Positions 1-64,000 of a stretch of DNA of 64,000 nucleotides are shown here, one piece after another (the stretch's first letter is position 1; every line of letters begins with the position of its first letter). The position numbers were made by a program, and so were the translations under genes. Origin of the DNA: Allochromatium vinosum DSM 180. Lineage in GTDB: Bacteria > Pseudomonadota > Gammaproteobacteria > Chromatiales > Chromatiaceae. A model generated the notes under the pieces. The model was not told where the DNA came from and did not search any database. It was given only the letters and a program-made list of their open reading frames with translations. The stretch spans positions 2,337,501 through 2,401,500 of the forward strand of contig NC_013851.1 in NCBI RefSeq assembly GCF_000025485.1, in the 5' to 3' direction.

Positions 1-333
1 TAGCGCCGGCCAGGCAAAGCCGAGCACGCCCTGGATCAGCTCGACATGGGGCACGAAAAACAGGAGCGCCGTCAGAAACCCGATGTGCCAGATCCAGCCG
101 ACCACCACGTTGAAGGGTGCGCGCTTGAAGGTGCCCGGATCGGCGACGGTGCGGGTCAGCATGGTGCGCAGCCCGGCCGGCCATTCACGCGCACGCGGCT
201 CGGCATAATTGGGCGCGCGCCCGAGCATGAAGATCTCGACCAGACGCGCCAGCAGACCGATGGCGAAGATCGCCAGCGCGACATCGAAGACTGGACCCTT
301 GGTCCAGAGCAGAAATTCCATCGAGCCGCTCAT
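1..333 (-). CDS. isp1: Isp1-type cytochrome b subunit of HynSL hydrogenase (partial)
   Basis: This is the first 111 codons of an integral membrane protein that runs off the left edge. It begins MSGSMEFLLWTKGP and has a first hydrophobic helix (FDVALAIFAIGLLARLVEIF) and a second one containing WIWHIGFL, whose histidine is a plausible heme ligand. The pattern matches NarI-like cytochrome b proteins (Isp1) that sit between hynS and hynL in purple sulfur bacteria and are thought to carry electrons between hydrogenase and the quinone pool. Its ATG overlaps the hynS stop codon by four bases, so the two are probably translationally coupled. Isp2 and hynL would be expected just outside the window. 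The family call rests on the two visible helices and on context. Confidence 0.8.
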   Translation of the reverse strand, partial: MSGSMEFLLWTKGPVFDVALAIFAIGLLARLVEIFMLGRAPNYAEPRAREWPAGLRTMLTRTVADPGTFKRAPFNVVVGWIWHIGFLTALLFFVPHVELIQGVLGFAWPAL

Positions 334-1433
334 AGCTTTTGCTCCAATTCGTCGACGGTGACGGGTTGGCGTGTGGCCGCCGCGTCCCGGCCCTTCTTTC
401 GGGACAGAGCCGCCAGTCCACCGCCGACGACAGCACCGGCCGCGCCCGCCCCCAGGAGTGTCGCGGGACCGAGCGTGAGCGGCACCGACACCGGCTCATA
501 GAAACCGCCGGCATCCCAGAACTGCGGCTCGGAGCAGCCCAGACAGGGATGCCCCGCCTCGACCGGCCAGCTGGTGCCGTCGTTCCATTTCATGGTGGCG
601 CAGGCGTTGTAGGTGGTCGGACCCTTGCAGCCGAGCCGATACAGACACCAGCCCTGTTTGGCCCCTTCGTCGTCGAAGCTCTCGGCGAACAGCCCCTTGT
701 CGTAGAAGGGCCGGCGATAGCAGCGGTCGTGGATCGACTGGCCGTAGAAGGCGAGCGGCCGGCCATAGCCGTCCAGCTCGGGTAGCCGACCGAAGACCAG
801 ATAGTGCGCGATCACGCCGGTGATGACCATGGGGATCGGCGGACAGCCGGGGACATTGATGACCGGCTTGTCGCGGACCAGATCCATGACCGACATGGCG
901 CCGGTCGGATTGGGCCGCGCCTGGGGCAGACCGCCGAAGGCGGCGCAGGTGCCGACCGCGATCACGGCGGCGGCGTGCTCGACAGTCTCCATCAGGATCG
1001 AATAGTTGCTGTGACCGGCAACGGTCGAGAAGCCCGGATTGGCGTCCGGCCCCGGGATGGAGCCGTCGACGATCACCAGATACTGGCCCCGGTTCTCATC
1101 CATCGCCTGGAGCCGCGCGGCTTCGGCCGCCTCGCCCGAGGCCGCCTGAAGCGTGTGATGGTAGTCCAGCGAGATGAAATCGAGGATCAGGTCTTCGAGC
1201 GTCGGGGCATGGGCGCGGGTCAGGGATTCGGTACAGCCGGTGCATTCCTGGAACGACAGCCAGATGACCGAGGGACGGCGCGCCTGCTCCAGCGCGGCGG
1301 CGATGGCCGGCGCCATGCTCGGCGGCAGGGCCATCAGGGAGGCGGTCGCGGCGCAGAGCTTGAGGAATCCGCGGCGTGACAGGCCGTGATCGCGCAGGCT
1401 CTCGCCCAGTGTCTTGTCGGATCTCTTGCGCAT
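330..1433 (-). CDS. hynS: [NiFe] hydrogenase small subunit HynS with Tat signal
   Basis: Electron-transfer subunit of a membrane-associated [NiFe] hydrogenase (367 aa). A twin-arginine signal (SRRGFLK, residues 19-25) precedes a hydrophobic stretch, so the folded protein should leave by the Tat route. Cysteines 64, 67, 163 and 197 fit the proximal [4Fe-4S] cluster, His235 and Cys238, 263 and 269 the distal cluster, and Cys278, 297 and 300 the medial cluster. After residue 310 comes a glycine/alanine-rich hydrophobic segment and a basic tail, a possible C-terminal membrane anchor. The start is supported by AAGGAGG a few bases upstream. It overlaps isp1 by ATGA, and a HupH-like gene lies 18 bases upstream. 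HynS is preferred to HupS because an Isp1-type gene follows. Confidence 0.93.
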   Translation of the reverse strand: MRKRSDKTLGESLRDHGLSRRGFLKLCAATASLMALPPSMAPAIAAALEQARRPSVIWLSFQECTGCTESLTRAHAPTLEDLILDFISLDYHHTLQAASGEAAEAARLQAMDENRGQYLVIVDGSIPGPDANPGFSTVAGHSNYSILMETVEHAAAVIAVGTCAAFGGLPQARPNPTGAMSVMDLVRDKPVINVPGCPPIPMVITGVIAHYLVFGRLPELDGYGRPLAFYGQSIHDRCYRRPFYDKGLFAESFDDEGAKQGWCLYRLGCKGPTTYNACATMKWNDGTSWPVEAGHPCLGCSEPQFWDAGGFYEPVSVPLTLGPATLLGAGAAGAVVGGGLAALSRKKGRDAAATRQPVTVDELEQKL

Positions 1434-1451
1434 GGTCCCTCCTTTCGGGTG

Positions 1452-1919
1452 TCAGGACGAAGGTGGCGAAGCGTTCGGCGCGGCGGCGTCCAGTCCGGAC
1501 TCGGAGAGTCGATCCTCGAGTGCACCGAGCGACTCGGCGAGATCCTCCGGGCGCGGACGCAGGATCTCGGGGATGGCGGCGATCTCGATCTGATAGCTCA
1601 GGCGCTGATCTTCCAGGCCGCGATAATCGACCAGCCAGACGCCGGGGATGGCGGTCTCCTGGATCAGGGTCGGACCGAGCGCTTCGACACGCGCCTGGAC
1701 CTCGCCCGAACCGAGCACAGCGGTCAGGCGCTCCAGGTCGCCCGGACCGAAGGGCATGGAATGGAGATCGATGCGCGTCTCCTCGCCGCTGGCGAGCAGG
1801 CGTTCGAGTGCATGACGGATCTCGTGCAGGATGGGGAGCGCGTGCCCGTGTTCATGCCGGGATCGCGCGCAGGATGCACCCGATGAGGAATGACCGATGG
1901 TTGGATCCAAGCCTGACAT
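1452..1919 (-). CDS. Short HupH-like hydrogenase expression/maturation protein
   Basis: A protein of about 155 residues that resembles the C-terminal domain of HupH/HyaF hydrogenase formation proteins. The recognisable part runs from about LPILHEIRHALERLLASGE through FGPGDLERL and GEVQA to the segment TAIPGVWLVDYR. Full HupH proteins are roughly 280 residues, so this is a single-domain version, apparently complete because it has its own start and stop. The chosen ATG has GGAG five bases upstream; a GTG two codons earlier is possible. It is the first gene of the hydrogenase operon, 18 bases before hynS. HupH-family proteins act in small-subunit maturation, so a chaperone-like role for HynS is reasonable but inferred. 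The C-terminal 25 residues are Ser/Pro-rich and look disordered. Confidence 0.72.
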   Translation of the reverse strand: MSGLDPTIGHSSSGASCARSRHEHGHALPILHEIRHALERLLASGEETRIDLHSMPFGPGDLERLTAVLGSGEVQARVEALGPTLIQETAIPGVWLVDYRGLEDQRLSYQIEIAAIPEILRPRPEDLAESLGALEDRLSESGLDAAAPNASPPSS

Positions 1920-2031
1920 ATCCACTCCAGCTCGACGTCGATGGAATGGATTCTAGGTCGATCCAAGGTTTTTTGATTTGATCTGGAGCAGGTGATTTTA
2001 GAATGTCAGCAGATATTGAAGGACGCGAACG

Positions 2032-2490
2032 CTAGTAGCCCCGAAAGTACCAGAGGTTGTTCCAGCCCGGCGGGTAGAGCCGGTGAAAGGACTCACGATC
2101 CTGGTCGATGCGCTCCTGGCGCTCGGCGCGGCGGCGGCGCAGATCCTCCTCCCAAGCCTCTGACTGGAGCGCGCCCTGTGGATGATGGGTGCGGCGGCGT
2201 TGCTCGTGCTGCTCGCGCACGGCCGAGCGCCGAGCCTCCCAGGCTTCGCGCTGGGCGCGGACCTCGTCGAGCCAGGGCGCGGTCACGTCCGGTTGAGCCA
2301 TGCCGATGGACGCCGGATCGACCGGGACAGCGGCTCGCCCCCCGGGCTCATCGGCGATCGCCAACCCGGTCAGGGCGAGCAGAACGCCGCCAACCAGACC
2401 GAACGCCGGGCCTCTCGCGCCCGAATACACACTGGCTACACTCGAGGTCTGACCCGGCTCAGGCCGCAGGACGCGCTTCGAGTCGATCAT
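2032..2490 (-). CDS. Small exported or membrane-anchored protein of unknown function
   Basis: A 152-residue open frame whose start lies inside the last codons of glnD. One hydrophobic segment (FGLVGGVLLALTGLAIA, residues 30-46) ends in a plausible signal-peptidase site. The mature part is very rich in Arg, Glu and Gln (EAWEARRSAVREQHEQRRR and similar) and probably helical, ending in an aromatic tail (YPPGWNNLWYFRGY). I recognise no family. The 32-base overlap with glnD and the hydrophobic N terminus suggest a real gene read from the glnD transcript, and the start may be further in. A charged periplasmic helical protein is all that can be said. Confidence 0.55.
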   Translation of the reverse strand: MIDSKRVLRPEPGQTSSVASVYSGARGPAFGLVGGVLLALTGLAIADEPGGRAAVPVDPASIGMAQPDVTAPWLDEVRAQREAWEARRSAVREQHEQRRRTHHPQGALQSEAWEEDLRRRRAERQERIDQDRESFHRLYPPGWNNLWYFRGY

Positions 2491-5116
2491 GGATCTCGCG
2501 CCTCAGACAGGACAGCGCCTGCTCGCAGGTGATGGGCGTCTCCTCGGCGGTCGTGATGAAGAAGACGTCGTCGACCTCGGCGCCGACGGTGGCGATCTTG
2601 GCATTCTGCAACCGGATGCCGCACTGCTCGAACACCGCCCCGACCTCGGCCAGCAGTCCCGGCCGGTCGAGGGTCGTCAGACGCATGATGGTGCGCTGGT
2701 TGGGTTCGTCGACCGAGAAACACACGCGCGTCTCGATCGGAAAATGCCGATGCTGACGCGAGGCCGTGCGCGTGACCCGGATGCGGGCCTGGGTCGGTTC
2801 GGCCAGACGCGCCGCGAGCTGTTCGCGCACCTCGCCGAGACGCAATGGATCGTCGATGGGCGCGCCATCGCGATCGAGCACCTGATAGCTGTTGACCACC
2901 ATACCGTCGCTGGTGGTCATGACGCGCGCATCCATGATGTTCAGGCCCATCTGATCGAGCGCGGCCGTGGTGCGGGCGAACAGATTGTCGCGATCGCGCG
3001 AGTAGATGAAGATTTCGCTGCCGCCGCGCGCGGTGATCGGCCGGATGTCGACCAGTGGCCAGTCCGCCGGCCCGGTCTCCAGCATACGCCGGGTCTGCCA
3101 GGCGATTTCGTCGGGCGAGTTGTAGAGAAAGAAGTCGCGGTTGAAACGCTGCCAGAGCGCCTGACAGGTGTCCGGTTCGACGCCATAGCGCGCCACCAGA
3201 CGCAGACCCTCGGCCTGTTTCTGCGCGACCAGCTCATCCTGGGCCTGGGGATTGTCGAGACCGCGCAGCAGCGCGCGCCGGGTGCTGTAGTAGAGCTCGC
3301 GCAGCAGCGCATCGAGCCAACTGTTCCAGCGTCCCGGATTGGTGGCGCGCGCATCGGCGACGGTCAGCAGATAGAGATAGTCGAGCCGGGTCGGATCGCC
3401 GATCAGCGCGGCGAAGGACTGGATGACCTCCGGATCGCCGATGTCCTTGCGCTGCGCGGTCATGGACATCACCAGATGCTGTTCGACCAGCCAGCACACC
3501 AGCCGGCTGTCGAACGCGCTCAGACCATGGTGCTGGCAGAAGTCCCAGGCGTCGCGCGCACCAAGGCTGGAGTGGTCGCCGCCGCGCCCCTTGGCGATGT
3601 CATGGAAGAGTCCGGCCAGATAGAGCAGCTCCAGCTTGGGGATGCGCCGTGCCACCGCGCTACAGAGCGGGAACTCTTCGTCGTGCTTGGGGATGACGAA
3701 GCGGCGCAGGTTGCGCAGCAGGGTCAGGGTGTGCTCGTCGACCGTGTAGACGTGCAGCAGGTCGTACTGCATGCGCCCGACGATGTTGGCAAAGGCCGGG
3801 ATGTAGGCCGGCAGCACGCCGTATCGGCTCATGCGGCGCATGGCGTGGGTGAGCCCGATCGGTTCGCGCAGGATCTCCATGAACAGACTGCGCGCGCGCA
3901 GATCGGCGCGGAAGCTGTCGTCGATACGATGGCGGTTCTCGCGGATCAGGCGGATGGTGCTGGCACGCACGCCCTCCAGCTCGGGATGGGTCTGGAGGAT
4001 GTGGAAGACCTCCAGCAGCGCGATCGGTGTGCGCCGGAACACGCTTGGCGATGTGACCTCCAGATAGCCGCTGCGCGACTGGAAGCGCTTGTTGATCGGC
4101 ACGGGCGGGCCGATGTCGTCGTGCAGCAGGATCGCCTCGCCGAAGAGCTGCAACAGCATCTCGTTGAGCTGATTGAGCTCCTGGACGGTGCGATAGTACT
4201 GCTGCATGAACTGCTCGACGGCCAGATTGTTCTCGCCGTCGCTGAAGCCGAACTGATGAGCCAGGGTGCGCTGATAGTCGAACAGCAGCCGGTCCTCGTG
4301 CCGCCCGGCCAGCCGATGGAGCGCGAAGCGGATGCGCCACAACAGAGTCTGGCCGCCGATCAGGGCCCGATGCTCGGCTTCGGTCAGAAAGCCGTGATCG
4401 ACCAGCTCGTGCAGCGTCTCGGCGCCGAAATGACGCTTGGCCACCCAGCCGATCATCTGGATGTCCCGGAGACCGCCGGGATTCTCCTTGATGTTGGGTT
4501 CGAGGTTGTAGGCGGTGTCGCCGTACTTCTGCCAGCGCGCGCGCTGCTCCTGGGTCTTGGCGGCGAAGAATCGCTCGCTGTTCCAGAGACGGTCGGGGCC
4601 GGTGGCCGCGCGCATATCCTGGAAGAGCGCTTCAGAGCCCGCCAGCCAGCGTGCTTCCAGCAGGTTGGTCATCACCGTGACGTCGGCCTCGGCCTCGCGC
4701 ACGCAATCCTCGACCGTGCGGACACTGTGACCGACCGCAAGCCCGATGTCCCACAGCAGGGTCAGCAGACGCTCGATGGACTCGATCAGCGGGGGCGAGG
4801 GTTCGGCGTCGATCAGGATCAGGATGTCGATGTCGGAGGCCGGATGCAGCTCGCGCCGTCCATAGCCGCCGACCGCCACCAGCGCCGCAGCGGAGGATTC
4901 GCTCAGATGCAGGGTCCAGACATCACGCAGGACGGCGTCGATGAGTTCGCTCAGTTCACGGACCAGGCGCGTGACCGGAACGCCCTGGTCATAATGCTGG
5001 TAGAGCGCGTCCTTCCCCGCTCTGAGCCGTTCCTTGAAGAAGCGCAGTGAGTCCGACGGCGAGAGCGTCGAGTCGACCGGCGCGGTGGCGGCGAGCAGGG
5101 AGGCGCCCTGGGTCAT
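2459..5116 (-). CDS. glnD: Bifunctional PII uridylyltransferase/uridylyl-removing enzyme
   Basis: Nitrogen sensor that adds UMP to PII proteins when glutamine is low and removes it when glutamine is high. The 885-residue product has all family domains in order: a nucleotidyltransferase domain with GGYGRREL (83-90) and catalytic Asp95/Asp97, an HD domain with LFHDIAKGRGGDHS near residue 500 for UMP removal, and two C-terminal ACT domains near residues 700 and 810 (DRDNLFARTTAALD and TTLDRPGLLAEVG) that bind glutamine. The start MTQGASLL was chosen because its ATG overlaps the map stop codon by four bases. Longer upstream reading adds an Arg/His-rich segment typical of out-of-frame map sequence. 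The order map-glnD is conserved in gammaproteobacteria. Confidence 0.97.
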   Translation of the reverse strand: MTQGASLLAATAPVDSTLSPSDSLRFFKERLRAGKDALYQHYDQGVPVTRLVRELSELIDAVLRDVWTLHLSESSAAALVAVGGYGRRELHPASDIDILILIDAEPSPPLIESIERLLTLLWDIGLAVGHSVRTVEDCVREAEADVTVMTNLLEARWLAGSEALFQDMRAATGPDRLWNSERFFAAKTQEQRARWQKYGDTAYNLEPNIKENPGGLRDIQMIGWVAKRHFGAETLHELVDHGFLTEAEHRALIGGQTLLWRIRFALHRLAGRHEDRLLFDYQRTLAHQFGFSDGENNLAVEQFMQQYYRTVQELNQLNEMLLQLFGEAILLHDDIGPPVPINKRFQSRSGYLEVTSPSVFRRTPIALLEVFHILQTHPELEGVRASTIRLIRENRHRIDDSFRADLRARSLFMEILREPIGLTHAMRRMSRYGVLPAYIPAFANIVGRMQYDLLHVYTVDEHTLTLLRNLRRFVIPKHDEEFPLCSAVARRIPKLELLYLAGLFHDIAKGRGGDHSSLGARDAWDFCQHHGLSAFDSRLVCWLVEQHLVMSMTAQRKDIGDPEVIQSFAALIGDPTRLDYLYLLTVADARATNPGRWNSWLDALLRELYYSTRRALLRGLDNPQAQDELVAQKQAEGLRLVARYGVEPDTCQALWQRFNRDFFLYNSPDEIAWQTRRMLETGPADWPLVDIRPITARGGSEIFIYSRDRDNLFARTTAALDQMGLNIMDARVMTTSDGMVVNSYQVLDRDGAPIDDPLRLGEVREQLAARLAEPTQARIRVTRTASRQHRHFPIETRVCFSVDEPNQRTIMRLTTLDRPGLLAEVGAVFEQCGIRLQNAKIATVGAEVDDVFFITTAEETPITCEQALSCLRREIHDRLEARPAA

Positions 5117-5892
5117 GAGACGCCCAGGGTCGCACGCTCGGCGGCGCGCAGGGTCAGAATCTCGTGGCCGGTCTCCGTGACCAGGATGGTGTGTTCCCAC
5201 TGAGCCGAGAGACTGCGGTCCTTGGTGACGACGGTCCAGCCGTCCGGCAGCACCTTGATGAAGCGCTTGCCGGCGTTGACCATGGGCTCGATGGTGAAGC
5301 ACATCCCCGGCTTGAGCCTCAGACCCTCGCCGGGCTTGCCGTAGTGCAGCACCTGCGGGTCTTCGTGGAACTCCTCGCCGATGCCGTGTCCGCAGTATTC
5401 GCGCACCACCGAATACCCCTGGGTCTCGACGAAACGCTGAATGACATGCCCGATGTCGCCGAGCGTGGCCTCCGGCTTGACGGCGGCGATACCGAGCATC
5501 ATCGCCTGCTGCGTGACGGTTACGAGCCGACGGGCGAGCACGGACGGCTCGCCGACGAAGAACATGCGGCTGGTGTCGCCGTGATAGCCGTCCTTGATCA
5601 CGGTGATGTCGATATTGACGATGTCGCCCTTCTTGAGCCGCTTGTTGCTCGGGATGCCGTGGCAGACCTGATGGTTGATCGAGGTGCAGATCGACTTGGG
5701 GAAACCGCGATAGTCGAGCGGAGCCGGGATGGCGTGATGGTCAACGATGTAGTCGTGACAGAGCCGGTCGAGTTCCTCGGTGGTGACGCCGGGTTGGACA
5801 TGGGGCTCGATCATGTCGAGCACGTCGGCGGCCAGACGGCAGGCGATACGCATCTTCTCGATCGCCTCTGGGGTCTTGATCCGCACATTCAT
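5113..5892 (-). CDS. map: Methionine aminopeptidase type I
   Basis: Removes the N-terminal methionine from new proteins in the cytoplasm. The 259-residue product has the complete set of metal ligands, Asp95 (NIDIT), Asp106 (HGDTSR), His169 (GHGIG), Glu202 (TIEPM) and Glu233 (QWEHT), plus substrate-binding His78. The start at MNVRIKTPEAIEKM gives the usual type I length; upstream in-frame residues are unlike the family. The gene is transcribed divergently from rpsB across a 340-base gap and is translationally coupled to glnD. The map/rpsB divergent arrangement is common in gammaproteobacteria. Confidence 0.97.
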   Translation of the reverse strand: MNVRIKTPEAIEKMRIACRLAADVLDMIEPHVQPGVTTEELDRLCHDYIVDHHAIPAPLDYRGFPKSICTSINHQVCHGIPSNKRLKKGDIVNIDITVIKDGYHGDTSRMFFVGEPSVLARRLVTVTQQAMMLGIAAVKPEATLGDIGHVIQRFVETQGYSVVREYCGHGIGEEFHEDPQVLHYGKPGEGLRLKPGMCFTIEPMVNAGKRFIKVLPDGWTVVTKDRSLSAQWEHTILVTETGHEILTLRAAERATLGVS

Positions 5893-5954
5893 CTTACGGT
5901 TGGAAGCATCCACGGTCTTTTGATATCGATTCGGCTCGTCAGACGTTCGGGCAT

Positions 5955-5984
5955 TTGCCCCTGTGTAACCGGCTATGGTATAAA
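5955..5984 (+). promoter_or_regulatory. Predicted sigma-70 promoter of rpsB
   Basis: TTGCCC (5955-5960) and TATAAA (5979-5984) are separated by 18 bases, in a locally AT-richer stretch. The -35 element lies within an inverted repeat, GGGCA-TT-TGCCC (5949-5960), that could be an operator. Transcription would start near 5991, giving an untranslated leader of about 240 bases before rpsB. Read by eye; no start site mapping is available. Confidence 0.6.
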
Positions 5985-5990
5985 ACGCGG

Positions 5991-6232
5991 CGCGCTGTCG
6001 CAATTGACGACTATCCACCATGGCACATGATGGGGGCTTGCGGCGGCGACACCAAGGCGGAAATCTGCGTTTCCGCTCTTTTTCGTTTGGCCCTTCGGCC
6101 AGGCACGCCCCACAGACGTGCCGATCCGTCCACACACGCGCCGTCACAGAGACTGGGTGCCCGTTCACTCGGGTTGTCGCCTGGGGCGCGTGGAGGCCTA
6201 ACCCAACCATTCAGATTCAGGAAGTGAAGATC
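5991..6232 (+). promoter_or_regulatory. Long structured rpsB leader RNA
   Basis: About 240 bases between the predicted promoter and the rpsB start hold no convincing gene. The leader contains a terminator-like hairpin at 6057-6085. In E. coli the rpsB leader is an autoregulatory target of ribosomal protein S2 and overlaps the t44/tff RNA. A conserved rpsB leader structure is known across gammaproteobacteria. The same role is inferred here from position and length; I did not fold the whole leader. Confidence 0.5.
6057..6085 (+). terminator. Intrinsic terminator or attenuator inside the rpsB leader
   Basis: A perfect 7-base-pair stem, GCGGAAA (6057-6063) with TTTCCGC (6070-6076), closes a six-base loop and is followed at once by TCTTTTTCG. 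This is the classic form of a Rho-independent terminator, but it lies after the predicted rpsB promoter and about 150 bases before the gene. It therefore more likely attenuates rpsB or ends a short leader RNA than ends an upstream gene, because map runs the other way. Confidence 0.6.
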
Positions 6233-6976
6233 GTGAGCAACGTCACCATGCGTCAGATGCTGGAGGCCGGCGTCCATTTCGGCCACCAGACCCGTTACTG
6301 GAACCCCAAGATGGGGGCTTTCATCTTCGGGCAGCGCAACAAGATCCACATCGTCAACCTCGAGAAGACCCTGCCGCTCTACCAGGATGCCGTGAACTTC
6401 ATGGGCACCCTGGCCGCCAACGGCGGCAAGATCCTCTTCGTCGGCACCAAGCGCGCCGCGCGCGATGCCATCCGCGAAGAGGCCGAGCGTTGCGGCATGC
6501 CTTTCGTCAACCACCGCTGGCTCGGCGGCATGCTCACCAACTTCAAGACCATCCGTCAGTCGGTCAAGCGCCTGAAGGATCTGGAGGCCATGTTCGAGAG
6601 CGGCACCATCGAGCGCTTCAACAAGAAGGAAGCTCTGGGTCTGTCGCGCGAGCGTGACAAGCTCGAACTGAGCCTCGGCGGCATCAAGAACATGGACGGC
6701 CTGCCGGACGCGCTCTTCGTCATCGACGTCGGCCACGAGAAGATCGCCGTGACCGAGGCCAACAAGCTCGGTATCCCGGTCATCGGCGTGGTCGACACCA
6801 ACAACGACCCGAGCAACGTCGACTACGTCATCCCCGGCAACGACGACGCCATCCGTGCCGTGCGTCTCTACATCGCCGGTGCGGCCGACGCCATCCTCGA
6901 CGGTCGCAGCACCGCTGCCGCCATGGTCGGCCGTGGCGCAGGCTCCATCCAGGACGAGGCTCAGGCCGAGGCGTGA
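6233..6976 (+). CDS. rpsB: Small ribosomal subunit protein S2
   Basis: Ribosomal protein uS2 (247 aa). The family signature is clear from the N terminus: [20 protein letters not shown], then [16 protein letters not shown] and [14 protein letters not shown] chose the GTG at 6233 because AGGAAG lies eight bases upstream and the length matches the family; longer in-frame upstream sequence is leader. It is the first gene of the rpsB-tsf-pyrH-frr cluster and is preceded by a structured leader likely to mediate autoregulation. A strong hairpin separates it from tsf. Confidence 0.97.
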
Positions 6977-6982
6977 TCGCCC

Positions 6983-7013
6983 GCGCGCCCCGCTCCACCT
7001 GAGTGGGGCGCGC
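6983..7013 (+). promoter_or_regulatory. Strong hairpin between rpsB and tsf
   Basis: A 13-base-pair stem with a single G-U pair (6983-6995 with 7001-7013) and the five-base loop CACCT. No T-run follows, so it is not a typical intrinsic terminator. It may be a processing site, a pause site or a barrier protecting the rpsB message from 3' exonucleases. In E. coli rpsB and tsf are also separated by structured RNA that reduces read-through. Confidence 0.6.
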
Positions 7014-7115
7014 CGCCTGTCTCGACCGATCCAGTTCTTCAGAGACGCCGCGCGGTGCGGCGCCTCTTCATCCGATTCAAGCAGACCCCGAGCGGGTCGA
7101 CGAGGTGTTCTAGTC

Positions 7116-7997
7116 ATGGCGATTACAGCCGCATTGGTCAAGGAACTGCGCGAGCGCACCGGCGCCGGCATGATGGAGTGCAAGGCCGCGCTCGTGGAAG
7201 CCAACGGAGACATCGAGGCCGCCATCGAGGCCATGCGCAAGTCCGGTCAAGCCAAGGCCGCCAAGAAGTCCGGCCGTACCGCCGCCGAGGGTGTGGTCAT
7301 GATCCAGATCACGGACGACGGCAAGCAGGGCGTCATGGTCGAGATCAACTGCGAGACCGACTTCGTTGCCAAGGACTCCAACTTCCTGGAATTCGCCGAG
7401 GCCGTCACGGCCGCCGCGCTCAGCGGCGGCGTGGCTGACGCCGAGTCGCTGGCCGGTCAGACCCTGGCCGACGGCAGCACCGTCGATGCCGCCCGTGAGG
7501 CCCTGATCGCCAAGATCGGCGAGAACATCCAGGTGCGCCGCCTGCAGCGCTTCGACGGCACCGAGGGCGCACTCCACAGCTATCGTCACGGCGTGCGCAT
7601 CGGCGTGGTGGTCGAACTGGTCGGCGGCGACGAGACGCTCGGTCGCGACATCGCCATGCACATCGCCGCCAGCAACCCACTGTGCATGAACGCCGATCAG
7701 GTACCGGCCGAGACCCTGGACAAGGAGCGCGAGATCTTCAAGGCCCAGGCGCTCGACAGCGGCAAGCCCGAGGCGATCGTCGAGAAGATGATCGAGGGCC
7801 GCATGCGCAAGTTCCTGGAAGAAGTCACCCTGCTCGGCCAGCCCTTCGTCAAGAACCCCGACCAGACCGTCGCCCAGCTGCTCAAGCAGGCCGGCGCCGA
7901 GGTGCGTCGCTTCACGCGCCTGGAAGTCGGCGAGGGCATCGAGAAGAAGGTCGAGAACTTCGCCGAAGAGGTCATGGCTCAGGTTCGCGGCAACTGA
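7116..7997 (+). CDS. tsf: Translation elongation factor Ts
   Basis: Guanine nucleotide exchange factor for EF-Tu (293 aa). The N-terminal UBA-like module [20 protein letters not shown] leads into the core motif ETDFVAK (TDFV at 81-84), whose Asp-Phe pair displaces the magnesium ion of EF-Tu. The length is normal for the long proteobacterial form. The ATG is preceded by GAGG. The 139-base gap after rpsB contains a 13-base-pair hairpin and a second smaller GC-rich hairpin near 7041-7060. It probably shares the rpsB transcript, with pyrH 54 bases downstream. Confidence 0.97.
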
Positions 7998-8051
7998 GCC
8001 ATTGCGGTATCCTGCCCCCATTTCGATGACATCACCACGAGGCCCGCGGCC

Positions 8052-8774
8052 ATGACGGCTCCCGCGTATCGACGCATCCTGCTCAAACTCAGTGGCGAGG
8101 CGCTGATGGGCGCGGGCGACCACGGCATCGATCCCGATGTCCTGGAGCGGCTCGCGGGCGATGTCCGCGATCTGATCGCCTCGGGCGTTCAGGTCGCGCT
8201 GGTGATCGGGGGCGGCAACATCTTTCGCGGCGCCGGGCTGGCCGCGCGCGGCATGGATCGGGTCACGGGTGATCAGATCGGCATGCTGGCCACGGTGATG
8301 AACGCCCTGGCGATGCAGGATACGCTGGAGCGGTTGTCGGTTCCGGCGCGCGTGATGTCGGCGCTCAAGATCAATCAGGTCTGCGAGGACTACATCCGCC
8401 GCCGTGCCATGCGTCATCTGGAGAAGGGGCGCGTGGTGATCTTTGCCGCCGGCACCGGCAATCCTTTCTTCACCACCGACTCGGCGGCCAGTCTGCGCGC
8501 CATCGAGATCGGTGCCGACCTGCTGATCAAGGCCACCAAGGTCGACGGTGTCTATTCCGCCGATCCGGTGAAGGTTCCGACCGCCACCTTCTATCCCCGA
8601 CTCAGCTATGATCAGGCGCTGCGCGAGAATCTCGGGGTGATGGACGCCACCGCCATCGTGCTGTGCCGGGATCACGCCATGCCCCTGCGGGTCATGAACA
8701 TCAACGAACCGAACGCCCTGCCCCGCCTCATGGCCGGCGAGGACGTCGGTTCACTGGTCGTAAGCGGAAACTGA
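8052..8774 (+). CDS. pyrH: UMP kinase
   Basis: Phosphorylates UMP to UDP in pyrimidine nucleotide synthesis (240 aa). It is an amino acid kinase-fold enzyme with the lead motif [13 protein letters not shown], the glycine-rich [10 protein letters not shown] and the nucleotide-binding segment [14 protein letters not shown]. The length matches the bacterial homohexameric enzyme. It lies in the conserved order tsf-pyrH-frr, only four bases ahead of frr, which implies one transcript. Confidence 0.97.
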
Positions 8775-8778
8775 CATC

Positions 8779-9336
8779 ATGATCGACGATATCAAGCAAG
8801 ACGCCGCCGAGCGCATGGCCAAGAGTGTCGAGTCGCTCACCCACGAACTGGCCAAGATCCGCACCGGTCGCGCCCATCCGTCGCTGCTCGACCACATCAT
8901 GGTCTCCTACTACGGGCAGGACGTGCCGATCCGCCAGGTCGCCAACATCAACGCCGAGGATGCGCGCACCCTGCTGGTCACGCCCTGGGAGCGCAACATG
9001 GTGCAGGCGATCGAGAAGGCGATCATGCAGTCCGATCTCGGACTCAACCCCAACACCGCCGGCACGGCGATTCGGGTGCCCATGCCGCCGCTGACCGAGG
9101 AGCGCCGACGCGATCTGATCAAGGTCGCGCGCAACGAGGCCGAACAGGCGCGCGTGGCGGTGCGCAACATCCGCCGCGACGCCAATCACGATCTCAAGGA
9201 ACTGGTCAAGGACAAGATGATCTCCGAGGACGACGAGCGTCGCGGTCAGGAGATCGTGCAGAAGCTGACCGATCAGTACGTCAAGGAAGTCGACGCGGTA
9301 CTGGCCGAGAAAGAACAGGACCTGATGTCCATCTGA
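8779..9336 (+). CDS. frr: Ribosome recycling factor
   Basis: Splits post-termination ribosomes together with EF-G (185 aa, the usual family length). Recognisable blocks are [17 protein letters not shown] near the N terminus, [16 protein letters not shown], and the C-terminal helical segment [18 protein letters not shown]. The gene follows pyrH by four bases and precedes uppS by 19, keeping the common gammaproteobacterial order. Confidence 0.97.
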
Positions 9337-9355
9337 GACCGCCAGCCGAGTCATC

Positions 9356-10147
9356 GTGGAAACCGCTTCAGACGTCGCTCATCCGCCGGTATTCGACCCG
9401 CGCGTGCCCCGGCATGTCGCCATCATCATGGACGGCAACGGGCGCTGGGCCAAGCAGCGCGGCCGGCCGCGCACGGCCGGCCACCGCGAGGGCGTCAAGA
9501 GCGTGCGCGCCGTGGTCGAGGAGAGCGTGCGCCGGGGCGTCGAGACGCTGACCCTCTTTGCCTTCAGCAGCGAGAACTGGCGTCGCCCGCGCACCGAGGT
9601 CAACATCCTCATGGAGCTGTTCATGACCGCGCTGCGCAGTGAGGCACGGCGGCTGAACGAAAATGGCGTGTGTCTGCGCGTCATCGGCGAGCGCGGCGCC
9701 TTTCCCGAGAAGCTCCAGCAGCGCATCGCCGAAGCCGAGGCGTTGACCGCCGACAACACCCGGCTCAACCTCCAGGTGGCCGCCAATTACGGCGGACGCT
9801 GGGACATCGTCCAGGCCGTGCGGCAGCTGGCCCTGGACGTCCAGGCCGGCTGGCTCGATCCGTCCCAGATCGACGAGCGGCGGCTGGCCGACCGTCTCTC
9901 TTTCCCCGATCTGCCCGAGCCGGACCTGTTCATCCGCACGGGCGGCGAACAGCGTCTGAGCAACTTCGTGCTCTGGCAGTCGGCCTATTCCGAACTCTAT
10001 TTCTCCGACGTGCTCTGGCCGGACTTCGATGCCGCCGCCTATGGTCAGGCGCTCGACGACTATGCCCGGCGTCAGCGGCGCTTCGGGCTCACCGGCGATC
10101 AGGTCGAGCAGACGGTCCCGGCCCTGGTGGATTCCTGTGTCGGATAA
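9356..10147 (+). CDS. uppS: Undecaprenyl diphosphate synthase
   Basis: cis-prenyltransferase that makes the C55 lipid carrier for peptidoglycan and O-antigen (263 aa). The catalytic segment AIIMDGNGRWAKQRG holds the essential Asp26. FAFSSENWRRP and the C-terminal DLFIRTGGEQRLSNF plus YSELYF are family signatures. A GTG codon starts the frame, which begins with a 15-residue non-conserved extension before the core. The stop overlaps the GTG start of cdsA by 11 bases. Confidence 0.96.
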   Translation: METASDVAHPPVFDPRVPRHVAIIMDGNGRWAKQRGRPRTAGHREGVKSVRAVVEESVRRGVETLTLFAFSSENWRRPRTEVNILMELFMTALRSEARRLNENGVCLRVIGERGAFPEKLQQRIAEAEALTADNTRLNLQVAANYGGRWDIVQAVRQLALDVQAGWLDPSQIDERRLADRLSFPDLPEPDLFIRTGGEQRLSNFVLWQSAYSELYFSDVLWPDFDAAAYGQALDDYARRQRRFGLTGDQVEQTVPALVDSCVG

Positions 10148-10979
10148 CGCTTCGCCCGCCTCGAACAATCTGCGCCGCCGCGCTCAGACCGTGCTCTGGC
10201 TCGCACCGCTCGTCGTCGGTGCCGTACTCCTGCTGCCGACCTGGGCCTTCGCGCTCTTTCTCGGCGCGGCCATGCTCATCGCGGCCTGGGAATGGTGCGG
10301 ACTGGCCGGCATCGGCGGACAGGCCGCGCGCCGGTTCTATCTGGCGTTCATCGCCGCCACGCTGGCGAGCCTCTGGCACTGGTCCGAGGCGAGCTGGTCG
10401 CCGTTGCTCCTGGCAAGCCTGATCTGGTGGCTCGCTCAGAGCCTGATCATCCCACGCATCCAGCGCATCGAGCCGGTCGACGGGCCGCGTCCTATGCTGC
10501 TGATCACCGGACTGCTGATCCTGACCTCGACCTGGGTCGCCCTGCTGAGCCTGCATCGCATCGCGGAACTCGGCCCCGGACTGGTGCTCTCGCTCCTGAT
10601 CCTGATGGCGATGGCCGATTCGGCGGCCTATTTCGTCGGACGCCGCTGGGGCCGGACCAAGCTCGCTCCGGCGGTCAGTCCGGGCAAGACCCGAGCGGGC
10701 GCCTATGGCGCCCTGGCCGGAGCCGCGTTCGTCGGACTGCTCATCGCTGGCTGGCTCGGGCTGGCGCCCTTGGGTGTGCTGGCGATCGCGATGCTGTGCA
10801 TCCTGGTCGCCATGCTGTCGATCATCGGTGATCTCTACGAGAGTCTGCTCAAGCGCCGGCGTCAACTCAAGGATTCGAGCCAACTCTTGCCCGGCCATGG
10901 CGGCCTGCTCGATCGCATCGACAGCCTGACCGCGGCCGCCCCACTCTATGCCCTGGGCATGACCTGGGCCCTGACCTGA
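10137..10979 (+). CDS. cdsA: Phosphatidate cytidylyltransferase
   Basis: Integral membrane enzyme that makes CDP-diacylglycerol from phosphatidate and CTP, the branch point of phospholipid synthesis. The 280-residue product is mostly hydrophobic helices and ends with the CDP-DAG synthase signature, split here as [16 protein letters not shown] and [13 protein letters not shown] near residues 230-265. The GTG at 10137 is chosen because it overlaps the end of uppS and gives the normal length. The gene precedes dxr by 13 bases. Confidence 0.94.
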
Positions 10980-10992
10980 CTGGAGTAGGACT

Positions 10993-12177
10993 GTGATTGG
11001 CGTGACCGTACTCGGGGCCACAGGCTCCATCGGCGTCAGCACGCTCGACGTGCTGGCGCGTCATCCGGATCGTTTCCGTGCGGTGGCCCTCACCGCCAAC
11101 ACCGACGCCGAGCGGCTGGCCGCGCAGTGCCGCCAGCATCGCCCCCAGTATGCCGTGATGGTCGATCCCACGGCGGCGCGACGTCTGGGCGAACTCCTGG
11201 CCGACATGCCCGATCGCCCCGAGATCCTCACCGGCGTCGAAGGGCTCGAACAGGTCTCGGCCCTGCCCGAGGTCGGCTATGTGATGGCCGCCATCGTCGG
11301 CGCGGCGGGGCTGCGCCCGACCCTGGCCGCCGCGCGTGCCGGCAAGCGCGTGCTGCTGGCCAACAAGGAATCCCTGGTCGTCGCCGGGGCGCTGCTGATG
11401 CAGGCCGCGGCCGACAGTGGCGCGGAACTGCTGCCGATCGACAGTGAGCACAACGCCATCTTCCAGTGCCTGCCGCCAAATTTCAGCGACGGGCTGGACC
11501 GGGTCGGGGTGCGGCGCATCCTGCTGACGGCCTCCGGCGGCCCCTTCCGTGATTGGCCGCTCGATCGACTATCCTCGGTCACGCCCGAGCAGGCGTGCGC
11601 CCATCCGACCTGGGACATGGGGCGCAAGATCTCGGTCGACTCGGCGACCATGATGAACAAGGGGCTCGAAGTCATCGAGGCCTGCTGGCTGTTCGGCACC
11701 GACACCGACCACGTCCAGGTCGTCGTCCATCCGCAGAGCGTCATCCATTCGCTGGTGCAATACGAGGACGGCTCAGTGCTGGCCCAGCTCGGCAATCCCG
11801 ACATGCGCACGCCGATCGCGCACGCGATGGGCTGGCCGGAGCGCATCGACTCGGGCGTCACCCCGCTCGATCTGTTCGCGGTGGCGCGGCTGGATTTCCA
11901 GGAACCGGACTTCGCGCGCTTCCCCTGTCTGCGTCTGGCCTTCGAGTCGGCACGTGCCGGCGGCACGGCGCCGGCGGTGCTCAACGCCGCCAACGAGATC
12001 GCGGTCGCCGCCTTCCTCGACCGGCGCATCGACTTCCCCGGCATCGCCGCCGTGGTCGAGGGGACGCTGGAGGCGCTACCACGCGAGTCGGTCGCGGGAC
12101 AGGGACTGGAGTTCCTGCTCGACGTCGACCGGCGTGCGCGCGAGCAGGCCGAACACCTGGTCCTGGTGCGCGGCTGA
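10993..12177 (+). CDS. dxr: 1-deoxy-D-xylulose 5-phosphate reductoisomerase
   Basis: Converts DXP to methylerythritol 4-phosphate, the committed step of the MEP isoprenoid pathway (394 aa). The NADPH-binding start [17 protein letters not shown], the NKES segment, the metal-site block [12 protein letters not shown] and the substrate loop [18 protein letters not shown] are all present. A GTG start is preceded by GGAG. The gene is followed by a hairpin with a T-rich tail that looks like an intrinsic terminator, so rseP may need its own promoter. Confidence 0.97.
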
Positions 12178-12195
12178 GGGCCAGTCCAAAACCTG

Positions 12196-12231
12196 CGGCC
12201 CGATGCCATGGCGATCGGGCCGTTGTGTTTT
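12196..12231 (+). terminator. Intrinsic terminator after dxr
   Basis: A nine-base-pair stem, CGGCCCGAT (12196-12204) with ATCGGGCCG (12214-12222), is followed by TTGTGTTTT. It begins 19 bases after the dxr stop. The T-run is interrupted by two G residues, so termination may be partial. Confidence 0.55.
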
Positions 12232-12307
12232 ACGGCGATCGCCCCCCATATTTCGAGGAACAACGCCGACCCCGAACCGGCTTCGCCCCGCCATTGTGAT
12301 CACTCCC

Positions 12308-13672
12308 ATGGACATGCTCTTCACTATCGCCTCCTTCCTGGTCGCCCTGGCGATCCTGATCACCGTGCATGAGTTCGGTCACTTCTGGGTGGCGCGAAAG
12401 CTCGGCGTGAAGGTGCTGCGCTTCTCCATCGGCTTCGGGCGGCCGCTGCTGAGCTGGCGGCGCGGACCCGACCAGACCGAATACGTCGTGGCGGCGATCC
12501 CGCTCGGCGGCTATGTGAAGATGCTCGACGAGCGAGAGGAAGCGGTGCCCGAGGCCGAACTCGATCGCGCCTTCAACCGTCAGGCACTCTGGAAGCGCTC
12601 GTCGATCGTGGTCGCCGGCCCGCTGTTCAACCTACTGTTCGCCGTGCTCGCCTATTGGGCGATCTTCATGGCCGGCGACACCGGACTCAGACCCATCGTC
12701 GGCACGGTGGAACCCGAGTCGGTCGCCGCCGAAGCCGGCTTCCGACCCGGCGACGAGCTCCTGGCGGTCGGCGAGCACCCGGCACAGAGCTGGGAGAACG
12801 CGCTACTGGCCCTGACGGTGGCCTCGATGGACGGCAACGATCTGGTCGTCCAGGTGCGCGACGAATCCAATCAGCCGCGCGACCGCCTGATCCCGCGCGA
12901 GTCCATCGCCGGGCTGAGCGATGAGCCCGATCTGCTCGCGCGTCTCGGCGTCACGCCACGCCGCCCGAGCATCCCGGCCGTGATCGGCGAGATCCTGCCC
13001 GGCGAGCCGGCCGAACAGGCCGGTCTGCGGGTCGGCGACCGGGTGGTCGCCGCTGATGGTGCGCCGATCGGGTCCTGGCGCGAACTGGTGGAGCTGGTGC
13101 GCGAACGGCCCGAGACACCGATCGCCCTCGACATCGAGCGCCCGGATGCCGGAATACAGCGGCTCGAACTGATTCCGCGCGCTCTGGACACCGATGGCCA
13201 AACGGTCGGACGCATCGGCGCCGGCGTCGAGGCGCGCGAGGATCTCATGGAGGACTATCTGGTGCGCGTCAGCCACGGCCCGATCGAGTCACTCGGACTG
13301 GCCGTCGACAAGACCTACGAGATGAGCGCCCTGATGCTGCGCGTCATGGGCCGGATGCTGATCGGCGAAGCGTCGATCCACAACCTGAGCGGTCCGATCA
13401 GCATCGCCGAGACCGCCGGACGCACTGCCAGCTATGGTCTCGACTCCTTCGTCAAGTTCCTGGCCGTCGTCAGCATCAGCCTGGGCATCCTCAACCTGCT
13501 GCCGATCCCGGTGCTCGACGGCGGGCACCTGATGTTCTATCTGGTCGAGTGGATCAAGGGCAGTCCGGTCTCCGAGGAAGCCATGCTCCAGGGCCAGAAG
13601 GTCGGTTTCCTGCTGCTGGCGGCACTCATGACGCTCGCCTTCTACGTCGATCTGTCGCGACTATTGGGCTAA
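12308..13672 (+). CDS. rseP: Site-2 intramembrane metalloprotease RseP
   Basis: Zinc protease that cuts transmembrane proteins such as the anti-sigma factor RseA in the envelope stress pathway (454 aa). The HExxH motif is HEFGH at residues 21-25 in the first membrane helix, and the third ligand lies in the C-terminal LPIPVLDGGHL segment. Two PDZ domains lie between them (for example GFRPGDELLAVGE and GLRVGDRVVAADG). The ATG at 12308 gives the normal start just before the first helix. It precedes bamA, as in most gammaproteobacteria. Confidence 0.96.
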   Translation: MDMLFTIASFLVALAILITVHEFGHFWVARKLGVKVLRFSIGFGRPLLSWRRGPDQTEYVVAAIPLGGYVKMLDEREEAVPEAELDRAFNRQALWKRSSIVVAGPLFNLLFAVLAYWAIFMAGDTGLRPIVGTVEPESVAAEAGFRPGDELLAVGEHPAQSWENALLALTVASMDGNDLVVQVRDESNQPRDRLIPRESIAGLSDEPDLLARLGVTPRRPSIPAVIGEILPGEPAEQAGLRVGDRVVAADGAPIGSWRELVELVRERPETPIALDIERPDAGIQRLELIPRALDTDGQTVGRIGAGVEAREDLMEDYLVRVSHGPIESLGLAVDKTYEMSALMLRVMGRMLIGEASIHNLSGPISIAETAGRTASYGLDSFVKFLAVVSISLGILNLLPIPVLDGGHLMFYLVEWIKGSPVSEEAMLQGQKVGFLLLAALMTLAFYVDLSRLLG

Positions 13673-13693
13673 CCCGAGCGCATCCCTTATACT
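13664..13693 (+). promoter_or_regulatory. Possible promoter ahead of bamA
   Basis: TTGGGC (13664-13669) and TATACT (13688-13693) are 18 bases apart, overlapping the rseP stop region and about 60 bases before the bamA start. In E. coli bamA also has a promoter near the end of rseP. The -35 match is moderate, and no sigma-E type sequence was identified by eye. Confidence 0.4.
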
Positions 13694-13751
13694 AGCGCGC
13701 CTTGGATGCCGGCCGCCCGGCAGATCCGGCTTCAATTCAGGGGAAACCGTC

Positions 13752-16082
13752 TTGCGCGCTAAAATTCAGTCACTCCGCCATGGCGCCTGGCGAGCGCTCC
13801 TGTTGTGCGCCCTTGCCACGAGCATACCGGGCATGGCCATCGCGGAGGTCTTCCAGGTCTCGGACATCCGGGTCGAGGGCTTGCGCCGCATCGCCCCCGG
13901 CACGGTCTTCAACTATCTGCCCATCCAGGTCGGCGACACCGTCGGCGACGATGTCACCGGCGGCATCATCCGCGCCCTGTATCAGACCGGCTTCTTCGAC
14001 GACGTGCGCGTCGAGCGCGACGGCAATGTGCTCGTCATCCAGGTGCGCGAGCGTCCGGCCATCGCCGAGATCAAGATCAGCGGCAACAAGGACATCGAGA
14101 CCAAGGCACTCGAAACGGCCCTGGCCGACATCGGCCTGAAGGAAGGGCGCGTCTTCAACCGCTCGGTGCTCGACCGCATCGAACAGGAGCTGGAGCGCCA
14201 GTACTTCGCGCGCGGCAAATATGGCGTGGTGGTGCAGTCGACCGTCTCGCCGCTGGAGCGCAATCGCGTGGCGGTCAACATCGAGATCATCGAGGGACTG
14301 ACGGCGCGCATCAAGCAGATCAACCTCATCGGCAACCAAGCCTTCGAGGCTGACGAATTGCGCAAGGTGTTCGAACTCGGGCCGACGCGCTGGAACTCCT
14401 TCTATACCAAGAACGACCAGTACTCCAAGCAGAAGCTCGCCGGCGACCTGGAGTCGCTGCGCTCCTTCTATCTCGACCGCGGCTACATCAAGTTCGACGT
14501 CAAGTCGACCCAGGTCTCGATCAGCGCCGACAGAAAGGACATCTATGTCACAGTCACGATCGATGAGGGCCAGCCCTTCCGCGTCAGCGACATCAAGCTC
14601 GCCGGCGATCCCTCGGTGCCTGCCGAGCAGCTCTTTCCGCTGATCCATCTCAAGCGCGGCGAGTTCTTCTCGCGCAAGCTCACCACCGAGAGTGCCGAGC
14701 GCATCTCCAATCTGCTCGGCGATGAGGGCTATGCCTTCGCCAACGTCAACACCATTCCCGAGGTCGACGAGGAGAAGCACGAGGTCGCCGTCACCTTCTT
14801 CGTCGATGCCGGCAAGCGCGTCTATGTGCGCCGCGTCGACATGCAGGGCAACACCCGCACCCGCGACGAGGTGCTGCGCCGCGAGATGCGTCAGCTCGAA
14901 ACGGCCTGGTTCTCGGCCGACCTGGTGCGCAAGTCGCGCGAGCGGTTACAGCGTCTGGGCTACTTCGACGAGGTCGCGATCGAGACGCCGGCCGTGCCCG
15001 GCTCGGCCGATCAGGTCGACGTCGAGGTCAAGGTCAAGGAGAAGCCCGCCGGCAACCTGGCTGCCGGTATCGGCTTCTCGCAGTCCGACGGCATCCTGCT
15101 CAATGCCAGCGTGACCCAGAACAACTTCCTCGGTACCGGCAAACGGGTGGCGGTCGCCTTCAACAACAGCAGCTCGACCACGCTCTATCAGTTCGGCTAC
15201 ACCAATCCCTATTACACGGTCGACGGTATCAGTCGCGGCTTCAATCTGTCCTATCGCGAGACCGACTACGACGAGCTGGTCGGCGCCGACTACTCGACCG
15301 ACATCGGAATCGCCGGCCTGAACTTCGGACTGCCGATCACAGACACCAGCCGCGCCGGACTGGGATTCAACTATCAGTATACGGACTTCACAGCCGGTGA
15401 ATCCGAGATCGCCCAAGACTTCGTCGCCAACAACGGCAATACGTTCAGCGACTTCTCGCTCACGGCCAGCTACACGCGCGACACGCGCGACAAGGCCGTG
15501 TTTCCGACGCGCGGCTCACTGCGCAGCCTCCAGGCCGAGCTGACCGTTCCCGGCAGCGATCTCCAGTACTACAAGATCCGCTACGACGAACAGCTCTACA
15601 TCCCGCTGACCTCGCGCTACATCGTCGCGCTGAGCGCCAACCTGGGCTACGGCGACAGCTATGGCGAAACCAACTATCTGCCCTTCTTCGAGAACTTCTA
15701 TGCCGGCGGTCCACGCTCGGTGCGCGGCTGGAAAGCCAACACGCTCGGCCCGCGCGAGGTCGGCAGTGACGATCCCGTGGGCGGAAACCTCAAGTTCGCC
15801 GGCAGTATCGAGTTCTTTGCGCCCGCGCCGATCGGCGGCCAGTTCGAGAAGTCCCTGCGCCTGGGCGCCTTCCTGGACTTCGGCAACGTCTGGTCGACCT
15901 ATGACTCGAATCTGCTGACCTACAGCGGCTTCGATCTCGGCGACCTGCGCTACTCGACTGGTGTCTCCGTGACCTGGCTGTCGCCGGTCGGCGCGCTGTC
16001 GGTCAGCTTCGCCTTCCCGCTCAACGAGAAGGATGGCGACGAGACCCAGGTCTTCCAGTTCGGATTCGGCCAGACCTTCTGA
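13752..16082 (+). CDS. bamA: Outer membrane protein assembly factor BamA
   Basis: Central subunit of the BAM complex that inserts beta-barrel proteins into the outer membrane (776 aa). A signal peptide of about 31 residues ends near GMAIA. Five POTRA repeats follow (the first begins FQVSDIRVEGLRRI), then the C-terminal 16-strand barrel with the conserved GGPRSVRGW segment and a last residue Phe (FGFGQTF), the usual outer-membrane sorting signal. The start appears to be TTG at 13752 with CAGGGGAAA upstream; no ATG gives a full signal peptide. The skp gene follows directly. Confidence 0.96.
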   Translation: MRAKIQSLRHGAWRALLLCALATSIPGMAIAEVFQVSDIRVEGLRRIAPGTVFNYLPIQVGDTVGDDVTGGIIRALYQTGFFDDVRVERDGNVLVIQVRERPAIAEIKISGNKDIETKALETALADIGLKEGRVFNRSVLDRIEQELERQYFARGKYGVVVQSTVSPLERNRVAVNIEIIEGLTARIKQINLIGNQAFEADELRKVFELGPTRWNSFYTKNDQYSKQKLAGDLESLRSFYLDRGYIKFDVKSTQVSISADRKDIYVTVTIDEGQPFRVSDIKLAGDPSVPAEQLFPLIHLKRGEFFSRKLTTESAERISNLLGDEGYAFANVNTIPEVDEEKHEVAVTFFVDAGKRVYVRRVDMQGNTRTRDEVLRREMRQLETAWFSADLVRKSRERLQRLGYFDEVAIETPAVPGSADQVDVEVKVKEKPAGNLAAGIGFSQSDGILLNASVTQNNFLGTGKRVAVAFNNSSSTTLYQFGYTNPYYTVDGISRGFNLSYRETDYDELVGADYSTDIGIAGLNFGLPITDTSRAGLGFNYQYTDFTAGESEIAQDFVANNGNTFSDFSLTASYTRDTRDKAVFPTRGSLRSLQAELTVPGSDLQYYKIRYDEQLYIPLTSRYIVALSANLGYGDSYGETNYLPFFENFYAGGPRSVRGWKANTLGPREVGSDDPVGGNLKFAGSIEFFAPAPIGGQFEKSLRLGAFLDFGNVWSTYDSNLLTYSGFDLGDLRYSTGVSVTWLSPVGALSVSFAFPLNEKDGDETQVFQFGFGQTF

Positions 16083-16097
16083 CCCATGGAGGCGTCC

Positions 16098-16655
16098 GTG
16101 AAGACACTCGCCCGGCCGTTCATGGTGGCCGCACTCATCGGCATCACGACCCAGCCCGCTGTGTCCGCCGACTCCGCGTATCGCATCGCCGTGGTCGATC
16201 CCAACCGCGTCGTCGAGCAGTCGCCGCAGTACGAGGCCGCGCGCGATGCGCTCCAGCGCGAGATCGAGGAACGCGAACGTGATCTGCGTGAGCAGCAGGA
16301 ACAGATCACGGCCCTGCAACGCCAGCTCGAACGCGACGGTCCGCTGATGAGCGAGAGCGAACTCCAGCGACTCCAGAACGACATCCGCAGCCGCACGCGC
16401 AAGGTCAAGTACGCGCGCGATGAGTTCCAGGACGACTTCGCGCTGCGCCAGAACGAGCTGCGCACCAAGCTCAGCCGTCAGGTCCAGGAGGTCGTGGTCG
16501 AACTGGCCAAGGAGCAGAAGATCGACCTCATTCTCAGCGAGGGTCTGGTCTATGCCAATCCACGCATCGACATCTCGGATCTGGTGATCGAGCGGCTCAA
16601 GCAGGAGTTCAACAGGAACTCCGGGCCGCGCGCCGACGCCTCGGCTCCGCGCTAG
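16098..16655 (+). CDS. skp: Periplasmic chaperone Skp/OmpH
   Basis: Holds unfolded outer-membrane proteins in the periplasm on their way to BamA. The product has a signal peptide ending near AVSA, a short beta segment (YRIAVVDPNRVVEQSP) and a long charged coiled-coil arm, rich in Glu, Arg and Gln, between about residues 50 and 120. The C terminus returns to the body domain (KIDLILSEGLVYA). I prefer the GTG at 16098 because GGAGG lies five bases upstream; an ATG at 16086 would add four residues. It sits between bamA and lpxD as is usual. Confidence 0.93.
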   Translation: MKTLARPFMVAALIGITTQPAVSADSAYRIAVVDPNRVVEQSPQYEAARDALQREIEERERDLREQQEQITALQRQLERDGPLMSESELQRLQNDIRSRTRKVKYARDEFQDDFALRQNELRTKLSRQVQEVVVELAKEQKIDLILSEGLVYANPRIDISDLVIERLKQEFNRNSGPRADASAPR

Positions 16656-16692
16656 GCGTCTCCTCGCATTTTCCGGCTTGGAGACTCATCCC

Positions 16693-17739
16693 ATGCAGAT
16701 TCGTCTCGGTGAACTCGCCGTCCGGCTCGGTGTGTCCCTGCGTGGCGACGGCGAAGTCGTGGTCGACCATGTCGCCCAGCTCGACAGCGCCGGGGCCGGC
16801 AGCCTGAGTTTTCTCGGCGATCCGGCCTATCGCGCCCATCTGGCCAGGACGCACGCCTCGGCGGTGATCCTCAAGGAATCCGACGCGGCCGACGCCCGGG
16901 TGCCTGTACTGCTCAGCGACAACCCCTATCTGACCTTCGCACGCGCGGTGCGCCTGCTGCATCCGCAGCCGGAGGTCGTCGGCGGCATCCATCCGTCCGC
17001 CGTGGTCGATCCAGGCGCCCAGGTCGATCCCACGGCCTGGATCGGACCGCTGACGGTGCTGGAAGCCGGTGTAGTGGTCGGCCCGCGCGTCTTCGTCGGT
17101 CCCGGCTGTATCCTCGGCGAAGGGGTCGAAGTCGGCGCCGACAGCCGGCTGACGGCGCGCGTGACCCTGTGCGCCGGCACCCGTGTCGGTCAGCGTGCCC
17201 TGATCCATCCGGGCGCGGTGATCGGACGCGAGGGCTTCGGCTTCGCGAAGGATGGCGAACGCTGGGTGCGCATCCCCCAAGTCGGGCGCGCGCTGCTCGG
17301 CGACGATGTCGAGATCGGCGCCAACACCTCGGTCGATCGCGGCGCCATCGGTGATACGGTCATCGGCCACGGGGTCAAGCTCGACAACCACATCCAGATC
17401 GGACACAACGTCGTCGTCGGCGACAACACCGCCATGGCGGCCAACACCGGCATCTCCGGCTCGACCCGCATCGGGCGCAACTGCACCATCGCCGGAGCGG
17501 TCGGTATGGCCGGGCATCTGGAGATCGGCGACAACGTACACTTCACCGGCATGGCCATGGTCACCCGGTCGTTCAAGGAGCCTGGTGTCTACAGCAGTGG
17601 GATACCAGCCATGCCAAACGCGGATTGGCGACGTAACGCGGCGCGCTTCAGACACCTGGATGAGCTGACGCGCCGAGTCAAGCAACTCGAAACTCTTATT
17701 GCCAACATGAACGCAACACACGAGCGGGAGGAGTCCTGA
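16693..17739 (+). CDS. lpxD: UDP-3-O-(3-hydroxyacyl)glucosamine N-acyltransferase
   Basis: Third enzyme of lipid A synthesis: adds the N-linked acyl chain to UDP-3-O-acyl-glucosamine (348 aa). The N-terminal uridine-binding domain (residues 1-95) is followed by a left-handed beta-helix of hexapeptide repeats. The catalytic His is His238 within [10 protein letters not shown], matching His239 of E. coli. The ATG at 16693 has GGAG about nine bases upstream. The C-terminal helix runs through [16 protein letters not shown]. It is followed by fabZ and lpxA, so the lipid A genes form one transcription unit. Confidence 0.96.
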
Positions 17740-17801
17740 TGGATGGATCAGATCCGAATCCACGGGATTCCGATCGACACGCGGGTCGTTCGGAGGATGT
17801 C

Positions 17802-18251
17802 GTGAGCACGATGGATATTCACAAGGTGCTGAGCCTTTTGCCGCACCGTTATCCCTTTCTTCTGGTCGACAAGGTCATCGACTACAAGGTCAACGAGTAT
17901 CTGACCGCGCTCAAGAACGTCACCTTCAACGAGCCATTTTTCACGGGTCACTTCCCGGTGCGCCCGGTCATGCCCGGCGTGCTGATCGTCGAGGCCATGG
18001 CGCAGGCGACAGGACTCCTGGCGATGGCCTCGCGTCCGGATCTGGTCGGTGAAAAATCGCTCTATTACTTCGTCGGCATCGACAAGGCGCGCTTCAAGCG
18101 TCCGGTCGAGCCGGGCGATCAGCTCGTCATGGAAGTGCGGCTGGGGCCGGTACGCCGTGGGATCTGGAAGTTCGACGGCGAGGCGCGCGTCGATGACAAG
18201 GTGGTTGCGACCGCCGAGATCATGTGCACGGCGCGGGACTTCGACGCTTGA
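17802..18251 (+). CDS. fabZ: 3-hydroxyacyl-ACP dehydratase FabZ
   Basis: Hot-dog-fold dehydratase of type II fatty acid synthesis (149 aa from this start). Catalytic His50 ([15 protein letters not shown]) and Glu64 ([10 protein letters not shown]) are present, and [11 protein letters not shown] is a signature. Two starts have good ribosome binding sites: the GTG at 17802 (GGAGG five bases upstream), which matches the family length, and an ATG at 17739 that overlaps the lpxD stop and would add 21 polar residues. I use the shorter form. The stop overlaps the likely lpxA start as TTGA. FabZ competes with LpxA/LpxD for 3-hydroxyacyl-ACP. Confidence 0.94.
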
Positions 18252-19018
18252 TCCACCCCAGCGCCCTGGTCGATCCGGGCGCCGAGCTCGACTCATCGGT
18301 CGAGGTCGGTCCCTTTGCCGTGATCGGTGCCGGCGTCGAGATCGACGCCGGCACTCGCATCGGGCCGCACGCCGTGTTGCGCGGGCCGATGCGGATCGGG
18401 CGCGACAATCGCATCTTCCAGTTCGCCTCGGTCGGCGAGGATCCACAGGACAAGAAATACAGCGGTGAACCGACCCGGCTGGAGATGGGCGACCGCAATC
18501 AGGTGCGCGAGTTCGTGACCCTGCATCGCGGCACGGTCCAGGATCAGGGCGTCACCCGCATCGGCGATGACAACCTGTTTATGGCCTATACCCATGTCGC
18601 CCATGACTGCCGCATCGGCAACCAGGTGATCCTGGCCAATGCCGCCTCGCTCGGCGGGCATGTCGAGATCCAGGACTGGGCGATCCTCGGCGGTTTCACC
18701 ATCGTGCACCAGTTCTGCCGTATCGGGGCCCATGCCTTCTGCGCCATGGGCTCGGTGCTCACGCGCGACGTGCCGCCCTATGTCACGGTCGGCGGGCATC
18801 CGGCCGAGCCGCATGGGATCAACAGCGAGGGGCTGAAACGGCGCGGCTTTTCGCCCGAGGCCATTCGCGCCATCAAACGCGCTTATCGCGCCCTCTACAT
18901 GGCCAATCTCAAGCTCGATGAGGCGCGTGCTCAGATCGCCGAGATGGCCGCCGACACACCCGAGTTGCAGCCGCTGCTGGATTTCATCACGGCCGCTGGA
19001 CGCGGGCTGGCGCGCTGA
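18248..19018 (+). CDS. lpxA: UDP-N-acetylglucosamine O-acyltransferase LpxA
   Basis: First enzyme of lipid A synthesis (256 aa). The protein begins [13 protein letters not shown] and shows hexapeptide repeats throughout the first two thirds. The catalytic His is His119 in THVAHDC, matching His125 of E. coli. The C-terminal helical domain contains [13 protein letters not shown] chose TTG at 18248, which overlaps the fabZ stop by three bases and gives the family length. A GTG at 18224 would add eight residues. It precedes lpxB by two bases. Confidence 0.95.
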
Positions 19019-19020
19019 TC

Positions 19021-20256
19021 ATGGACGATCGACCCGATACGCGCACACCACTGCTCATCGGCCTAGTCGCCAACGAACCATCGGGCGATCTGCTGGGGGC
19101 GGCGCTGGCGCGGGCGATCCGCGCGCAGTGTCCTGACGTGCGCTTCGTCGGCGTGGCCGGCCCACGGATGCGTGAGGTCGGCTGCGAGACGCTGTTCGAC
19201 ATGGAGCGGCTGTCGGTGATGGGGTTGGCCGAGGTGCTGGCCCATCTGCCCGAGCTGCTGGGGCTGCGCCGCCGGCTTCTGGAACACTTCATCGCCAACC
19301 CGCCGGCGGTCTTCATCGGCGTGGATGCGCCCGATTTCAATCTGGGGCTGGAGCGTCGGCTGCGCGAGCGCGGAATCAAGACCGTGCATCTGGTCAGCCC
19401 GACCGTCTGGGCCTGGCGGGCCGGACGGGTCAAGAGCATCCGGTGCGCGGTCGACCGGATGCTGTGCATCTTTCCGTTCGAGCAAGACTTCCTGCGTCGG
19501 CACGGCGTGCCGGCGACCTATGTCGGTCATCCGCTGGCCGACGAGATTCCGCTGGAGGTCGATCGTGCCGAAGCGCGTGCGGCGCTCGGACTGCCGGGGG
19601 ACGCGCCGATCATTGCGCTGCTGCCTGGGAGCCGCGCCGGCGAGATGCGTCGGCTGGCTGCGCCCTTCATCGCTACGGCGCGGTGCTGCCTTGAGGCGCG
19701 ACCCGAATTGCACTTCGTCGTGCCGCTGGTCAACGCCCGACTGCGCACCCTGTTCGAGGCCGAGTTGCAGCGGCTCGATCCCAACCTGCCGATCACGCTG
19801 GTCGATGGTCATGGCCGCGAGGCCATCGCCGCCGCCGAGGCCGTGCTGACCGCGTCGGGAACCGCCACCCTGGAGACGTTGCTGCTCAAACGGCCGATGG
19901 TCGTGACGTATCGCCTCCACCCTCTGACGTATCATGTGGTCAAGTGGCTGAAGCTGGTCAAGGTGCCCTATGTCGCCATGGCCAATCTGCTGGCCGGTCG
20001 TGCGCTGGCGCCCGAGTTCCTGCAGGACGACTGCCGCCCCGAGTGTCTGGCTCCAGCCCTGCTCGCCTATCTGGACGATCCCGAGCGCGTCGCCACGATC
20101 CGGAACGAATACGAGCGCATTCATCGTGAGTTGCGATGCGATGCGGCGGCGAGCGCCGCGCGGGCTGTGCTGGAGCTGATCGGCGATTCGGCGCCATCGA
20201 GCCGGAGCATCACTCGAACCGGAAACGAACATGCCACCTCACACCACGCTCGATGA
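19021..20256 (+). CDS. lpxB: Lipid-A-disaccharide synthase
   Basis: Family 19 glycosyltransferase that joins UDP-diacyl-glucosamine and lipid X (411 aa, slightly longer than the usual 380-390). Signatures are [14 protein letters not shown] at the N terminus, [34 protein letters not shown] and [12 protein letters not shown], with the donor-site segment [12 protein letters not shown]. About 20 C-terminal residues rich in Ser, Thr and His are not conserved and overlap the start of rnhB by 26 bases. Confidence 0.96.
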
Positions 20257-20851
20257 GTCCATCCTGATCGCCGGCGTCGACGAGGCCGGACGCGGCCCGC
20301 TCGCCGGCCCGGTGTGTGCGGCGGCGGTCATCCTCGACCCGGCGCGCCCGATCGCCGGTATCGGCGACTCCAAGAAACTCAGCCCCGCGCGCCGTGAGCG
20401 TCTGGAACCGCTGATCCGCGACCAGGCGCTCGCCTGGTCGGTCGCCTGGGCCAGTGCCGAGGAGATCGACCGGCTCAACATCCTGCAAGCCACGCTGCTG
20501 GCCATGCGCCGCGCGGTCGAATCGCTTCAGATCCGCCCCGTCAAGGCGCTGATCGACGGCAACCGTTGCCCCCAACTGGACATTGCCGCCGAGGCCATCG
20601 TCGGCGGTGACGGTTCGGTGCCGGCCATCGGCGCCGCCTCGATACTGGCCAAGGTTGCGCGCGACCGTTTCATGCTCGAACTGGACGCCGAGTGTCCCGG
20701 CTACGGCTTTGCCAAGCACAAAGGCTATCCGACACGCGAGCATCTCAATGCGATCGAACGGCTCGGACCCTGTCGCTGGCATCGGCTCAGTTTTGCGCCG
20801 CTGTCAAAGTCGCGTTCGCTCGAAACCGATCATGGAGTGAAGCCGCGGTGA
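20231..20851 (+). CDS. rnhB: Ribonuclease HII
   Basis: Cuts the RNA strand of RNA-DNA hybrids and removes single ribonucleotides from DNA (206 aa). The active-site start [15 protein letters not shown] holds Asp17 and Glu18, and the third acidic residue is in LIDGN. The helical block [13 protein letters not shown] and the C-terminal [11 protein letters not shown] are typical. It overlaps lpxB and is the last gene of the envelope operon; no clear terminator was found after it. Confidence 0.96.
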
Positions 20852-21098
20852 GAAGTCGAACGTGGACATGACGTACTTTTCAGGCTGACCCTCTGTCAGG
20901 GCGAGCGCCAATCCACTCCTTGACGCTTTCGCGGCAGGTGCCCATCATGAGTGGCTGCTCTTCGCCACGCGTCATCAAAGTGTCATGTACGGCCTTTAGA
21001 GTGCGCGGAACGGCGGCGTATCCAGCCCATACTCGCATCTCGGCGCCCGCGCGCGCCCTGTCCCTAGACCCCTCGCCCATGAGCTTCACACGACTTCG
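20852..21098. other. Gap of 247 bases ahead of the polyamine cluster
   Basis: No gene is supported here. A small inverted repeat, CTGAC with GTCAG around a five-base loop, lies near 20885-20899. The rest is likely to hold the promoter of the downstream polyamine genes; a -10-like CATACT is visible near 21029-21034, but no good -35 element is. A short open frame in this gap lacks a ribosome binding site. Confidence 0.4.
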
Positions 21099-22205
21099 AT
21101 GACAGACCTGGCCACACCCTATTATTTGATCGACGAATCCCGGCTCCAGCGCAATCTTGAAATCATCCGGCAGGTGCGCGAGCGCTCCGGCGCCAAGTCG
21201 GTGCTGGCGCTCAAGTGTTTCTCGACCTGGTGCGTGTTCGATCTGATGCGCCAGTACCTGGACGGCACCACCAGCAGTTCGCTCTACGAGGCGCGTCTGG
21301 GGTACGAGACGTTCGGCGGCGAGACCCACGCCTACAGTGTCGGCTTTTCGCGCGACGAGGTGCTGGCGGTGCGCGAGTTCGCCGACAAGCTCATCTTCAA
21401 CTCGCTGTCGCAGCTGCGGCGCTTCCATCCGGACGTGGCGGGTCTGAACCTGGGACTGCGCGTCAATCCGGGCATCAGCTATTCGAACTTCGATCTGGCC
21501 GATCCGGCGCGGCGCTATTCGCGGCTGGGCGTCAGCGACAAGGCGGCGCTGGCCGAGGTCGCACCCTGGCTCAAGGGGCTGATGTTCCATTTCAACTGCG
21601 AGAACCCGGACGTCGACAACATCCGTGCCTCGCTTGAGACCCTCGGGCGCGAATACGGCGAGCTGCTGCATCGAATGGAGTGGGTGAGTCTCGGCGGCGG
21701 GCTGTCCTTCACCCAGGACGGCTATGCGCTGGATGCCTTCTGCGAGGCTCTGCGCGCGTTCAGCCGGACGTTCGACATCCAGGTCTATCTGGAGCCGGGC
21801 GAGGCGGCCGTCACCCAGAGTACCGAGCTTGTGACCACCGTGCTCGACGTGGTGCACAATGAGGTCGACATCGCCATCATCGACGCCTCGCTGGAGGCGC
21901 ACATGCTCGACCATCTCATCTATCGCACCCATCCCCGACTCGCCAGCCCGCCGCCCGGTGAGCACCGGATGATGGTTGCCGGACGCACCTGTCTGGCCGG
22001 TGACGTCTTCGGTGACTTCAAACTGGCCGCACCGCTGCAAGTCGGCGACGAAGTACGCATCGCCGATGCCGGCGGGTACACCATGGTCAAGGTCAACTGG
22101 TTCAATGGCGTGGCCATGCCCGCGATCGTGGTGCGTCGGCTCGACGGCACCCTGGAGCGGGTGCGTTCATTTGGCTATGACGACTTCAAGCGCAGTCTGT
22201 CCTGA
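21099..22205 (+). CDS. nspC: Carboxynorspermidine/carboxyspermidine decarboxylase-like protein
   Basis: PLP enzyme of the alanine racemase-fold decarboxylase family (368 aa) that removes the carboxyl group from carboxynorspermidine, carboxyspermidine or a related carboxyaminopropyl compound. The Schiff-base lysine is Lys39 in SVLALKCFSTW. The phosphate/cofactor elements VSLGGGLSF and YLEPGEA and the C-terminal active-site segment AGRTCLAGDVFGDF are present. It lies 72 bases ahead of its partner dehydrogenase gene, and both are followed by an AdiA-type decarboxylase. The exact substrate cannot be read from sequence; see the finding on this cluster. LysA, the nearest paralogue, is encoded separately at 54628. 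Confidence 0.9.
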   Translation: MTDLATPYYLIDESRLQRNLEIIRQVRERSGAKSVLALKCFSTWCVFDLMRQYLDGTTSSSLYEARLGYETFGGETHAYSVGFSRDEVLAVREFADKLIFNSLSQLRRFHPDVAGLNLGLRVNPGISYSNFDLADPARRYSRLGVSDKAALAEVAPWLKGLMFHFNCENPDVDNIRASLETLGREYGELLHRMEWVSLGGGLSFTQDGYALDAFCEALRAFSRTFDIQVYLEPGEAAVTQSTELVTTVLDVVHNEVDIAIIDASLEAHMLDHLIYRTHPRLASPPPGEHRMMVAGRTCLAGDVFGDFKLAAPLQVGDEVRIADAGGYTMVKVNWFNGVAMPAIVVRRLDGTLERVRSFGYDDFKRSLS

Positions 22206-22277
22206 TCCGCGCCCGCTGGCGAACACCCTGTTTTCCAAGCCACTTCTCAACCACAGCAACGTCCAATCGAGAACTCC

Positions 22278-23618
22278 ATGAAGAAAAACGTGCTGATCAT
22301 CGGCGCCGGCGGCGTCGCGCATGTGGCCGCGCACAAGGCGGCGATGAACAACGACGTGCTGGGCGACATCTGCATCGCCTCGCGCACCCAGTCCAAGTGC
22401 GATGAGATCATCGAGAGCATCCAGCGCAAGGGGCATCTCAAGGATCCGTCCAAGAAGCTCTATTCGCGCCAGATCGATGCGCTCGACATCCCGGCGACCG
22501 TCGAGCTGATCCGCGAGACCAATTCCGAGATCGTCATCAATCTCGGTCAGGCGTTCCTCAACATGTCGATCCTGGAAGCCTGTCTCGAAACGGGCGTCGC
22601 CTATATCGACACGGCCATCCACGAAGACCCGGACAAGGTCTGCGAGAATCCGCCCTGGTATGCCAACTACGAGTGGAAGCGCAAGGACCGCTGTGCCGAA
22701 AAGGGCGTGACCGCCATCCTCGGCGCCGGTTTCGATCCGGGCGTGGTCAACGCCTATTGCGCACTGGCGGTCAAGCGTTATTTCGACAAGATCGAGACCA
22801 TCGACATCATCGACGTCAACGCCGGCAGCCACGGCCGGTATTTCGCGACCAACTTCGATCCCGAGATCAACTTCCGCGAGTTCATCAAGGTCTGGACCTG
22901 GATCGACCGCCAGTGGAAGGAGTATCCGACCCACACGGTCAAGCGCGTCTACGATCTGCCGGTGGTCGGCCCCTCCCCCATCTATCTCAACGGCCACGAC
23001 GAGCTGCACTCGCTGTCGCAGAACATCGACGCCGAGAGCATTCGGTTCTGGATGGGCTTCGGCGACCACTACATCAACGTCTTCACCGTGCTGCGCACCC
23101 TGGGATTCCTCGAACATCTGCCGGTCAAGCTCGCCGACGGTCAGGAAGTGGTGCCGCTCAAGGTGGTCAAGGCCCTGTTCCCCGACCCCAAGACGCTGGC
23201 CCCCAACTACACCGGCAAAACCTGCATCGGCAACTTCGTCAAGGGGATCAAGGACGGCAAGCCGCGCGAGCTGCTGATCTATCAGGTCTCGGACCACAAG
23301 GCCGCCTATGAGGAAGTCGAATCGCAGGGCATCAGCTACACCGCCGGCGTGCCGCCGGTCGCTGCCGCCATGCTGATCGCCGACGGCACCTGGGACACCA
23401 AGACCATGGTCAACGTCGAGGAGCTGGACCCGGAGCCGTTCATCGCCATCCTCGACCGCATCGGCTTGCCGACCGAGTTCAAGGAGATCGAGCCGGGCAG
23501 CGCCGAGTCCTTCGACGGTACTGTGCGCGATCTGGAGACCGAGATCGCCGAGTCGACCGCGACCGTCACCGTCTCAGCGGCCAATCCCATGATCGCCGTG
23601 GCGCCCAAGCCGCGTTGA
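22278..23618 (+). CDS. Carboxynorspermidine dehydrogenase-like protein (saccharopine dehydrogenase family)
   Basis: NADPH-dependent enzyme (446 aa) that by family condenses an amine with aspartate semialdehyde to give a carboxyaminopropyl amine, the substrate of the NspC-like enzyme. The Rossmann motif is VLIIGAGGVAHVAAHKAA (residues 5-22). GVTAILGAGFDPGVVNAY and DVNAGSHGRY are typical of the Lys1/CANSDH branch. About 40 C-terminal residues after the catalytic domain, rich in Ser, Thr, Ala and Val, look like a tail not shared by the family core. It is followed by a GC hairpin and the decarboxylase gene. The family is clear; substrate choice (diaminopropane, putrescine or agmatine) is open. 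Confidence 0.87.
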   Translation: MKKNVLIIGAGGVAHVAAHKAAMNNDVLGDICIASRTQSKCDEIIESIQRKGHLKDPSKKLYSRQIDALDIPATVELIRETNSEIVINLGQAFLNMSILEACLETGVAYIDTAIHEDPDKVCENPPWYANYEWKRKDRCAEKGVTAILGAGFDPGVVNAYCALAVKRYFDKIETIDIIDVNAGSHGRYFATNFDPEINFREFIKVWTWIDRQWKEYPTHTVKRVYDLPVVGPSPIYLNGHDELHSLSQNIDAESIRFWMGFGDHYINVFTVLRTLGFLEHLPVKLADGQEVVPLKVVKALFPDPKTLAPNYTGKTCIGNFVKGIKDGKPRELLIYQVSDHKAAYEEVESQGISYTAGVPPVAAAMLIADGTWDTKTMVNVEELDPEPFIAILDRIGLPTEFKEIEPGSAESFDGTVRDLETEIAESTATVTVSAANPMIAVAPKPR

Positions 23619-23629
23619 TCCTCAGAACC

Positions 23630-23649
23630 GGCGGCCCGAGCGGGCCGCC
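23630..23649 (+). terminator. GC-rich hairpin between the dehydrogenase and decarboxylase genes
   Basis: A perfect eight-base-pair stem, GGCGGCCC with GGGCCGCC, closes the loop GAGC. No T-run follows, so Rho-independent termination is uncertain; it could also stabilise the upstream message. It begins 11 bases after the dehydrogenase stop. Confidence 0.4.
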
Positions 23650-23767
23650 CGTCCCGCGACCGACTCCAGGCTCGATCATCGCGCCGACCACTCGCTGTCC
23701 ATCCGTGACCGGCCCGCTTCCCAACTGACGGCGAGCGTGCCGGCCCTTTACTTTCGAGGATTACGCG

Positions 23768-26020
23768 ATGCGTTTCCGTTTTCCAGTCGTCATCATCGAC
23801 GAGGACTTCCGCTCCGAGAACGCGAGCGGTCTTGGCATTCGTGCGCTCGCCAAGGCGCTCGAAAGCGAGGGGCTGGAGGTGCTCGGCGTCACCAGCTATG
23901 GCGATCTGACCTCGTTCGCCCAGCAGCAGAGCCGCGCCTCCTGTTTCATCCTGTCGATCGACGACGAGGAGTTCGGCAGCGGCTCGCCCGAGGAGGCGCT
24001 CGAAGCGCTTGCCACCCTGCGCGCGTTCGTCCAGGAAGTGCGGCTGCGCAACGAGGACATTCCGATCTTCCTCTACGGCGAGACGCGCACCTCGCGTCAC
24101 ATCCCGAACGATGTGCTCAAGGAACTGCACGGCTTCATCCACATGTTCGAGGACACGCCCGAGTTCATCGCCCGCTATGTGGCGCGCGAGTCGCGGGTCT
24201 ATCTCGACAGTCTGGCCCCGCCCTTCTTCCGCGCGCTCACCCACTATGCCGCCGACAGCTCCTACTCCTGGCACTGTCCGGGACACTCGGGCGGCGTGGC
24301 CTTTCTCAAGAGTCCGGTGGGACAGATGTTCCATCAGTTCTTCGGCGAGAACATGCTGCGCGCCGATGTCTGCAATGCGGTCGACGAACTCGGGCAACTG
24401 CTCGATCACTCCGGCCCGGTGGCGGCCTCCGAGCGCAACGCGGCGCGCATCTTCAATTGCGACCATCTGTTCTTCGTCACCAACGGTACATCGACCTCGA
24501 ACAAGATCGTCTGGCACTCGACGGTCGCGCCCGACGACATCGTAGTGGTCGACCGCAACTGCCACAAGTCGATCCTGCACGCCATCATCATGACCGGAGC
24601 GATCCCGGTGTTCCTGATGCCGACGCGCAATCATTACGGCATCATCGGCCCGATCCCGCTCGATGAGTTCAAGCCCGAGAACATCCGGCGCAAGATCGCC
24701 GCCAATCCCTTCGCCAAGGGGATCGACGCCAAGCCGCGCGTCCTGACCATCACCCAGAGCACCTATGACGGCGTGCTCTACAACGTCGACACCATCAAGT
24801 CGCTGCTCGACGGCGAGATCCACACCCTGCTGTTCGACGAAGCCTGGCTGCCGCACGCCTCCTTCCACGACTTCTATACCGGCATGCACGCCATCGGCAA
24901 GGATCGGCCGCGCTGTCACGAGTCGATGGTGTTCGCCACCCAGTCGACGCACAAGCTGCTCGCCGGTCTCTCGCAAGCCTCGCAGATCCTGGTGCAGGAG
25001 TCCGACCAGCGCCAGCTGGACCGCGATAGCTTCATCGAAGCCTATCTGATGCACTCATCGACCAGTCCGCAGTACGCCATCATCGCCTCGTGCGACGTGG
25101 CGGCGGCCATGATGGAGCCGCCCGGCGGCACGGCGCTGGTGCATGAGTCGATCATGGAGGCGCTCGACTTCCGGCGCGCCATGCGCAAGGTCGACGAAGA
25201 GTTCGGCGAGGACTGGTGGTTCAAGGTCTGGGGGCCGGACTATCTGGCCGAGGAAGGCATCGGTGATCGCGACGACTGGATGCTGCACGCCGACGACCAC
25301 TGGCACGGCTTCGGCGAGCTGGCGCCCGGTTTCAACATGCTCGATCCGATCAAGGCCACGGTCATCACGCCTGGGCTGAACATGGACGGCGAGTTCTCCG
25401 AATCGGGCATCCCGGCGGCGATCGTCACCAAGTATCTGGCCGAGCACGGGATCGTGGTCGAGAAGACCGGGCTGTATTCGTTCTTCATCATGTTCACGAT
25501 CGGTATCACCAAGGGCCGTTGGAACACCATGGTGACGGAGCTCCAGCAGTTCAAACACGACTACGACCGCAACCAGCCGCTGTGGCGCGTGCTGCCGGAG
25601 TTCATCCAGGCCCATCCGCGCTATGAGAAGATCGGTCTGCGCGATCTGTGCGACGAGATCCACGGCATCTACAAGGCCAACGATGTCGCGCGCCTGACCA
25701 CCGACATGTATCTGTCCGATATCGTCCCGGCCATGAAGCCGGCGGTGGCCTTCGCCAAGATGGCCCATCGCGAGATCGAACGGGTCGGGATCGATGATCT
25801 CGAAGGGCGCGTGACCAGCGTGCTGCTCACACCCTATCCGCCCGGCATTCCGCTACTGATTCCGGGCGAGCGCTTCAATGCCACCATCGTGCGCTATCTC
25901 CAGTTCGCGCGCGAGTTCAACACCCGCTTCCCCGGCTTCGAGACCGACATCCATGGTCTGGTCAAGGAAGAGAACGGCGGCGAGGTCAGCTATTTCGTCG
26001 ACTGCGTCAGGCCGCTGTGA
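23768..26020 (+). CDS. AdiA-type arginine/lysine/ornithine decarboxylase
   Basis: Large PLP-dependent fold-type I decarboxylase (750 aa) with an N-terminal receiver-like wing domain (residues 1-130), the central PLP domain and a C-terminal domain. The PLP lysine is Lys396 in [25 protein letters not shown] and [10 protein letters not shown] closely follow E. coli AdiA (756 aa), which makes arginine the most likely substrate and agmatine the product. Lysine or ornithine cannot be excluded without alignment to characterised enzymes. A well-placed GAGGATTACGCG leader precedes the ATG. It is the third gene of the polyamine cluster. Its 3' end overlaps that of the convergent xthA by 14 bases. Confidence 0.88.
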
Positions 26021-26849
26021 GATCGGCGAGATCCAGGGTGATCCACACCGGGCAATGGTCGGAGGGTTTGTCCATCGCCCGGATGGCATAGTCGATACCG
26101 ACGTCGATCAGCCGCTCGCGCAGCGGGGCCGAGATCAGGATATGGTCGATGCGCAGACCATGTTTCGGCTCGCGCTCGAAGCCGCGCGAGCGGTAGTCGA
26201 ACCAGCTGAAGCGGTCGGCGGTTTCGGGATGGCGAGTGCGGTAGGCATCGATCAGCCCCCAGTCGAGCAGGGCCTGGAACCACTCACGCTCCTCGGGCAG
26301 GAAGGCGCATTTCCCGGTGCGCAGCCAGCGTTTGGCGTTGTCGGCGCCGATCCCGATATCCAGATCCAGGGGGGCGACGTTCATGTCGCCGAGCAGGACG
26401 ATGTTCTGGTCCGGGCGGAAGGCGGTGCGCAGATAGTCCAGCAGGCCGGCATAGAACTGCTGCTTGGCGGGGAACTTCAGCGGATGGTCGCGGCCTTCGC
26501 CTTGCGGGAAGTAGCCGTTGATGACCGTGACTTCGTCACCGTCGGCGAGCCGATATTGGCCTAGTATCAACCGACGCTGGGCTTCGGCGTCGTCGTTCGG
26601 CAGTCCCTTGACGACGCTGTGCGGAGACTGTTTGCTCAGGAGCGCCACGCCATAGTGTCCCTTTTGACCGTGAATCCGGACGTCATAGCCCAGTCCGCGC
26701 GCCCAATCGAGCGGAAACTGCTCGTCGGCGACCTTGGATTCCTGCAGGGCGAGGATGTCGGGGTCGAGTCCGGCCTTGAGCGCCTCGACCTGATGCGGAC
26801 GGGCGCGGACGCCGTTGATGTTGAACGAGACGATCTTGAGCACCGGCAT
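26007..26849 (-). CDS. xthA: Exodeoxyribonuclease III / AP endonuclease
   Basis: Base-excision repair nuclease that cuts at abasic sites and degrades duplex DNA from 3' ends (280 aa). The start [17 protein letters not shown], the metal-binding LALQESKV, the block [27 protein letters not shown] and the C-terminal catalytic PSDHCPVWI are all present. The ATG at 26849 has GGGAGA upstream. The 3' end overlaps the polyamine decarboxylase gene tail to tail, leaving no room for a separate terminator. Confidence 0.96.
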
Positions 26850-26908
26850 TCTCCCGACGGATTCCAGAACCAAACGACACATCCCTTTGTAATCGATCGG
26901 AGGCTCCC

Positions 26909-27400
26909 ATGTCACTGTTACAGGCCTTCAAAGGCCATCGCGGCGAGTATCTCGTCGTGCTGCAATTCGTGCTGATGTTCGTCTTCATCCTGGCGCCGAA
27001 CTGGAATCCGCTGGCCACGGCCGGCGTGCTCGCGGCCCTGGAGCCGGTGCGCTGGATCGCGCTTGGCGGGCTGGGGCTGGTCGCGCTGGTGTTCGGCGCC
27101 TTCGGTTCGATCCACATCCGCGACTATCTCACGCCCCTGCCCTATCCGGTCGACCACAGCCAACTGGTCAGGCACGGCGTCTATGCCTGGGTGCGCCATC
27201 CGCTCTACAGCAGCCAGCTCCTGGCCGCGCTCGGCTGGACGCTCTACACCCTGAGTCTGTCCCATCTGCTGATCCTGGCGATCGGCTTCGTCTTCTTCGA
27301 CTACAAAGCCCGCAAAGAAGAAGCCTGGCTGACCGAGCGCCATCCCGACTATGCCGATTACGCGCGCGAAGTGCGCAAGTTCGTGCCCTGGATCTATTGA
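26909..27400 (+). CDS. Isoprenylcysteine carboxyl methyltransferase-family membrane protein
   Basis: A 163-residue protein with about four hydrophobic helices and the C-terminal methyltransferase signature of the ICMT/PEMT family: [18 protein letters not shown] followed by [17 protein letters not shown] and VRKFVPWIY. Bacterial members are mostly uncharacterised; the bound cofactor is S-adenosylmethionine, and the acceptor is unknown. A GGAGG ribosome site lies close ahead of the ATG. It is a single gene, divergent from xthA with 59 bases between the starts and convergent with the YyaL-type gene. Confidence 0.8.
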
Positions 27401-27419
27401 GGCACGACCACGATCCTCG

Positions 27420-27440
27420 ACCCGCGAAAAGACGGGTTTC
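27420..27440 (+). terminator. Weak terminator-like hairpin after the methyltransferase gene
   Basis: A five-base-pair stem, ACCCG with CGGGT, around an eight-base loop, followed by TTT. It sits between two convergent genes and may serve the plus-strand gene. The short stem and short T-run make it a weak candidate. Confidence 0.3.
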
Positions 27441-27447
27441 CGGTCGA

Positions 27448-29514
27448 TCAAAGGTCCGCCAGCGACGCGACCGGCGGCTCACAGTGCGTACCGCGACAGC
27501 GATAGATCAGCGGCCGTTCGCCGCCGCGCATCGAAGCCAGCGTGCCAGGTAGCGCGTCGATCCCGGATGGGATGGCGAAGACGAGCCGATGCGGCCGATA
27601 GCCCTGCTGGGCCAGCCGCTGCCAGGTCTCCAGCCGGTCGTCGGCGGCGCGGATGACGAGCATTTCGGGCGGATCGAGCCAGTCGTCGAGCGCCATGAGC
27701 AGACTGGCATGGGCGTGCGGCATCCGGCGCATCGACTCGGCGGCGAGCCGCAGTGTGCCGTCAGCCGCCTCCAGATAGCGCACCTCGCCGATCAGATGCC
27801 CGAGCCGCTGGAGGGCGAGCGCCGCCACGCCGTTACCGGCCGGCATCGAATCGTCGCCGAGCGGCTTGGCGCGATGGATCAGCGGCTCATGCGAGCGGCC
27901 GGTGAACCAGAAGCCGCCGCGCTCGGCGTCATGGAACTCATCGAGCAACACCTCGGCCAGCTCGACGGCGAAGGCGAGGTCCGCGCTCGACCAGCGTACC
28001 TGGAGCAGCTCCAGCAGCGCATCGATCAGGTTGGCATAGTCGTCCAGATAGGCATTGAGATGGGCCACGCCGTCCTTGCAGGTCGCCAGCAGACGGCCGT
28101 CGTGCCACAGCGTCGAGCGGATGAAAGCGAGTGCCTGTTCAGCCGACTCAAGATAATCCGGGCGATCCAGCACCCGCGCCGCGCGTGCCATGCCCTTGAT
28201 CATGAGCGCGTTCCAGGCCGTCAGGATCTTCTCATCGCGTCCGGGATGGACGCGCTGCTCACGGGCGCTGAAGAGGGTGGCGCGCGCACTGGCCAGCAAC
28301 GCCTCGGCCTGCGGCAGATTCAGGCCCAGCGACTCGGCGGCCTGCGTCGGCGTGCGATAACCGTGCAGATGCCAGCGGCCCTCGAAGTTGGGCGGACGAT
28401 CCAGGCCATAGACGGCCGCGAACAGCGGATACTCGGCCGCGCTCAACCGCGCGTGCACCGCGTCCCGATCCCAGACATAAAAGGTGCCCTCGTGGCCCTC
28501 ACTGTCGGCGTCCAGGGTCGAGTAATAGCCGCCCTCGGGCGACTGCATCTCGCGCATGACCCAATCGGCGGTGGCCAGGGCCGCGTCGCGAAAGATGGAT
28601 TCCCCCGTAGCGGAGAAGGCATCGCAGCAGAGCGCCAGCAGCGGCCCGTTGTCGTAGAGCATCTTCTCGAAGTGCGGGATCATCCATTCGTCGTCGACCG
28701 AATAACGGCAGAAACCGCCGCCGAGCTGATCGGTCAACCCGCCACGGATCATGCGCTCCAGCGTGAAGCCGGCCATGTGGAGCGGACGCGGATCGGGATC
28801 GCCGCCGTTCGCCGCCAGCCGTGCCTGACGCCGGAGCAGCAGTTCGAGATCGGTGGCATGCGGAAACTTGGGCGCGCGTCCGAAGCCGCCGTGCTCGGCA
28901 TCGAAACTCAGCGCCAGCTGATGGAAGGCCGCCTCCAGCAGACCGGCCTCGGGCAGCTCCGCCCCGCCCTGGGGTTCGAGGCCGGCCAGCGCCTCCAGCA
29001 GACTCCGGTTCTGCTCGCGGATGGCGGCGCCCTGTTCGCGATAGGCGCGTTCGACCCCGACCAGCAGTTGCGTGAACGACGGCAGACCATGACGCGGCTC
29101 GCGCGGAAAATAGGTGCCGGCGAAGAAGGGCGTGTGATCGTCCGGGGTGAGAAAGACCGTCAGCGGCCAGCCGCCGGCGCGTTGGCTCAGAAGCTGATGC
29201 GCGGTCTGATAGACCTTGTCGAGATCCGGTCGCTCCTCGCGGTCGACCTTGATGTTGACGAACAGCCGGTTCATCCGCTCAGCCGTCGCCGGGTCCTCGA
29301 AGGACTCGTGCGCCATCACATGGCACCAGTGACAGGCCGAATAGCCGATCGAGAGCAGGATCGGGCGGTCCAGTTCGCGCGCCAGCGCCAGCGCCTCCGC
29401 GCACCAGGGCCACCAGTCGACCGGATTGTGGGCGTGCTGCTGGAGATAGGGACTGGTGGCCGACGCCAGCCGGTTGGTGCGTTGAACGTCGTGAGCATGG
29501 ATCGAAGGCGACAT
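27448..29514 (-). CDS. YyaL-type thioredoxin domain protein (DUF255)
   Basis: A 688-residue protein of the YyaL/SPATA20 family. The N-terminal thioredoxin-like domain begins [21 protein letters not shown] and has the vicinal motif CHWCH (Cys61 and Cys64). The remainder is an (alpha/alpha) barrel like that of N-acylglucosamine 2-epimerases, with [11 protein letters not shown] and [17 protein letters not shown]. The biochemical role of the family is not established. The start at 29514 was chosen because homologues begin shortly before NRLA; upstream in-frame sequence is not family-like. It is a single gene divergent from rlmI. Confidence 0.88.
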
Positions 29515-29748
29515 GGCGGTTGATCTCCGGCTGAACGCTGAAACCCTGCACAAATCGAAGCTTGGCGGCTCAGATGATGGGGACGGTCGGGAGGCTTTCC
29601 ATGTCACGACATCGGCGGCCTGCCCCGACGCGATCCCAAACTTCGTCCTCGCCGTGAGAAACCGGCGATATGGCACGGCATTCGATGCTAGTCTTGTCGA
29701 CCTTGGCCGCTAACGCCGAACACCCGCTATCCGATCGAGACGCCCACC

Positions 29749-30945
29749 ATGCACACTCAGCCACTCCTCCTGCGCAAGGACCAGGAACGCCGCCTGCTCG
29801 CCGGTCATTGCTGGATCTACAGCAATGAGATCGACACCAAGGCCACCCCGTTGAAGACGTTCGAACCCGGTCAGCCGGTCGAGATCCTGAGTCAGAGCGA
29901 GCGCTGGATCGGCCACGGCTATGCCAATCCGCACTCGCTGATCTGCGCCCGGATCGTCAGCCGCGAGCGCGCGCACCCCCTGAGTCCGGCGCTCTGGCTG
30001 CAACGTCTGCACGAGGCGCTGGCCCTGCGCGAACGGCTCTACACAGCGCCCTTCTACCGCCTCGTCTTCGGCGAGAGCGACGGGCTGCCGGGGCTGATCG
30101 TCGACCGCTATGGCGATCGACTGGCGGTCCAGATCACCACGGCCGGCATGGAACGCGCGCGTGCCGAGATCCTGGCCGCGCTGGAGCAGGTGTTGCGCCC
30201 GCAGGCGATCGTGCTGCGCAACGACACATCGGTGCGTGAACTGGAAGGTCTGGAACCGGGTGTCGAGCACGTGCTGGGCGAGCCGTCCGGCGACTGGATA
30301 CTGACCGAACAGGGGCTGGAGTTCGCCATCGATCCCATGCGGGGGCAGAAGACCGGCTGGTTCTTCGATCAGGCCGAGAACCGCGCACGTCTGGCCCGCT
30401 ATGGCGTCGGCGAGCGGGTGCTGGACGTCTGTAGCTATGTCGGCGCCTGGGGCCTGCGCGCCGCCGCGCTCGGCGCCTCGGACGTGACCTGCGTCGACGC
30501 CTCGGCCGACGCGCTGGAACGGCTCCAGTCCAACGCCGAGCGCAATGGTCTGTCGGCGCGCGTGCGTCCCCTCCAGGGCGATGCCTTCGAGGTGCTGCGC
30601 CAGCTGCGCGATCAGGGCCGGCGGTTCGACACCGTCCTGCTCGACCCACCGGCCTTCATCAAGCGCCGCAAGGACGAGAAGGACGGCACGGCCGCCTATC
30701 AGCGTCTCAACCGGCTCGGGCTGGAACTGCTGGAACCGGGCGGATTGCTCGTCACCTCGTCCTGCTCCTTCCACATGGGACGCGACGGCTTCCAGCGTGT
30801 GGTGCAACAGGCCGGTCAGCGCGCCGGGCGGCGGCTGCAATTACTGGAGACCGGCCAGCAGGGTCCGGACCATCCGGTCCATCCGGCGATCCAGGAGACG
30901 GCCTATCTCAAGACGCTGTTCCTGCGCGCCCTGCCGGCCGCCTGA
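29749..30945 (+). CDS. rlmI: 23S rRNA (cytosine-1962-C5)-methyltransferase RlmI
   Basis: SAM-dependent rRNA methyltransferase (398 aa). An N-terminal PUA RNA-binding domain (residues 1-75, with RRLLAGHCWIYSNEI) is followed by an EEHEE linker and a Rossmann methyltransferase domain. Motif I is VLDVCSYVGAWGLRAA, motif IV LLDPPAFIKRR, and the catalytic cysteine is in TSSCSF. The gene stands alone; 234 bases ahead of it hold no other gene that I can support. Confidence 0.93.
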   Translation: MHTQPLLLRKDQERRLLAGHCWIYSNEIDTKATPLKTFEPGQPVEILSQSERWIGHGYANPHSLICARIVSRERAHPLSPALWLQRLHEALALRERLYTAPFYRLVFGESDGLPGLIVDRYGDRLAVQITTAGMERARAEILAALEQVLRPQAIVLRNDTSVRELEGLEPGVEHVLGEPSGDWILTEQGLEFAIDPMRGQKTGWFFDQAENRARLARYGVGERVLDVCSYVGAWGLRAAALGASDVTCVDASADALERLQSNAERNGLSARVRPLQGDAFEVLRQLRDQGRRFDTVLLDPPAFIKRRKDEKDGTAAYQRLNRLGLELLEPGGLLVTSSCSFHMGRDGFQRVVQQAGQRAGRRLQLLETGQQGPDHPVHPAIQETAYLKTLFLRALPAA

Positions 30946-31086
30946 GCGACGCTCCGCCAGGCGCGGGATATGCCTTTGTTTAGAGCCGGATGGTTTTTGC
31001 CGCAAAGCTCACTACAATTCCCGGCGCGACCGACCCCATCCATGGCTCGATCGAACAGTAACCGCCATTTTCAGAGATTCAGACCC

Positions 31087-31719
31087 ATGCACGCCGATAG
31101 GCCCCTCACCCAAGCCAACGCGCTTCCCGAAGCCATGCCGGACTCCATGCCGATCGATCACCGCCCCGTGGCGGCCCGAACCGGGCGGTTCGCCGCCCAG
31201 GGACTTGGCCTCGTCCTGACCCTGGTCGGACTCCTGGCCTTGAACGGCTGCACCACGGCGCCACCACCAACGACACAGTTCAACGGTCCGGTCGACACGG
31301 TGGTGGTCAAGAAGTCACAGCGCCGGCTCGAACTGCTCAGCGGCGGCAAGGTGGTGCGTCAATATCGCGTCGCCCTCGGCGGCGCCCCGGTCGGGCACAA
31401 GTATCGCGAAGGCGATCAGCGCACGCCCGAAGGCCGCTACACGCTCAACTGGCGCAACCCCAAAAGCAACTTCTACAAAGCGATCCATATCTCCTACCCC
31501 ACCGCCAAGGATCGCGCCACCAGCCGCCAGCTCGGCTACAGCAACCCAGGCGGCATGATCATGATCCATGGTCTGCCCAACTACATCCAGTCCGCGAGCC
31601 TGCGCCAGCAATACGCCAACCGCGACTGGACCCAGGGCTGCATCGCGGTGCAGAACCACGAGATGGACGAGATCTGGAGCCTGGTGAAGGACGGCACGCC
31701 GATCCAGATCATGCCCTGA
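31087..31719 (+). CDS. L,D-transpeptidase (YkuD) lipoprotein
   Basis: Cell-envelope enzyme (210 aa) of the YkuD family, which makes 3-3 cross-links in peptidoglycan or attaches proteins to it. A lipobox LALNGC places the lipidated cysteine at residue 55 of this start. The N-terminal part before the hydrophobic segment is long, so an in-frame ATG at residue 21 may be the true start. The catalytic domain shows GDQRTPEGRYTL, IHG (His161) and WTQGCIAV (Cys185). A TACAAT -10-like element lies at 31013. The 3' end overlaps convergent tsaC by 11 bases. Confidence 0.88.
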   Translation: MHADRPLTQANALPEAMPDSMPIDHRPVAARTGRFAAQGLGLVLTLVGLLALNGCTTAPPPTTQFNGPVDTVVVKKSQRRLELLSGGKVVRQYRVALGGAPVGHKYREGDQRTPEGRYTLNWRNPKSNFYKAIHISYPTAKDRATSRQLGYSNPGGMIMIHGLPNYIQSASLRQQYANRDWTQGCIAVQNHEMDEIWSLVKDGTPIQIMP

Positions 31720-32323
31720 TGAGGCGCCCGGTGCGTCCATCGCGGATCACGGATGGACGATCGGACCCGGCGCAGTGTCCGGCGAGGATGTAGTCCGGCG
31801 GCTCGTCGAGCGCGAGCCGCACGCCCAGAGCGGTTCGGGCCGCCGGACGCGCGGCCTGGTTGGCGCTGGTCGAGACGATGGCTCCGCCATAGGCGCGGCA
31901 GAGCTCCGCCACCAGCGGATGGGCGCTCACACGCACAGCGAGCGTGTCGAAGCGCCCGGTCAACCAGGCGGGCGTCGCCACACGCGCCGGCAACAGCCAG
32001 GTATTGGGTCCGGGCCAGGTGGCGTGGATCTCGCGTTGCCGTTCCGGCTCCAGTGGCTCGACGAAGGGCCGGAGCTGATCCGGATCGGCAGCGATCAGGA
32101 TCAGCCCCTTGGTCATGGAGCGGCGCTTGATGGCGAGCAGACGGGCGACGGCCCGTCCGTTCCAGGGGTCGCAGCCGAGCCCATAGACGGCTTCGGTCGG
32201 ATAGGCGAGCACGCCGCCCTGCCTCAGACACCGAACGGCCAGACGCAGCCGATGCATCGGCTGCCAGATCGAGATGTCGCTTCGGGTCTTGGAATCCAGG
32301 ATAGCCGTCTGATGCCGTGTCAT
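31709..32323 (-). CDS. tsaC: Threonylcarbamoyl-AMP synthase TsaC
   Basis: Makes threonylcarbamoyl-AMP from threonine, bicarbonate and ATP for the t6A modification of tRNA (204 aa). The YrdC-fold signatures GGVLAYPTEAVYGLGCDP, the KR motif KRRSMTKGLILIA, TGRFDTLAVRV and the nucleotide-binding STSAN are present. The ATG at 32323 has GGAG eight bases upstream; a start 22 codons later also gives an intact domain. In E. coli tsaC belongs to the dprA-smg region, which lies nearby here. Confidence 0.93.
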   Translation of the reverse strand: MTRHQTAILDSKTRSDISIWQPMHRLRLAVRCLRQGGVLAYPTEAVYGLGCDPWNGRAVARLLAIKRRSMTKGLILIAADPDQLRPFVEPLEPERQREIHATWPGPNTWLLPARVATPAWLTGRFDTLAVRVSAHPLVAELCRAYGGAIVSTSANQAARPAARTALGVRLALDEPPDYILAGHCAGSDRPSVIRDGRTGRLIRA

Positions 32324-32464
32324 GTTCAAACGCTCCAACACTTCGATTGATCGACCACAGCCTTGCTTCCGATCCGGTCATCCGCCGCTCGGTTCGGCTT
32401 GGTTTAGAATGATCCGCTTGCACAGGTGCCGATCACTTCATCGAGTCAGTACAACCTCATCAGC

Positions 32465-33970
32465 ATGACCCCAACTAAAGCAAGCGGTCTGGAAGCCTGG
32501 CTCGATGTCGTCCGCGACCAGAAGATGCCGATCTTCGAGCAGACGGTGCATCAGATCCTGTCCATCTCGGAAGACGATCTGGCGCCGGCCTCGGCCCTGG
32601 CGAGTGTCGTCCTGCAGGACGCCTCGCTGACCACCCGCCTGCTGAAGCTGGCCAACTCGATCGCCTACAACCCCAGCACCACGGCCATCAGCACGGTCAC
32701 GCGCGCCGTGATCGTGCTCGGCTTCGACGCCGTGCGGGACATGTGTCTGACCCTGACCCTGGTCGACACGCTGCTCCAGGGGCCGGCGAGGGTGCGCCTG
32801 GAACGCGAACTGGCCCGTGCCATGCACGCTGCGACCCAGGCGCGTGCCCTGGCCACGGCCCGGGGTGACAAGTCGCCCGAAGAGGTCTTCATCGCCACAT
32901 TGCTGTACCGGGTCGGCGAACTGGCCTTCTGGTGCTTCGGCAACGAGTCCTGTGAACGTGTCGAGCAACTGGCCGCCCAGCCTGGGGTCACGCTGGAGAC
33001 CGCCCTGGAGCGCGTGCTGGGATTCCGTCTGAGTCAGCTCAGCCGTCGTCTGGTTCACGAATGGCGTCTGACCGATCTCCTGAAGGAAGCGATCGACCAC
33101 CCGGCACGCCAGGATCCGCGCATCCAGACCGTCATGCTGGGCCATCAGATCGCCCGCTGTGCCGAGGAACACGGCTGGCACTCTGAAGAGATGGAGCGCC
33201 TGGAGCGCCGTGCGGCCCGACTGATCGATGCCAGCGAGACCGATATACGCGCACTGTTACAGGAAAAGGCCGCCGCCGCCTTTGGCATGGCCCATGACTG
33301 CGGCGCCTCGGCGGCCGCCCGACTGATCCCGCTGCCCGACGGGTACGGCCACCTGGTCGACGAACTGGAGGCGGCTGAAGCTGAACCCGACACACCACAG
33401 GTCGGAGCGACGCCACCGCCCGCGTCTCACCCGCTTCCAGACTCCAGACTCCAGCTGAGCATCCTGCGCGAGCTCAACGCGGCCATCGAGAGCGTCCGCT
33501 GTGATTTCAACGTCATCATGGAGCTGGTCCTGGAGGGACTCTATCGCGGTGTCGGCCTGGACCGCGTGATCTTCGCCCTGATGACGCCGGACAGGCGCGG
33601 CCTCAAGGCCAAATATGCGCTCGGCCTGCCGGACGAGTTGACGATCGCGGCCTTCCAGTTCGCGCGTCCGGCGAGCGGGACGAACATCCTGTTCGAGACC
33701 CTGGACCACCAGCTACCGCGTCTGGTGACGCTGGCCGAACGTGAGCGCGATCCGCGTCTGGTTCCCGAGGGTCTGGTCGGACTCATGGGCATCATGCCCT
33801 TCATGGTCGCCCCCATCCTCATCAATCAGCAGAGTATCGGCCTCTTCCTGGCCGACCGTGGTCTGAGTCAGCGTCCGCTCGACCCGGAGAGCTTCGAAGA
33901 CTTCAAGCATTTCGTCCAGCAGGCCAACATGGGGCTGACCCTGGCCCAGAGTCGTCAGCGACGGCGCTGA
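32465..33970 (+). CDS. HDOD domain protein with C-terminal GAF-like domain
   Basis: A signalling protein of about 501 residues. The N-terminal half is an HDOD domain (KMPIFEQTVHQILSIS, ASLTTRLLKLANS, TRAVIVLGFDAVRD), a degenerate HD fold without the catalytic metal site. After a Pro-rich linker near residue 320, the C-terminal part resembles a GAF domain (LEGLYRGVGLDRVIFALMT and FMVAPILINQQSIGLFLAD). There is no GGDEF, EAL or kinase output, so it probably acts through protein contacts. The gene is convergent with topA. A GTG 13 codons upstream is an alternative start. Confidence 0.8.
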   Translation: MTPTKASGLEAWLDVVRDQKMPIFEQTVHQILSISEDDLAPASALASVVLQDASLTTRLLKLANSIAYNPSTTAISTVTRAVIVLGFDAVRDMCLTLTLVDTLLQGPARVRLERELARAMHAATQARALATARGDKSPEEVFIATLLYRVGELAFWCFGNESCERVEQLAAQPGVTLETALERVLGFRLSQLSRRLVHEWRLTDLLKEAIDHPARQDPRIQTVMLGHQIARCAEEHGWHSEEMERLERRAARLIDASETDIRALLQEKAAAAFGMAHDCGASAAARLIPLPDGYGHLVDELEAAEAEPDTPQVGATPPPASHPLPDSRLQLSILRELNAAIESVRCDFNVIMELVLEGLYRGVGLDRVIFALMTPDRRGLKAKYALGLPDELTIAAFQFARPASGTNILFETLDHQLPRLVTLAERERDPRLVPEGLVGLMGIMPFMVAPILINQQSIGLFLADRGLSQRPLDPESFEDFKHFVQQANMGLTLAQSRQRRR

Positions 33971-33980
33971 GTACGCGGCC

Positions 33981-36275
33981 TCAGCGTTCGGCCTCCTGAT
34001 CCTCGACCGGTGCACGATAGCCGCATTCCTTCTGCGGACAGATCTTGGCCGCGCCCTGGGTCTTGGTGATCTTGAGCGTCAGCACCGGCCAGCCGCAGCT
34101 CGGGCAGGGTTCGGCGAGCGGCTCGTCCCAAAGCGCATAGTCGCACTTGGGATAGGTCGAGCAGGAATAGAACTCCTTGCCGCGCCGCGATTTTTTCTTC
34201 TGGAGCGTGCCCTTGTTGCACTTGGGACAGGTGACGCCCGTGTCCTCGGGCTTGTCGAGCGGCTCGATGTGCTTGCAGTTGGGATAGGCGCTGCACCCGA
34301 TGAACTTGCCGTAGCGTCCGCGCTTGATCTCCAGCGCCGAGCCGCACAGCGGGCAGCTTCGCCCCTCGACCACCTCGGGCGCCTCGCGCTCGGCCTTGTC
34401 CGGGTCGAGATCGCGGGTGTAGTCGCACTCGGGATACTGGGTGCAGCCGATGAAACGCCCGTTGCGCCCGAGCCGGATGGCGAGCTGACCGCCGCACTTG
34501 GGACAGGTCTCCTCGATGCGCTCCTGGGTCACGTCGCTGCGCTTGACGTGCTCCTGGGTGTGGTCGACCAAGTCCTTGAACGGACGCCAGAAACGCTCCA
34601 GGAGCGGAACCCAGTCGCCCTCCCCGCGCGAGACGGCATCCAGATCGTCCTCCAGACGCGCGGTGAAGTCGTAGTCGACGTACGAGGTGAAATAGTCGGT
34701 CAGGAAGCGGTTGACCACGCGCCCGACGTCGGTCGGCACGAAGCGCTTCTTGTCCAGGATCACGTATTCGCGATCCTGGAGCGTGGAGATGATCGAGGCA
34801 TAGGTCGAGGGTCGGCCGATGCCGAACTCTTCGAGTGCCTTGACGAGCGTCGCTTCGCTGTAGCGCGGCGGCGGTTCGGTGAAGTGCTGCTCGGGACGGA
34901 TGGCGAGCAGGTCGACCAGTTCGCCGACCTTCATCTCGGGCAGCATCCGGTCCTCGTCGTCGTCGGCGCCCTTGGCATCGTCACGCCCTTCCAGATAGAC
35001 GCGCATGAAGCCGGGATCGACCACCATCGAGCCGGTGGCACGCAGCATGTTCCCGGCTCCGGCACTCAGGTCGACCGCGACCTGATTGATGAGCGCATGG
35101 GCCATCTGACAGGCGAGCGTGCGCTTCCAGATCAGCTCGTAGAGCCGGAACTGTTCGACCGTGAGATGCGCCTTGACCGCCGCAGGCTCGCGCCGGATCG
35201 AGGTCGGCCGGATGGCCTCGTGGGCCTCCTGAGCGTTCTTGGCCTTGGTCTTGAACAGGCGTGGGGCATCCGGCAGATCCGCCTCGCTATAGCGCTCGAC
35301 GACATAGGCGCGGATCTCGTCGATGGCTTCCTGGGCCAGATTCACCGAGTCGGTGCGCATATAGGTGATGAGACCGACCGCGCCCGAGCCGACGTCCACG
35401 CCCTCGTAGAGCTGCTGGGCCACGCGCATGGTGCGCTGGGCGGTGAAGCCGAGCTTGCGCGCCGCCTCCTGCTGGAGCGTGGAGGTGATGAAGGGCGGGG
35501 CCGGCTGGCGCTTGCGCTGCTTGCGCTCGACCTGTTCGACCTTGAGCTTGCCTCCGGCGGCCTGCTCCAGCGCCGTCTTGACCTCGGTGGCGCGCGCCTC
35601 GTCGGTGATCGTGAACTGCTCGACCTTCTCGCCGGCGAAGGTGGTGAGGCGGGCGACGAAGGGCCGCGCGTCCTTGGCCGTGTCGGCCTCGATGGTCCAG
35701 TATTCGCGCTGGACGAAGGCCTCGATCTCAGCCTCGCGCTCGCAGATCAGGCGCAGCGCCGGACTCTGCACCCGCCCGGCCGAGAGTCCGCGCCGGATCT
35801 TCTTCCACAGCAGGGGCGAGAGATTGAAGCCGACCAGATAGTCGAGCGCCCGGCGCGCCTGCTGGGCATTGACCAGGTCATAGGAAATCTGGCGCGGATT
35901 GGCGATGGCGTCCTGGACCGCGCGCTTGGTGATCTCGTTGAAAACCACGCGATGCACCGGCTTGTCGCCGAGCTGGCGACGGCTCTTGAGCAACTCGTGG
36001 AGATGCCAGGAGATGGCCTCGCCCTCGCGATCCGGGTCGGTGGCCAGATAGAGCGCCTCGCAGTCTTTGAGTTTCTTGGCGATCGACTGGACGTGCTTCT
36101 CGTTGCGCTCGATGATCTGATACTTCATCGCGAAGCCGTGATCCGGATCGACCGCGCCCTCCTTGGGCACCAGATCACGCACATGGCCATAGGAGGCGAC
36201 GACCTCGAAACTGGGTCCGAGGTATTTCTTGATGGTCTTGGCCTTGGCGGGAGATTCGACGATGACGAGATTCAT
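33981..36275 (-). CDS. topA: DNA topoisomerase I
   Basis: Type IA topoisomerase that relaxes negative supercoils (764 aa). The Toprim domain starts MNLVIVESPAKAKTIKKYL and contains ATDPDREGEAI. The active-site tyrosine is Tyr305 in GLITYMRTDSVN. The C-terminal third carries four C4 zinc-ribbon modules, recognisable as CPKCGG, CPLCGS, CPKCNK and CPSCGW with paired C-x-YP-x-C elements in the first three. It is the last gene of the LysM-dprA-smg-topA unit, 47 bases after smg. Confidence 0.97.
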   Translation of the reverse strand: MNLVIVESPAKAKTIKKYLGPSFEVVASYGHVRDLVPKEGAVDPDHGFAMKYQIIERNEKHVQSIAKKLKDCEALYLATDPDREGEAISWHLHELLKSRRQLGDKPVHRVVFNEITKRAVQDAIANPRQISYDLVNAQQARRALDYLVGFNLSPLLWKKIRRGLSAGRVQSPALRLICEREAEIEAFVQREYWTIEADTAKDARPFVARLTTFAGEKVEQFTITDEARATEVKTALEQAAGGKLKVEQVERKQRKRQPAPPFITSTLQQEAARKLGFTAQRTMRVAQQLYEGVDVGSGAVGLITYMRTDSVNLAQEAIDEIRAYVVERYSEADLPDAPRLFKTKAKNAQEAHEAIRPTSIRREPAAVKAHLTVEQFRLYELIWKRTLACQMAHALINQVAVDLSAGAGNMLRATGSMVVDPGFMRVYLEGRDDAKGADDDEDRMLPEMKVGELVDLLAIRPEQHFTEPPPRYSEATLVKALEEFGIGRPSTYASIISTLQDREYVILDKKRFVPTDVGRVVNRFLTDYFTSYVDYDFTARLEDDLDAVSRGEGDWVPLLERFWRPFKDLVDHTQEHVKRSDVTQERIEETCPKCGGQLAIRLGRNGRFIGCTQYPECDYTRDLDPDKAEREAPEVVEGRSCPLCGSALEIKRGRYGKFIGCSAYPNCKHIEPLDKPEDTGVTCPKCNKGTLQKKKSRRGKEFYSCSTYPKCDYALWDEPLAEPCPSCGWPVLTLKITKTQGAAKICPQKECGYRAPVEDQEAER

Positions 36276-36322
36276 GCGGGACGGACGGATAGCCTGTAGT
36301 CAGGTGGTGAATGTTCGGACGT

Positions 36323-36799
36323 TCAATGCAGATAGACCGGCTCGTCGGCGTAGAGCATCTCTTCGAGCTGATCGAAGGCCTCCTCGCGACCTGGCCGGTT
36401 CATGAGCACCAGGAGCGCGACCCACTTGACCTCCTCGACCAGTACCTGCGGATGGTCGATCGCCAGCAGACGGTCGATCACCAGCTCGCGGCTGACCGGG
36501 TCGAGGATGCCGCTGTGCTCCAGCGACATGAGCATGCCGCGCGCCTCCAGGTCGAGCTTTTCGCATTCCAGTTCGCTGTAGACACGGATCGAGCCGCTGA
36601 CGGGACCATGCTCGTGGGCCGCCTCGACCCCGAGTGCCAGCTCATCGAGCCAGCGCAGCGCCTTGTCGATCTCGCCCTGGGAGAAACCGGCCTGGCTCAG
36701 CTCGTCCTCGAGATCGCTCTGCTCGACGGGTGGCTGCTGCTCGCCATCCATGTAATTCTCGTACAGATAGATCAGTACATCGACCATGTTTTCGTTCAT
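36323..36799 (-). CDS. smg: Smg family protein (DUF494)
   Basis: A 158-residue acidic helical protein of the Smg family, whose function is not established. The start MVDVLIYLYENYM and the C-terminal EEVKWVALLVLMNRPG and EEMLYADE match E. coli Smg. The gene lies between dprA and topA, the usual neighbourhood. Two in-frame starts lie close together; I use the ATG at 36799, and a TTG two codons earlier is possible. Confidence 0.9.
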   Translation of the reverse strand: MNENMVDVLIYLYENYMDGEQQPPVEQSDLEDELSQAGFSQGEIDKALRWLDELALGVEAAHEHGPVSGSIRVYSELECEKLDLEARGMLMSLEHSGILDPVSRELVIDRLLAIDHPQVLVEEVKWVALLVLMNRPGREEAFDQLEEMLYADEPVYLH

Positions 36800-36839
36800 C
36801 GGCAATCTCGATGGATGGTGTCAACCGCGGGCTGACGGA

Positions 36840-38000
36840 TCAGGGTGCGCGGGTATAGCGACCGCCTGGAAGGCATGATACATGACCCTCGAGTTCCATG
36901 AGCAACAGCATGGACGAAATCTGCTCGACCGCCAACCCCGTGCGTTCGGTCAACTCGTCCAGGTTCACCGGGTCGTGCCCCAAGGATTCCAGCAGACGCG
37001 CCTGCTCAGGCGGCAGATCGGGCGGTGGTGCGGCGGCGCGGCGGGCGCCGGGCGTCGAACGATCGGCGGCGGCCAGCTCCGCGCGCAACTGCGGGGCCAG
37101 TTCGGCCAGGATCTCCTCGGGCTCCTCGACGAGCTTCGCCCCTTCGCGGATCAGCGCATGACAGCCGCGCGACAGCGGATTGCGAATCGAGCCCGGTATG
37201 GCGAAGACTTCGCGCCCCTGCTCCAGCGCCATGCGCGCCGTGATCAGCGAGCCGCTCTTGAGCGCCGCCTCCGTCACCAGCACGCCCAGGCTCAGGCCGC
37301 TGATGAGCCGGTTGCGGCGCGGAAAGCTGCTCGCCAGCGGTCCCTGCCCCGGCGGCAGCTCGCTGACCATCACACCGCGCTCGACGAGCCGTCGTGCCAG
37401 ATCGCGATGCACGGCCGGATAGACCCGATCCGGCCCGGTGCCGAGCACCGCGATGCTGTGTCCGGTCTCCAGGGCGGCGGCATGGGCCGCGCCATCGATG
37501 CCGATGGCCAGACCGCTGGTGACGATCAGACCCTGACCGGCCAGCCAGCGCGCGAAGGACGCCGTGATCTCGCCGCCTCCTGGCGTGGGATTGCGGGTGC
37601 CGACGATGGCGATCTGCGGCTCGCTCAGCAGATCGGCGTCGCCGCGTGCGTAGAGCACCGGCGGCGGGTCGGCGATCTCGGCCAGTCGCGGCGGATAGCG
37701 CGGATCGGCGAGTGTGATCAGATGGGCGTCGGGATGCTCGGCCCAGGCGAGGATGGCGTCGATGAGCGCGCGATCGGGCTGACGCAGCGCGGCGATGGTC
37801 TCGGGCTTGAGGCCGATCTGATCGAGACGCGCGTCACCGGCGGCCAGGACCGCGCTCGGCGAACCGAAGCCCTCCACCAAGCGCGCGAAGGTGCGCGGTC
37901 CGACACGCGGCGCCAGGATGAGCGCGAGCCAGTCGCCGATGGGCGCACTCGCCCAGTCGCGCGTTCGGGGCACGGCGGGATCAGGCGGGAGGCGGAGCAA
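36840..38000 (-). CDS. dprA: DNA processing protein DprA
   Basis: Binds incoming single-stranded DNA and loads RecA during natural transformation (386 aa). The Rossmann-like core has AIVGTRNPTPGGGE, TSGLAIGIDGAAH, FPRRNRLISGLSLG and IPGSIRNPLSRGCH. A C-terminal winged-helix domain (VNLDELTERTGLAVEQISS) is also present. The start looks like TTG at 38000 inside the end of the LysM gene (20-base overlap). DprA is also common in species not known to be transformable. Confidence 0.94.
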   Translation of the reverse strand: MLRLPPDPAVPRTRDWASAPIGDWLALILAPRVGPRTFARLVEGFGSPSAVLAAGDARLDQIGLKPETIAALRQPDRALIDAILAWAEHPDAHLITLADPRYPPRLAEIADPPPVLYARGDADLLSEPQIAIVGTRNPTPGGGEITASFARWLAGQGLIVTSGLAIGIDGAAHAAALETGHSIAVLGTGPDRVYPAVHRDLARRLVERGVMVSELPPGQGPLASSFPRRNRLISGLSLGVLVTEAALKSGSLITARMALEQGREVFAIPGSIRNPLSRGCHALIREGAKLVEEPEEILAELAPQLRAELAAADRSTPGARRAAAPPPDLPPEQARLLESLGHDPVNLDELTERTGLAVEQISSMLLLMELEGHVSCLPGGRYTRAP

Positions 38001-39177
38001 CCCAGTCGCCCACCCGAAGCGCGCGTGTGGTGTCGAGGATGAGGCCGAAACTGACCCGATCGAAGACCCGGAACACCATCAGCACGCCCGAACGCTCGAA
38101 GGGTTTGACGTATTCGGCCGTGTTGCGCCGATAGTCCGGATGCAGCGGGAAGCCGGCGTCCCGCGACGGCTCATCGGCACGCCAGCCCTTGAAGTCGTAG
38201 TCGCGCCCGAGCCAGAAATCGCTCGAAAAGGGACTCTCCATCAGCCAGTCGGTGTTGGCGATCCCGGCCCGGACCTGATCGCGCTCCTTTTCGCCGCCGA
38301 CGAAGACTTCGAGTACATGGCCGGGTTCGAGCCTGTCGCGCGCGCCGCGATCGATGATGACCACGTCGTACTGACCGATCTGCGAGACGCCGTTCATGAC
38401 CGAGAGGATGCGCCCGCGCGTCCCCGCCGGGGCCGGGCGTGGCAGAAAATCCGCCAGGGACCGCTCGGCGTCGGCCGGGATGACGCGATCACCGATCGCC
38501 ACCTCGCGCTCCATGCGCGTCACCCGCAGCTTGGCCGGATCACCCGTGCGCTCCAGCACAGCGTTGGCGACGAAAGTGGCCTCATAGCCGAGCACTTCGC
38601 CGCTATCGAAGTCGCGCAGCGGATCGCCGGGGCGCAGCACCTGGAACTGCGTGACATCGCTCGCACGGATCTTGCGCACATAGATCGCGTCATGGACACC
38701 GGCGACGATGTGCTCGTCCGGAAAGCCGACCACATAGGAGGCACGCTTGATGTCATCGGAATCGGCCACATGCGGCTGGGTCAGGAAGGGCGCGATCGAG
38801 CCGACGCGGATGGTCGGCACAGGTGCGCTGATGGCCTCGGTACGCACCTGGGGGCTGAGCTTGACCAGACGCGGCCCGCCGCGTCCGTCGGCGCGCCCGA
38901 TCACCGGACGGCCGGCGACCATCGTCAGCTCGAGCACGTCGCCCGGATAGATGAGATCGGGGTTCTCGACGCTCGGATTGGCACGCCAGACCTCCGACCA
39001 GCGCCAGGGATCGCGCAGGAAGCGCCCGGCGATGTCCCAGAGCGTGTCGCCCGGACGTACGACATAGGTCTGGGGTGCCCCCGGCGCCAACTCGACCGCG
39101 AACACCCCCGGCGCCAGGAGTGCCAGGGAGCCGATGAGGACTGAAATGACGGCGAAACGGCGTTGCATGGCGCGCAT
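37981..39177 (-). CDS. LysM domain exported protein
   Basis: A 398-residue protein with a signal peptide (residues 1-30, ending near GVFAVE) and one LysM peptidoglycan-binding domain (YVVRPGDTLWDIAGRF, then IYPGDVLEL). The large C-terminal region has no catalytic motif that I recognise. LysM proteins ahead of dprA occur widely in gammaproteobacteria and are of unknown function. The ATG at 39177 has GGAGGG five bases upstream. It is divergent from def across 125 bases. Confidence 0.9.
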   Translation of the reverse strand: MRAMQRRFAVISVLIGSLALLAPGVFAVELAPGAPQTYVVRPGDTLWDIAGRFLRDPWRWSEVWRANPSVENPDLIYPGDVLELTMVAGRPVIGRADGRGGPRLVKLSPQVRTEAISAPVPTIRVGSIAPFLTQPHVADSDDIKRASYVVGFPDEHIVAGVHDAIYVRKIRASDVTQFQVLRPGDPLRDFDSGEVLGYEATFVANAVLERTGDPAKLRVTRMEREVAIGDRVIPADAERSLADFLPRPAPAGTRGRILSVMNGVSQIGQYDVVIIDRGARDRLEPGHVLEVFVGGEKERDQVRAGIANTDWLMESPFSSDFWLGRDYDFKGWRADEPSRDAGFPLHPDYRRNTAEYVKPFERSGVLMVFRVFDRVSFGLILDTTRALRVGDWVAPPPA

Positions 39178-39302
39178 GGACCCTCCGCGATGGTCGAAAC
39201 GGGATGCTCCCGTCCCCACGATGGGATGTAGTATCCTGGAGATAGTAGCGCACACCGCTTCGTCTCGACCACCCGTTGACTCAAGCCGGATCAAGAATTC
39301 GC

Positions 39303-39860
39303 ATGGCCATACTCGATATCCTCACCTTTCCCGACCCGCGACTGCGCCAGAAGGCGCGGCCCGTCGAGCAGGTCGACGACCAGATTCGTCGACTGGTCGA
39401 CGACATGCTCGAAACCATGTATGCCGCCCCCGGCATCGGACTGGCCGCGACCCAGGTCGATGTCCAACGCCAGATCATCGTCATCGACGTGTCCGAGGGA
39501 CACGACACGCCGCTGTGCTTCATCAATCCGCGCCTCGTCGCACGCGAGGGCACGGAGCAGATGGACGAGGGTTGTCTGTCCGTCCCCGGTTTCTTCGAGA
39601 CCGTGACCCGTGCCGAGCGCGTCACGGTCGAGGCGCTCGACCGCGATGGCAAGCCCTTCAAGCTCGACGCCGATGGTCTGCTCGCCGTCTGCATCCAGCA
39701 TGAGATGGATCATCTCGACGGCAAGCTCTTCGTCGATCACATCTCCATCCTCAAGCGTCAGCGCATCCGTCACAAGCTCGAGAAGCAGCGCAAGGAGCGC
39801 CAGCACGCCGAGGCGGCGCGCGCTCGCGAGGCCGCCGAGCCGCGCCGCAGCGCCGTCTGA
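39303..39860 (+). CDS. def: Peptide deformylase
   Basis: Removes the formyl group from N-formylmethionine of new proteins (185 aa). The three family motifs are GIGLAATQV (44-52), EGCLSVP with metal ligand Cys91, and QHEMDHLDG with His133 and His137. The ATG at 39303 gives the normal start [15 protein letters not shown]. About 25 charged C-terminal residues extend beyond the fold. It is first in the def-fmt-rsmB order shared with E. coli. Confidence 0.96.
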
Positions 39861-39908
39861 GCCGCCTCACACCCCGAACCGAGCCATCCATCGACAGCCG
39901 ATCCACTG

Positions 39909-40856
39909 ATGAAACCGCTTCGCCTCCTGTTTGCCGGCACGCCCGATTTCGCCGTTCCCTGTCTCGCCGCCCTGCTCGACGCCGGGCATGAGGTGATCGG
40001 CGTCTACACCCAGCCCGACCGCCCGGCCGGACGCGGGCGCAAACTCCAGATGAGTCCGGTGAAGGCGCTGGCGCTCGATCGCGGCCTCGCGGTCTATCAG
40101 CCCGAGAGCCTCAAGCGCGATCCCGAGGCCGTCGAGCAGCTTCGCGCGCTCGGAGCCGATCTGATGGTGGTGGTCGCCTATGGTCTGCTGCTGCCGGTCT
40201 CGGTACTGGAAGCGCCCCGGCTCGGCTGTGTCAACGTCCATGCCTCGCTGTTGCCGCGCTGGCGCGGCGCAGCGCCGATCCAGCGCGCCATCCTCGCCGG
40301 TGACGCGGAGACGGGTGTCTGCATCATGCGCATGGAGGCGGGACTCGACACCGGACCGGTCTACCATCGGGTCGCCACACCGATCGATCCGCGCGAGACC
40401 GGCGGCACCCTGCACGACCGGCTCGCCGAACTCGGTGCGCGTGCGCTCGTGGACGCCCTGCCCGGTATCGCCGAAGGTTCGCGCGCGCCGGACGCGCAAG
40501 ACGATGCGCTGGCCACCTATGCTCACAAGCTCAGCAAGGATGAAGCGACGATCGACTGGAGTGCGCCCGCTGATGCCATCGAACGTCAGGTGCGCGCCTT
40601 CGATCCCTGGCCGGTCGCTCAGACCACGCTGGAGGGTGCGACACTGCGGATCTGGTCGGCCGAGGCGGAATCCGAAGACGCGGCCGGGGATTCGGCGGCG
40701 CCCGGAACCGTCATCGGGGCCGATCGCACCGGCATCCGGGTCGCCACCGGCGCGGGTCGGCTGTGCGTCACGCGCCTGCAACCGGCGGGCAAGAAACCCA
40801 TGAGCGCGGCGGACTACCTGAACGCGCGACACCTGGACGGCGCGCGTTTTGACTGA
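39909..40856 (+). CDS. fmt: Methionyl-tRNA formyltransferase
   Basis: Formylates initiator methionyl-tRNA with 10-formyltetrahydrofolate (315 aa). The N-terminal Rossmann domain has [14 protein letters not shown] and the conserved active-site loop [20 protein letters not shown]. The C-terminal OB-like domain begins around residue 210 ([20 protein letters not shown]). It follows def by 48 bases and overlaps rsmB by eight. Confidence 0.96.
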
Positions 40857-42198
40857 GCGCAGACGTCACCACACCCCAACCGCCGCCTCGCCGGGCGCCG
40901 AGTCGCGCGCTGCGGCCGCGCGCGCCCTGCATGCGGTGCTCGATCGCGGTCAGTCGCTCACGCGCGTGCTGCAAGCCGACACGACACGGCGCGCGCCGGC
41001 CGATCAGGCGCTGGTGCAAGAGATGGTCTATGGCGCGCTGCGTCTGCTGCCGCGTCTGCGCCTCATCGCCGGCCGCCTGCTCGAACGCCCGCTCAAACCG
41101 CGCGATGGCGATTTGCAGGCGTTGATCCTGGTCGGACTCTATCAGCTCGGCTTCATGAAGACGCCGTCGCACGCGGCGGTCTCGGCCACGGTCGAGGCCA
41201 CGCGCCTGCTCGGCAAACCCCGGATGGCGGGTCTGGTCAACGCCCTCCTGCGGCGCTTCCAGCGCGAGCATGAAGCCTTGCTGGCCTGGGTCGACACCCA
41301 GCCCGAATCGCGCTGGCTCTTTCCCGACTGGCTGCTCGAACGGCTGCGCGCGGACTGGCCGGACGACTGGGAATCGATCGTCCTGGCCAGTAATGAACGC
41401 GCGCCCATGGCGCTGCGCGTCAATCCGCTCCAGGGGACGCGCGCGGACACTCTGGCCGAACTGGAGTCAGCCGGGATCGGCGCGTGCGCTATCGACGGAC
41501 TCGATACCGGCGTGCGGCTCGACCAGCCGCGCGCCACGCGCGATCTGCCGGGTTTCATCGAGGGCCGGGTCTCGGTCCAGGACAGCGGGGCGCAACTGGC
41601 CGCGCGCCTGCTCGACGCTCAGCCCGGCGAGCGGGTGCTCGATGCCTGTGCCGCACCCGGCGGCAAGACGGCGGCCATCCTGGAGCGCGCCGGCAACGCG
41701 CTCGATCTGGTCGCCATCGACAGCGATGCCGCGCGTCTGGCCACGGTCGGCACGACGCTCGACCGGCTCGGACTCAAGGCTCAGGTACGGGTCGGCGACG
41801 CGGCCGATCCGCACGGCGACTGGACCGCCCGTCCCTTCGATCGCATCCTGCTCGACGTGCCCTGCTCGGCGACCGGCGTCATCCGCCGTCATCCCGATAT
41901 CAAATGGCTGCGCCGCCCCGACGACATCGCCGCGCTCGCCGCCACCCAGTCGCGCATCCTGGACGCCATCTGGCCGCTGCTGCGTCCGGGCGGACGCCTG
42001 CTCTATGCCACCTGCTCGCTGCTCGCCGAGGAGAACGAGCGCCAGGTCGACGCCTTCCTCGCCCGCCGCACCGATGCGCGCGCGCTGGATCTGCCGACCG
42101 ACTGGGGCCGCCCGCGTCCGCCCGGACGCCAGCTCCTCCCGACCACTCAGGGACACGACGGCTTCTTCTACGCCCTGCTCGCCAAGGATGCGTCATGA
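40849..42198 (+). CDS. rsmB: 16S rRNA (cytosine-967-C5)-methyltransferase RsmB
   Basis: SAM-dependent rRNA methyltransferase (449 aa) with an N-terminal NusB-like RNA-binding domain and a C-terminal methyltransferase domain. Motif I is [17 protein letters not shown]. The two catalytic cysteines are in [16 protein letters not shown] and [11 protein letters not shown]. It starts with a TTG inside the fmt 3' end, and its stop overlaps the next ATG. The def-fmt-rsmB order is conserved; in E. coli trkA follows directly, whereas here three genes intervene. Confidence 0.96.
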
Positions 42199-42767
42199 CC
42201 TCGGGCAAGGTCTCCCGTGTCACCCTGATCCTCGCCCTGAGCCTTCTGCTGGCGCTCACGGCCGAGGCGCTGGCGCGCTCAGGCTTCAGCGTCAAGCAGG
42301 CCCAGGTCAGACCGGAGGCCGGACAACTGGTCCTGAACGCCAGCGTCGACTTCGTGTTCAGCGAACCCGTGCTGGAGGCGCTCGATCATGGCGTGCCTCT
42401 GACGCTCGTCTTTCACGTCCAGGTACGCCGCACCGAAGCCTGGATGTGGGAGGACAGTCTGGTCGACGAGCAGTGGCGCTATACCATCCGCTACCGGCCG
42501 CTCTCCGAGCGCTACGAGGTCCATCGTCTGCCGAGCCACGACGGGCGCGACTTCGTCACCCGCGACGCGGCCATCCGCGCCCTGGGTGAACTCACCGACC
42601 AGGCGCTCATCGGACTCGACCGGCTCGACCCGGACGAGGACTACGAACTTCAGATCAAGGTCTTCCTGGACATCGAGGAGCTGCCGCTGCCGCTGCGCCC
42701 CATGGCGTATCTCAAGCCATCCTGGAAGCTGTCGAGTGGTTGGACGACGTGGCCTCTAAACCACTGA
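42195..42767 (+). CDS. DUF4390 exported protein
   Basis: A 190-residue protein with an N-terminal signal peptide (VTLILALSLLLALTAEALA) and a beta-rich mature part of the DUF4390 family (LVLNASVDFVFSEPVLEAL, then QWRYTIRYRPLSERYEVHR). Its function is unknown. Members of this family commonly lie directly ahead of NtrY-like kinases, as here, which suggests a periplasmic partner of the sensor. Its ATG overlaps the rsmB stop, and its 3' end overlaps the kinase gene. Confidence 0.85.
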   Translation: MTSGKVSRVTLILALSLLLALTAEALARSGFSVKQAQVRPEAGQLVLNASVDFVFSEPVLEALDHGVPLTLVFHVQVRRTEAWMWEDSLVDEQWRYTIRYRPLSERYEVHRLPSHDGRDFVTRDAAIRALGELTDQALIGLDRLDPDEDYELQIKVFLDIEELPLPLRPMAYLKPSWKLSSGWTTWPLNH

Positions 42768-44950
42768 CCTGGCATCGCGGACTCGCTACCCTGCCGGTTG
42801 CGCTCCTGATCCTCGGACTCCTGGTCGTGCTGGTGCTGATGCGCGACGCCGTGGAGAACTCCGAGACGCTCAGTCGCGCCTTCCTGCCGCTGCTGTCGGT
42901 GGTGCTGGCCGGACTGCTGGTGCTGGCCGTGCTGGTGGCCGTCAACATCGTCAAGCTGGTGCGCCGCTATCGCCGTCAGGCGGCCGGCTCGCGTCTGACG
43001 GCGCGCATCGTGGTGCTGTTCTCGCTGATCTCGCTGCTGCCGGTGGGGGCGGTCTACTATTTCTCGCTCGGCTTCCTGCTGCGCGGCATCGACAGCTGGT
43101 TCGATGTCGAGATCGGGCGTGCCATGCAGGACGCGCTGGTGCTCAATCAGGCTTCGCTCGACCTCAACCAGCGGCTGCTGGTCAAGATCAGCGAACAACT
43201 GCTGGCCGGGATCGAGGATCGCTCGGCCACAGCCATCGCACTCAGTCTCAACGATCTGCGCCGCCGCGCCGGGGCCATCGAGCTGACCGTCTATGGCGCC
43301 GGCGGGCAGGTGCTGGGCACGGCCAACGAGGATCCGACCCAGCTGGTTCCCAGTCAGGCCGAACGCGAGATCCACCACAGCGTGCGCGCCGGCACCAACT
43401 ATGTCGGACTCGAGAGCGGGCCGGGCAACGAACTGGTGGTGCGCACTCTGGTCCAGGATCCGCGCGGGCGTCCGATGCTGATGCAGGGCGTCTTCCCGAC
43501 CTCGGCGCGCATCAGCGAGCTGTCCAACCGGCTGGAGGACGCCTACAACCGCTATACGGAGCTGGCCTATCTGCGCCAGTCGCTCAAGCTGAGTTTCTCG
43601 CTCACGCTCTCGCTGGTGCTCGTGTTCGGACTCATGGCCGCGCTCATCGCCGCCTTCCATACGGCGCGGCGGCTGGTGGCGCCCATCGCCGACATCGCGC
43701 GCGCCACGCGCCTGATCTCGGACGGCGACTACGAGCAGCAGATCGCCCTGCCCCGTCACGACGACGAACTGACCTTCCTGGTCGCCTCCTTCAACGCCAT
43801 GTCGCGCCGCATCGCCCAGGCGCGCGACGCGGCGGCGCACAGCAAGCAGGCCGTCGAGACCCAGCGCAACTATCTGGAGACCATCCTCGGGCGGCTGTCC
43901 TCGGGTGTGGTGGCCTTCGACGAGGTGCAGCGACTGCGCACGGCCAATCCGGCCGCGCTCCAGATCCTGGCATTCGATGAGACCAGGGAGCCCGTCACGC
44001 TCGAATGCCTGGAACGCGCCAGTCCCTGGCTCACCCCCTGGACCGAGACGGTGCGCCGTCACGTCGCCGAGGCCCGGCCCTGGCGTGCGGAGGTGACGCT
44101 GCAACGCGACGAGACCAGCCAGACGCTCATGTGTCGCGGCAGTCCGCTGCCTCTGCCCGACTCGACCCAGCGCGGTCATGTGGTGGTGTTCGACGACATC
44201 AGCTCGCTGATCGTCGCCCAGCGCAACGCGGCCTGGGCCGAGGTCGCGCGGCGGCTCGCCCACGAGATCAAGAATCCGCTCACGCCGATCCAGCTCTCGG
44301 CCGAGCGTCTGCGTCACAAGTTGCTGGCCAAGGCCGATGAAAACGACGCGCGGATCATCGAGCGCGCCACCGGCACCATCATCCAGCAGGTCGAGGCCAT
44401 GAAGGCGATGGTCAACGACTTCTCGGACTACGCCAAGAGCCCCAGACTCCAGGCCGAACCCTTCGTCTTCGACCGGCTCGCGCGCGAGGTGCTGGATCTC
44501 TATCGCAGCGCGGGTGTTCCGGCGCTCAGGATCACGCTGGGCGCCCCCGACGCTCAGGTGCGGGGCGATCCCTTGCGACTGCGGCAGGTCATCCATAATC
44601 TGATCAAAAACGCCCAGGAAGCCCTGGAGGGCCGCACCGAGGCGCGCATCGAGGTCGGCACCGAACTCGTCCAGGCCGACGACACGTCCTATGTGCAGTT
44701 CCGGGTCGCCGACAATGGTCCGGGGTTCGAGCCGCAGCTCATGGACCGGCTGTTTGAACCCTATGTCACCACCAAAGCCAAGGGCACGGGCCTGGGTCTG
44801 GCCATCGTCAAGAAGATAATCGAGGAACATGGCGGTATGATCGGGGTCGAGAATCGCGATTCGGGCGCCCTGATCCGGGTCCGAATCCCAGTCTGGCAAG
44901 CGACCGCCGCCCCGGCGGTCCACGGTCGGGAGCAACACGAAGTATCATGA
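42740..44950 (+). CDS. ntrY: NtrY-like membrane sensor histidine kinase
   Basis: A 736-residue kinase. Two N-terminal hydrophobic helices (residues 15-35 and 45-70) and a third near 90-110 precede a long extracytoplasmic region, a membrane helix (LSFSLTLSLVLVFGLMAALIA) and a HAMP domain. A PAS-like segment follows. Then comes the HisKA domain with phospho-accepting His508 in RRLAHEIKNPLTPIQL, and the ATPase domain with IHNLIKNAQEAL (N box), VADNGPGFEP and GTGLGLAIVKKI. The start is TTG at 42740 or GTG at 42749. It is coupled to the ntrX-like regulator by an ATGA overlap. Signal unknown. Confidence 0.9.
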   Translation: MDDVASKPLTWHRGLATLPVALLILGLLVVLVLMRDAVENSETLSRAFLPLLSVVLAGLLVLAVLVAVNIVKLVRRYRRQAAGSRLTARIVVLFSLISLLPVGAVYYFSLGFLLRGIDSWFDVEIGRAMQDALVLNQASLDLNQRLLVKISEQLLAGIEDRSATAIALSLNDLRRRAGAIELTVYGAGGQVLGTANEDPTQLVPSQAEREIHHSVRAGTNYVGLESGPGNELVVRTLVQDPRGRPMLMQGVFPTSARISELSNRLEDAYNRYTELAYLRQSLKLSFSLTLSLVLVFGLMAALIAAFHTARRLVAPIADIARATRLISDGDYEQQIALPRHDDELTFLVASFNAMSRRIAQARDAAAHSKQAVETQRNYLETILGRLSSGVVAFDEVQRLRTANPAALQILAFDETREPVTLECLERASPWLTPWTETVRRHVAEARPWRAEVTLQRDETSQTLMCRGSPLPLPDSTQRGHVVVFDDISSLIVAQRNAAWAEVARRLAHEIKNPLTPIQLSAERLRHKLLAKADENDARIIERATGTIIQQVEAMKAMVNDFSDYAKSPRLQAEPFVFDRLAREVLDLYRSAGVPALRITLGAPDAQVRGDPLRLRQVIHNLIKNAQEALEGRTEARIEVGTELVQADDTSYVQFRVADNGPGFEPQLMDRLFEPYVTTKAKGTGLGLAIVKKIIEEHGGMIGVENRDSGALIRVRIPVWQATAAPAVHGREQHEVS

Positions 44951-46314
44951 GCGCAACCCATATCCTGGTCGTCGACGACGAACCCGACATCCGTGGCCTG
45001 GTCAAGGAGATCCTCGAAGACGAGGGCTATGCCGTGGCCGTGGCCGAGAACGGCGAGGCGGCGCGGCACGCCCTGCGCGACCGCCGTCCCGATCTGATCC
45101 TGCTCGACATCTGGATGCCCGACATCGACGGCATCTCACTGCTCAAGGAGTGGGCCGAGGACGATGGACTGCCCTGCCCGGTGATCATGATGTCGGGGCA
45201 CGGCACGGTGGAGACGGCGGTCGAGGCCACCCGGCTCGGCGCCTACGATTTCCTCGAAAAGCCGCTGTCCATGGCCAAGCTGCTGCTGACCCTGGAGCGC
45301 GCGCTCGAGGCCGACAAGCTCCAGCAGGAGAACATCGGACTCAAGCGTCGCGCGCCCCAGGTCCATGAGCCGGTCGGACGCAGCGCAGCCATGCAGCGAC
45401 TGCGCGAGCAGGTCAAGCGCATCGCCCAGCACGACACCTGGGTGCTGATCACCGGCGAGGCCGGTAGCGGGCGCGAGACCTTCGCGCGCTATCTGCACTC
45501 ACAGAGTGCGCGCAAAGAGCGTCCCTTCATCGATCTGAGCGTCTCCGCGCTGGCCGGCGGCAATGCCGCGCGCGAGCTGTTCGGCGTCGAGGAGGGCGAG
45601 CACACCCATTACGGCAGTCTGGAAAAGGCCGCCGGCGGCACACTGCTGCTCGACGAAGTGGCCGACATGGAATGGGAGGCGCAATCCAAGCTGCTCGGAG
45701 CGCTCGACAGCGGGTCGTTCCTGCGCGTCGGCGGCAGCGAGCCGGTGCGTATCGACGTGCGCATCATCGCCATCACCCAGCGCAATCTGGAAGAGGAAGT
45801 GCGTGCCGGACGTTTCCGCGAGGATCTGTTCTACCATCTCAACGTGGTGCCGCTGAACATCCCGCCGCTCAGCGAACACGCCGAGGATGTGCCCGATCTG
45901 CTCAACTTCTATCTCGACTATTTCGCCACCCACGAGAAGCTGCCCTACCGGCGCTTCAGCGTCGGCGCCCAGAACTTTCTGCGCAACTATGGCTGGCCGG
46001 GCAATGTGCGCGAATTGAAGAATCTGGTCCAGCGGGTGCTGATCCTGGGCGCGGGCGACGAGATCAGTCAGAAAGAGGTCGAGAGTGCGCTCGGCGCTCC
46101 GCCGCCGGTCCAGGTGCAGACGCTCGACGGGCTGGTGTCCTTCGATCAGCCGCTGCGTCAGGCACGCGAGCAGTTCGAGAAGGCCTATCTCGACTACCAG
46201 CTCGAAAAGCACCAGGGCAACGTCAGCAAGATGGCCAAGGAGGCCGGGATGGAGCGCACCCATCTCTATCGCAAGCTGCGCTCGCTCGGCATCGAGATCA
46301 AGGAACGGCGTTGA
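44947..46314 (+). CDS. ntrX: NtrX-like response regulator with altered AAA+ domain
   Basis: A 455-residue regulator with a receiver domain (phospho-acceptor Asp54, Lys105), an AAA+ sigma-54 interaction-type domain and a Fis-type helix-turn-helix (NVSKMAKEAGMERTHLYRK). Two features are unusual. The Walker A segment reads GEAGSGRET (170-178), with Arg176 where lysine is normal. The GAFTGA loop that contacts sigma-54 is missing: ELFGVEEGEHTHYGSLEKA (210-228) stands in its place. Walker B (LLLDE) and RFREDLFYHLNV are kept. It probably regulates transcription as a DNA-binding protein without activating sigma-54. The trkA gene follows after 13 bases. Confidence 0.9.
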   Translation: MSATHILVVDDEPDIRGLVKEILEDEGYAVAVAENGEAARHALRDRRPDLILLDIWMPDIDGISLLKEWAEDDGLPCPVIMMSGHGTVETAVEATRLGAYDFLEKPLSMAKLLLTLERALEADKLQQENIGLKRRAPQVHEPVGRSAAMQRLREQVKRIAQHDTWVLITGEAGSGRETFARYLHSQSARKERPFIDLSVSALAGGNAARELFGVEEGEHTHYGSLEKAAGGTLLLDEVADMEWEAQSKLLGALDSGSFLRVGGSEPVRIDVRIIAITQRNLEEEVRAGRFREDLFYHLNVVPLNIPPLSEHAEDVPDLLNFYLDYFATHEKLPYRRFSVGAQNFLRNYGWPGNVRELKNLVQRVLILGAGDEISQKEVESALGAPPPVQVQTLDGLVSFDQPLRQAREQFEKAYLDYQLEKHQGNVSKMAKEAGMERTHLYRKLRSLGIEIKERR

Positions 46315-46327
46315 GAGGCTGTAACGG

Positions 46328-47701
46328 ATGAAGATCATCATCCTCGGCGCCGGTCAGGTCGGCTCCTCGGTCGCGGCCAATCTGGTCAGCGAGGCCAACG
46401 ACATCACCGTGGTCGATCAGGACGCGGATCTGCTGCGCGACCTGCAGGACCGCTTCGATCTGCGCACGGTGCAGGGCCACGGCGCCCACCCAGACGTGCT
46501 CACGCGCGCGGGCGCCGAGGACGCTGACATGATCATCGCGGTGACCAACAGCGATGAGACCAACATGGTCGCCTGTCAGGTGGCCTACACGCTCTTCCAT
46601 ACCCCGACCAAGATCGCGCGCGTGCGTGCCCAGAGTTTTCTCGATCAGCCCAGGCTGTTCGGCACCGAGGCGCTGCCGATCGATGTCGCCATCAGTCCCG
46701 AGGCGCTGGTCACGGATTACATCCTGCGTCTGATCGAGAATCCGGGCACGCTCCAGGTGCTCGACTTCGCCGGCGGGCGCATCCGAATGGTGGCGGTGCG
46801 CGCCTTCCATGGCGGGCCGCTGGTCGGTCAGGAACTGCGCACGCTCAACGAACACATGCCGCACGTCAAGGCGCGCGTGGCGGCCATCTATCGTCAGGAT
46901 CACGCCATCCAGCCCGAGGGCGACACCCGCATCGAGGTCGACGACGAGGTGTTCTTCGTCGCCGCGCCTGCACACATCCGTACCGTGATGGGCGAGCTGA
47001 GACGGCTCGATCCGTCCTACAAGCGGCTGATCATCGCCGGCGGCGGCAATATCGGCATGCGATTGGCCAAGGCGCTGGAACCGAACTACCGGGTCAAGCT
47101 CATCGAACGCAACCTCAAGCGTTGCAAACAGATCGCCGAGGATCTGGAGCGCACCATCGTGCTGCATGGCGATGCGGCTGATCAGGAATTGCTGCTGGAA
47201 GAGAACATCGAGAACACGGACATCTTCTGTGCCGTGACCAACGACGACGAGGCCAACATCATCTCGGCGATGCTGGCCAAGCGGCTCGGGGCGCGCAAGG
47301 TGATGGCGCTCATCAACCGTCCGTCCTATGTGGATCTGGTCCAGTCGGGAGCCATCGATATCGCCATCTCGCCCCAGCAGGCCACCATCGGCAGTCTGCT
47401 CAAACACGTGCGGCGCGGCGACGTGGTCATGGTGCATTCGCTGCGCCGTGGCGCGGCCGAGGCCATCGAGGCCATCGCTCACGGCGATCCGACCTCCAGC
47501 AAGGTGGTCGGGCGGCGGATCTCGGAACTGAAACTGCCCAAGGGCGCCATCATCGGCGCCCTGGTGCGCGGCGATGATGTGCTGATCGCGCATGGCGAGA
47601 CCGTCATCGAGTCCGAGGATCACGTCATCCTCTTCCTGCAGGACAAGCGCCGCATCCAGGAGGTCGAACGACTGTTCCAGGTTGGCGTCACCTTTCTATG
47701 A
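46328..47701 (+). CDS. trkA: Trk potassium uptake regulatory protein TrkA
   Basis: Peripheral NAD-binding subunit that gates the Trk potassium channel (457 aa). Two tandem RCK modules are present: the first Rossmann motif is [18 protein letters not shown] and the second [17 protein letters not shown], each followed by a TrkA-C domain. It is coupled to trkH by an ATGA overlap, so the two subunits are made together. The ntrYX genes upstream may control the pair. Confidence 0.95.
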
Positions 47702-49149
47702 AATTCGACGCGGTTCAGAAGGTTCTGGGGCTGTTGCTGACCATCTTCAGCTTCAGCATGCTGCCCCCGGTGGTCGTCTCGCTCATCTACGACGAGGGCG
47801 GCGCCGGCCCCTTTCTGGCGGCTTTCACGCTGATCTTCGGCCTGGGGCTGCTGATCTTCCTGCCGGTGTCGCGCTCGCACGAGGTGCTGCGGGTGCGCGA
47901 CGGCTTTCTGGTGGTGGTGCTGTTCTGGACCGTGCTCGGACTGGCCGGCGCCCTGCCCTTCTGGCTGGCGCCCAATCCGGCCGTCTCGGCCACGGACGCG
48001 GTGTTCGAGTCGATCTCGGGGCTGACGACCACAGGCGCCACGGTCATCATCGGTCTGGACCATCTGCCCAAGTCGATCCTGTTCTATCGCCAGCAGCTCC
48101 AGTGGCTCGGCGGCATGGGCATCATCGTGCTGGCGGTGGCGGTGTTGCCGATGCTCGGGGTCGGCGGGATGCAGCTCTTCCGCGCCGAGATGCCCGGCCC
48201 GATGAAGGACTCCAAGCTCACGCCGCGCATCACCGAGACGGCCAAGGTTCTGTGGTACATCTATCTTTGGATGACGATCGCCTGCGCGCTCGCCTACTGG
48301 TTGGCGGGGATGACGGTCTTCGATGCCATCGGGCATGCCTTCTCGACCGTGGCCATCGGCGGCTTCTCGACCCACGATCTGAGCATCGGCTATTTCGACA
48401 GCACCGCCATCGAGCTGATCGCCGTGATCTTCATGGTACTGGCCGGGATGAGCTTCACCCTGCACTTCATGGTCGTGCGACGCCAGGATCCGCGCCTGTA
48501 CTTCCAGGACAGTGAATTCCGGCTCTATCTGCTGGTACTCCTGACGGTCATTGCGATCACGACCCTGGTGCTCTACGAAACCCAGACCTATTCGAGTTGG
48601 TGGGAGTCCTTCACCAAGGGGCTGTTCCAAGCCGTCTCGATCGGCACCACGACCGGCTTTGCGACCGCCGAGTTCTATGCCTGGTCGCCCTTTCTCCAGA
48701 TCCTGCTGCTGCTGTCCAGCTTCATCGGTGCCTGCGCGGGGTCCACCGGCGGCGGAATCAAGGTCATCCGCTTCCTGCTGCTCATCAAGCAGGGCGTGCG
48801 CGAGATCGGGCGCCTGATCCATCCCAATGCCCAGATTCCGGTGCGCATCGGCGGCAAGACGATCAATCATCGCGTGGTCGATGCGGTCTGGGGGTTCTTC
48901 TCCCTCTATGTGGCGAGCTTCATCCTCATGTATCTGATGCTCGCCGCCACGGGATTGGATCTGGTGACGGCGTTTTCAGCGGTCGCGGCCTGCATCAACA
49001 ATCTCGGCCCCGGACTGGCCACGGTCGGCCCGCACTACGCCGATCTCAACGATACGGCCAAATGGATCCTCTGCTTCGCCATGCTGCTCGGGCGGCTGGA
49101 GATCTTCACCCTGCTGGTGCTGCTGTCACCGGCGTTCTGGCAGCGCTGA
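47698..49149 (+). CDS. trkH: Trk potassium transporter membrane subunit TrkH
   Basis: Integral membrane potassium channel subunit (483 aa) with four pore repeats. Filter-like segments are [36 protein letters not shown] and [15 protein letters not shown]. The protein is hydrophobic throughout. It works with TrkA, encoded directly upstream. The last 44 bases overlap the convergent mobB gene. Confidence 0.95.
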
Positions 49150-49663
49150 TCACGAAATCGACCAGTTCCACGATCTCGGTCAATGGCAGCACGGGCGGAT
49201 GGGGACAGACGGGCGGCGGATCATCGGTCGCGAGCGCGATGATCTCCGGATCGTCCGGATAGAGCGGTGGCTGACCCAGCGCGGCGCGATAGACCTCGAT
49301 CTTGGGATAACGGGCGTGCTTGAACCCCTCGACCAGCACCAGATCGAGCCGGTCACGCTCGAAACGCGCCAGCATCGAGTCCAGATCGGGATCTTCGCCC
49401 TTGCGGTCGTTCTCCACCTGCAAGGCCCAGCGCTCGCGCGAGGCCAGCAGCGTCTGAGCCGCCCCGGCGGCGCGGATCTCATAGCTGTCCTTGCCCGGAC
49501 GATCCAGGTCGAAGCTGTGGTGGGCGTGCTTGAGATAGCCGACGCGCAGACCCCGCGCCTGGAGCGCCGCGACCAGATGCCGCAGCAGTGTCGTCTTGCC
49601 GCTGCCGCTGGGGGCGACGAAGCCGAATACCGGAAGATCGGACGAGGTCGGGGAGGCGGTCAT
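49106..49663 (-). CDS. mobB: Molybdopterin-guanine dinucleotide biosynthesis protein MobB
   Basis: GTP-binding accessory protein of molybdenum cofactor synthesis (185 aa). The P-loop is VAPSGSGKTTLLRHL (residues 16-30), followed by YLKHAHHSFDLDRPGKDS and the DLVLVEGFKHARYPKIEV segment typical of MobB. The ATG overlaps the tyrA stop by four bases, so it is the last gene of the amino acid operon. No mobA lies in the window. Its 3' end overlaps trkH. Confidence 0.92.
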   Translation of the reverse strand: MTASPTSSDLPVFGFVAPSGSGKTTLLRHLVAALQARGLRVGYLKHAHHSFDLDRPGKDSYEIRAAGAAQTLLASRERWALQVENDRKGEDPDLDSMLARFERDRLDLVLVEGFKHARYPKIEVYRAALGQPPLYPDDPEIIALATDDPPPVCPHPPVLPLTEIVELVDFVISAARTPVTAAPAG

Positions 49664-50565
49664 GTTTGGCTGGGTGAACGATCCGCGTCGTCATGGACCG
49701 AACGCGCCTGATCGACATAGCGATCGCGCGCGGCCTTGGCGCGGCTGAAGATTTCGAGCAGATGCTCGCCATCGGCGCGGCGGATGCTCTCGGCCAGATC
49801 CGTCATCTCGACGCCGAAGCGCGCCAGCATCGCACTGAGCGCCTCGCGATTGGCCAGACAGATGTCGCGCCACATGACCGGACTGCTGGAGGCGATGCGG
49901 GTGAAGTCGCGAAAGCCGCCGGCGGCATAGCGGAAGATCTCGTCGTTCTCGCGCATCCGTGCCAGCGCATCGACCAGCCCGAAGGCGAGCATGTGCGGCA
50001 GGTGGCTCGTTGCCGCGAGCACTTCGTCGTGGTGGGCGACCGACATCGCCGTGATCTCGGCTCCGCAGGTCTCCCACATGGCCGTGACCCGCGCCACGGC
50101 CTCGGGGTCGGTCTCGGCCAAGGGGGTCAGGATCACGCGGCGATCCCGGTAGAGTTCGGCGAAGGACGCCTCCACCCCGCTGTGCTCGGTACCGGCGATC
50201 GGGTGTCCCGGCACCAGTCGCGGCGGCACGCAGCCGAAGACCGCGCGCGCGTCCTCGACCACGCTGCATTTGACGCTGCCCCCATCGGTGACGATGGCCT
50301 CGGGCCGCAAGCTGTCGCGCATGGCCGCCAGCGCCCCGCGCATGGCGCCGAGCGGCACGGCCAGGAACACCATGTCGGCCTCGCGCACTGCTTCGGCCGG
50401 GTTCTGGGTGATACGGTCGACCACGCCCAGTTCGAGCGCGCGTTCCAGATTGCCCAGCGAACGCCCGCAACCGACGATCTCGCCGACGGCGCCGGCCGCC
50501 CGTAGCGCACGCGCCAGCGAACCGCCGATCAGTCCAACCCCGATGATCGCGAGCCGTTCGATCAT
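49660..50565 (-). CDS. tyrA: Prephenate dehydrogenase
   Basis: NAD(P)-dependent enzyme of tyrosine synthesis (301 aa). The N-terminal dinucleotide motif is AIIGVGLIGGSLARAL. The active-site block GHPIAGTEHSGVEA and the C-terminal HLPHMLAFGLVDAL follow the TyrA family. There is no fused chorismate mutase, which is instead on PheA. ATGA overlaps tie it to hisC upstream and mobB downstream. A prephenate/arogenate switch cannot be settled from sequence by eye. Confidence 0.93.
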   Translation of the reverse strand: MIERLAIIGVGLIGGSLARALRAAGAVGEIVGCGRSLGNLERALELGVVDRITQNPAEAVREADMVFLAVPLGAMRGALAAMRDSLRPEAIVTDGGSVKCSVVEDARAVFGCVPPRLVPGHPIAGTEHSGVEASFAELYRDRRVILTPLAETDPEAVARVTAMWETCGAEITAMSVAHHDEVLAATSHLPHMLAFGLVDALARMRENDEIFRYAAGGFRDFTRIASSSPVMWRDICLANREALSAMLARFGVEMTDLAESIRRADGEHLLEIFSRAKAARDRYVDQARSVHDDADRSPSQT

Positions 50566-51674
50566 GACGCCAGCACGTCCTCGAAGGCGGCGATGAAGCG
50601 CGCGTTCTCGGACTCCAGCCCGACGCTGATGCGCAGATGGTTCGGCATCCCGTAGTTGCCGACCGGGCGCACGATGACGCCACGGCGCAGCAGGGCCTCG
50701 TTGATGGGGGCGGCCGGGCGTCCGCAGTCGACGGTGACGAAGTTGCCCACCGAGGGGATGTAGGTGAGTCCGAGCCGCTCGAAGGCGCCGGTCAGTTGCT
50801 TCATCCCGGCGCGGTTCAGCTCGACCGAGGCGCGCACATGCTCGCGGTCGTTGATCGCCGCGATCGCCGCCGCCTGGGCCAGGGCATTGACGTTGAACGG
50901 CTGGCGCACCCGGTTGAGCAGATCGGCGACACGGGGATCGCTGAGCGCATAGCCCACGCGCAGCGCCGCCAGACCATGGGCCTTGGAGAAGGTCCGGGTG
51001 ACGATCAGGTTGGGGAAGGTCTCGACCCAGTGGGTCGCATCCGGGAAGTCCGGCTCGGCGACGTACTCGGTATAGGCTTCGTCGACCACCACGATGCAGG
51101 TCTTGGGCAGCGAGCCGATGAACGACTTGAGCGGTTCGGCGGCCAGCCAGGTGCCGGTCGGGTTGTTGGGATTGGCGATCCAGACCACGCGGGTCCGGTC
51201 GTTGACCAGCCGCGCCATGGCGTCCAGGTCGTGGCCGTAATCACGGGCCTTGGCCACGCGCGCGGTTGCACCGACCGACTGGATGGCGATCGGATAGACG
51301 GCGAAGGCGTGCTCGGAGAACACCGACTCGGCCCCAGGGTGCAGAAAGACGCGCGCGATCAGGTCCAGCACATCGTTGGAGCCATTGCCGATCGTCACCG
51401 CCGTGGGCGAAAGGCCATGATACTCGGCCAGTGCACGACGCAGCTCGAATCCGCCGCCATCGGGATAGCGGCCCAGCTCGGCGAGCACGGCGGCCATGGC
51501 CTCGCGCGCGCGCGGCCCCGGACCCAATGGGTTCTCGTTCGAGGCCAGTTTGACCGAATCGCTGATGCCCAGCTCGCGTTCCAGCTCGGAGACCGGCTTA
51601 CCGGGCACATAGGGCGTGAGTCCGGCGATCCAGGGAGCGGCCAGTGACAGGAAGGGATTTTCGGTTTGACTCAT
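50562..51674 (-). CDS. hisC: Histidinol-phosphate aminotransferase
   Basis: PLP-dependent aminotransferase, fold type I (370 aa). The PLP lysine is in TRTFSKAHGLAALRVGYAL, and NPNNPTGTW and the substrate-side NENP motif (ASNENPLGPG) are family signatures. In an operon with pheA and tyrA it may also serve as an aromatic aminotransferase, as known for some HisC paralogues. The ATG at 51674 starts MSQTENPFLSLA; an in-frame start nine codons upstream is less likely. Confidence 0.93.
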   Translation of the reverse strand: MSQTENPFLSLAAPWIAGLTPYVPGKPVSELERELGISDSVKLASNENPLGPGPRAREAMAAVLAELGRYPDGGGFELRRALAEYHGLSPTAVTIGNGSNDVLDLIARVFLHPGAESVFSEHAFAVYPIAIQSVGATARVAKARDYGHDLDAMARLVNDRTRVVWIANPNNPTGTWLAAEPLKSFIGSLPKTCIVVVDEAYTEYVAEPDFPDATHWVETFPNLIVTRTFSKAHGLAALRVGYALSDPRVADLLNRVRQPFNVNALAQAAAIAAINDREHVRASVELNRAGMKQLTGAFERLGLTYIPSVGNFVTVDCGRPAAPINEALLRRGVIVRPVGNYGMPNHLRISVGLESENARFIAAFEDVLAS

Positions 51675-51725
51675 GACGGATGTATCCAACAATACGTTCA
51701 ATAGCGATGACGACGCGCGCGGCCC

Positions 51726-52829
51726 TCAGAGCACGGCGACCGGATAGGAACCCAGCACCTTGAACAGCAGCGCATCCTGTTCGAGATTCTGCAGGGCATA
51801 GGCGACCTTGGGGTCTTGTCGATGGCCGAGGATGTCGACGAAGAACACATAGTCCCAGATGCCGCGACGCGACGGGCGCGACTCGATGCGGGTCATGCTG
51901 ATGCCGTGCACGGCCAGCGGTGCGAGCAGACTGTGCAGACCGCCCGATTGATTCTTGCACGAGAGCAGCAGACTGGTCTTGTCCTGTCCGCTCGGCGGCG
52001 AGTCCTGCTTGCCGATGACCAGGAAGCGCGTGGTGTTGCTCGGCTCGTCCTCGATACGCTCGGCAAGCACCCTGAGTCCGTAGATCTCGGCGGCCTGGAG
52101 ACCGGCGACGGCGGCGGCTTCCGGATCTGAGGCCACCAGACGCGCCGCCTCGGCATTGCTGCCGACCGGCAGACGCTCGGCGATGGGCAGATGACGGTCG
52201 AGCCATTCGCGACACTGGGCCAGCGACTGCTGGTGCGAATAGACCCGCCGGATACTGGCGAGATCCGCGGCCTTGGTCAACAGATGCTGATGGACGCGCA
52301 GACTGACCTCGCCGGTGATCATCAGCGGCGAGTTCATGAACAGATCGAGCGTATGGCTGACCACACCCTCGGTCGAGTTCTCGACCGGCACCACGCCGAA
52401 GTCACAGGCCCCGGACTCGACCTCGCGAAAGATCTCGTCGATGGTGGGCATGGCCTGCGTGACGACCGAATGGCCGAAATGCTTGATCGCCGCCGCCTGG
52501 GTGAAGGTGCCCTCCGGCCCCAGGAAGGCGGCATTGAGCGGACGCTCCAGGGCCAGACAGGCCGACATGATCTCGCGGAACAGGCGCGCGACCTCCTCGC
52601 CGTCGAGCGGCCCCGGATTGGCGTCCTTGATCCGGCGCAGGACGGCGACCTCGCGCTCGGGACGGTAGAACTGCACCGACTCGCTCTGCGATCCGGTCTT
52701 GATGTGCGCGACCTGCTGGGCGCAGCGCGCGCGCTCGCTGATCAGTTGCAGGATCTCCAGGTCGATGGCGTCGATGCGGTCACGCACTGCCGCCAGTGCC
52801 TGCTGTTCCTGGTTGGCGCTTTCGCTCAT
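51726..52829 (-). CDS. pheA: Bifunctional chorismate mutase/prephenate dehydratase
   Basis: P-protein of phenylalanine synthesis (367 aa). The N-terminal AroQ chorismate mutase domain covers residues 1-90 (AAVRDRIDAIDLEILQLIS). The dehydratase domain follows, with AAFLGPEGTFTQAAA, VPVENSTEGVV and the catalytic NTTRFLVIG. A C-terminal ACT domain carries the phenylalanine-binding ESRPSRRG, so feedback inhibition is expected. It lies between serA (20 bases upstream) and hisC. Confidence 0.96.
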   Translation of the reverse strand: MSESANQEQQALAAVRDRIDAIDLEILQLISERARCAQQVAHIKTGSQSESVQFYRPEREVAVLRRIKDANPGPLDGEEVARLFREIMSACLALERPLNAAFLGPEGTFTQAAAIKHFGHSVVTQAMPTIDEIFREVESGACDFGVVPVENSTEGVVSHTLDLFMNSPLMITGEVSLRVHQHLLTKAADLASIRRVYSHQQSLAQCREWLDRHLPIAERLPVGSNAEAARLVASDPEAAAVAGLQAAEIYGLRVLAERIEDEPSNTTRFLVIGKQDSPPSGQDKTSLLLSCKNQSGGLHSLLAPLAVHGISMTRIESRPSRRGIWDYVFFVDILGHRQDPKVAYALQNLEQDALLFKVLGSYPVAVL

Positions 52830-52849
52830 GGCGTCTATCCTCCCCGGCC

Positions 52850-54019
52850 TCAACCGCCGAGACAGCGCACGGAAAGCACGCCGTCGATGGACCGGATCAG
52901 CGCGAGCGTGTCCTCCGGACAGGGCTTGTCGACATCGACCAGGGTCACGGCCACGTCGCCGCGCGAGCGGTTGAGCATGTCGATGATGTTCAGCCCGGCG
53001 GCGGCCAGATCGGTCGAGATCTGACCGAGCATGTTGGGCACGTTGCTGTTGACGATGGCCAGACGCTGCCCCTCGGTGCGTGGCAGCACGATGTCGGGGA
53101 AGTTGACCGAGTTGGTGACGTTGCCGTCCTCCAGATAGTCGCGGATCTGATCGGCGACCATGATGGCGCAGTTGTCCTCGGCCTCGCGGGTCGAGGCGCC
53201 CAGGTGCGGCAGAGTGACGACGCGCGGATGATCCTTGAGCCGGTTGCTCGGGAAGTCGCAGCAATAGGCGTAGAGCTGACCCGAGTCGAGCGCCGCGATC
53301 ACGGCCTCGTCGTCGAGGATGCCCTGACGCGAGAAGTTCAGCAGCACCGCGCCCTTGGGCAGGATACGGATCCGCTCGGCATTGATCATGTGGCGCGTCT
53401 GATCGGTGAGCGGCACATGGAAGGTCACGAAGTCCGACCGCGCGAGCAGATCGTCGATGCTCAGGGCCTGCTTGACGTCGCTGGCCAATTGCCAGGCGCG
53501 CTGCACGGTGATGGTCGGGTCATAGCCGATGACGTGCATCCCGAGCGCGCGCGCGGCGTTGGCCACCTTGACGCCGATCGCGCCCAGACCGACGACGCCG
53601 AGCGTGCGCCCCGGCAGCTCGAAGCCGGCGAAGCGTTTCTTGCCGGCTTCGACCGCCTCGTTGATGGCCGCATCGTCACCCTGGAGTTCACGGGCGAACT
53701 GCCAGGCCTGAGCGATGTTGCGCGCCGACATCAGCATCCCGGCGAGCACCAGTTCCTTGACCGCATTGGCATTGGCGCCCGGTGCGTTGAAGACGGCCAC
53801 GCCGCGCTTGGTCATCTCGGCCACGGGCACATTGTTGGTGCCGGCGCCCGCGCGCCCGATGGCCTTGACCGACTCGGGGATCGGCAGGTCGTGCATCTTG
53901 GCCGAGCGTACCAGGATGGCGTCGGGATGGGCGATCTCGGAGGCGATCTCGTAGCGCTCGCGCGGCAGGCGCTCCAGGCCGACCACCGAGATGTTGTTGA
54001 GCGTCTGGATTTTGAACAT
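52850..54019 (-). CDS. serA: D-3-phosphoglycerate dehydrogenase
   Basis: First enzyme of serine synthesis (389 aa). The NAD-binding motif is GVVGLGAIGVKVAN, and the catalytic His is in LPHLGASTREAEDN. A C-terminal ACT domain is present (LGQISTDLAAAGLNIIDML). The length matches the short form that lacks an intervening domain. It starts the serA-pheA-hisC-tyrA-mobB operon; a serC gene, often next to it, is absent. Confidence 0.95.
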   Translation of the reverse strand: MFKIQTLNNISVVGLERLPRERYEIASEIAHPDAILVRSAKMHDLPIPESVKAIGRAGAGTNNVPVAEMTKRGVAVFNAPGANANAVKELVLAGMLMSARNIAQAWQFARELQGDDAAINEAVEAGKKRFAGFELPGRTLGVVGLGAIGVKVANAARALGMHVIGYDPTITVQRAWQLASDVKQALSIDDLLARSDFVTFHVPLTDQTRHMINAERIRILPKGAVLLNFSRQGILDDEAVIAALDSGQLYAYCCDFPSNRLKDHPRVVTLPHLGASTREAEDNCAIMVADQIRDYLEDGNVTNSVNFPDIVLPRTEGQRLAIVNSNVPNMLGQISTDLAAAGLNIIDMLNRSRGDVAVTLVDVDKPCPEDTLALIRSIDGVLSVRCLGG

Positions 54020-54405
54020 GTGCGTCGACTCGAACCTCTGTGGTGAATCTCGAAGCGCCTCGGATCAACAGCTGCAATTTCAGTATGCGGTGAGGCACGA
54101 ACCGCATCATCCTGCGCCCCCACGGCGCCCGAGTGTAGCGTTTTGCCGGAGTGCCGTGTATGGCCCGGGGAAACGCTCGCCATCGCCGCGATGGTTTACT
54201 CTGTTTTGCCCCTTCCTAAGGGGGACTCATGCTACCTGATTTTCCGCTCCCTGAGTCTCAGGCGCCGTTTTTCGAGAACTTGACCAAGGAGCATAGAGCC
54301 GCGAGGCGGCAAATTTAGAATGGCTCCGGCTCCGAACGGAAACATCGCAGGGCGTTCGGGTATACTCGCACGGACAAACCACGCTTTAACGGATCGGAAC
54401 CGGTC
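54020..54405. other. AT-richer divergent gap between serA and lptM
   Basis: These 386 bases separate two divergent genes and have lower G+C than their surroundings, most clearly at 54180-54330. They include a hairpin CCCCTT-CCT-AAGGGG at about 54210-54224, a short open frame with a strong ribosome site (listed separately) and a TATACT -10-like hexamer at 54361-54366 that may serve lptM. No convincing -35 element accompanies it. Confidence 0.45.
54229..54318 (+). CDS. Possible 29-residue peptide or gene relic
   Basis: A 30-codon frame, ATG to TAG, beginning MLPDFPLPESQAPFFE, with AAGGGGG at a good distance upstream. Codons such as CTA, AGA and TCT are rare in the flanking genes. It could be a leader peptide, the broken N terminus of a foreign gene (the first residues vaguely recall some DDE transposases) or chance. 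No function is claimed. Confidence 0.25.
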   Translation: MLPDFPLPESQAPFFENLTKEHRAARRQI

Positions 54406-54603
54406 ATGCGCTGCTGGGCGAACAATCTCTTCATCGTCATCGTCGTCCTGCTGGGCACGCTCGCCATGCTCGGGGCCTGCGGTCAGAAGGGTGATCTCTA
54501 CCTGCCCGAACCGGTCTCCACGTCCGCCGTGCCGTCCGGCGCCGATGTCCCGACCCCACCGCCAGCGCCGCTGGAGTCCGGGACGGGTGACGCTCAACCC
54601 TAA
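54406..54603 (+). CDS. lptM: LPS-assembly lipoprotein LptM
   Basis: A 65-residue lipoprotein with a hydrophobic signal segment and a lipobox ending in GACGQKGDLYLPE. The CGQKG-LYLP pattern after the lipidated cysteine is the mark of the LptM (YifL) family. In E. coli LptM binds the LptD/E translocon and helps its maturation. The rest is a Pro/Ser/Ala-rich tail. Its position directly ahead of lysA and dapF is conserved. Confidence 0.85.
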   Translation: MRCWANNLFIVIVVLLGTLAMLGACGQKGDLYLPEPVSTSAVPSGADVPTPPPAPLESGTGDAQP

Positions 54604-54627
54604 ATACTCAGATACCCCCCACGCCGC

Positions 54628-55899
54628 ATGGATCACTTCAATGACCGCGACGGACTCCTCCACGCCGAGGAGGTGCCGCTCACCGAGATCGCCGAGCGCT
54701 TCGGCACGCCCTGCTACGTCTATTCGCGCGCCACGCTCGAACGCCACTGGCGCGCCTTCGAGCGCGCCTTTCGCGATCATCCGCACCTGATCTGCTTCTC
54801 GGTCAAGTCCAACTCCAACCTCGCGGTCCTGAACGTGCTCGCGCGGCTGGGTTCCGGCTTCGACATCGTTTCGGTCGGCGAGCTGGAGCGGGTGCTGGCC
54901 GCCGGCGGCGATCCGGCCAGGGTCGTCTTCTCGGGCGTGGGCAAGCGCGCCGACGAGATCCGGCGCGCGCTGGAGGTCGGCATCCGCTGCTTCAACGTCG
55001 AGTCCGAGTCCGAGCTGACCCGGATCGACCGGATCGCCGGTGAACTCGGGGTCCGGGCGCCGGTGTCGCTGCGCGTCAACCCGGACGTCGATCCCCAGAC
55101 CCATCACTACATCTCCACCGGCCTGAAGGAGAACAAGTTCGGCATCGACATCCAGGAGGCCGAGTCGGTCTATGCGCTGGCTGCCGCGATGCCGAACCTG
55201 AAGGTCGTCGGCATCGACTGTCACATCGGCTCGCAGTTGACGGATCTGGCGCCCTTCATCGACGCGCTCGGGCGGGTGCTGGCGCTGGCCGACCGGCTGT
55301 GCGCCTCGGGGATCGCCATCGAGCATCTGGATCTCGGCGGCGGACTCGGCATCCGTTATCGTGAGGAGCATCCGCCGGAACCGGCCGCCTATGCCGCCGC
55401 CATGAGCCATCTGCTGGCCGATCGTCCGTATGAAGTGATCCTGGAGCCGGGACGCGCCATCGTCGGCAATGCCGGTGTGCTGCTGACGCAGGTCGAGTAT
55501 CTCAAGCACGGGCCGCACAAGCATTTCGCCATCCTCGATGCGGCCATGAACGACCTGCTGCGTCCGGCGCTCTATCAGGCTGGTCACGAGATCGTGCGCG
55601 TTGTTCAGGAGACCGACGCCGATCCGAGCCGTTACGATCTGGTCGGCCCGGTGTGCGAGACGGGAGACTTTCTCGGCAAGGACCGCACCCTGGCGCTCGA
55701 AGAAGGCGATCTGGTCGCGGTGCGCGGCGCCGGGGCCTATGGCTTCACCATGAGCTCCAACTACAACAGCCGTCCGCGCGCCGCCGAGGTCATGGTCGAC
55801 GGCGACCGGGCCTATCTGGTGCGCGCGCGCGAGCAGGTCGCCGATCTCTACGCGGGCGAGCAGTTGCTGCCGTCCGAGACGCCCGACGCCGCCGCATGA
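54628..55899 (+). CDS. lysA: Diaminopimelate decarboxylase
   Basis: Last step of lysine synthesis (423 aa). PLP-dependent, alanine racemase fold, with Schiff-base Lys60 in [14 protein letters not shown]. The phosphate-binding [22 protein letters not shown], the active-site cysteine segment [12 protein letters not shown] and C-terminal [10 protein letters not shown] are present. Its stop overlaps the next ATG by four bases, and dapF is two genes on, giving a compact lysine/peptidoglycan precursor operon. Confidence 0.96.
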
Positions 55900-56567
55900 A
55901 ACGTCGTCCCGAACCCGAATTGATGGATGGCGAGGCCCAGGCGCTCGCCTATGCCGAGGCCGATTTCAACGCCTCCAACACGCTCTTCATCGAGCTGTTG
56001 CGCCGACTGGCGCCCGGACCGCTCGCGGGCGCCACGGCGCTCGATCTCGGGTGCGGACCGGCGGATATCGTGATCCGCTTTCTGCGCGCCTATCCGGGCG
56101 CGACCTGTGACGCGCTCGACGGCTCGCGTCCGATGCTGGAGCTGGCCCGGCAAGCGCTCGATGCCCAGCCCGAGATCGCCGCGCGCGTCCGACTACTGCA
56201 TGACGTCATCCCGTCCGAGCAGCTGGCACGCGGGCAGTACGATCTGGTGATCTCCAACAGCCTGCTGCACCACCTGCCCGACCCGGCCGTGCTGTGGCGG
56301 ACGGTGCGCGAGACGGCCAAGCCCGGCGCGCCCGTGCTGATCATGGACCTGATGCGCCCGGCCTCGCCCGGCTGGGTCGAGGCGCTGGTCGAGAGCTATG
56401 TCGCCGACGAATCCGAGATCCTGCGCACCGATTTCCGCAACTCGCTCTATGCCGCCTTCGAGCCGGCCGAGGTGAGCGCGCAGCTTGCTGCCGCCGGTCT
56501 GGACAGTCTGGAGGTCGCTGTGGTCAGCGATCGGCATCTCGCCGTCATGGGGTTCCTGCCGACATGA
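55896..56567 (+). CDS. Class I SAM-dependent methyltransferase
   Basis: A 223-residue Rossmann methyltransferase with motif [17 protein letters not shown] and a second acidic loop [10 protein letters not shown], then [12 protein letters not shown] at motif IV. The substrate is unknown. It lies between lysA and dapF with ATGA overlaps on both sides, so it is certainly co-translated with them, which hints at a role close to lysine or cell wall synthesis or only at operon capture. Confidence 0.85.
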
Positions 56568-57400
56568 GACTGCGCTTCACCAAGATGCAGGGGCTGGGCA
56601 ACGACTTCGTCGTCTTCGACGGCGTGCGCCAGCGGGTCGACCTAGATGCCGGATTCGCGCGACTCCTGGCCGATCGGCGCTTCGGCATCGGCTGCGATCA
56701 GATCCTGCTGGTCGAGCCGCCGCGTCTGCCCGAGACCGATTTCCACTATCGCATCTTCAACGCCGACGGCTCCGAGGTCGAGCAGTGCGGCAATGGAGCG
56801 CGCTGCTTCGCGCGCTTCGTCCGCGACCAGGGGCTGACCGACAAGGACGAGATCCCGGTCGGCACGGCGGCCGGCGCGATCCGGCTCTATCTGGAGCCGG
56901 ATGGTCAGGTGCGGGTCGACATGGGTGCGCCCGCGTTCACACCAGCGCGTATTCCGTTCTCGGTCGAGACCGAGACAGCGGACGCGACCTATCCGCTGGA
57001 GATCGAGGACCGGACGCTGACCATCGGCGCGCTCTCCATGGGCAATCCGCACGCGGTCCTGATCGTCGACGACGTCGAGTCGGCGCCGGTCGCCACGCTC
57101 GGGCCGCTGATCGAGCACCATCCGGACTTCCCGCGCCGGGTGAACGCCGGGTTCATGCAGATCCTCGGGCCGAACGCGATCCGGCTGCGGGTGCACGAGC
57201 GCGGCGCGGGCGAGACGCTCGCTTGCGGCACCGGCGCCTGTGCCGCCGTGGTCAGCGGACGCCGGCGCGGACGGCTCGACGAGCGGGTGCGGGTCGCGCT
57301 GCCCGGCGGCGAGCTGGTGATCGAGTGGCGCGGTCCGGGGCATCCTGTCTGGATGACGGGACCGGCCGTCAACGTCTTCGAAGGCGAGATCGAACGATGA
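56564..57400 (+). CDS. dapF: Diaminopimelate epimerase
   Basis: Interconverts LL- and meso-diaminopimelate for peptidoglycan and lysine (278 aa). The two catalytic cysteines are Cys75 ([10 protein letters not shown]) and Cys221 ([10 protein letters not shown]), matching Cys73 and Cys217 of E. coli. The start [17 protein letters not shown] is typical. The ATG overlaps the methyltransferase stop, and a DUF484 gene follows after four bases. Confidence 0.96.
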
Positions 57401-57404
57401 GGGG

Positions 57405-58106
57405 ATGCGCGTGATGCATCAGGCCGAACACAGCCTGGACGAGGCCCTCGACCCGGAGCGACAGGTCGTCGACTATCTCATGGCCCATCCGGACTTCCTC
57501 GCCCGTCACCCCGAGGTGCTGAGCGCCATCGAGGTGCCGCACGGCATCCAGGGCGCGGTGTCGCTGATCGAGTATCAGGTCCGCCTCCTGCGCCGTCAGC
57601 TCGCGACCGAGCGCAACCGGCTCGTCCATCTCATCGCGCGCGCGCGCCGGAACGAAGCCCTGGCGATCCGGCTGCATGGCCTGATCCTGCAACTCATGGT
57701 GGTCAAGGATCCCGAGCATCTCTGTCACCTGTTGCGCGAGACCCTGCTGCGCGAGTTCCACGCCGAGGCGCTGGCGTTCAAGCTCTTCGCGCGCGCCACT
57801 CTCGAAAGCCGGCCGCACGATCCGGTGGCCAATGCGTTCGCCGACTTCATCGACCGCCGCAACGCGCTCTGCGGCCCCCTGAGTTCCGAGCGGGCCGTGG
57901 CGCTCTTCGGCGAGGGCGGCACAGGCATCCATTCGGCGGCCATCGTTCCGATCCACGCCGACGGCCAGTCCGGCATCATCGCCATCGGCAGTGCGGACGC
58001 CACCCGCTTCAGCCCCGAGATGGGCACCGACTTCCTGAACCGACTCGGGGAGATCATCAGCCAGAAGCTCAGGACCGTCCATCTCGGCAACTGCGAGCCG
58101 CACTGA
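57405..58106 (+). CDS. DUF484 (GAF-like) protein
   Basis: A 233-residue protein of the DUF484 family, which has a GAF-like fold and no established function. Signatures are VVDYLMAHPDFLARHPEVL near the N terminus and VSLIEYQVRLLR. The C-terminal half has FSPEMGTDFLNRLGEII. DUF484 genes lie between dapF and xerC in many proteobacteria, as here. An ATG at 57414, with GAGGGG nine bases upstream, is an equally plausible start. Confidence 0.88.
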   Translation: MRVMHQAEHSLDEALDPERQVVDYLMAHPDFLARHPEVLSAIEVPHGIQGAVSLIEYQVRLLRRQLATERNRLVHLIARARRNEALAIRLHGLILQLMVVKDPEHLCHLLRETLLREFHAEALAFKLFARATLESRPHDPVANAFADFIDRRNALCGPLSSERAVALFGEGGTGIHSAAIVPIHADGQSGIIAIGSADATRFSPEMGTDFLNRLGEIISQKLRTVHLGNCEPH

Positions 58107-58119
58107 TCCGCGTCCGACC

Positions 58120-59082
58120 ATGCCCAAACGCCTGGACGCCCCCGCCGCGCCGACCTCGATCGACACGCCCCGGATCGAGCGTTTCCTCGCGCATCTGGCG
58201 CATGAGCGGCAGCTGTCCGAGCATACGGTTCGCGCCTACCGGCACGACCTGAACCAGATCGCCGTCTGGCTCGCCGATCAGGGCGAGCCGGGCGCGGAGC
58301 CGATCGCATCGCTCGACGAGGCCGGCATCCGGCGCTATACCGCCTGGCGCCATCGCCAGGGCGTCTCGGGCAAGACGCTTCAGCGCGAACTCTCCAGCCT
58401 GCGCGGGTTCTACCGCTGGCTGTTGCGCGAGAACCAGGCCGTGGCCAATCCGGCCGTCGGCCTCCGCGCGCCCAAGAGTCCGCGCAAGCTCCCGCACACC
58501 TTCGACGCCGATCAGCTCGGCGCCCTGCTCGATCCGGTGGACGAAGATCCGCTCATGATCCGCGACACGGCTATGGTCGAGCTGTTCTATTCCTCGGGTC
58601 TGCGTCTGGCCGAGCTGGTGAGCATCGACCTGGGCGATATCGATATGTCTGAAGGCGAACTGGGCGTGATCGGCAAGGGGTCGAAGAGCCGGCGCGTTCC
58701 GGTCGGTCGGAAGGCACGCGAGGCGATCGAACGCTGGCTGGCGGTGCGTTCGGCACTGGCCGATCGAGACGAGCGGGCGCTGTTCGTCAGTCTGCGCGGC
58801 GGGCGCATCCATCCACGCACGGTCGAGAAGCGGCTCGCACGCTGGGCGGTCGAACGGGGCGCCAGCCGACATCTGCACCCGCATCTGCTCAGACACAGCT
58901 TCGCGAGCCATCTGCTGGAGTCCTCCGGCGATCTGCGCGCCGTGCAGGAACTGCTGGGCCATACCGACATCGGTACGACGCAGATCTATACCCATCTCGA
59001 CTTCCAGCATCTGGCTCAGGTCTACGATCAGGCCCATCCGCGTGCACGCAAGAAAGCCTCGAAGCCAGACGAACGGCCCTGA
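58120..59082 (+). CDS. xerC: Tyrosine recombinase XerC
   Basis: Resolves chromosome dimers at dif together with XerD (320 aa). An N-terminal SAM-like DNA-binding domain (residues 15-105) precedes the catalytic domain with Arg162 (SSGLRLAEL), Lys186 (IGKGSKSRR), His255 and Arg258 (HPHLLRHSF), His281 (LLGHTDIG) and nucleophile Tyr290 (TQIYTH). Its place behind dapF and DUF484 is the conserved housekeeping position, so it is not a phage or integron integrase. Confidence 0.95.
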   Translation: MPKRLDAPAAPTSIDTPRIERFLAHLAHERQLSEHTVRAYRHDLNQIAVWLADQGEPGAEPIASLDEAGIRRYTAWRHRQGVSGKTLQRELSSLRGFYRWLLRENQAVANPAVGLRAPKSPRKLPHTFDADQLGALLDPVDEDPLMIRDTAMVELFYSSGLRLAELVSIDLGDIDMSEGELGVIGKGSKSRRVPVGRKAREAIERWLAVRSALADRDERALFVSLRGGRIHPRTVEKRLARWAVERGASRHLHPHLLRHSFASHLLESSGDLRAVQELLGHTDIGTTQIYTHLDFQHLAQVYDQAHPRARKKASKPDERP

Positions 59083-59103
59083 TCAACGCGACGATCCCAC
59101 ACC

Positions 59104-59763
59104 ATGCTCCTGTCACCCAAATACCGCTTCCTGTTCGTCCATATCGCCAAGACCGGCGGCACCAGTGTGCGCGCCGCGCTCGAAGGGCTACGCTGGCGCG
59201 ACCCCTGGTACTACCCGATGTTCCTGTGCAGCCGCTTCAGCCATCTGAGCGGGCACCGGATCGCCGCCAAGCTGCCGCGTCACGCCAAGGTGGTCGCGGC
59301 CAAGGAGTTGCTGCCCAGGGAATATTTCGACAGCCTGTTCAAATTCGCCTTCGTGCGCAATCCCTGGGATCTCCAGGTGAGTTCCTTCCATCACATCCGG
59401 CGCGAACGGCCGCAGTATCTCGGCGGACACGAGACCTTCGAGGATTTTCTGCGCTGGAAGCTCGATCCGGAGCGGCCCTATCAGTATCACATCGATACCT
59501 CGATCACGCTCCAGACCGACTATCTGATCGATCTCAGCGGCACGGTGGTCGTCGACTTCATCGGGCGCTACGAGCGTCTGAACGAGGATTTTGCGACCGT
59601 CTGCGACCGCATCGGCATCCGTGCTCCCGCCCTGCCCCACGAACGTCAGGCTCGGGATCGGAAACGCGACTACCGCAGCTATTACAGCGACGAAACCGCC
59701 GAGTTGGTCGCGCGCCATTTCGCGCGCGACATCCGGATGCTCGATTACCGCTTCGATCCCTGA
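59104..59763 (+). CDS. Sulfotransferase family protein
   Basis: A 219-residue protein with the two PAPS-binding elements of the sulfotransferase 2 family: the 5' phosphosulfate loop FVHIAKTGGTSVRAALE near the N terminus and the 3' phosphate site FAFVRNPWDLQVSSFHH. It should move a sulfo group from PAPS to a glycan, lipid or protein that cannot be predicted. It lies 21 bases after xerC and two bases before a convergent gene, with no glycosyltransferase near. No signal peptide is seen. Confidence 0.82.
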   Translation: MLLSPKYRFLFVHIAKTGGTSVRAALEGLRWRDPWYYPMFLCSRFSHLSGHRIAAKLPRHAKVVAAKELLPREYFDSLFKFAFVRNPWDLQVSSFHHIRRERPQYLGGHETFEDFLRWKLDPERPYQYHIDTSITLQTDYLIDLSGTVVVDFIGRYERLNEDFATVCDRIGIRAPALPHERQARDRKRDYRSYYSDETAELVARHFARDIRMLDYRFDP

Positions 59764-59765
59764 TC

Positions 59766-60554
59766 TCAGGAACTGGGCACGAGATCGCGATAGGCATGCC
59801 AACTGGCGTGCCCCACGAGCGGGATGGCGATGAAGAGGCCCAGGTAGAAGGTCGCCAGCCCGGCGCCGACGATCAGCACGATCAACCCCGCCCAGAGCAG
59901 CATGGGGCCGGGATTTTGCGTCACGGCGCGCACACTGGTGCGCATGGCGGTCAGGGCGTCGACGTGTCGATCCGTGAGCAAGGGCACGGTGATGGCCATG
60001 ATCCCGAAGACGACGGCTGCAAACCCGGCGCCGACGAGCGTGATCGCGATCAGGAGCAGCAGGTGTTCCCCCGAGAAGAAGAGCACCGGCAGGAAGTTGT
60101 CGAGGGTCGGAAAGGGGGCGTCGAACAACAGCGCGACCAGCACCAGCGAGACCACCAGCCAGGCTTGCAGGGTCACGAACAGAAAGGCCGAGACCATGCC
60201 CAACTGACCCTGGTTGCGCTTGAAGGCCTCCAGCGCCTGACAGGACTCCAGCGACTCGCCCCGCTCCAGATGGGCACTCATCTGATAGAGCCCGATCGAC
60301 AGCATCGGCGCCATCAGAAAGAAACCGGCGATCAGAAAGGGCACCAGAAAGGTCAGCTCGCCGAGGATCATCAGCGTGGTGATCAGCAGACTGATCAGCA
60401 CGATCCCGGTGCCGTAGGTCAGGCTGTAACCGGGTGCGGCGCGCACATCGGCCCAGCCCTTGCGCAGCCATTCCCAGGGATGGCTGAAATCGATAGTCGA
60501 GACGCGCAGACCCGCTTGGCCGTCGAAGTGATCGGCCGTCATGACGTGTGGCAT
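59766..60554 (-). CDS. DUF2189 multi-spanning membrane protein
   Basis: A 262-residue integral membrane protein of the DUF2189 family with about six hydrophobic helices (for example TGIVLISLLITTLMILGEL and FLIAGFFLMAPMLSIGLYQM). Function unknown. The start at 60554 (MPHVMTADHF) has GGAGGA eight bases upstream. It lies 115 bases downstream of the PP2C phosphatase gene on the same strand and could be read through from it, but the gap is large enough for an independent promoter. Confidence 0.82.
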   Translation of the reverse strand: MPHVMTADHFDGQAGLRVSTIDFSHPWEWLRKGWADVRAAPGYSLTYGTGIVLISLLITTLMILGELTFLVPFLIAGFFLMAPMLSIGLYQMSAHLERGESLESCQALEAFKRNQGQLGMVSAFLFVTLQAWLVVSLVLVALLFDAPFPTLDNFLPVLFFSGEHLLLLIAITLVGAGFAAVVFGIMAITVPLLTDRHVDALTAMRTSVRAVTQNPGPMLLWAGLIVLIVGAGLATFYLGLFIAIPLVGHASWHAYRDLVPSS

Positions 60555-60669
60555 TGGCAGGCTCCTCCAGAGTGTTCTAATCGTTATCGAACGCGCCCTG
60601 GAACGAAGCGTGTCATGACGAGCACCGGCCAGGCGCGCCCTGTCCTGATGGGGACGACTTGGGCCGGGT

Positions 60670-62640
60670 TCAACAGTCGACTGCCGAAGAACTGGAAACC
60701 ATCGGTCCCTGACCGCGATACTCGATCGCCAGCAGGGTGATGTCATCGGACTGGGGCGTCGCGCCGGCGAAGGACTGGACACGCTCCAACAGCATCGCGA
60801 GCAGGCCCACCAGATCCGGCTGTGGCTCGGATTCGAGCGTGTCGAGCAGACGCGCTTCCGAATAGAACTCATCCTGCGCGTTCATGGCCTCGGTGACGCC
60901 GTCGGTATAGAGCAGCAGCCGCTCGCCGGGGGCCAGACGCAGGGAGGCCGACCGATAGACCACGCCCTCCATGATGCCGAGCAGCAATTGCGGCGCGCCC
61001 TTGAGCCACTGAGGCCGGCCATCCGTCCCGATCAGCACCGGCGGGTTGTGCCCGGCATTGGCGTACTCCAGGTCGCCGGTGCGCGCGTCGAGCACGCCGC
61101 AGAAGACGGTGACGAACATATTGCTGGCATTGTCGGCCGCCAGCTCGGCATTGACCTGGGTCAGGATCTCGGCCGGCCCCTGCCGGTCGCGCGCGGTCGA
61201 CTTGATCAGGGTCTTGGTGACGGCCATGAACAGCGCCGCCGGCACACCCTTGCCCGAGACATCGGCGATCAGAAAGCAGAGCCGGTGTTCATCGAGCGGG
61301 AAGAAATCGTAGAAGTCGCCGCCGACCTCGCGTGCCGGCACGATGAGCGCGCGCAGATCGAATTCGTCCCGATTCGGGATCGGCGGAAACAGCTTGGGCA
61401 GGATCGACATCTGGATGTCGCGCGCGATCGCCAGCTCGCTCTCGATGCGCTCCTTGGCCGCCGTCGTCGTCTTGAGCCACTCGATATGCTGGCGCAGCGC
61501 CGTGCGCATGGACGCGAACGACTCGGTCAGCGCGCCCACTTCGTCGCGCCGTCGCACCTCGGGCAGCGGTGCGGCGAAATCGCCCTTGGCGATGCGGTCG
61601 GTCGAAGCGGCGAGCGCGCACAGCGGACGACTGATGGAGCGCGCGATCAGCAGTACGACCAGCAGCGAGGCCAGCAGCCCCAGACTGCCGACGGTCGCGG
61701 CATTGCGGGTCAGACGGTTGATGTCGTCGAACAGCTCGTCTTCGGGGAAGACGATGGCGAGCGTCCAGTCCGACGAATCGATCGGGGCGTAGTGGACGTG
61801 CGCCATCACGCCGAACAGCGGGGTGTGCTGGATGAACCCCGACTCGCCGGCGATCAGGGTTCGCGCCTGTTGACGCAGCGCGTCGGCCTCATCCCCATGG
61901 GCCGCCGCCAGACTGAACAGGCTCTCGTTCATGATGAAGTCGGTGTTGGGGTGGCTGAGAATGGCGCCATTGCGTGAGATCAGGACCGCGAAGCCATGCT
62001 GGAGCACCCGGAATTCGGCCAGCTCGTGCGTGAGCCAGTCGAGGGCGATGTCGGCGGCCAGGATGCCGATCAGGCGCTCGCCATCCGAAGTCGCCTGCGT
62101 CACGGGCAGAGAGAAGGTCGCAATCAGCTGCGTGTTGCCGGCCCCCAGCTCGTAGTAAGGCTCACTCCATTCGGCGCGCCCCAGTTCACGCGGGATCTGA
62201 TACCAGTCCGAGAACAGATAGTCCTGCTCTTCCAGGGCAAAACTCAACTCGATCCGGCCATCGCGCCGGAAGACATAGGGCGCGCGACGTCGATCGGGGT
62301 GGTCCAGTACCGCAGGCTCGAATCCCATGGCCATCCCGAACAGTTCGGGATTCATCTCCAGGGCACGCCGCAGCAGGGGCACGATGTCGTCTTCGCCAAT
62401 ACGCACCGAGTCGAGCGTGCTGGCCAGGGTCTCGGTCGCACGCCGCACCGAGATCAGGACACGCTCCACGCGCTGCACCAGGGCCAGCGAACGGTTGTGG
62501 GCGTTGTCCTGCAAACGCTGCAACAGCAACTCACGCGCCTGATAGTGATACAGCCCCAGGCTGGCACCGAGGACAGTGGCCACGCACAGCATCACCGAGA
62601 GGACCAGCCGTGCACCGATTCCAGAGAAACGCGCCATCAT
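60670..62640 (-). CDS. Cache-HAMP-PP2C (SpoIIE-type) serine phosphatase
   Basis: A 656-residue membrane phosphatase of the RsbU/SpoIIE class. An N-terminal helix (GARLVLSVMLCVATVLGASL) and a second helix near residue 325 (GLLASLLVVLLIARSI) bracket a large periplasmic Cache sensor domain. A HAMP domain and a short coiled linker (ESELAIARDIQMSILPKLF) lead to the PP2C domain with metal ligands in GGDFYDFF, IADVSGKGVPAAL, LYTDGVTEA and QSDDITLLAI. It should dephosphorylate an anti-anti-sigma STAS protein in response to a periplasmic signal. It is translationally coupled to the binding protein gene upstream (ATGA overlap). Confidence 0.92.
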   Translation of the reverse strand: MMARFSGIGARLVLSVMLCVATVLGASLGLYHYQARELLLQRLQDNAHNRSLALVQRVERVLISVRRATETLASTLDSVRIGEDDIVPLLRRALEMNPELFGMAMGFEPAVLDHPDRRRAPYVFRRDGRIELSFALEEQDYLFSDWYQIPRELGRAEWSEPYYELGAGNTQLIATFSLPVTQATSDGERLIGILAADIALDWLTHELAEFRVLQHGFAVLISRNGAILSHPNTDFIMNESLFSLAAAHGDEADALRQQARTLIAGESGFIQHTPLFGVMAHVHYAPIDSSDWTLAIVFPEDELFDDINRLTRNAATVGSLGLLASLLVVLLIARSISRPLCALAASTDRIAKGDFAAPLPEVRRRDEVGALTESFASMRTALRQHIEWLKTTTAAKERIESELAIARDIQMSILPKLFPPIPNRDEFDLRALIVPAREVGGDFYDFFPLDEHRLCFLIADVSGKGVPAALFMAVTKTLIKSTARDRQGPAEILTQVNAELAADNASNMFVTVFCGVLDARTGDLEYANAGHNPPVLIGTDGRPQWLKGAPQLLLGIMEGVVYRSASLRLAPGERLLLYTDGVTEAMNAQDEFYSEARLLDTLESEPQPDLVGLLAMLLERVQSFAGATPQSDDITLLAIEYRGQGPMVSSSSAVDC

Positions 62641-63707
62641 TGGACTCCGAGACGTTCGATATCGGTCGGCATGGCATCGATCATCTCCAGGTGCTGCAAG
62701 GCTTCACCGACCCGGTCGACATCCTCGGGGTGCAGTCGCCAGTCCCAGCCGTGCTCGCCCGGATCACCCATGACCGCGTGGATCTGTTCCAGCATCCAGC
62801 GCTGATGGATACGATTGGCCGGCACACGCGCCGCGCGCTGGTGCTGGAGCACGAGATCAAGCGCGCCCTCCGGGTCGGCAAAGGCCTGCTCCCAACCACG
62901 CCTGGTGGCTGCCACGAAGGCCGTGATCGCAGCGGATTTTTCGCGCTGCGTCTGTTCGAGCGCATAGAGTCCGTCTTCGGGGAAATCGATCCCATACTCG
63001 GACAGCCGGAACACCGTCAGCGCTTCCGGTTCCAGGCCGGCATTGATCAGCAGATGATATTCGTTGTACAGCATCCCCGACATGGCCTCGACTCCCCCGC
63101 GCAGGAAAAGATTGACCGTCTGCGACTGCGGCACGCGCTTGACCTCCAGCCCCCGGGTGCGTAGCAGAGCCTCGATCGGCAGGGCCGGGTCGTTGCGCCA
63201 GACCCCGACACGCCGACCATTGATGTCGGACAGACGGTGCACATTCGAACTGGAGCGCGCGATCAGTACCACCGAGGAGCGTTGGAACAGTTGCGCGACA
63301 TTGACCAGGGGCACGCCCTCGGCGCGGGCCTCGATGGCGGTCGACAGCCACAGCACCGCCAGATCCACCTCGCCCGTTTCGAGGGCCGCGCGTGGTGAGC
63401 GCGCATGACCCATGCTCAGGAGGCTGGCCTCAATCCCCGCCTCGCGATAGAACCCGTGCGCCTGCGCGACATAATAGCCGGCGAACTGGGCCTGCGGCTG
63501 CCAGGCGAGCATCAGACGCAGCGGCGTGCGTGTCGCAGCGGGCGCCGAGGATTCGGACTCGTCCTCGGCCCAGATCGGCGGCGCGATCAACAGACTCAGC
63601 GCCGCCAGACCCCAGAAGCGTGCCGAGCGCCCAAGCCGATCGGACAGAACGCCCCATCCAGACCAAGACCATCGCTCAACCACGCGCCGTATCTGGAGCA
63701 CGCTCAT
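62637..63707 (-). CDS. THI5/SsuA-like periplasmic substrate-binding protein
   Basis: A 356-residue exported protein. Its hydrophobic signal segment (RFWGLAALSLLIAPPIWA) follows a 30-residue basic N region. The mature part is a type II binding-protein fold of the NMT1/THI5-SsuA family: LMLAWQPQAQFAGYYVAQAHGFY, then GEVDLAVLWLS and VNLFLRGGVEAMSGMLYNEY. Relatives bind pyrimidine precursors of thiamine, taurine or sulfonates. No permease or ATPase gene is adjacent; the neighbours are a PP2C phosphatase (ATGA overlap) and an RsbW-like kinase (32-base overlap), so a sensing role is more likely than transport. Ligand unknown. Confidence 0.88.
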   Translation of the reverse strand: MSVLQIRRVVERWSWSGWGVLSDRLGRSARFWGLAALSLLIAPPIWAEDESESSAPAATRTPLRLMLAWQPQAQFAGYYVAQAHGFYREAGIEASLLSMGHARSPRAALETGEVDLAVLWLSTAIEARAEGVPLVNVAQLFQRSSVVLIARSSSNVHRLSDINGRRVGVWRNDPALPIEALLRTRGLEVKRVPQSQTVNLFLRGGVEAMSGMLYNEYHLLINAGLEPEALTVFRLSEYGIDFPEDGLYALEQTQREKSAAITAFVAATRRGWEQAFADPEGALDLVLQHQRAARVPANRIHQRWMLEQIHAVMGDPGEHGWDWRLHPEDVDRVGEALQHLEMIDAMPTDIERLGVQ

Positions 63708-64000
63708 CCTCGTCCGTGGGTTGACACATGATCAGCGAGACCAGATTGCGCCCCTGCTCGCGCCGACAGCTCAGTTCAGTCACCATCTGGCGCACCAGGA
63801 ACCAGCCCAGACCGCCGACGGTGCGCTGCTCCAGGGTCGCGGCCAGATCCGGCTCCGGCAGATTGGCTGGATCGAACGGCTGTCCATCGTCGAGTACATC
63901 GAGCACGAACCGCTCGGCGCTCGGCGCGATGCGCAGCTCGATCTCGCCCGGCTGACCCGGCGGATAGGCATAGTGACAGACATTGACGAACACCTCTTCG
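63676..64000 (-). CDS. RsbW-like anti-sigma serine kinase (partial)
   Basis: The C-terminal 107 residues of a GHKL-fold ATPase that runs off the right edge. The N box reads EEVFVNVCHYAYPPGQPG, followed by VLDDGQPFDPANLP and the glycine-rich lid GGLGWFLVRQMVTEL, ending GRNLVSLIM. The pattern is that of anti-sigma-factor kinases of the RsbW/SpoIIAB type, which hold a sigma factor or other partner and phosphorylate a STAS antagonist. It overlaps the binding protein gene by 32 bases. An STAS gene would be expected just upstream, outside the window. Confidence 0.85.
   Translation of the reverse strand, partial: EEVFVNVCHYAYPPGQPGEIELRIAPSAERFVLDVLDDGQPFDPANLPEPDLAATLEQRTVGGLGWFLVRQMVTELSCRREQGRNLVSLIMCQPTDEDERAPDTARG

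Follow-up and report, generated by a model that had tools for sequence, protein, structure and literature searches.

A predicted terminator between the promoter and the t44 element of the rpsB-tsf leader in Allochromatium vinosum and related Chromatiaceae

It is unusual for a transcription terminator to separate an essential ribosomal-protein operon from the one promoter that can be seen for it. The case considered here comes from a 64,000-nucleotide stretch (the window) of the 3.67-Mb genome of Allochromatium vinosum DSM 180, whose genus also includes A. palmeri and A. warmingii. In this stretch rpsB (ribosomal protein S2) occupies 6233-6976 on the plus strand with a GTG start, as judged from the open reading frame and from relatives; map is divergent from it on the minus strand, with a start near 5892 as read from the sequence, and both map and the glnD-type gene upstream lie on the minus strand and have a Pfam match. 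A preliminary description of this DNA had reported a promoter (TTGCCC, an 18-nt spacer and TATAAA), a hairpin with a T-run and the rpsB GTG at 6233, and inspection of the sequence found all of these as described. Several long frames are open in the same region: the rpsB frame (6020-6976, plus strand) extends back to an ATG at 6020, giving 318 aa, the map frame (5113-6210, minus strand) is open to 6210, and a 288-aa frame (5164-6030, plus strand) lies opposite map. Pfam returned no family for the plus-strand frames 2489-5050, 5164-6030 and 5955-6227, and the three long open frames (at rpsB, at map and opposite map) are probably by-products of high G+C.

The promoter itself is supported by homology. 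It spans 5955-5985 on the plus strand, with a -35 element (TTGCCC, 5955-5960) and an extended -10 element (TATGGTATAAAA, 5974-5985) that contains the TATAAA box at 5979-5984. The extended -10 or a near variant precedes t44, the structured element discussed below, in 80 of 81 leaders scanned (the best 80 related loci and the window), and its E. coli counterpart is TGTGGTATAAAG. In E. coli K-12 the annotated start of tff lies 7 nt after an identical TATAAA box, with rpsB 162 nt further; by analogy, the rpsB transcript of A. vinosum is predicted to start at 5991, which would give a leader of 242 nt. A simple promoter scanner did not list the rpsB promoter because its rule needs a T at the last -10 position; it listed a different site at 6004-6031.

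The hairpin occupies 6056-6085 on the plus strand and has the form of an intrinsic terminator: a perfect stem (GCGGAAA at 6057-6063 with TTTCCGC at 6070-6076, extended by a G6056-T6077 pair) is followed directly by the tail CTTTTTCG at 6078-6085, and the predicted energy is -11.5 kcal/mol. A terminator scanner run over 3.6 kb listed this hairpin and two other terminator-like sites where 2.0 were expected; with the count so near expectation, the hairpin in isolation is weak evidence. When the window's promoter-to-t44 interval was shuffled with dinucleotides preserved, an equally good terminator arose in 29 of 1000 shuffles, which makes the hairpin modestly unlikely by chance. The stem occurs once in its own genome. 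The possibility that it belongs to a dispersed repeat was considered and rejected: the pattern GCGAAAAA-N3-7-TTTTTCGC was found in five of 57 family genomes, once in each, and four of the five matches lie at rpsB; the fifth (L112, genome G016) is on a contig other than that of t44 and has no T-run. A blastn search of 5900-6300 against plasmid records matched only the t44/rpsB part, covering at most 28% of the query.

How does the hairpin relate to the known E. coli leader, with which the preliminary description had proposed a comparison? A covariance search, also proposed there, found the t44-type rpsB leader, the S2 operator region of gammaproteobacteria, at 6113-6202 on the plus strand (Rfam RF00127, 62.8 bits, E 8.9e-13, against a gathering score of 44), and the genome has no further match; RF01815, the Rfam model for rpsB, stayed below its threshold (29.2 vs 40). 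The hairpin is not part of the t44 structure, as its stem ends at 6077 and the t44 match begins at 6113. The t44/tff locus of E. coli shares the operon, a similar promoter and the same t44 structure before rpsB, but it has no terminator between the start and t44 (its longest T-run there is three), whereas the short RNA proposed here would lie upstream of t44 and would not overlap the t44 match. The comparison thus holds for t44, which is present as a separate downstream element, but it does not extend to the terminator: judged by sequence comparison, it has been added to the leader in some of the Chromatiaceae and is not a variant of E. coli tff. Control by S2 at the rpsB leader is described as translational in a review (PMC10931766).

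Because the window alone is only modestly significant, related loci were compared, using the best 80 related rpsB loci among the matches listed. The test of promoter-to-t44 intervals covered the window and 79 of these 80 (L065, with its promoter unrecognised, was left out). The outcome was decisive: a strong terminator was found on the plus strand in 17 of the 80 intervals, against a mean of 1.05 in shuffled sequences (20 rounds) and none on the reverse strand. The carriers are the window, A. palmeri, three Chromatium, Thiobaca, Thiocystis, two Marichromatium, two Thiodictyon, Lamprocystis and its relative L063, Thiosymbion, and the metagenome-assembled genomes L057, L069 and L073, of which L073 has an unrelated hairpin. 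A match at L109 in the scan was set aside, since it is not a compact terminator and failed the interval test. Outside the family, 33 of 36 class loci were oriented and scanned, and they gave weak matches at L152, L154, L166 and L170 (-6.7 to -8.1 kcal/mol).

The distribution is confined to one part of the tree. In a quick tree of S2 and EF-Ts, all 17 carriers fall in a single 48-row Chromatiaceae clade, and the Sedimenticola/Thiodiazotropha side, with 33 rows, has none. To explain where the terminator is present, eight changes are required on this tree, which does not itself distinguish gain from loss; remnants of the hairpin seen by eye in Imhoffiella and others suggest an early gain and several losses. 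Within the genus, the Allochromatium form of the stem is common to the window, A. palmeri, G003 and G005, while G002 and G004 have no hairpin, G007 has a broken stem with a weak tail, and A. warmingii (G006) has a different hairpin with a poor tail; a window-type leader occurs once per genome in five of the eight genus genomes. Many Chromatiaceae, some Allochromatium included, lack the element or have it in decayed form, and it is therefore not indispensable. Since Thiocapsa, Thiohalocapsa and some Allochromatium keep the promoter and t44 without an intact terminator, the effect of the terminator would be directly comparable between relatives.

A covariance model (R1) built from 16 non-Allochromatium hairpins gave a second view of the same element. 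It matched 28 of 210 family genomes at one place each; the stem being palindromic, seven of its matches also appeared on the opposite strand. An S2 frame (recognised by FGHQ) follows within 450 nt downstream at all 28 places, and 27 have the promoter upstream and the t44 motif downstream, the exception being L135. Among 274 genomes drawn across the class, a set with a few family members and no positive control, R1 found no match. It also found none in the window: the Allochromatium form, whose stem has G-C in place of the fourth A-U pair, was missed, so the model is specific to the AT-rich stem form. Place, spacing and pairing are what suggest homology between the Allochromatium hairpin and the others.

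The anatomy of the stem was followed in 32 hairpin-bearing leaders (36 loci were tried, and L055, L057, L073 and L135 failed the search expression); these are related sequences and not independent, and they include L177, whose stem is decayed. In 15 chosen leaders of the 32, identity is 0.90 and 0.99 in the two arms vs 0.32 in the upstream and 0.25 in the downstream flank, and the first eight positions of the tail are 0.80-1.00 T with one exception at 0.20. A stem containing G+C and an immediately following T-run on the coding strand, the two features of an intrinsic terminator, are therefore conserved together. The fourth pair of the stem is A-U in 20 of the 32 leaders, G-U in eight and G-C in four, an exchange that points to pairing in RNA. 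Stem pairs were counted in each sequence by folding because MAFFT had set the Allochromatium stem out of register; covariation of the stem in alignment A2 was reached by seven of 500 shuffles.

The position of the hairpin is nearly fixed as well, in relation to the promoter. In 26 of the 32 leaders the distance from the -10 to the start of the stem is 53-73 nt (110-289 nt in the other six), and in 27 of 28 the stem is separated from t44 by anything between 14 and 138 nt. As the distance to t44 varies, the near-constant quantity is that from promoter to terminator, and an RNA ending at the terminator would be roughly 80-105 nt in most leaders. In the window the predicted RNA runs from 5991 to 6085 on the plus strand, about 95 nt, with its start placed by analogy with tff and its end at the T-run.

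Taken with the conservation of the hairpin, this spacing favours premature termination with release of a short RNA among the three explanations put forward in the preliminary description, which named attenuation, a short leader RNA and a second promoter. The reading that we consider likely, and that the sequence comparisons argue for, is a partial intrinsic terminator in a single-promoter leader, where an RNA of about 95 nt would be released and rpsB-tsf expressed by read-through, in the manner of the UpsM RNA described below. The hairpin at 6056-6085 would be a real intrinsic terminator in the 5' UTR of rpsB-tsf, downstream of the one promoter visible for the operon. Of the polymerases initiating at about 5991, many would halt near 6083 and would release a structured RNA composed of a 5' domain (P1/P2) and the terminator hairpin (P3); those that read through would go on to transcribe the t44/S2-controlled leader together with rpsB and tsf. 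The terminator would in this way set, and may regulate, transcription of the operon ahead of translational control by S2. The comparisons establish the homology of the promoter, the conservation of the hairpin, its near-fixed position and the lack of a visible second promoter; we infer from the arrangement that termination takes place in vivo, that it is partial, that the RNA ends lie about where they are drawn and that read-through could be regulated. In Allochromatium and several related purple sulfur bacteria, the rpsB-tsf operon probably has to be made by read-through. If this is true, the translational control by S2 for which the gammaproteobacterial system is known would be joined by a transcriptional layer. 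A bolder proposal, which we put forward only tentatively, is that the near-fixed terminator and the structured 5' domain could form a dedicated regulatory RNA of the Chromatiaceae, about 95 nt long and made in proportion to promoter activity, that might act in trans or sense a factor governing read-through into rpsB-tsf ahead of S2 control.

The folding of the RNA before the terminator was also considered. In the minimum-energy fold, the segment 5993-6048 (plus strand) forms a domain of two helices: P1 pairs 5993-6003 with 6038-6048, and P2 pairs 6014-6016 and 6018-6021 with 6030-6036. Folding of the leader, which the preliminary description had suggested as a check, recovered this domain, but the whole 260-nt window leader folds no better than its shuffles (z +0.78), and the pre-terminator domain of the window taken alone is not significant (z -1.37). 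Across the 32 leaders the pre-terminator fold is at or below the 5% shuffle level in 16, with a mean z of -1.82. When five Allochromatium-type leaders were aligned, 94.5% of the cells in P1 were paired, a figure biased by the fact that the structure was derived from these sequences; covariation in the five is weak, being equalled in 56 of 500 shuffles. Several other leaders form a local 5' hairpin instead of P1.

These folds bear on the best placed of the alternatives, a regulated attenuator in which P1/P2 would sense a ligand or a protein (for example S2 or another ribosomal protein) and a competing fold would disable the terminator. P1 lies directly 5' of the terminator, in 11 of the 32 leaders, the window included, no more than 5% of 60 shuffles match its pairing, and the pre-terminator region folds better than shuffles on average, all of which would suit a sensor. 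A classical attenuator, however, needs an antiterminator, and none is visible because the 5' arm of the terminator (the only arm examined) pairs upstream less than in shuffles (a mean of 2.41 vs 3.46 nt), with none of the 32 leaders beyond 95% of its own shuffles. P1 is also near zero in leaders with an intact terminator, such as L054, L063, L056, L130, L131, L069, L093 and L142, and the S2 site in t44 is downstream, still unmade when the polymerase reaches the terminator. We regard regulated attenuation of this kind as unlikely.

A second alternative would make the hairpin a processing or stability element of the leader RNA and not a terminator. The moderate stem energy (a median of -11.8 kcal/mol in the 32 leaders) and the frequent interruption of the T-run are what one might expect of such an element; the T-run is nevertheless conserved together with the stem while the sequence beyond varies freely, and we think this explanation unlikely, and somewhat less probable than regulated attenuation.

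Two separate transcription units could also produce the arrangement, with a small RNA made from the upstream promoter and ended by the terminator, and rpsB transcribed separately from a promoter located beyond 6085. That the upstream unit is of near-constant length would fit, as would the gap of at least 27 nt before t44 in several species, the window's included. The second promoter that this requires, also raised by the preliminary description, did not appear: when promoters were scored with hand-entered weights, the best downstream site was below the main promoter in all 32 hairpin-bearing leaders and none was exceptional when compared with shuffles of the same leader (the lowest fraction was 0.09). 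In Thiocystis, Thiobaca and L034 the T-run touches the t44 match or runs into it, which leaves no space for a downstream promoter; L034, L037 and L038 have it inside or directly beside the match. The upstream promoter, moreover, also precedes t44 in relatives that lack the hairpin and in E. coli. Two units seem to us very unlikely, and with no second promoter visible, polymerases that make rpsB mRNA must pass the terminator as far as can be told from the DNA.

The remaining alternatives fare worse. Control of the terminator by translation of a leader peptide would call for a conserved frame running into the hairpin, and most of the 32 leaders do have an ATG frame that enters it, with several of these sharing one reading frame and similar residues; the similarity arises because the frames read the conserved stem. 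Counting ATG starts only, at least seven leaders (L031, L177, L053, L054, L063, L111 and L115) have no such frame, different groups use different frames, several run on for 200 codons without a stop and no clear Shine-Dalgarno sequence was seen by eye; no conserved translated frame into the terminator was found across the 32 leaders, and a peptide attenuator is highly improbable. An inverted repeat bound as DNA by a dimeric regulator, to which we give just as little credence, would account for arms that are near-fixed at 10-11 bp, but the G-U pairs in eight of 32 leaders break the symmetry of the DNA while keeping the RNA stem, the spacer length differs by up to 2 and only one side has a conserved T-run. 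That the hairpin terminates a plus-strand gene lying opposite map (frame 5164-6030, which stops 26 nt short of the stem) is scarcely credible: the window, L031, L063 and L128 each have a long plus-strand frame whose end falls in the 60 nt preceding the hairpin, but a frame of at least 150 codons ends there in only four of 32 leaders (L173, L175 and L177 have too little upstream sequence to count), the frame has no Pfam match and the rpsB promoter lies inside its end.

The closest known system to the partial terminator favoured here is found in another operon. UpsM is a terminator-derived RNA from the mraZ/dcw leader of Rhodobacteraceae, including Rhodobacter sphaeroides, with one promoter, and read-through is estimated at once in 100 transcription events (PMC5089854). 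As predicted from sequence for rpsB, the two cases share a family-restricted, extended 5' UTR of a core operon with one promoter and a terminator inside the leader, together with a short RNA upon termination and expression of the downstream genes via read-through; they differ in operon and class, and UpsM and its read-through were measured, whereas the rpsB case is drawn from sequence alone. UpsM is reportedly about 200 nt, vs about 95 nt for the rpsB leader RNA. Among ribosomal-protein leaders, that of rplJL in Bacillus subtilis is subject to a transcription attenuation mechanism, which acts through L10(L12)4 (PMC4538822); control there is by a ribosomal protein complex, while no regulator is known here and no competing fold was found. 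A literature search of limited depth found no report of a terminator in an rpsB leader.

The leaders of the family vary in other ways between promoter and t44. Just downstream of the terminator, the window has two further hairpins before t44 (6088-6122, plus strand), one formed by TGGCC/GGCCA within 6088-6101 and one by GGCACG (6102-6107) with CGTGCC (6117-6122); Allochromatium relatives inspected by eye have hairpins of different letters at this position. Five Thiocapsa leaders (L042, L045, L046, L048 and L180) have no terminator and show, by eye, a strong G+C hairpin without a T-run before t44. The promoter-to-t44 interval reaches about 340-545 nt, far above most loci, in Thiohalocapsa, Halochromatium and relatives (L058, L059, L060, L062, L071, L072 and L075). 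L090 has a non-homologous candidate with a 5-bp stem, noticed by eye after the scans had missed it. The strong terminator of L073, likewise non-homologous, consists of a G+C-rich stem and seven T directly before t44, about -142 to -110 from the rpsB start, and it occupies the same architectural place. In genome G038, finally, a second and decayed-looking copy of the hairpin (L115:1364-1394) can be seen by eye 5' of the intact one in the same leader.
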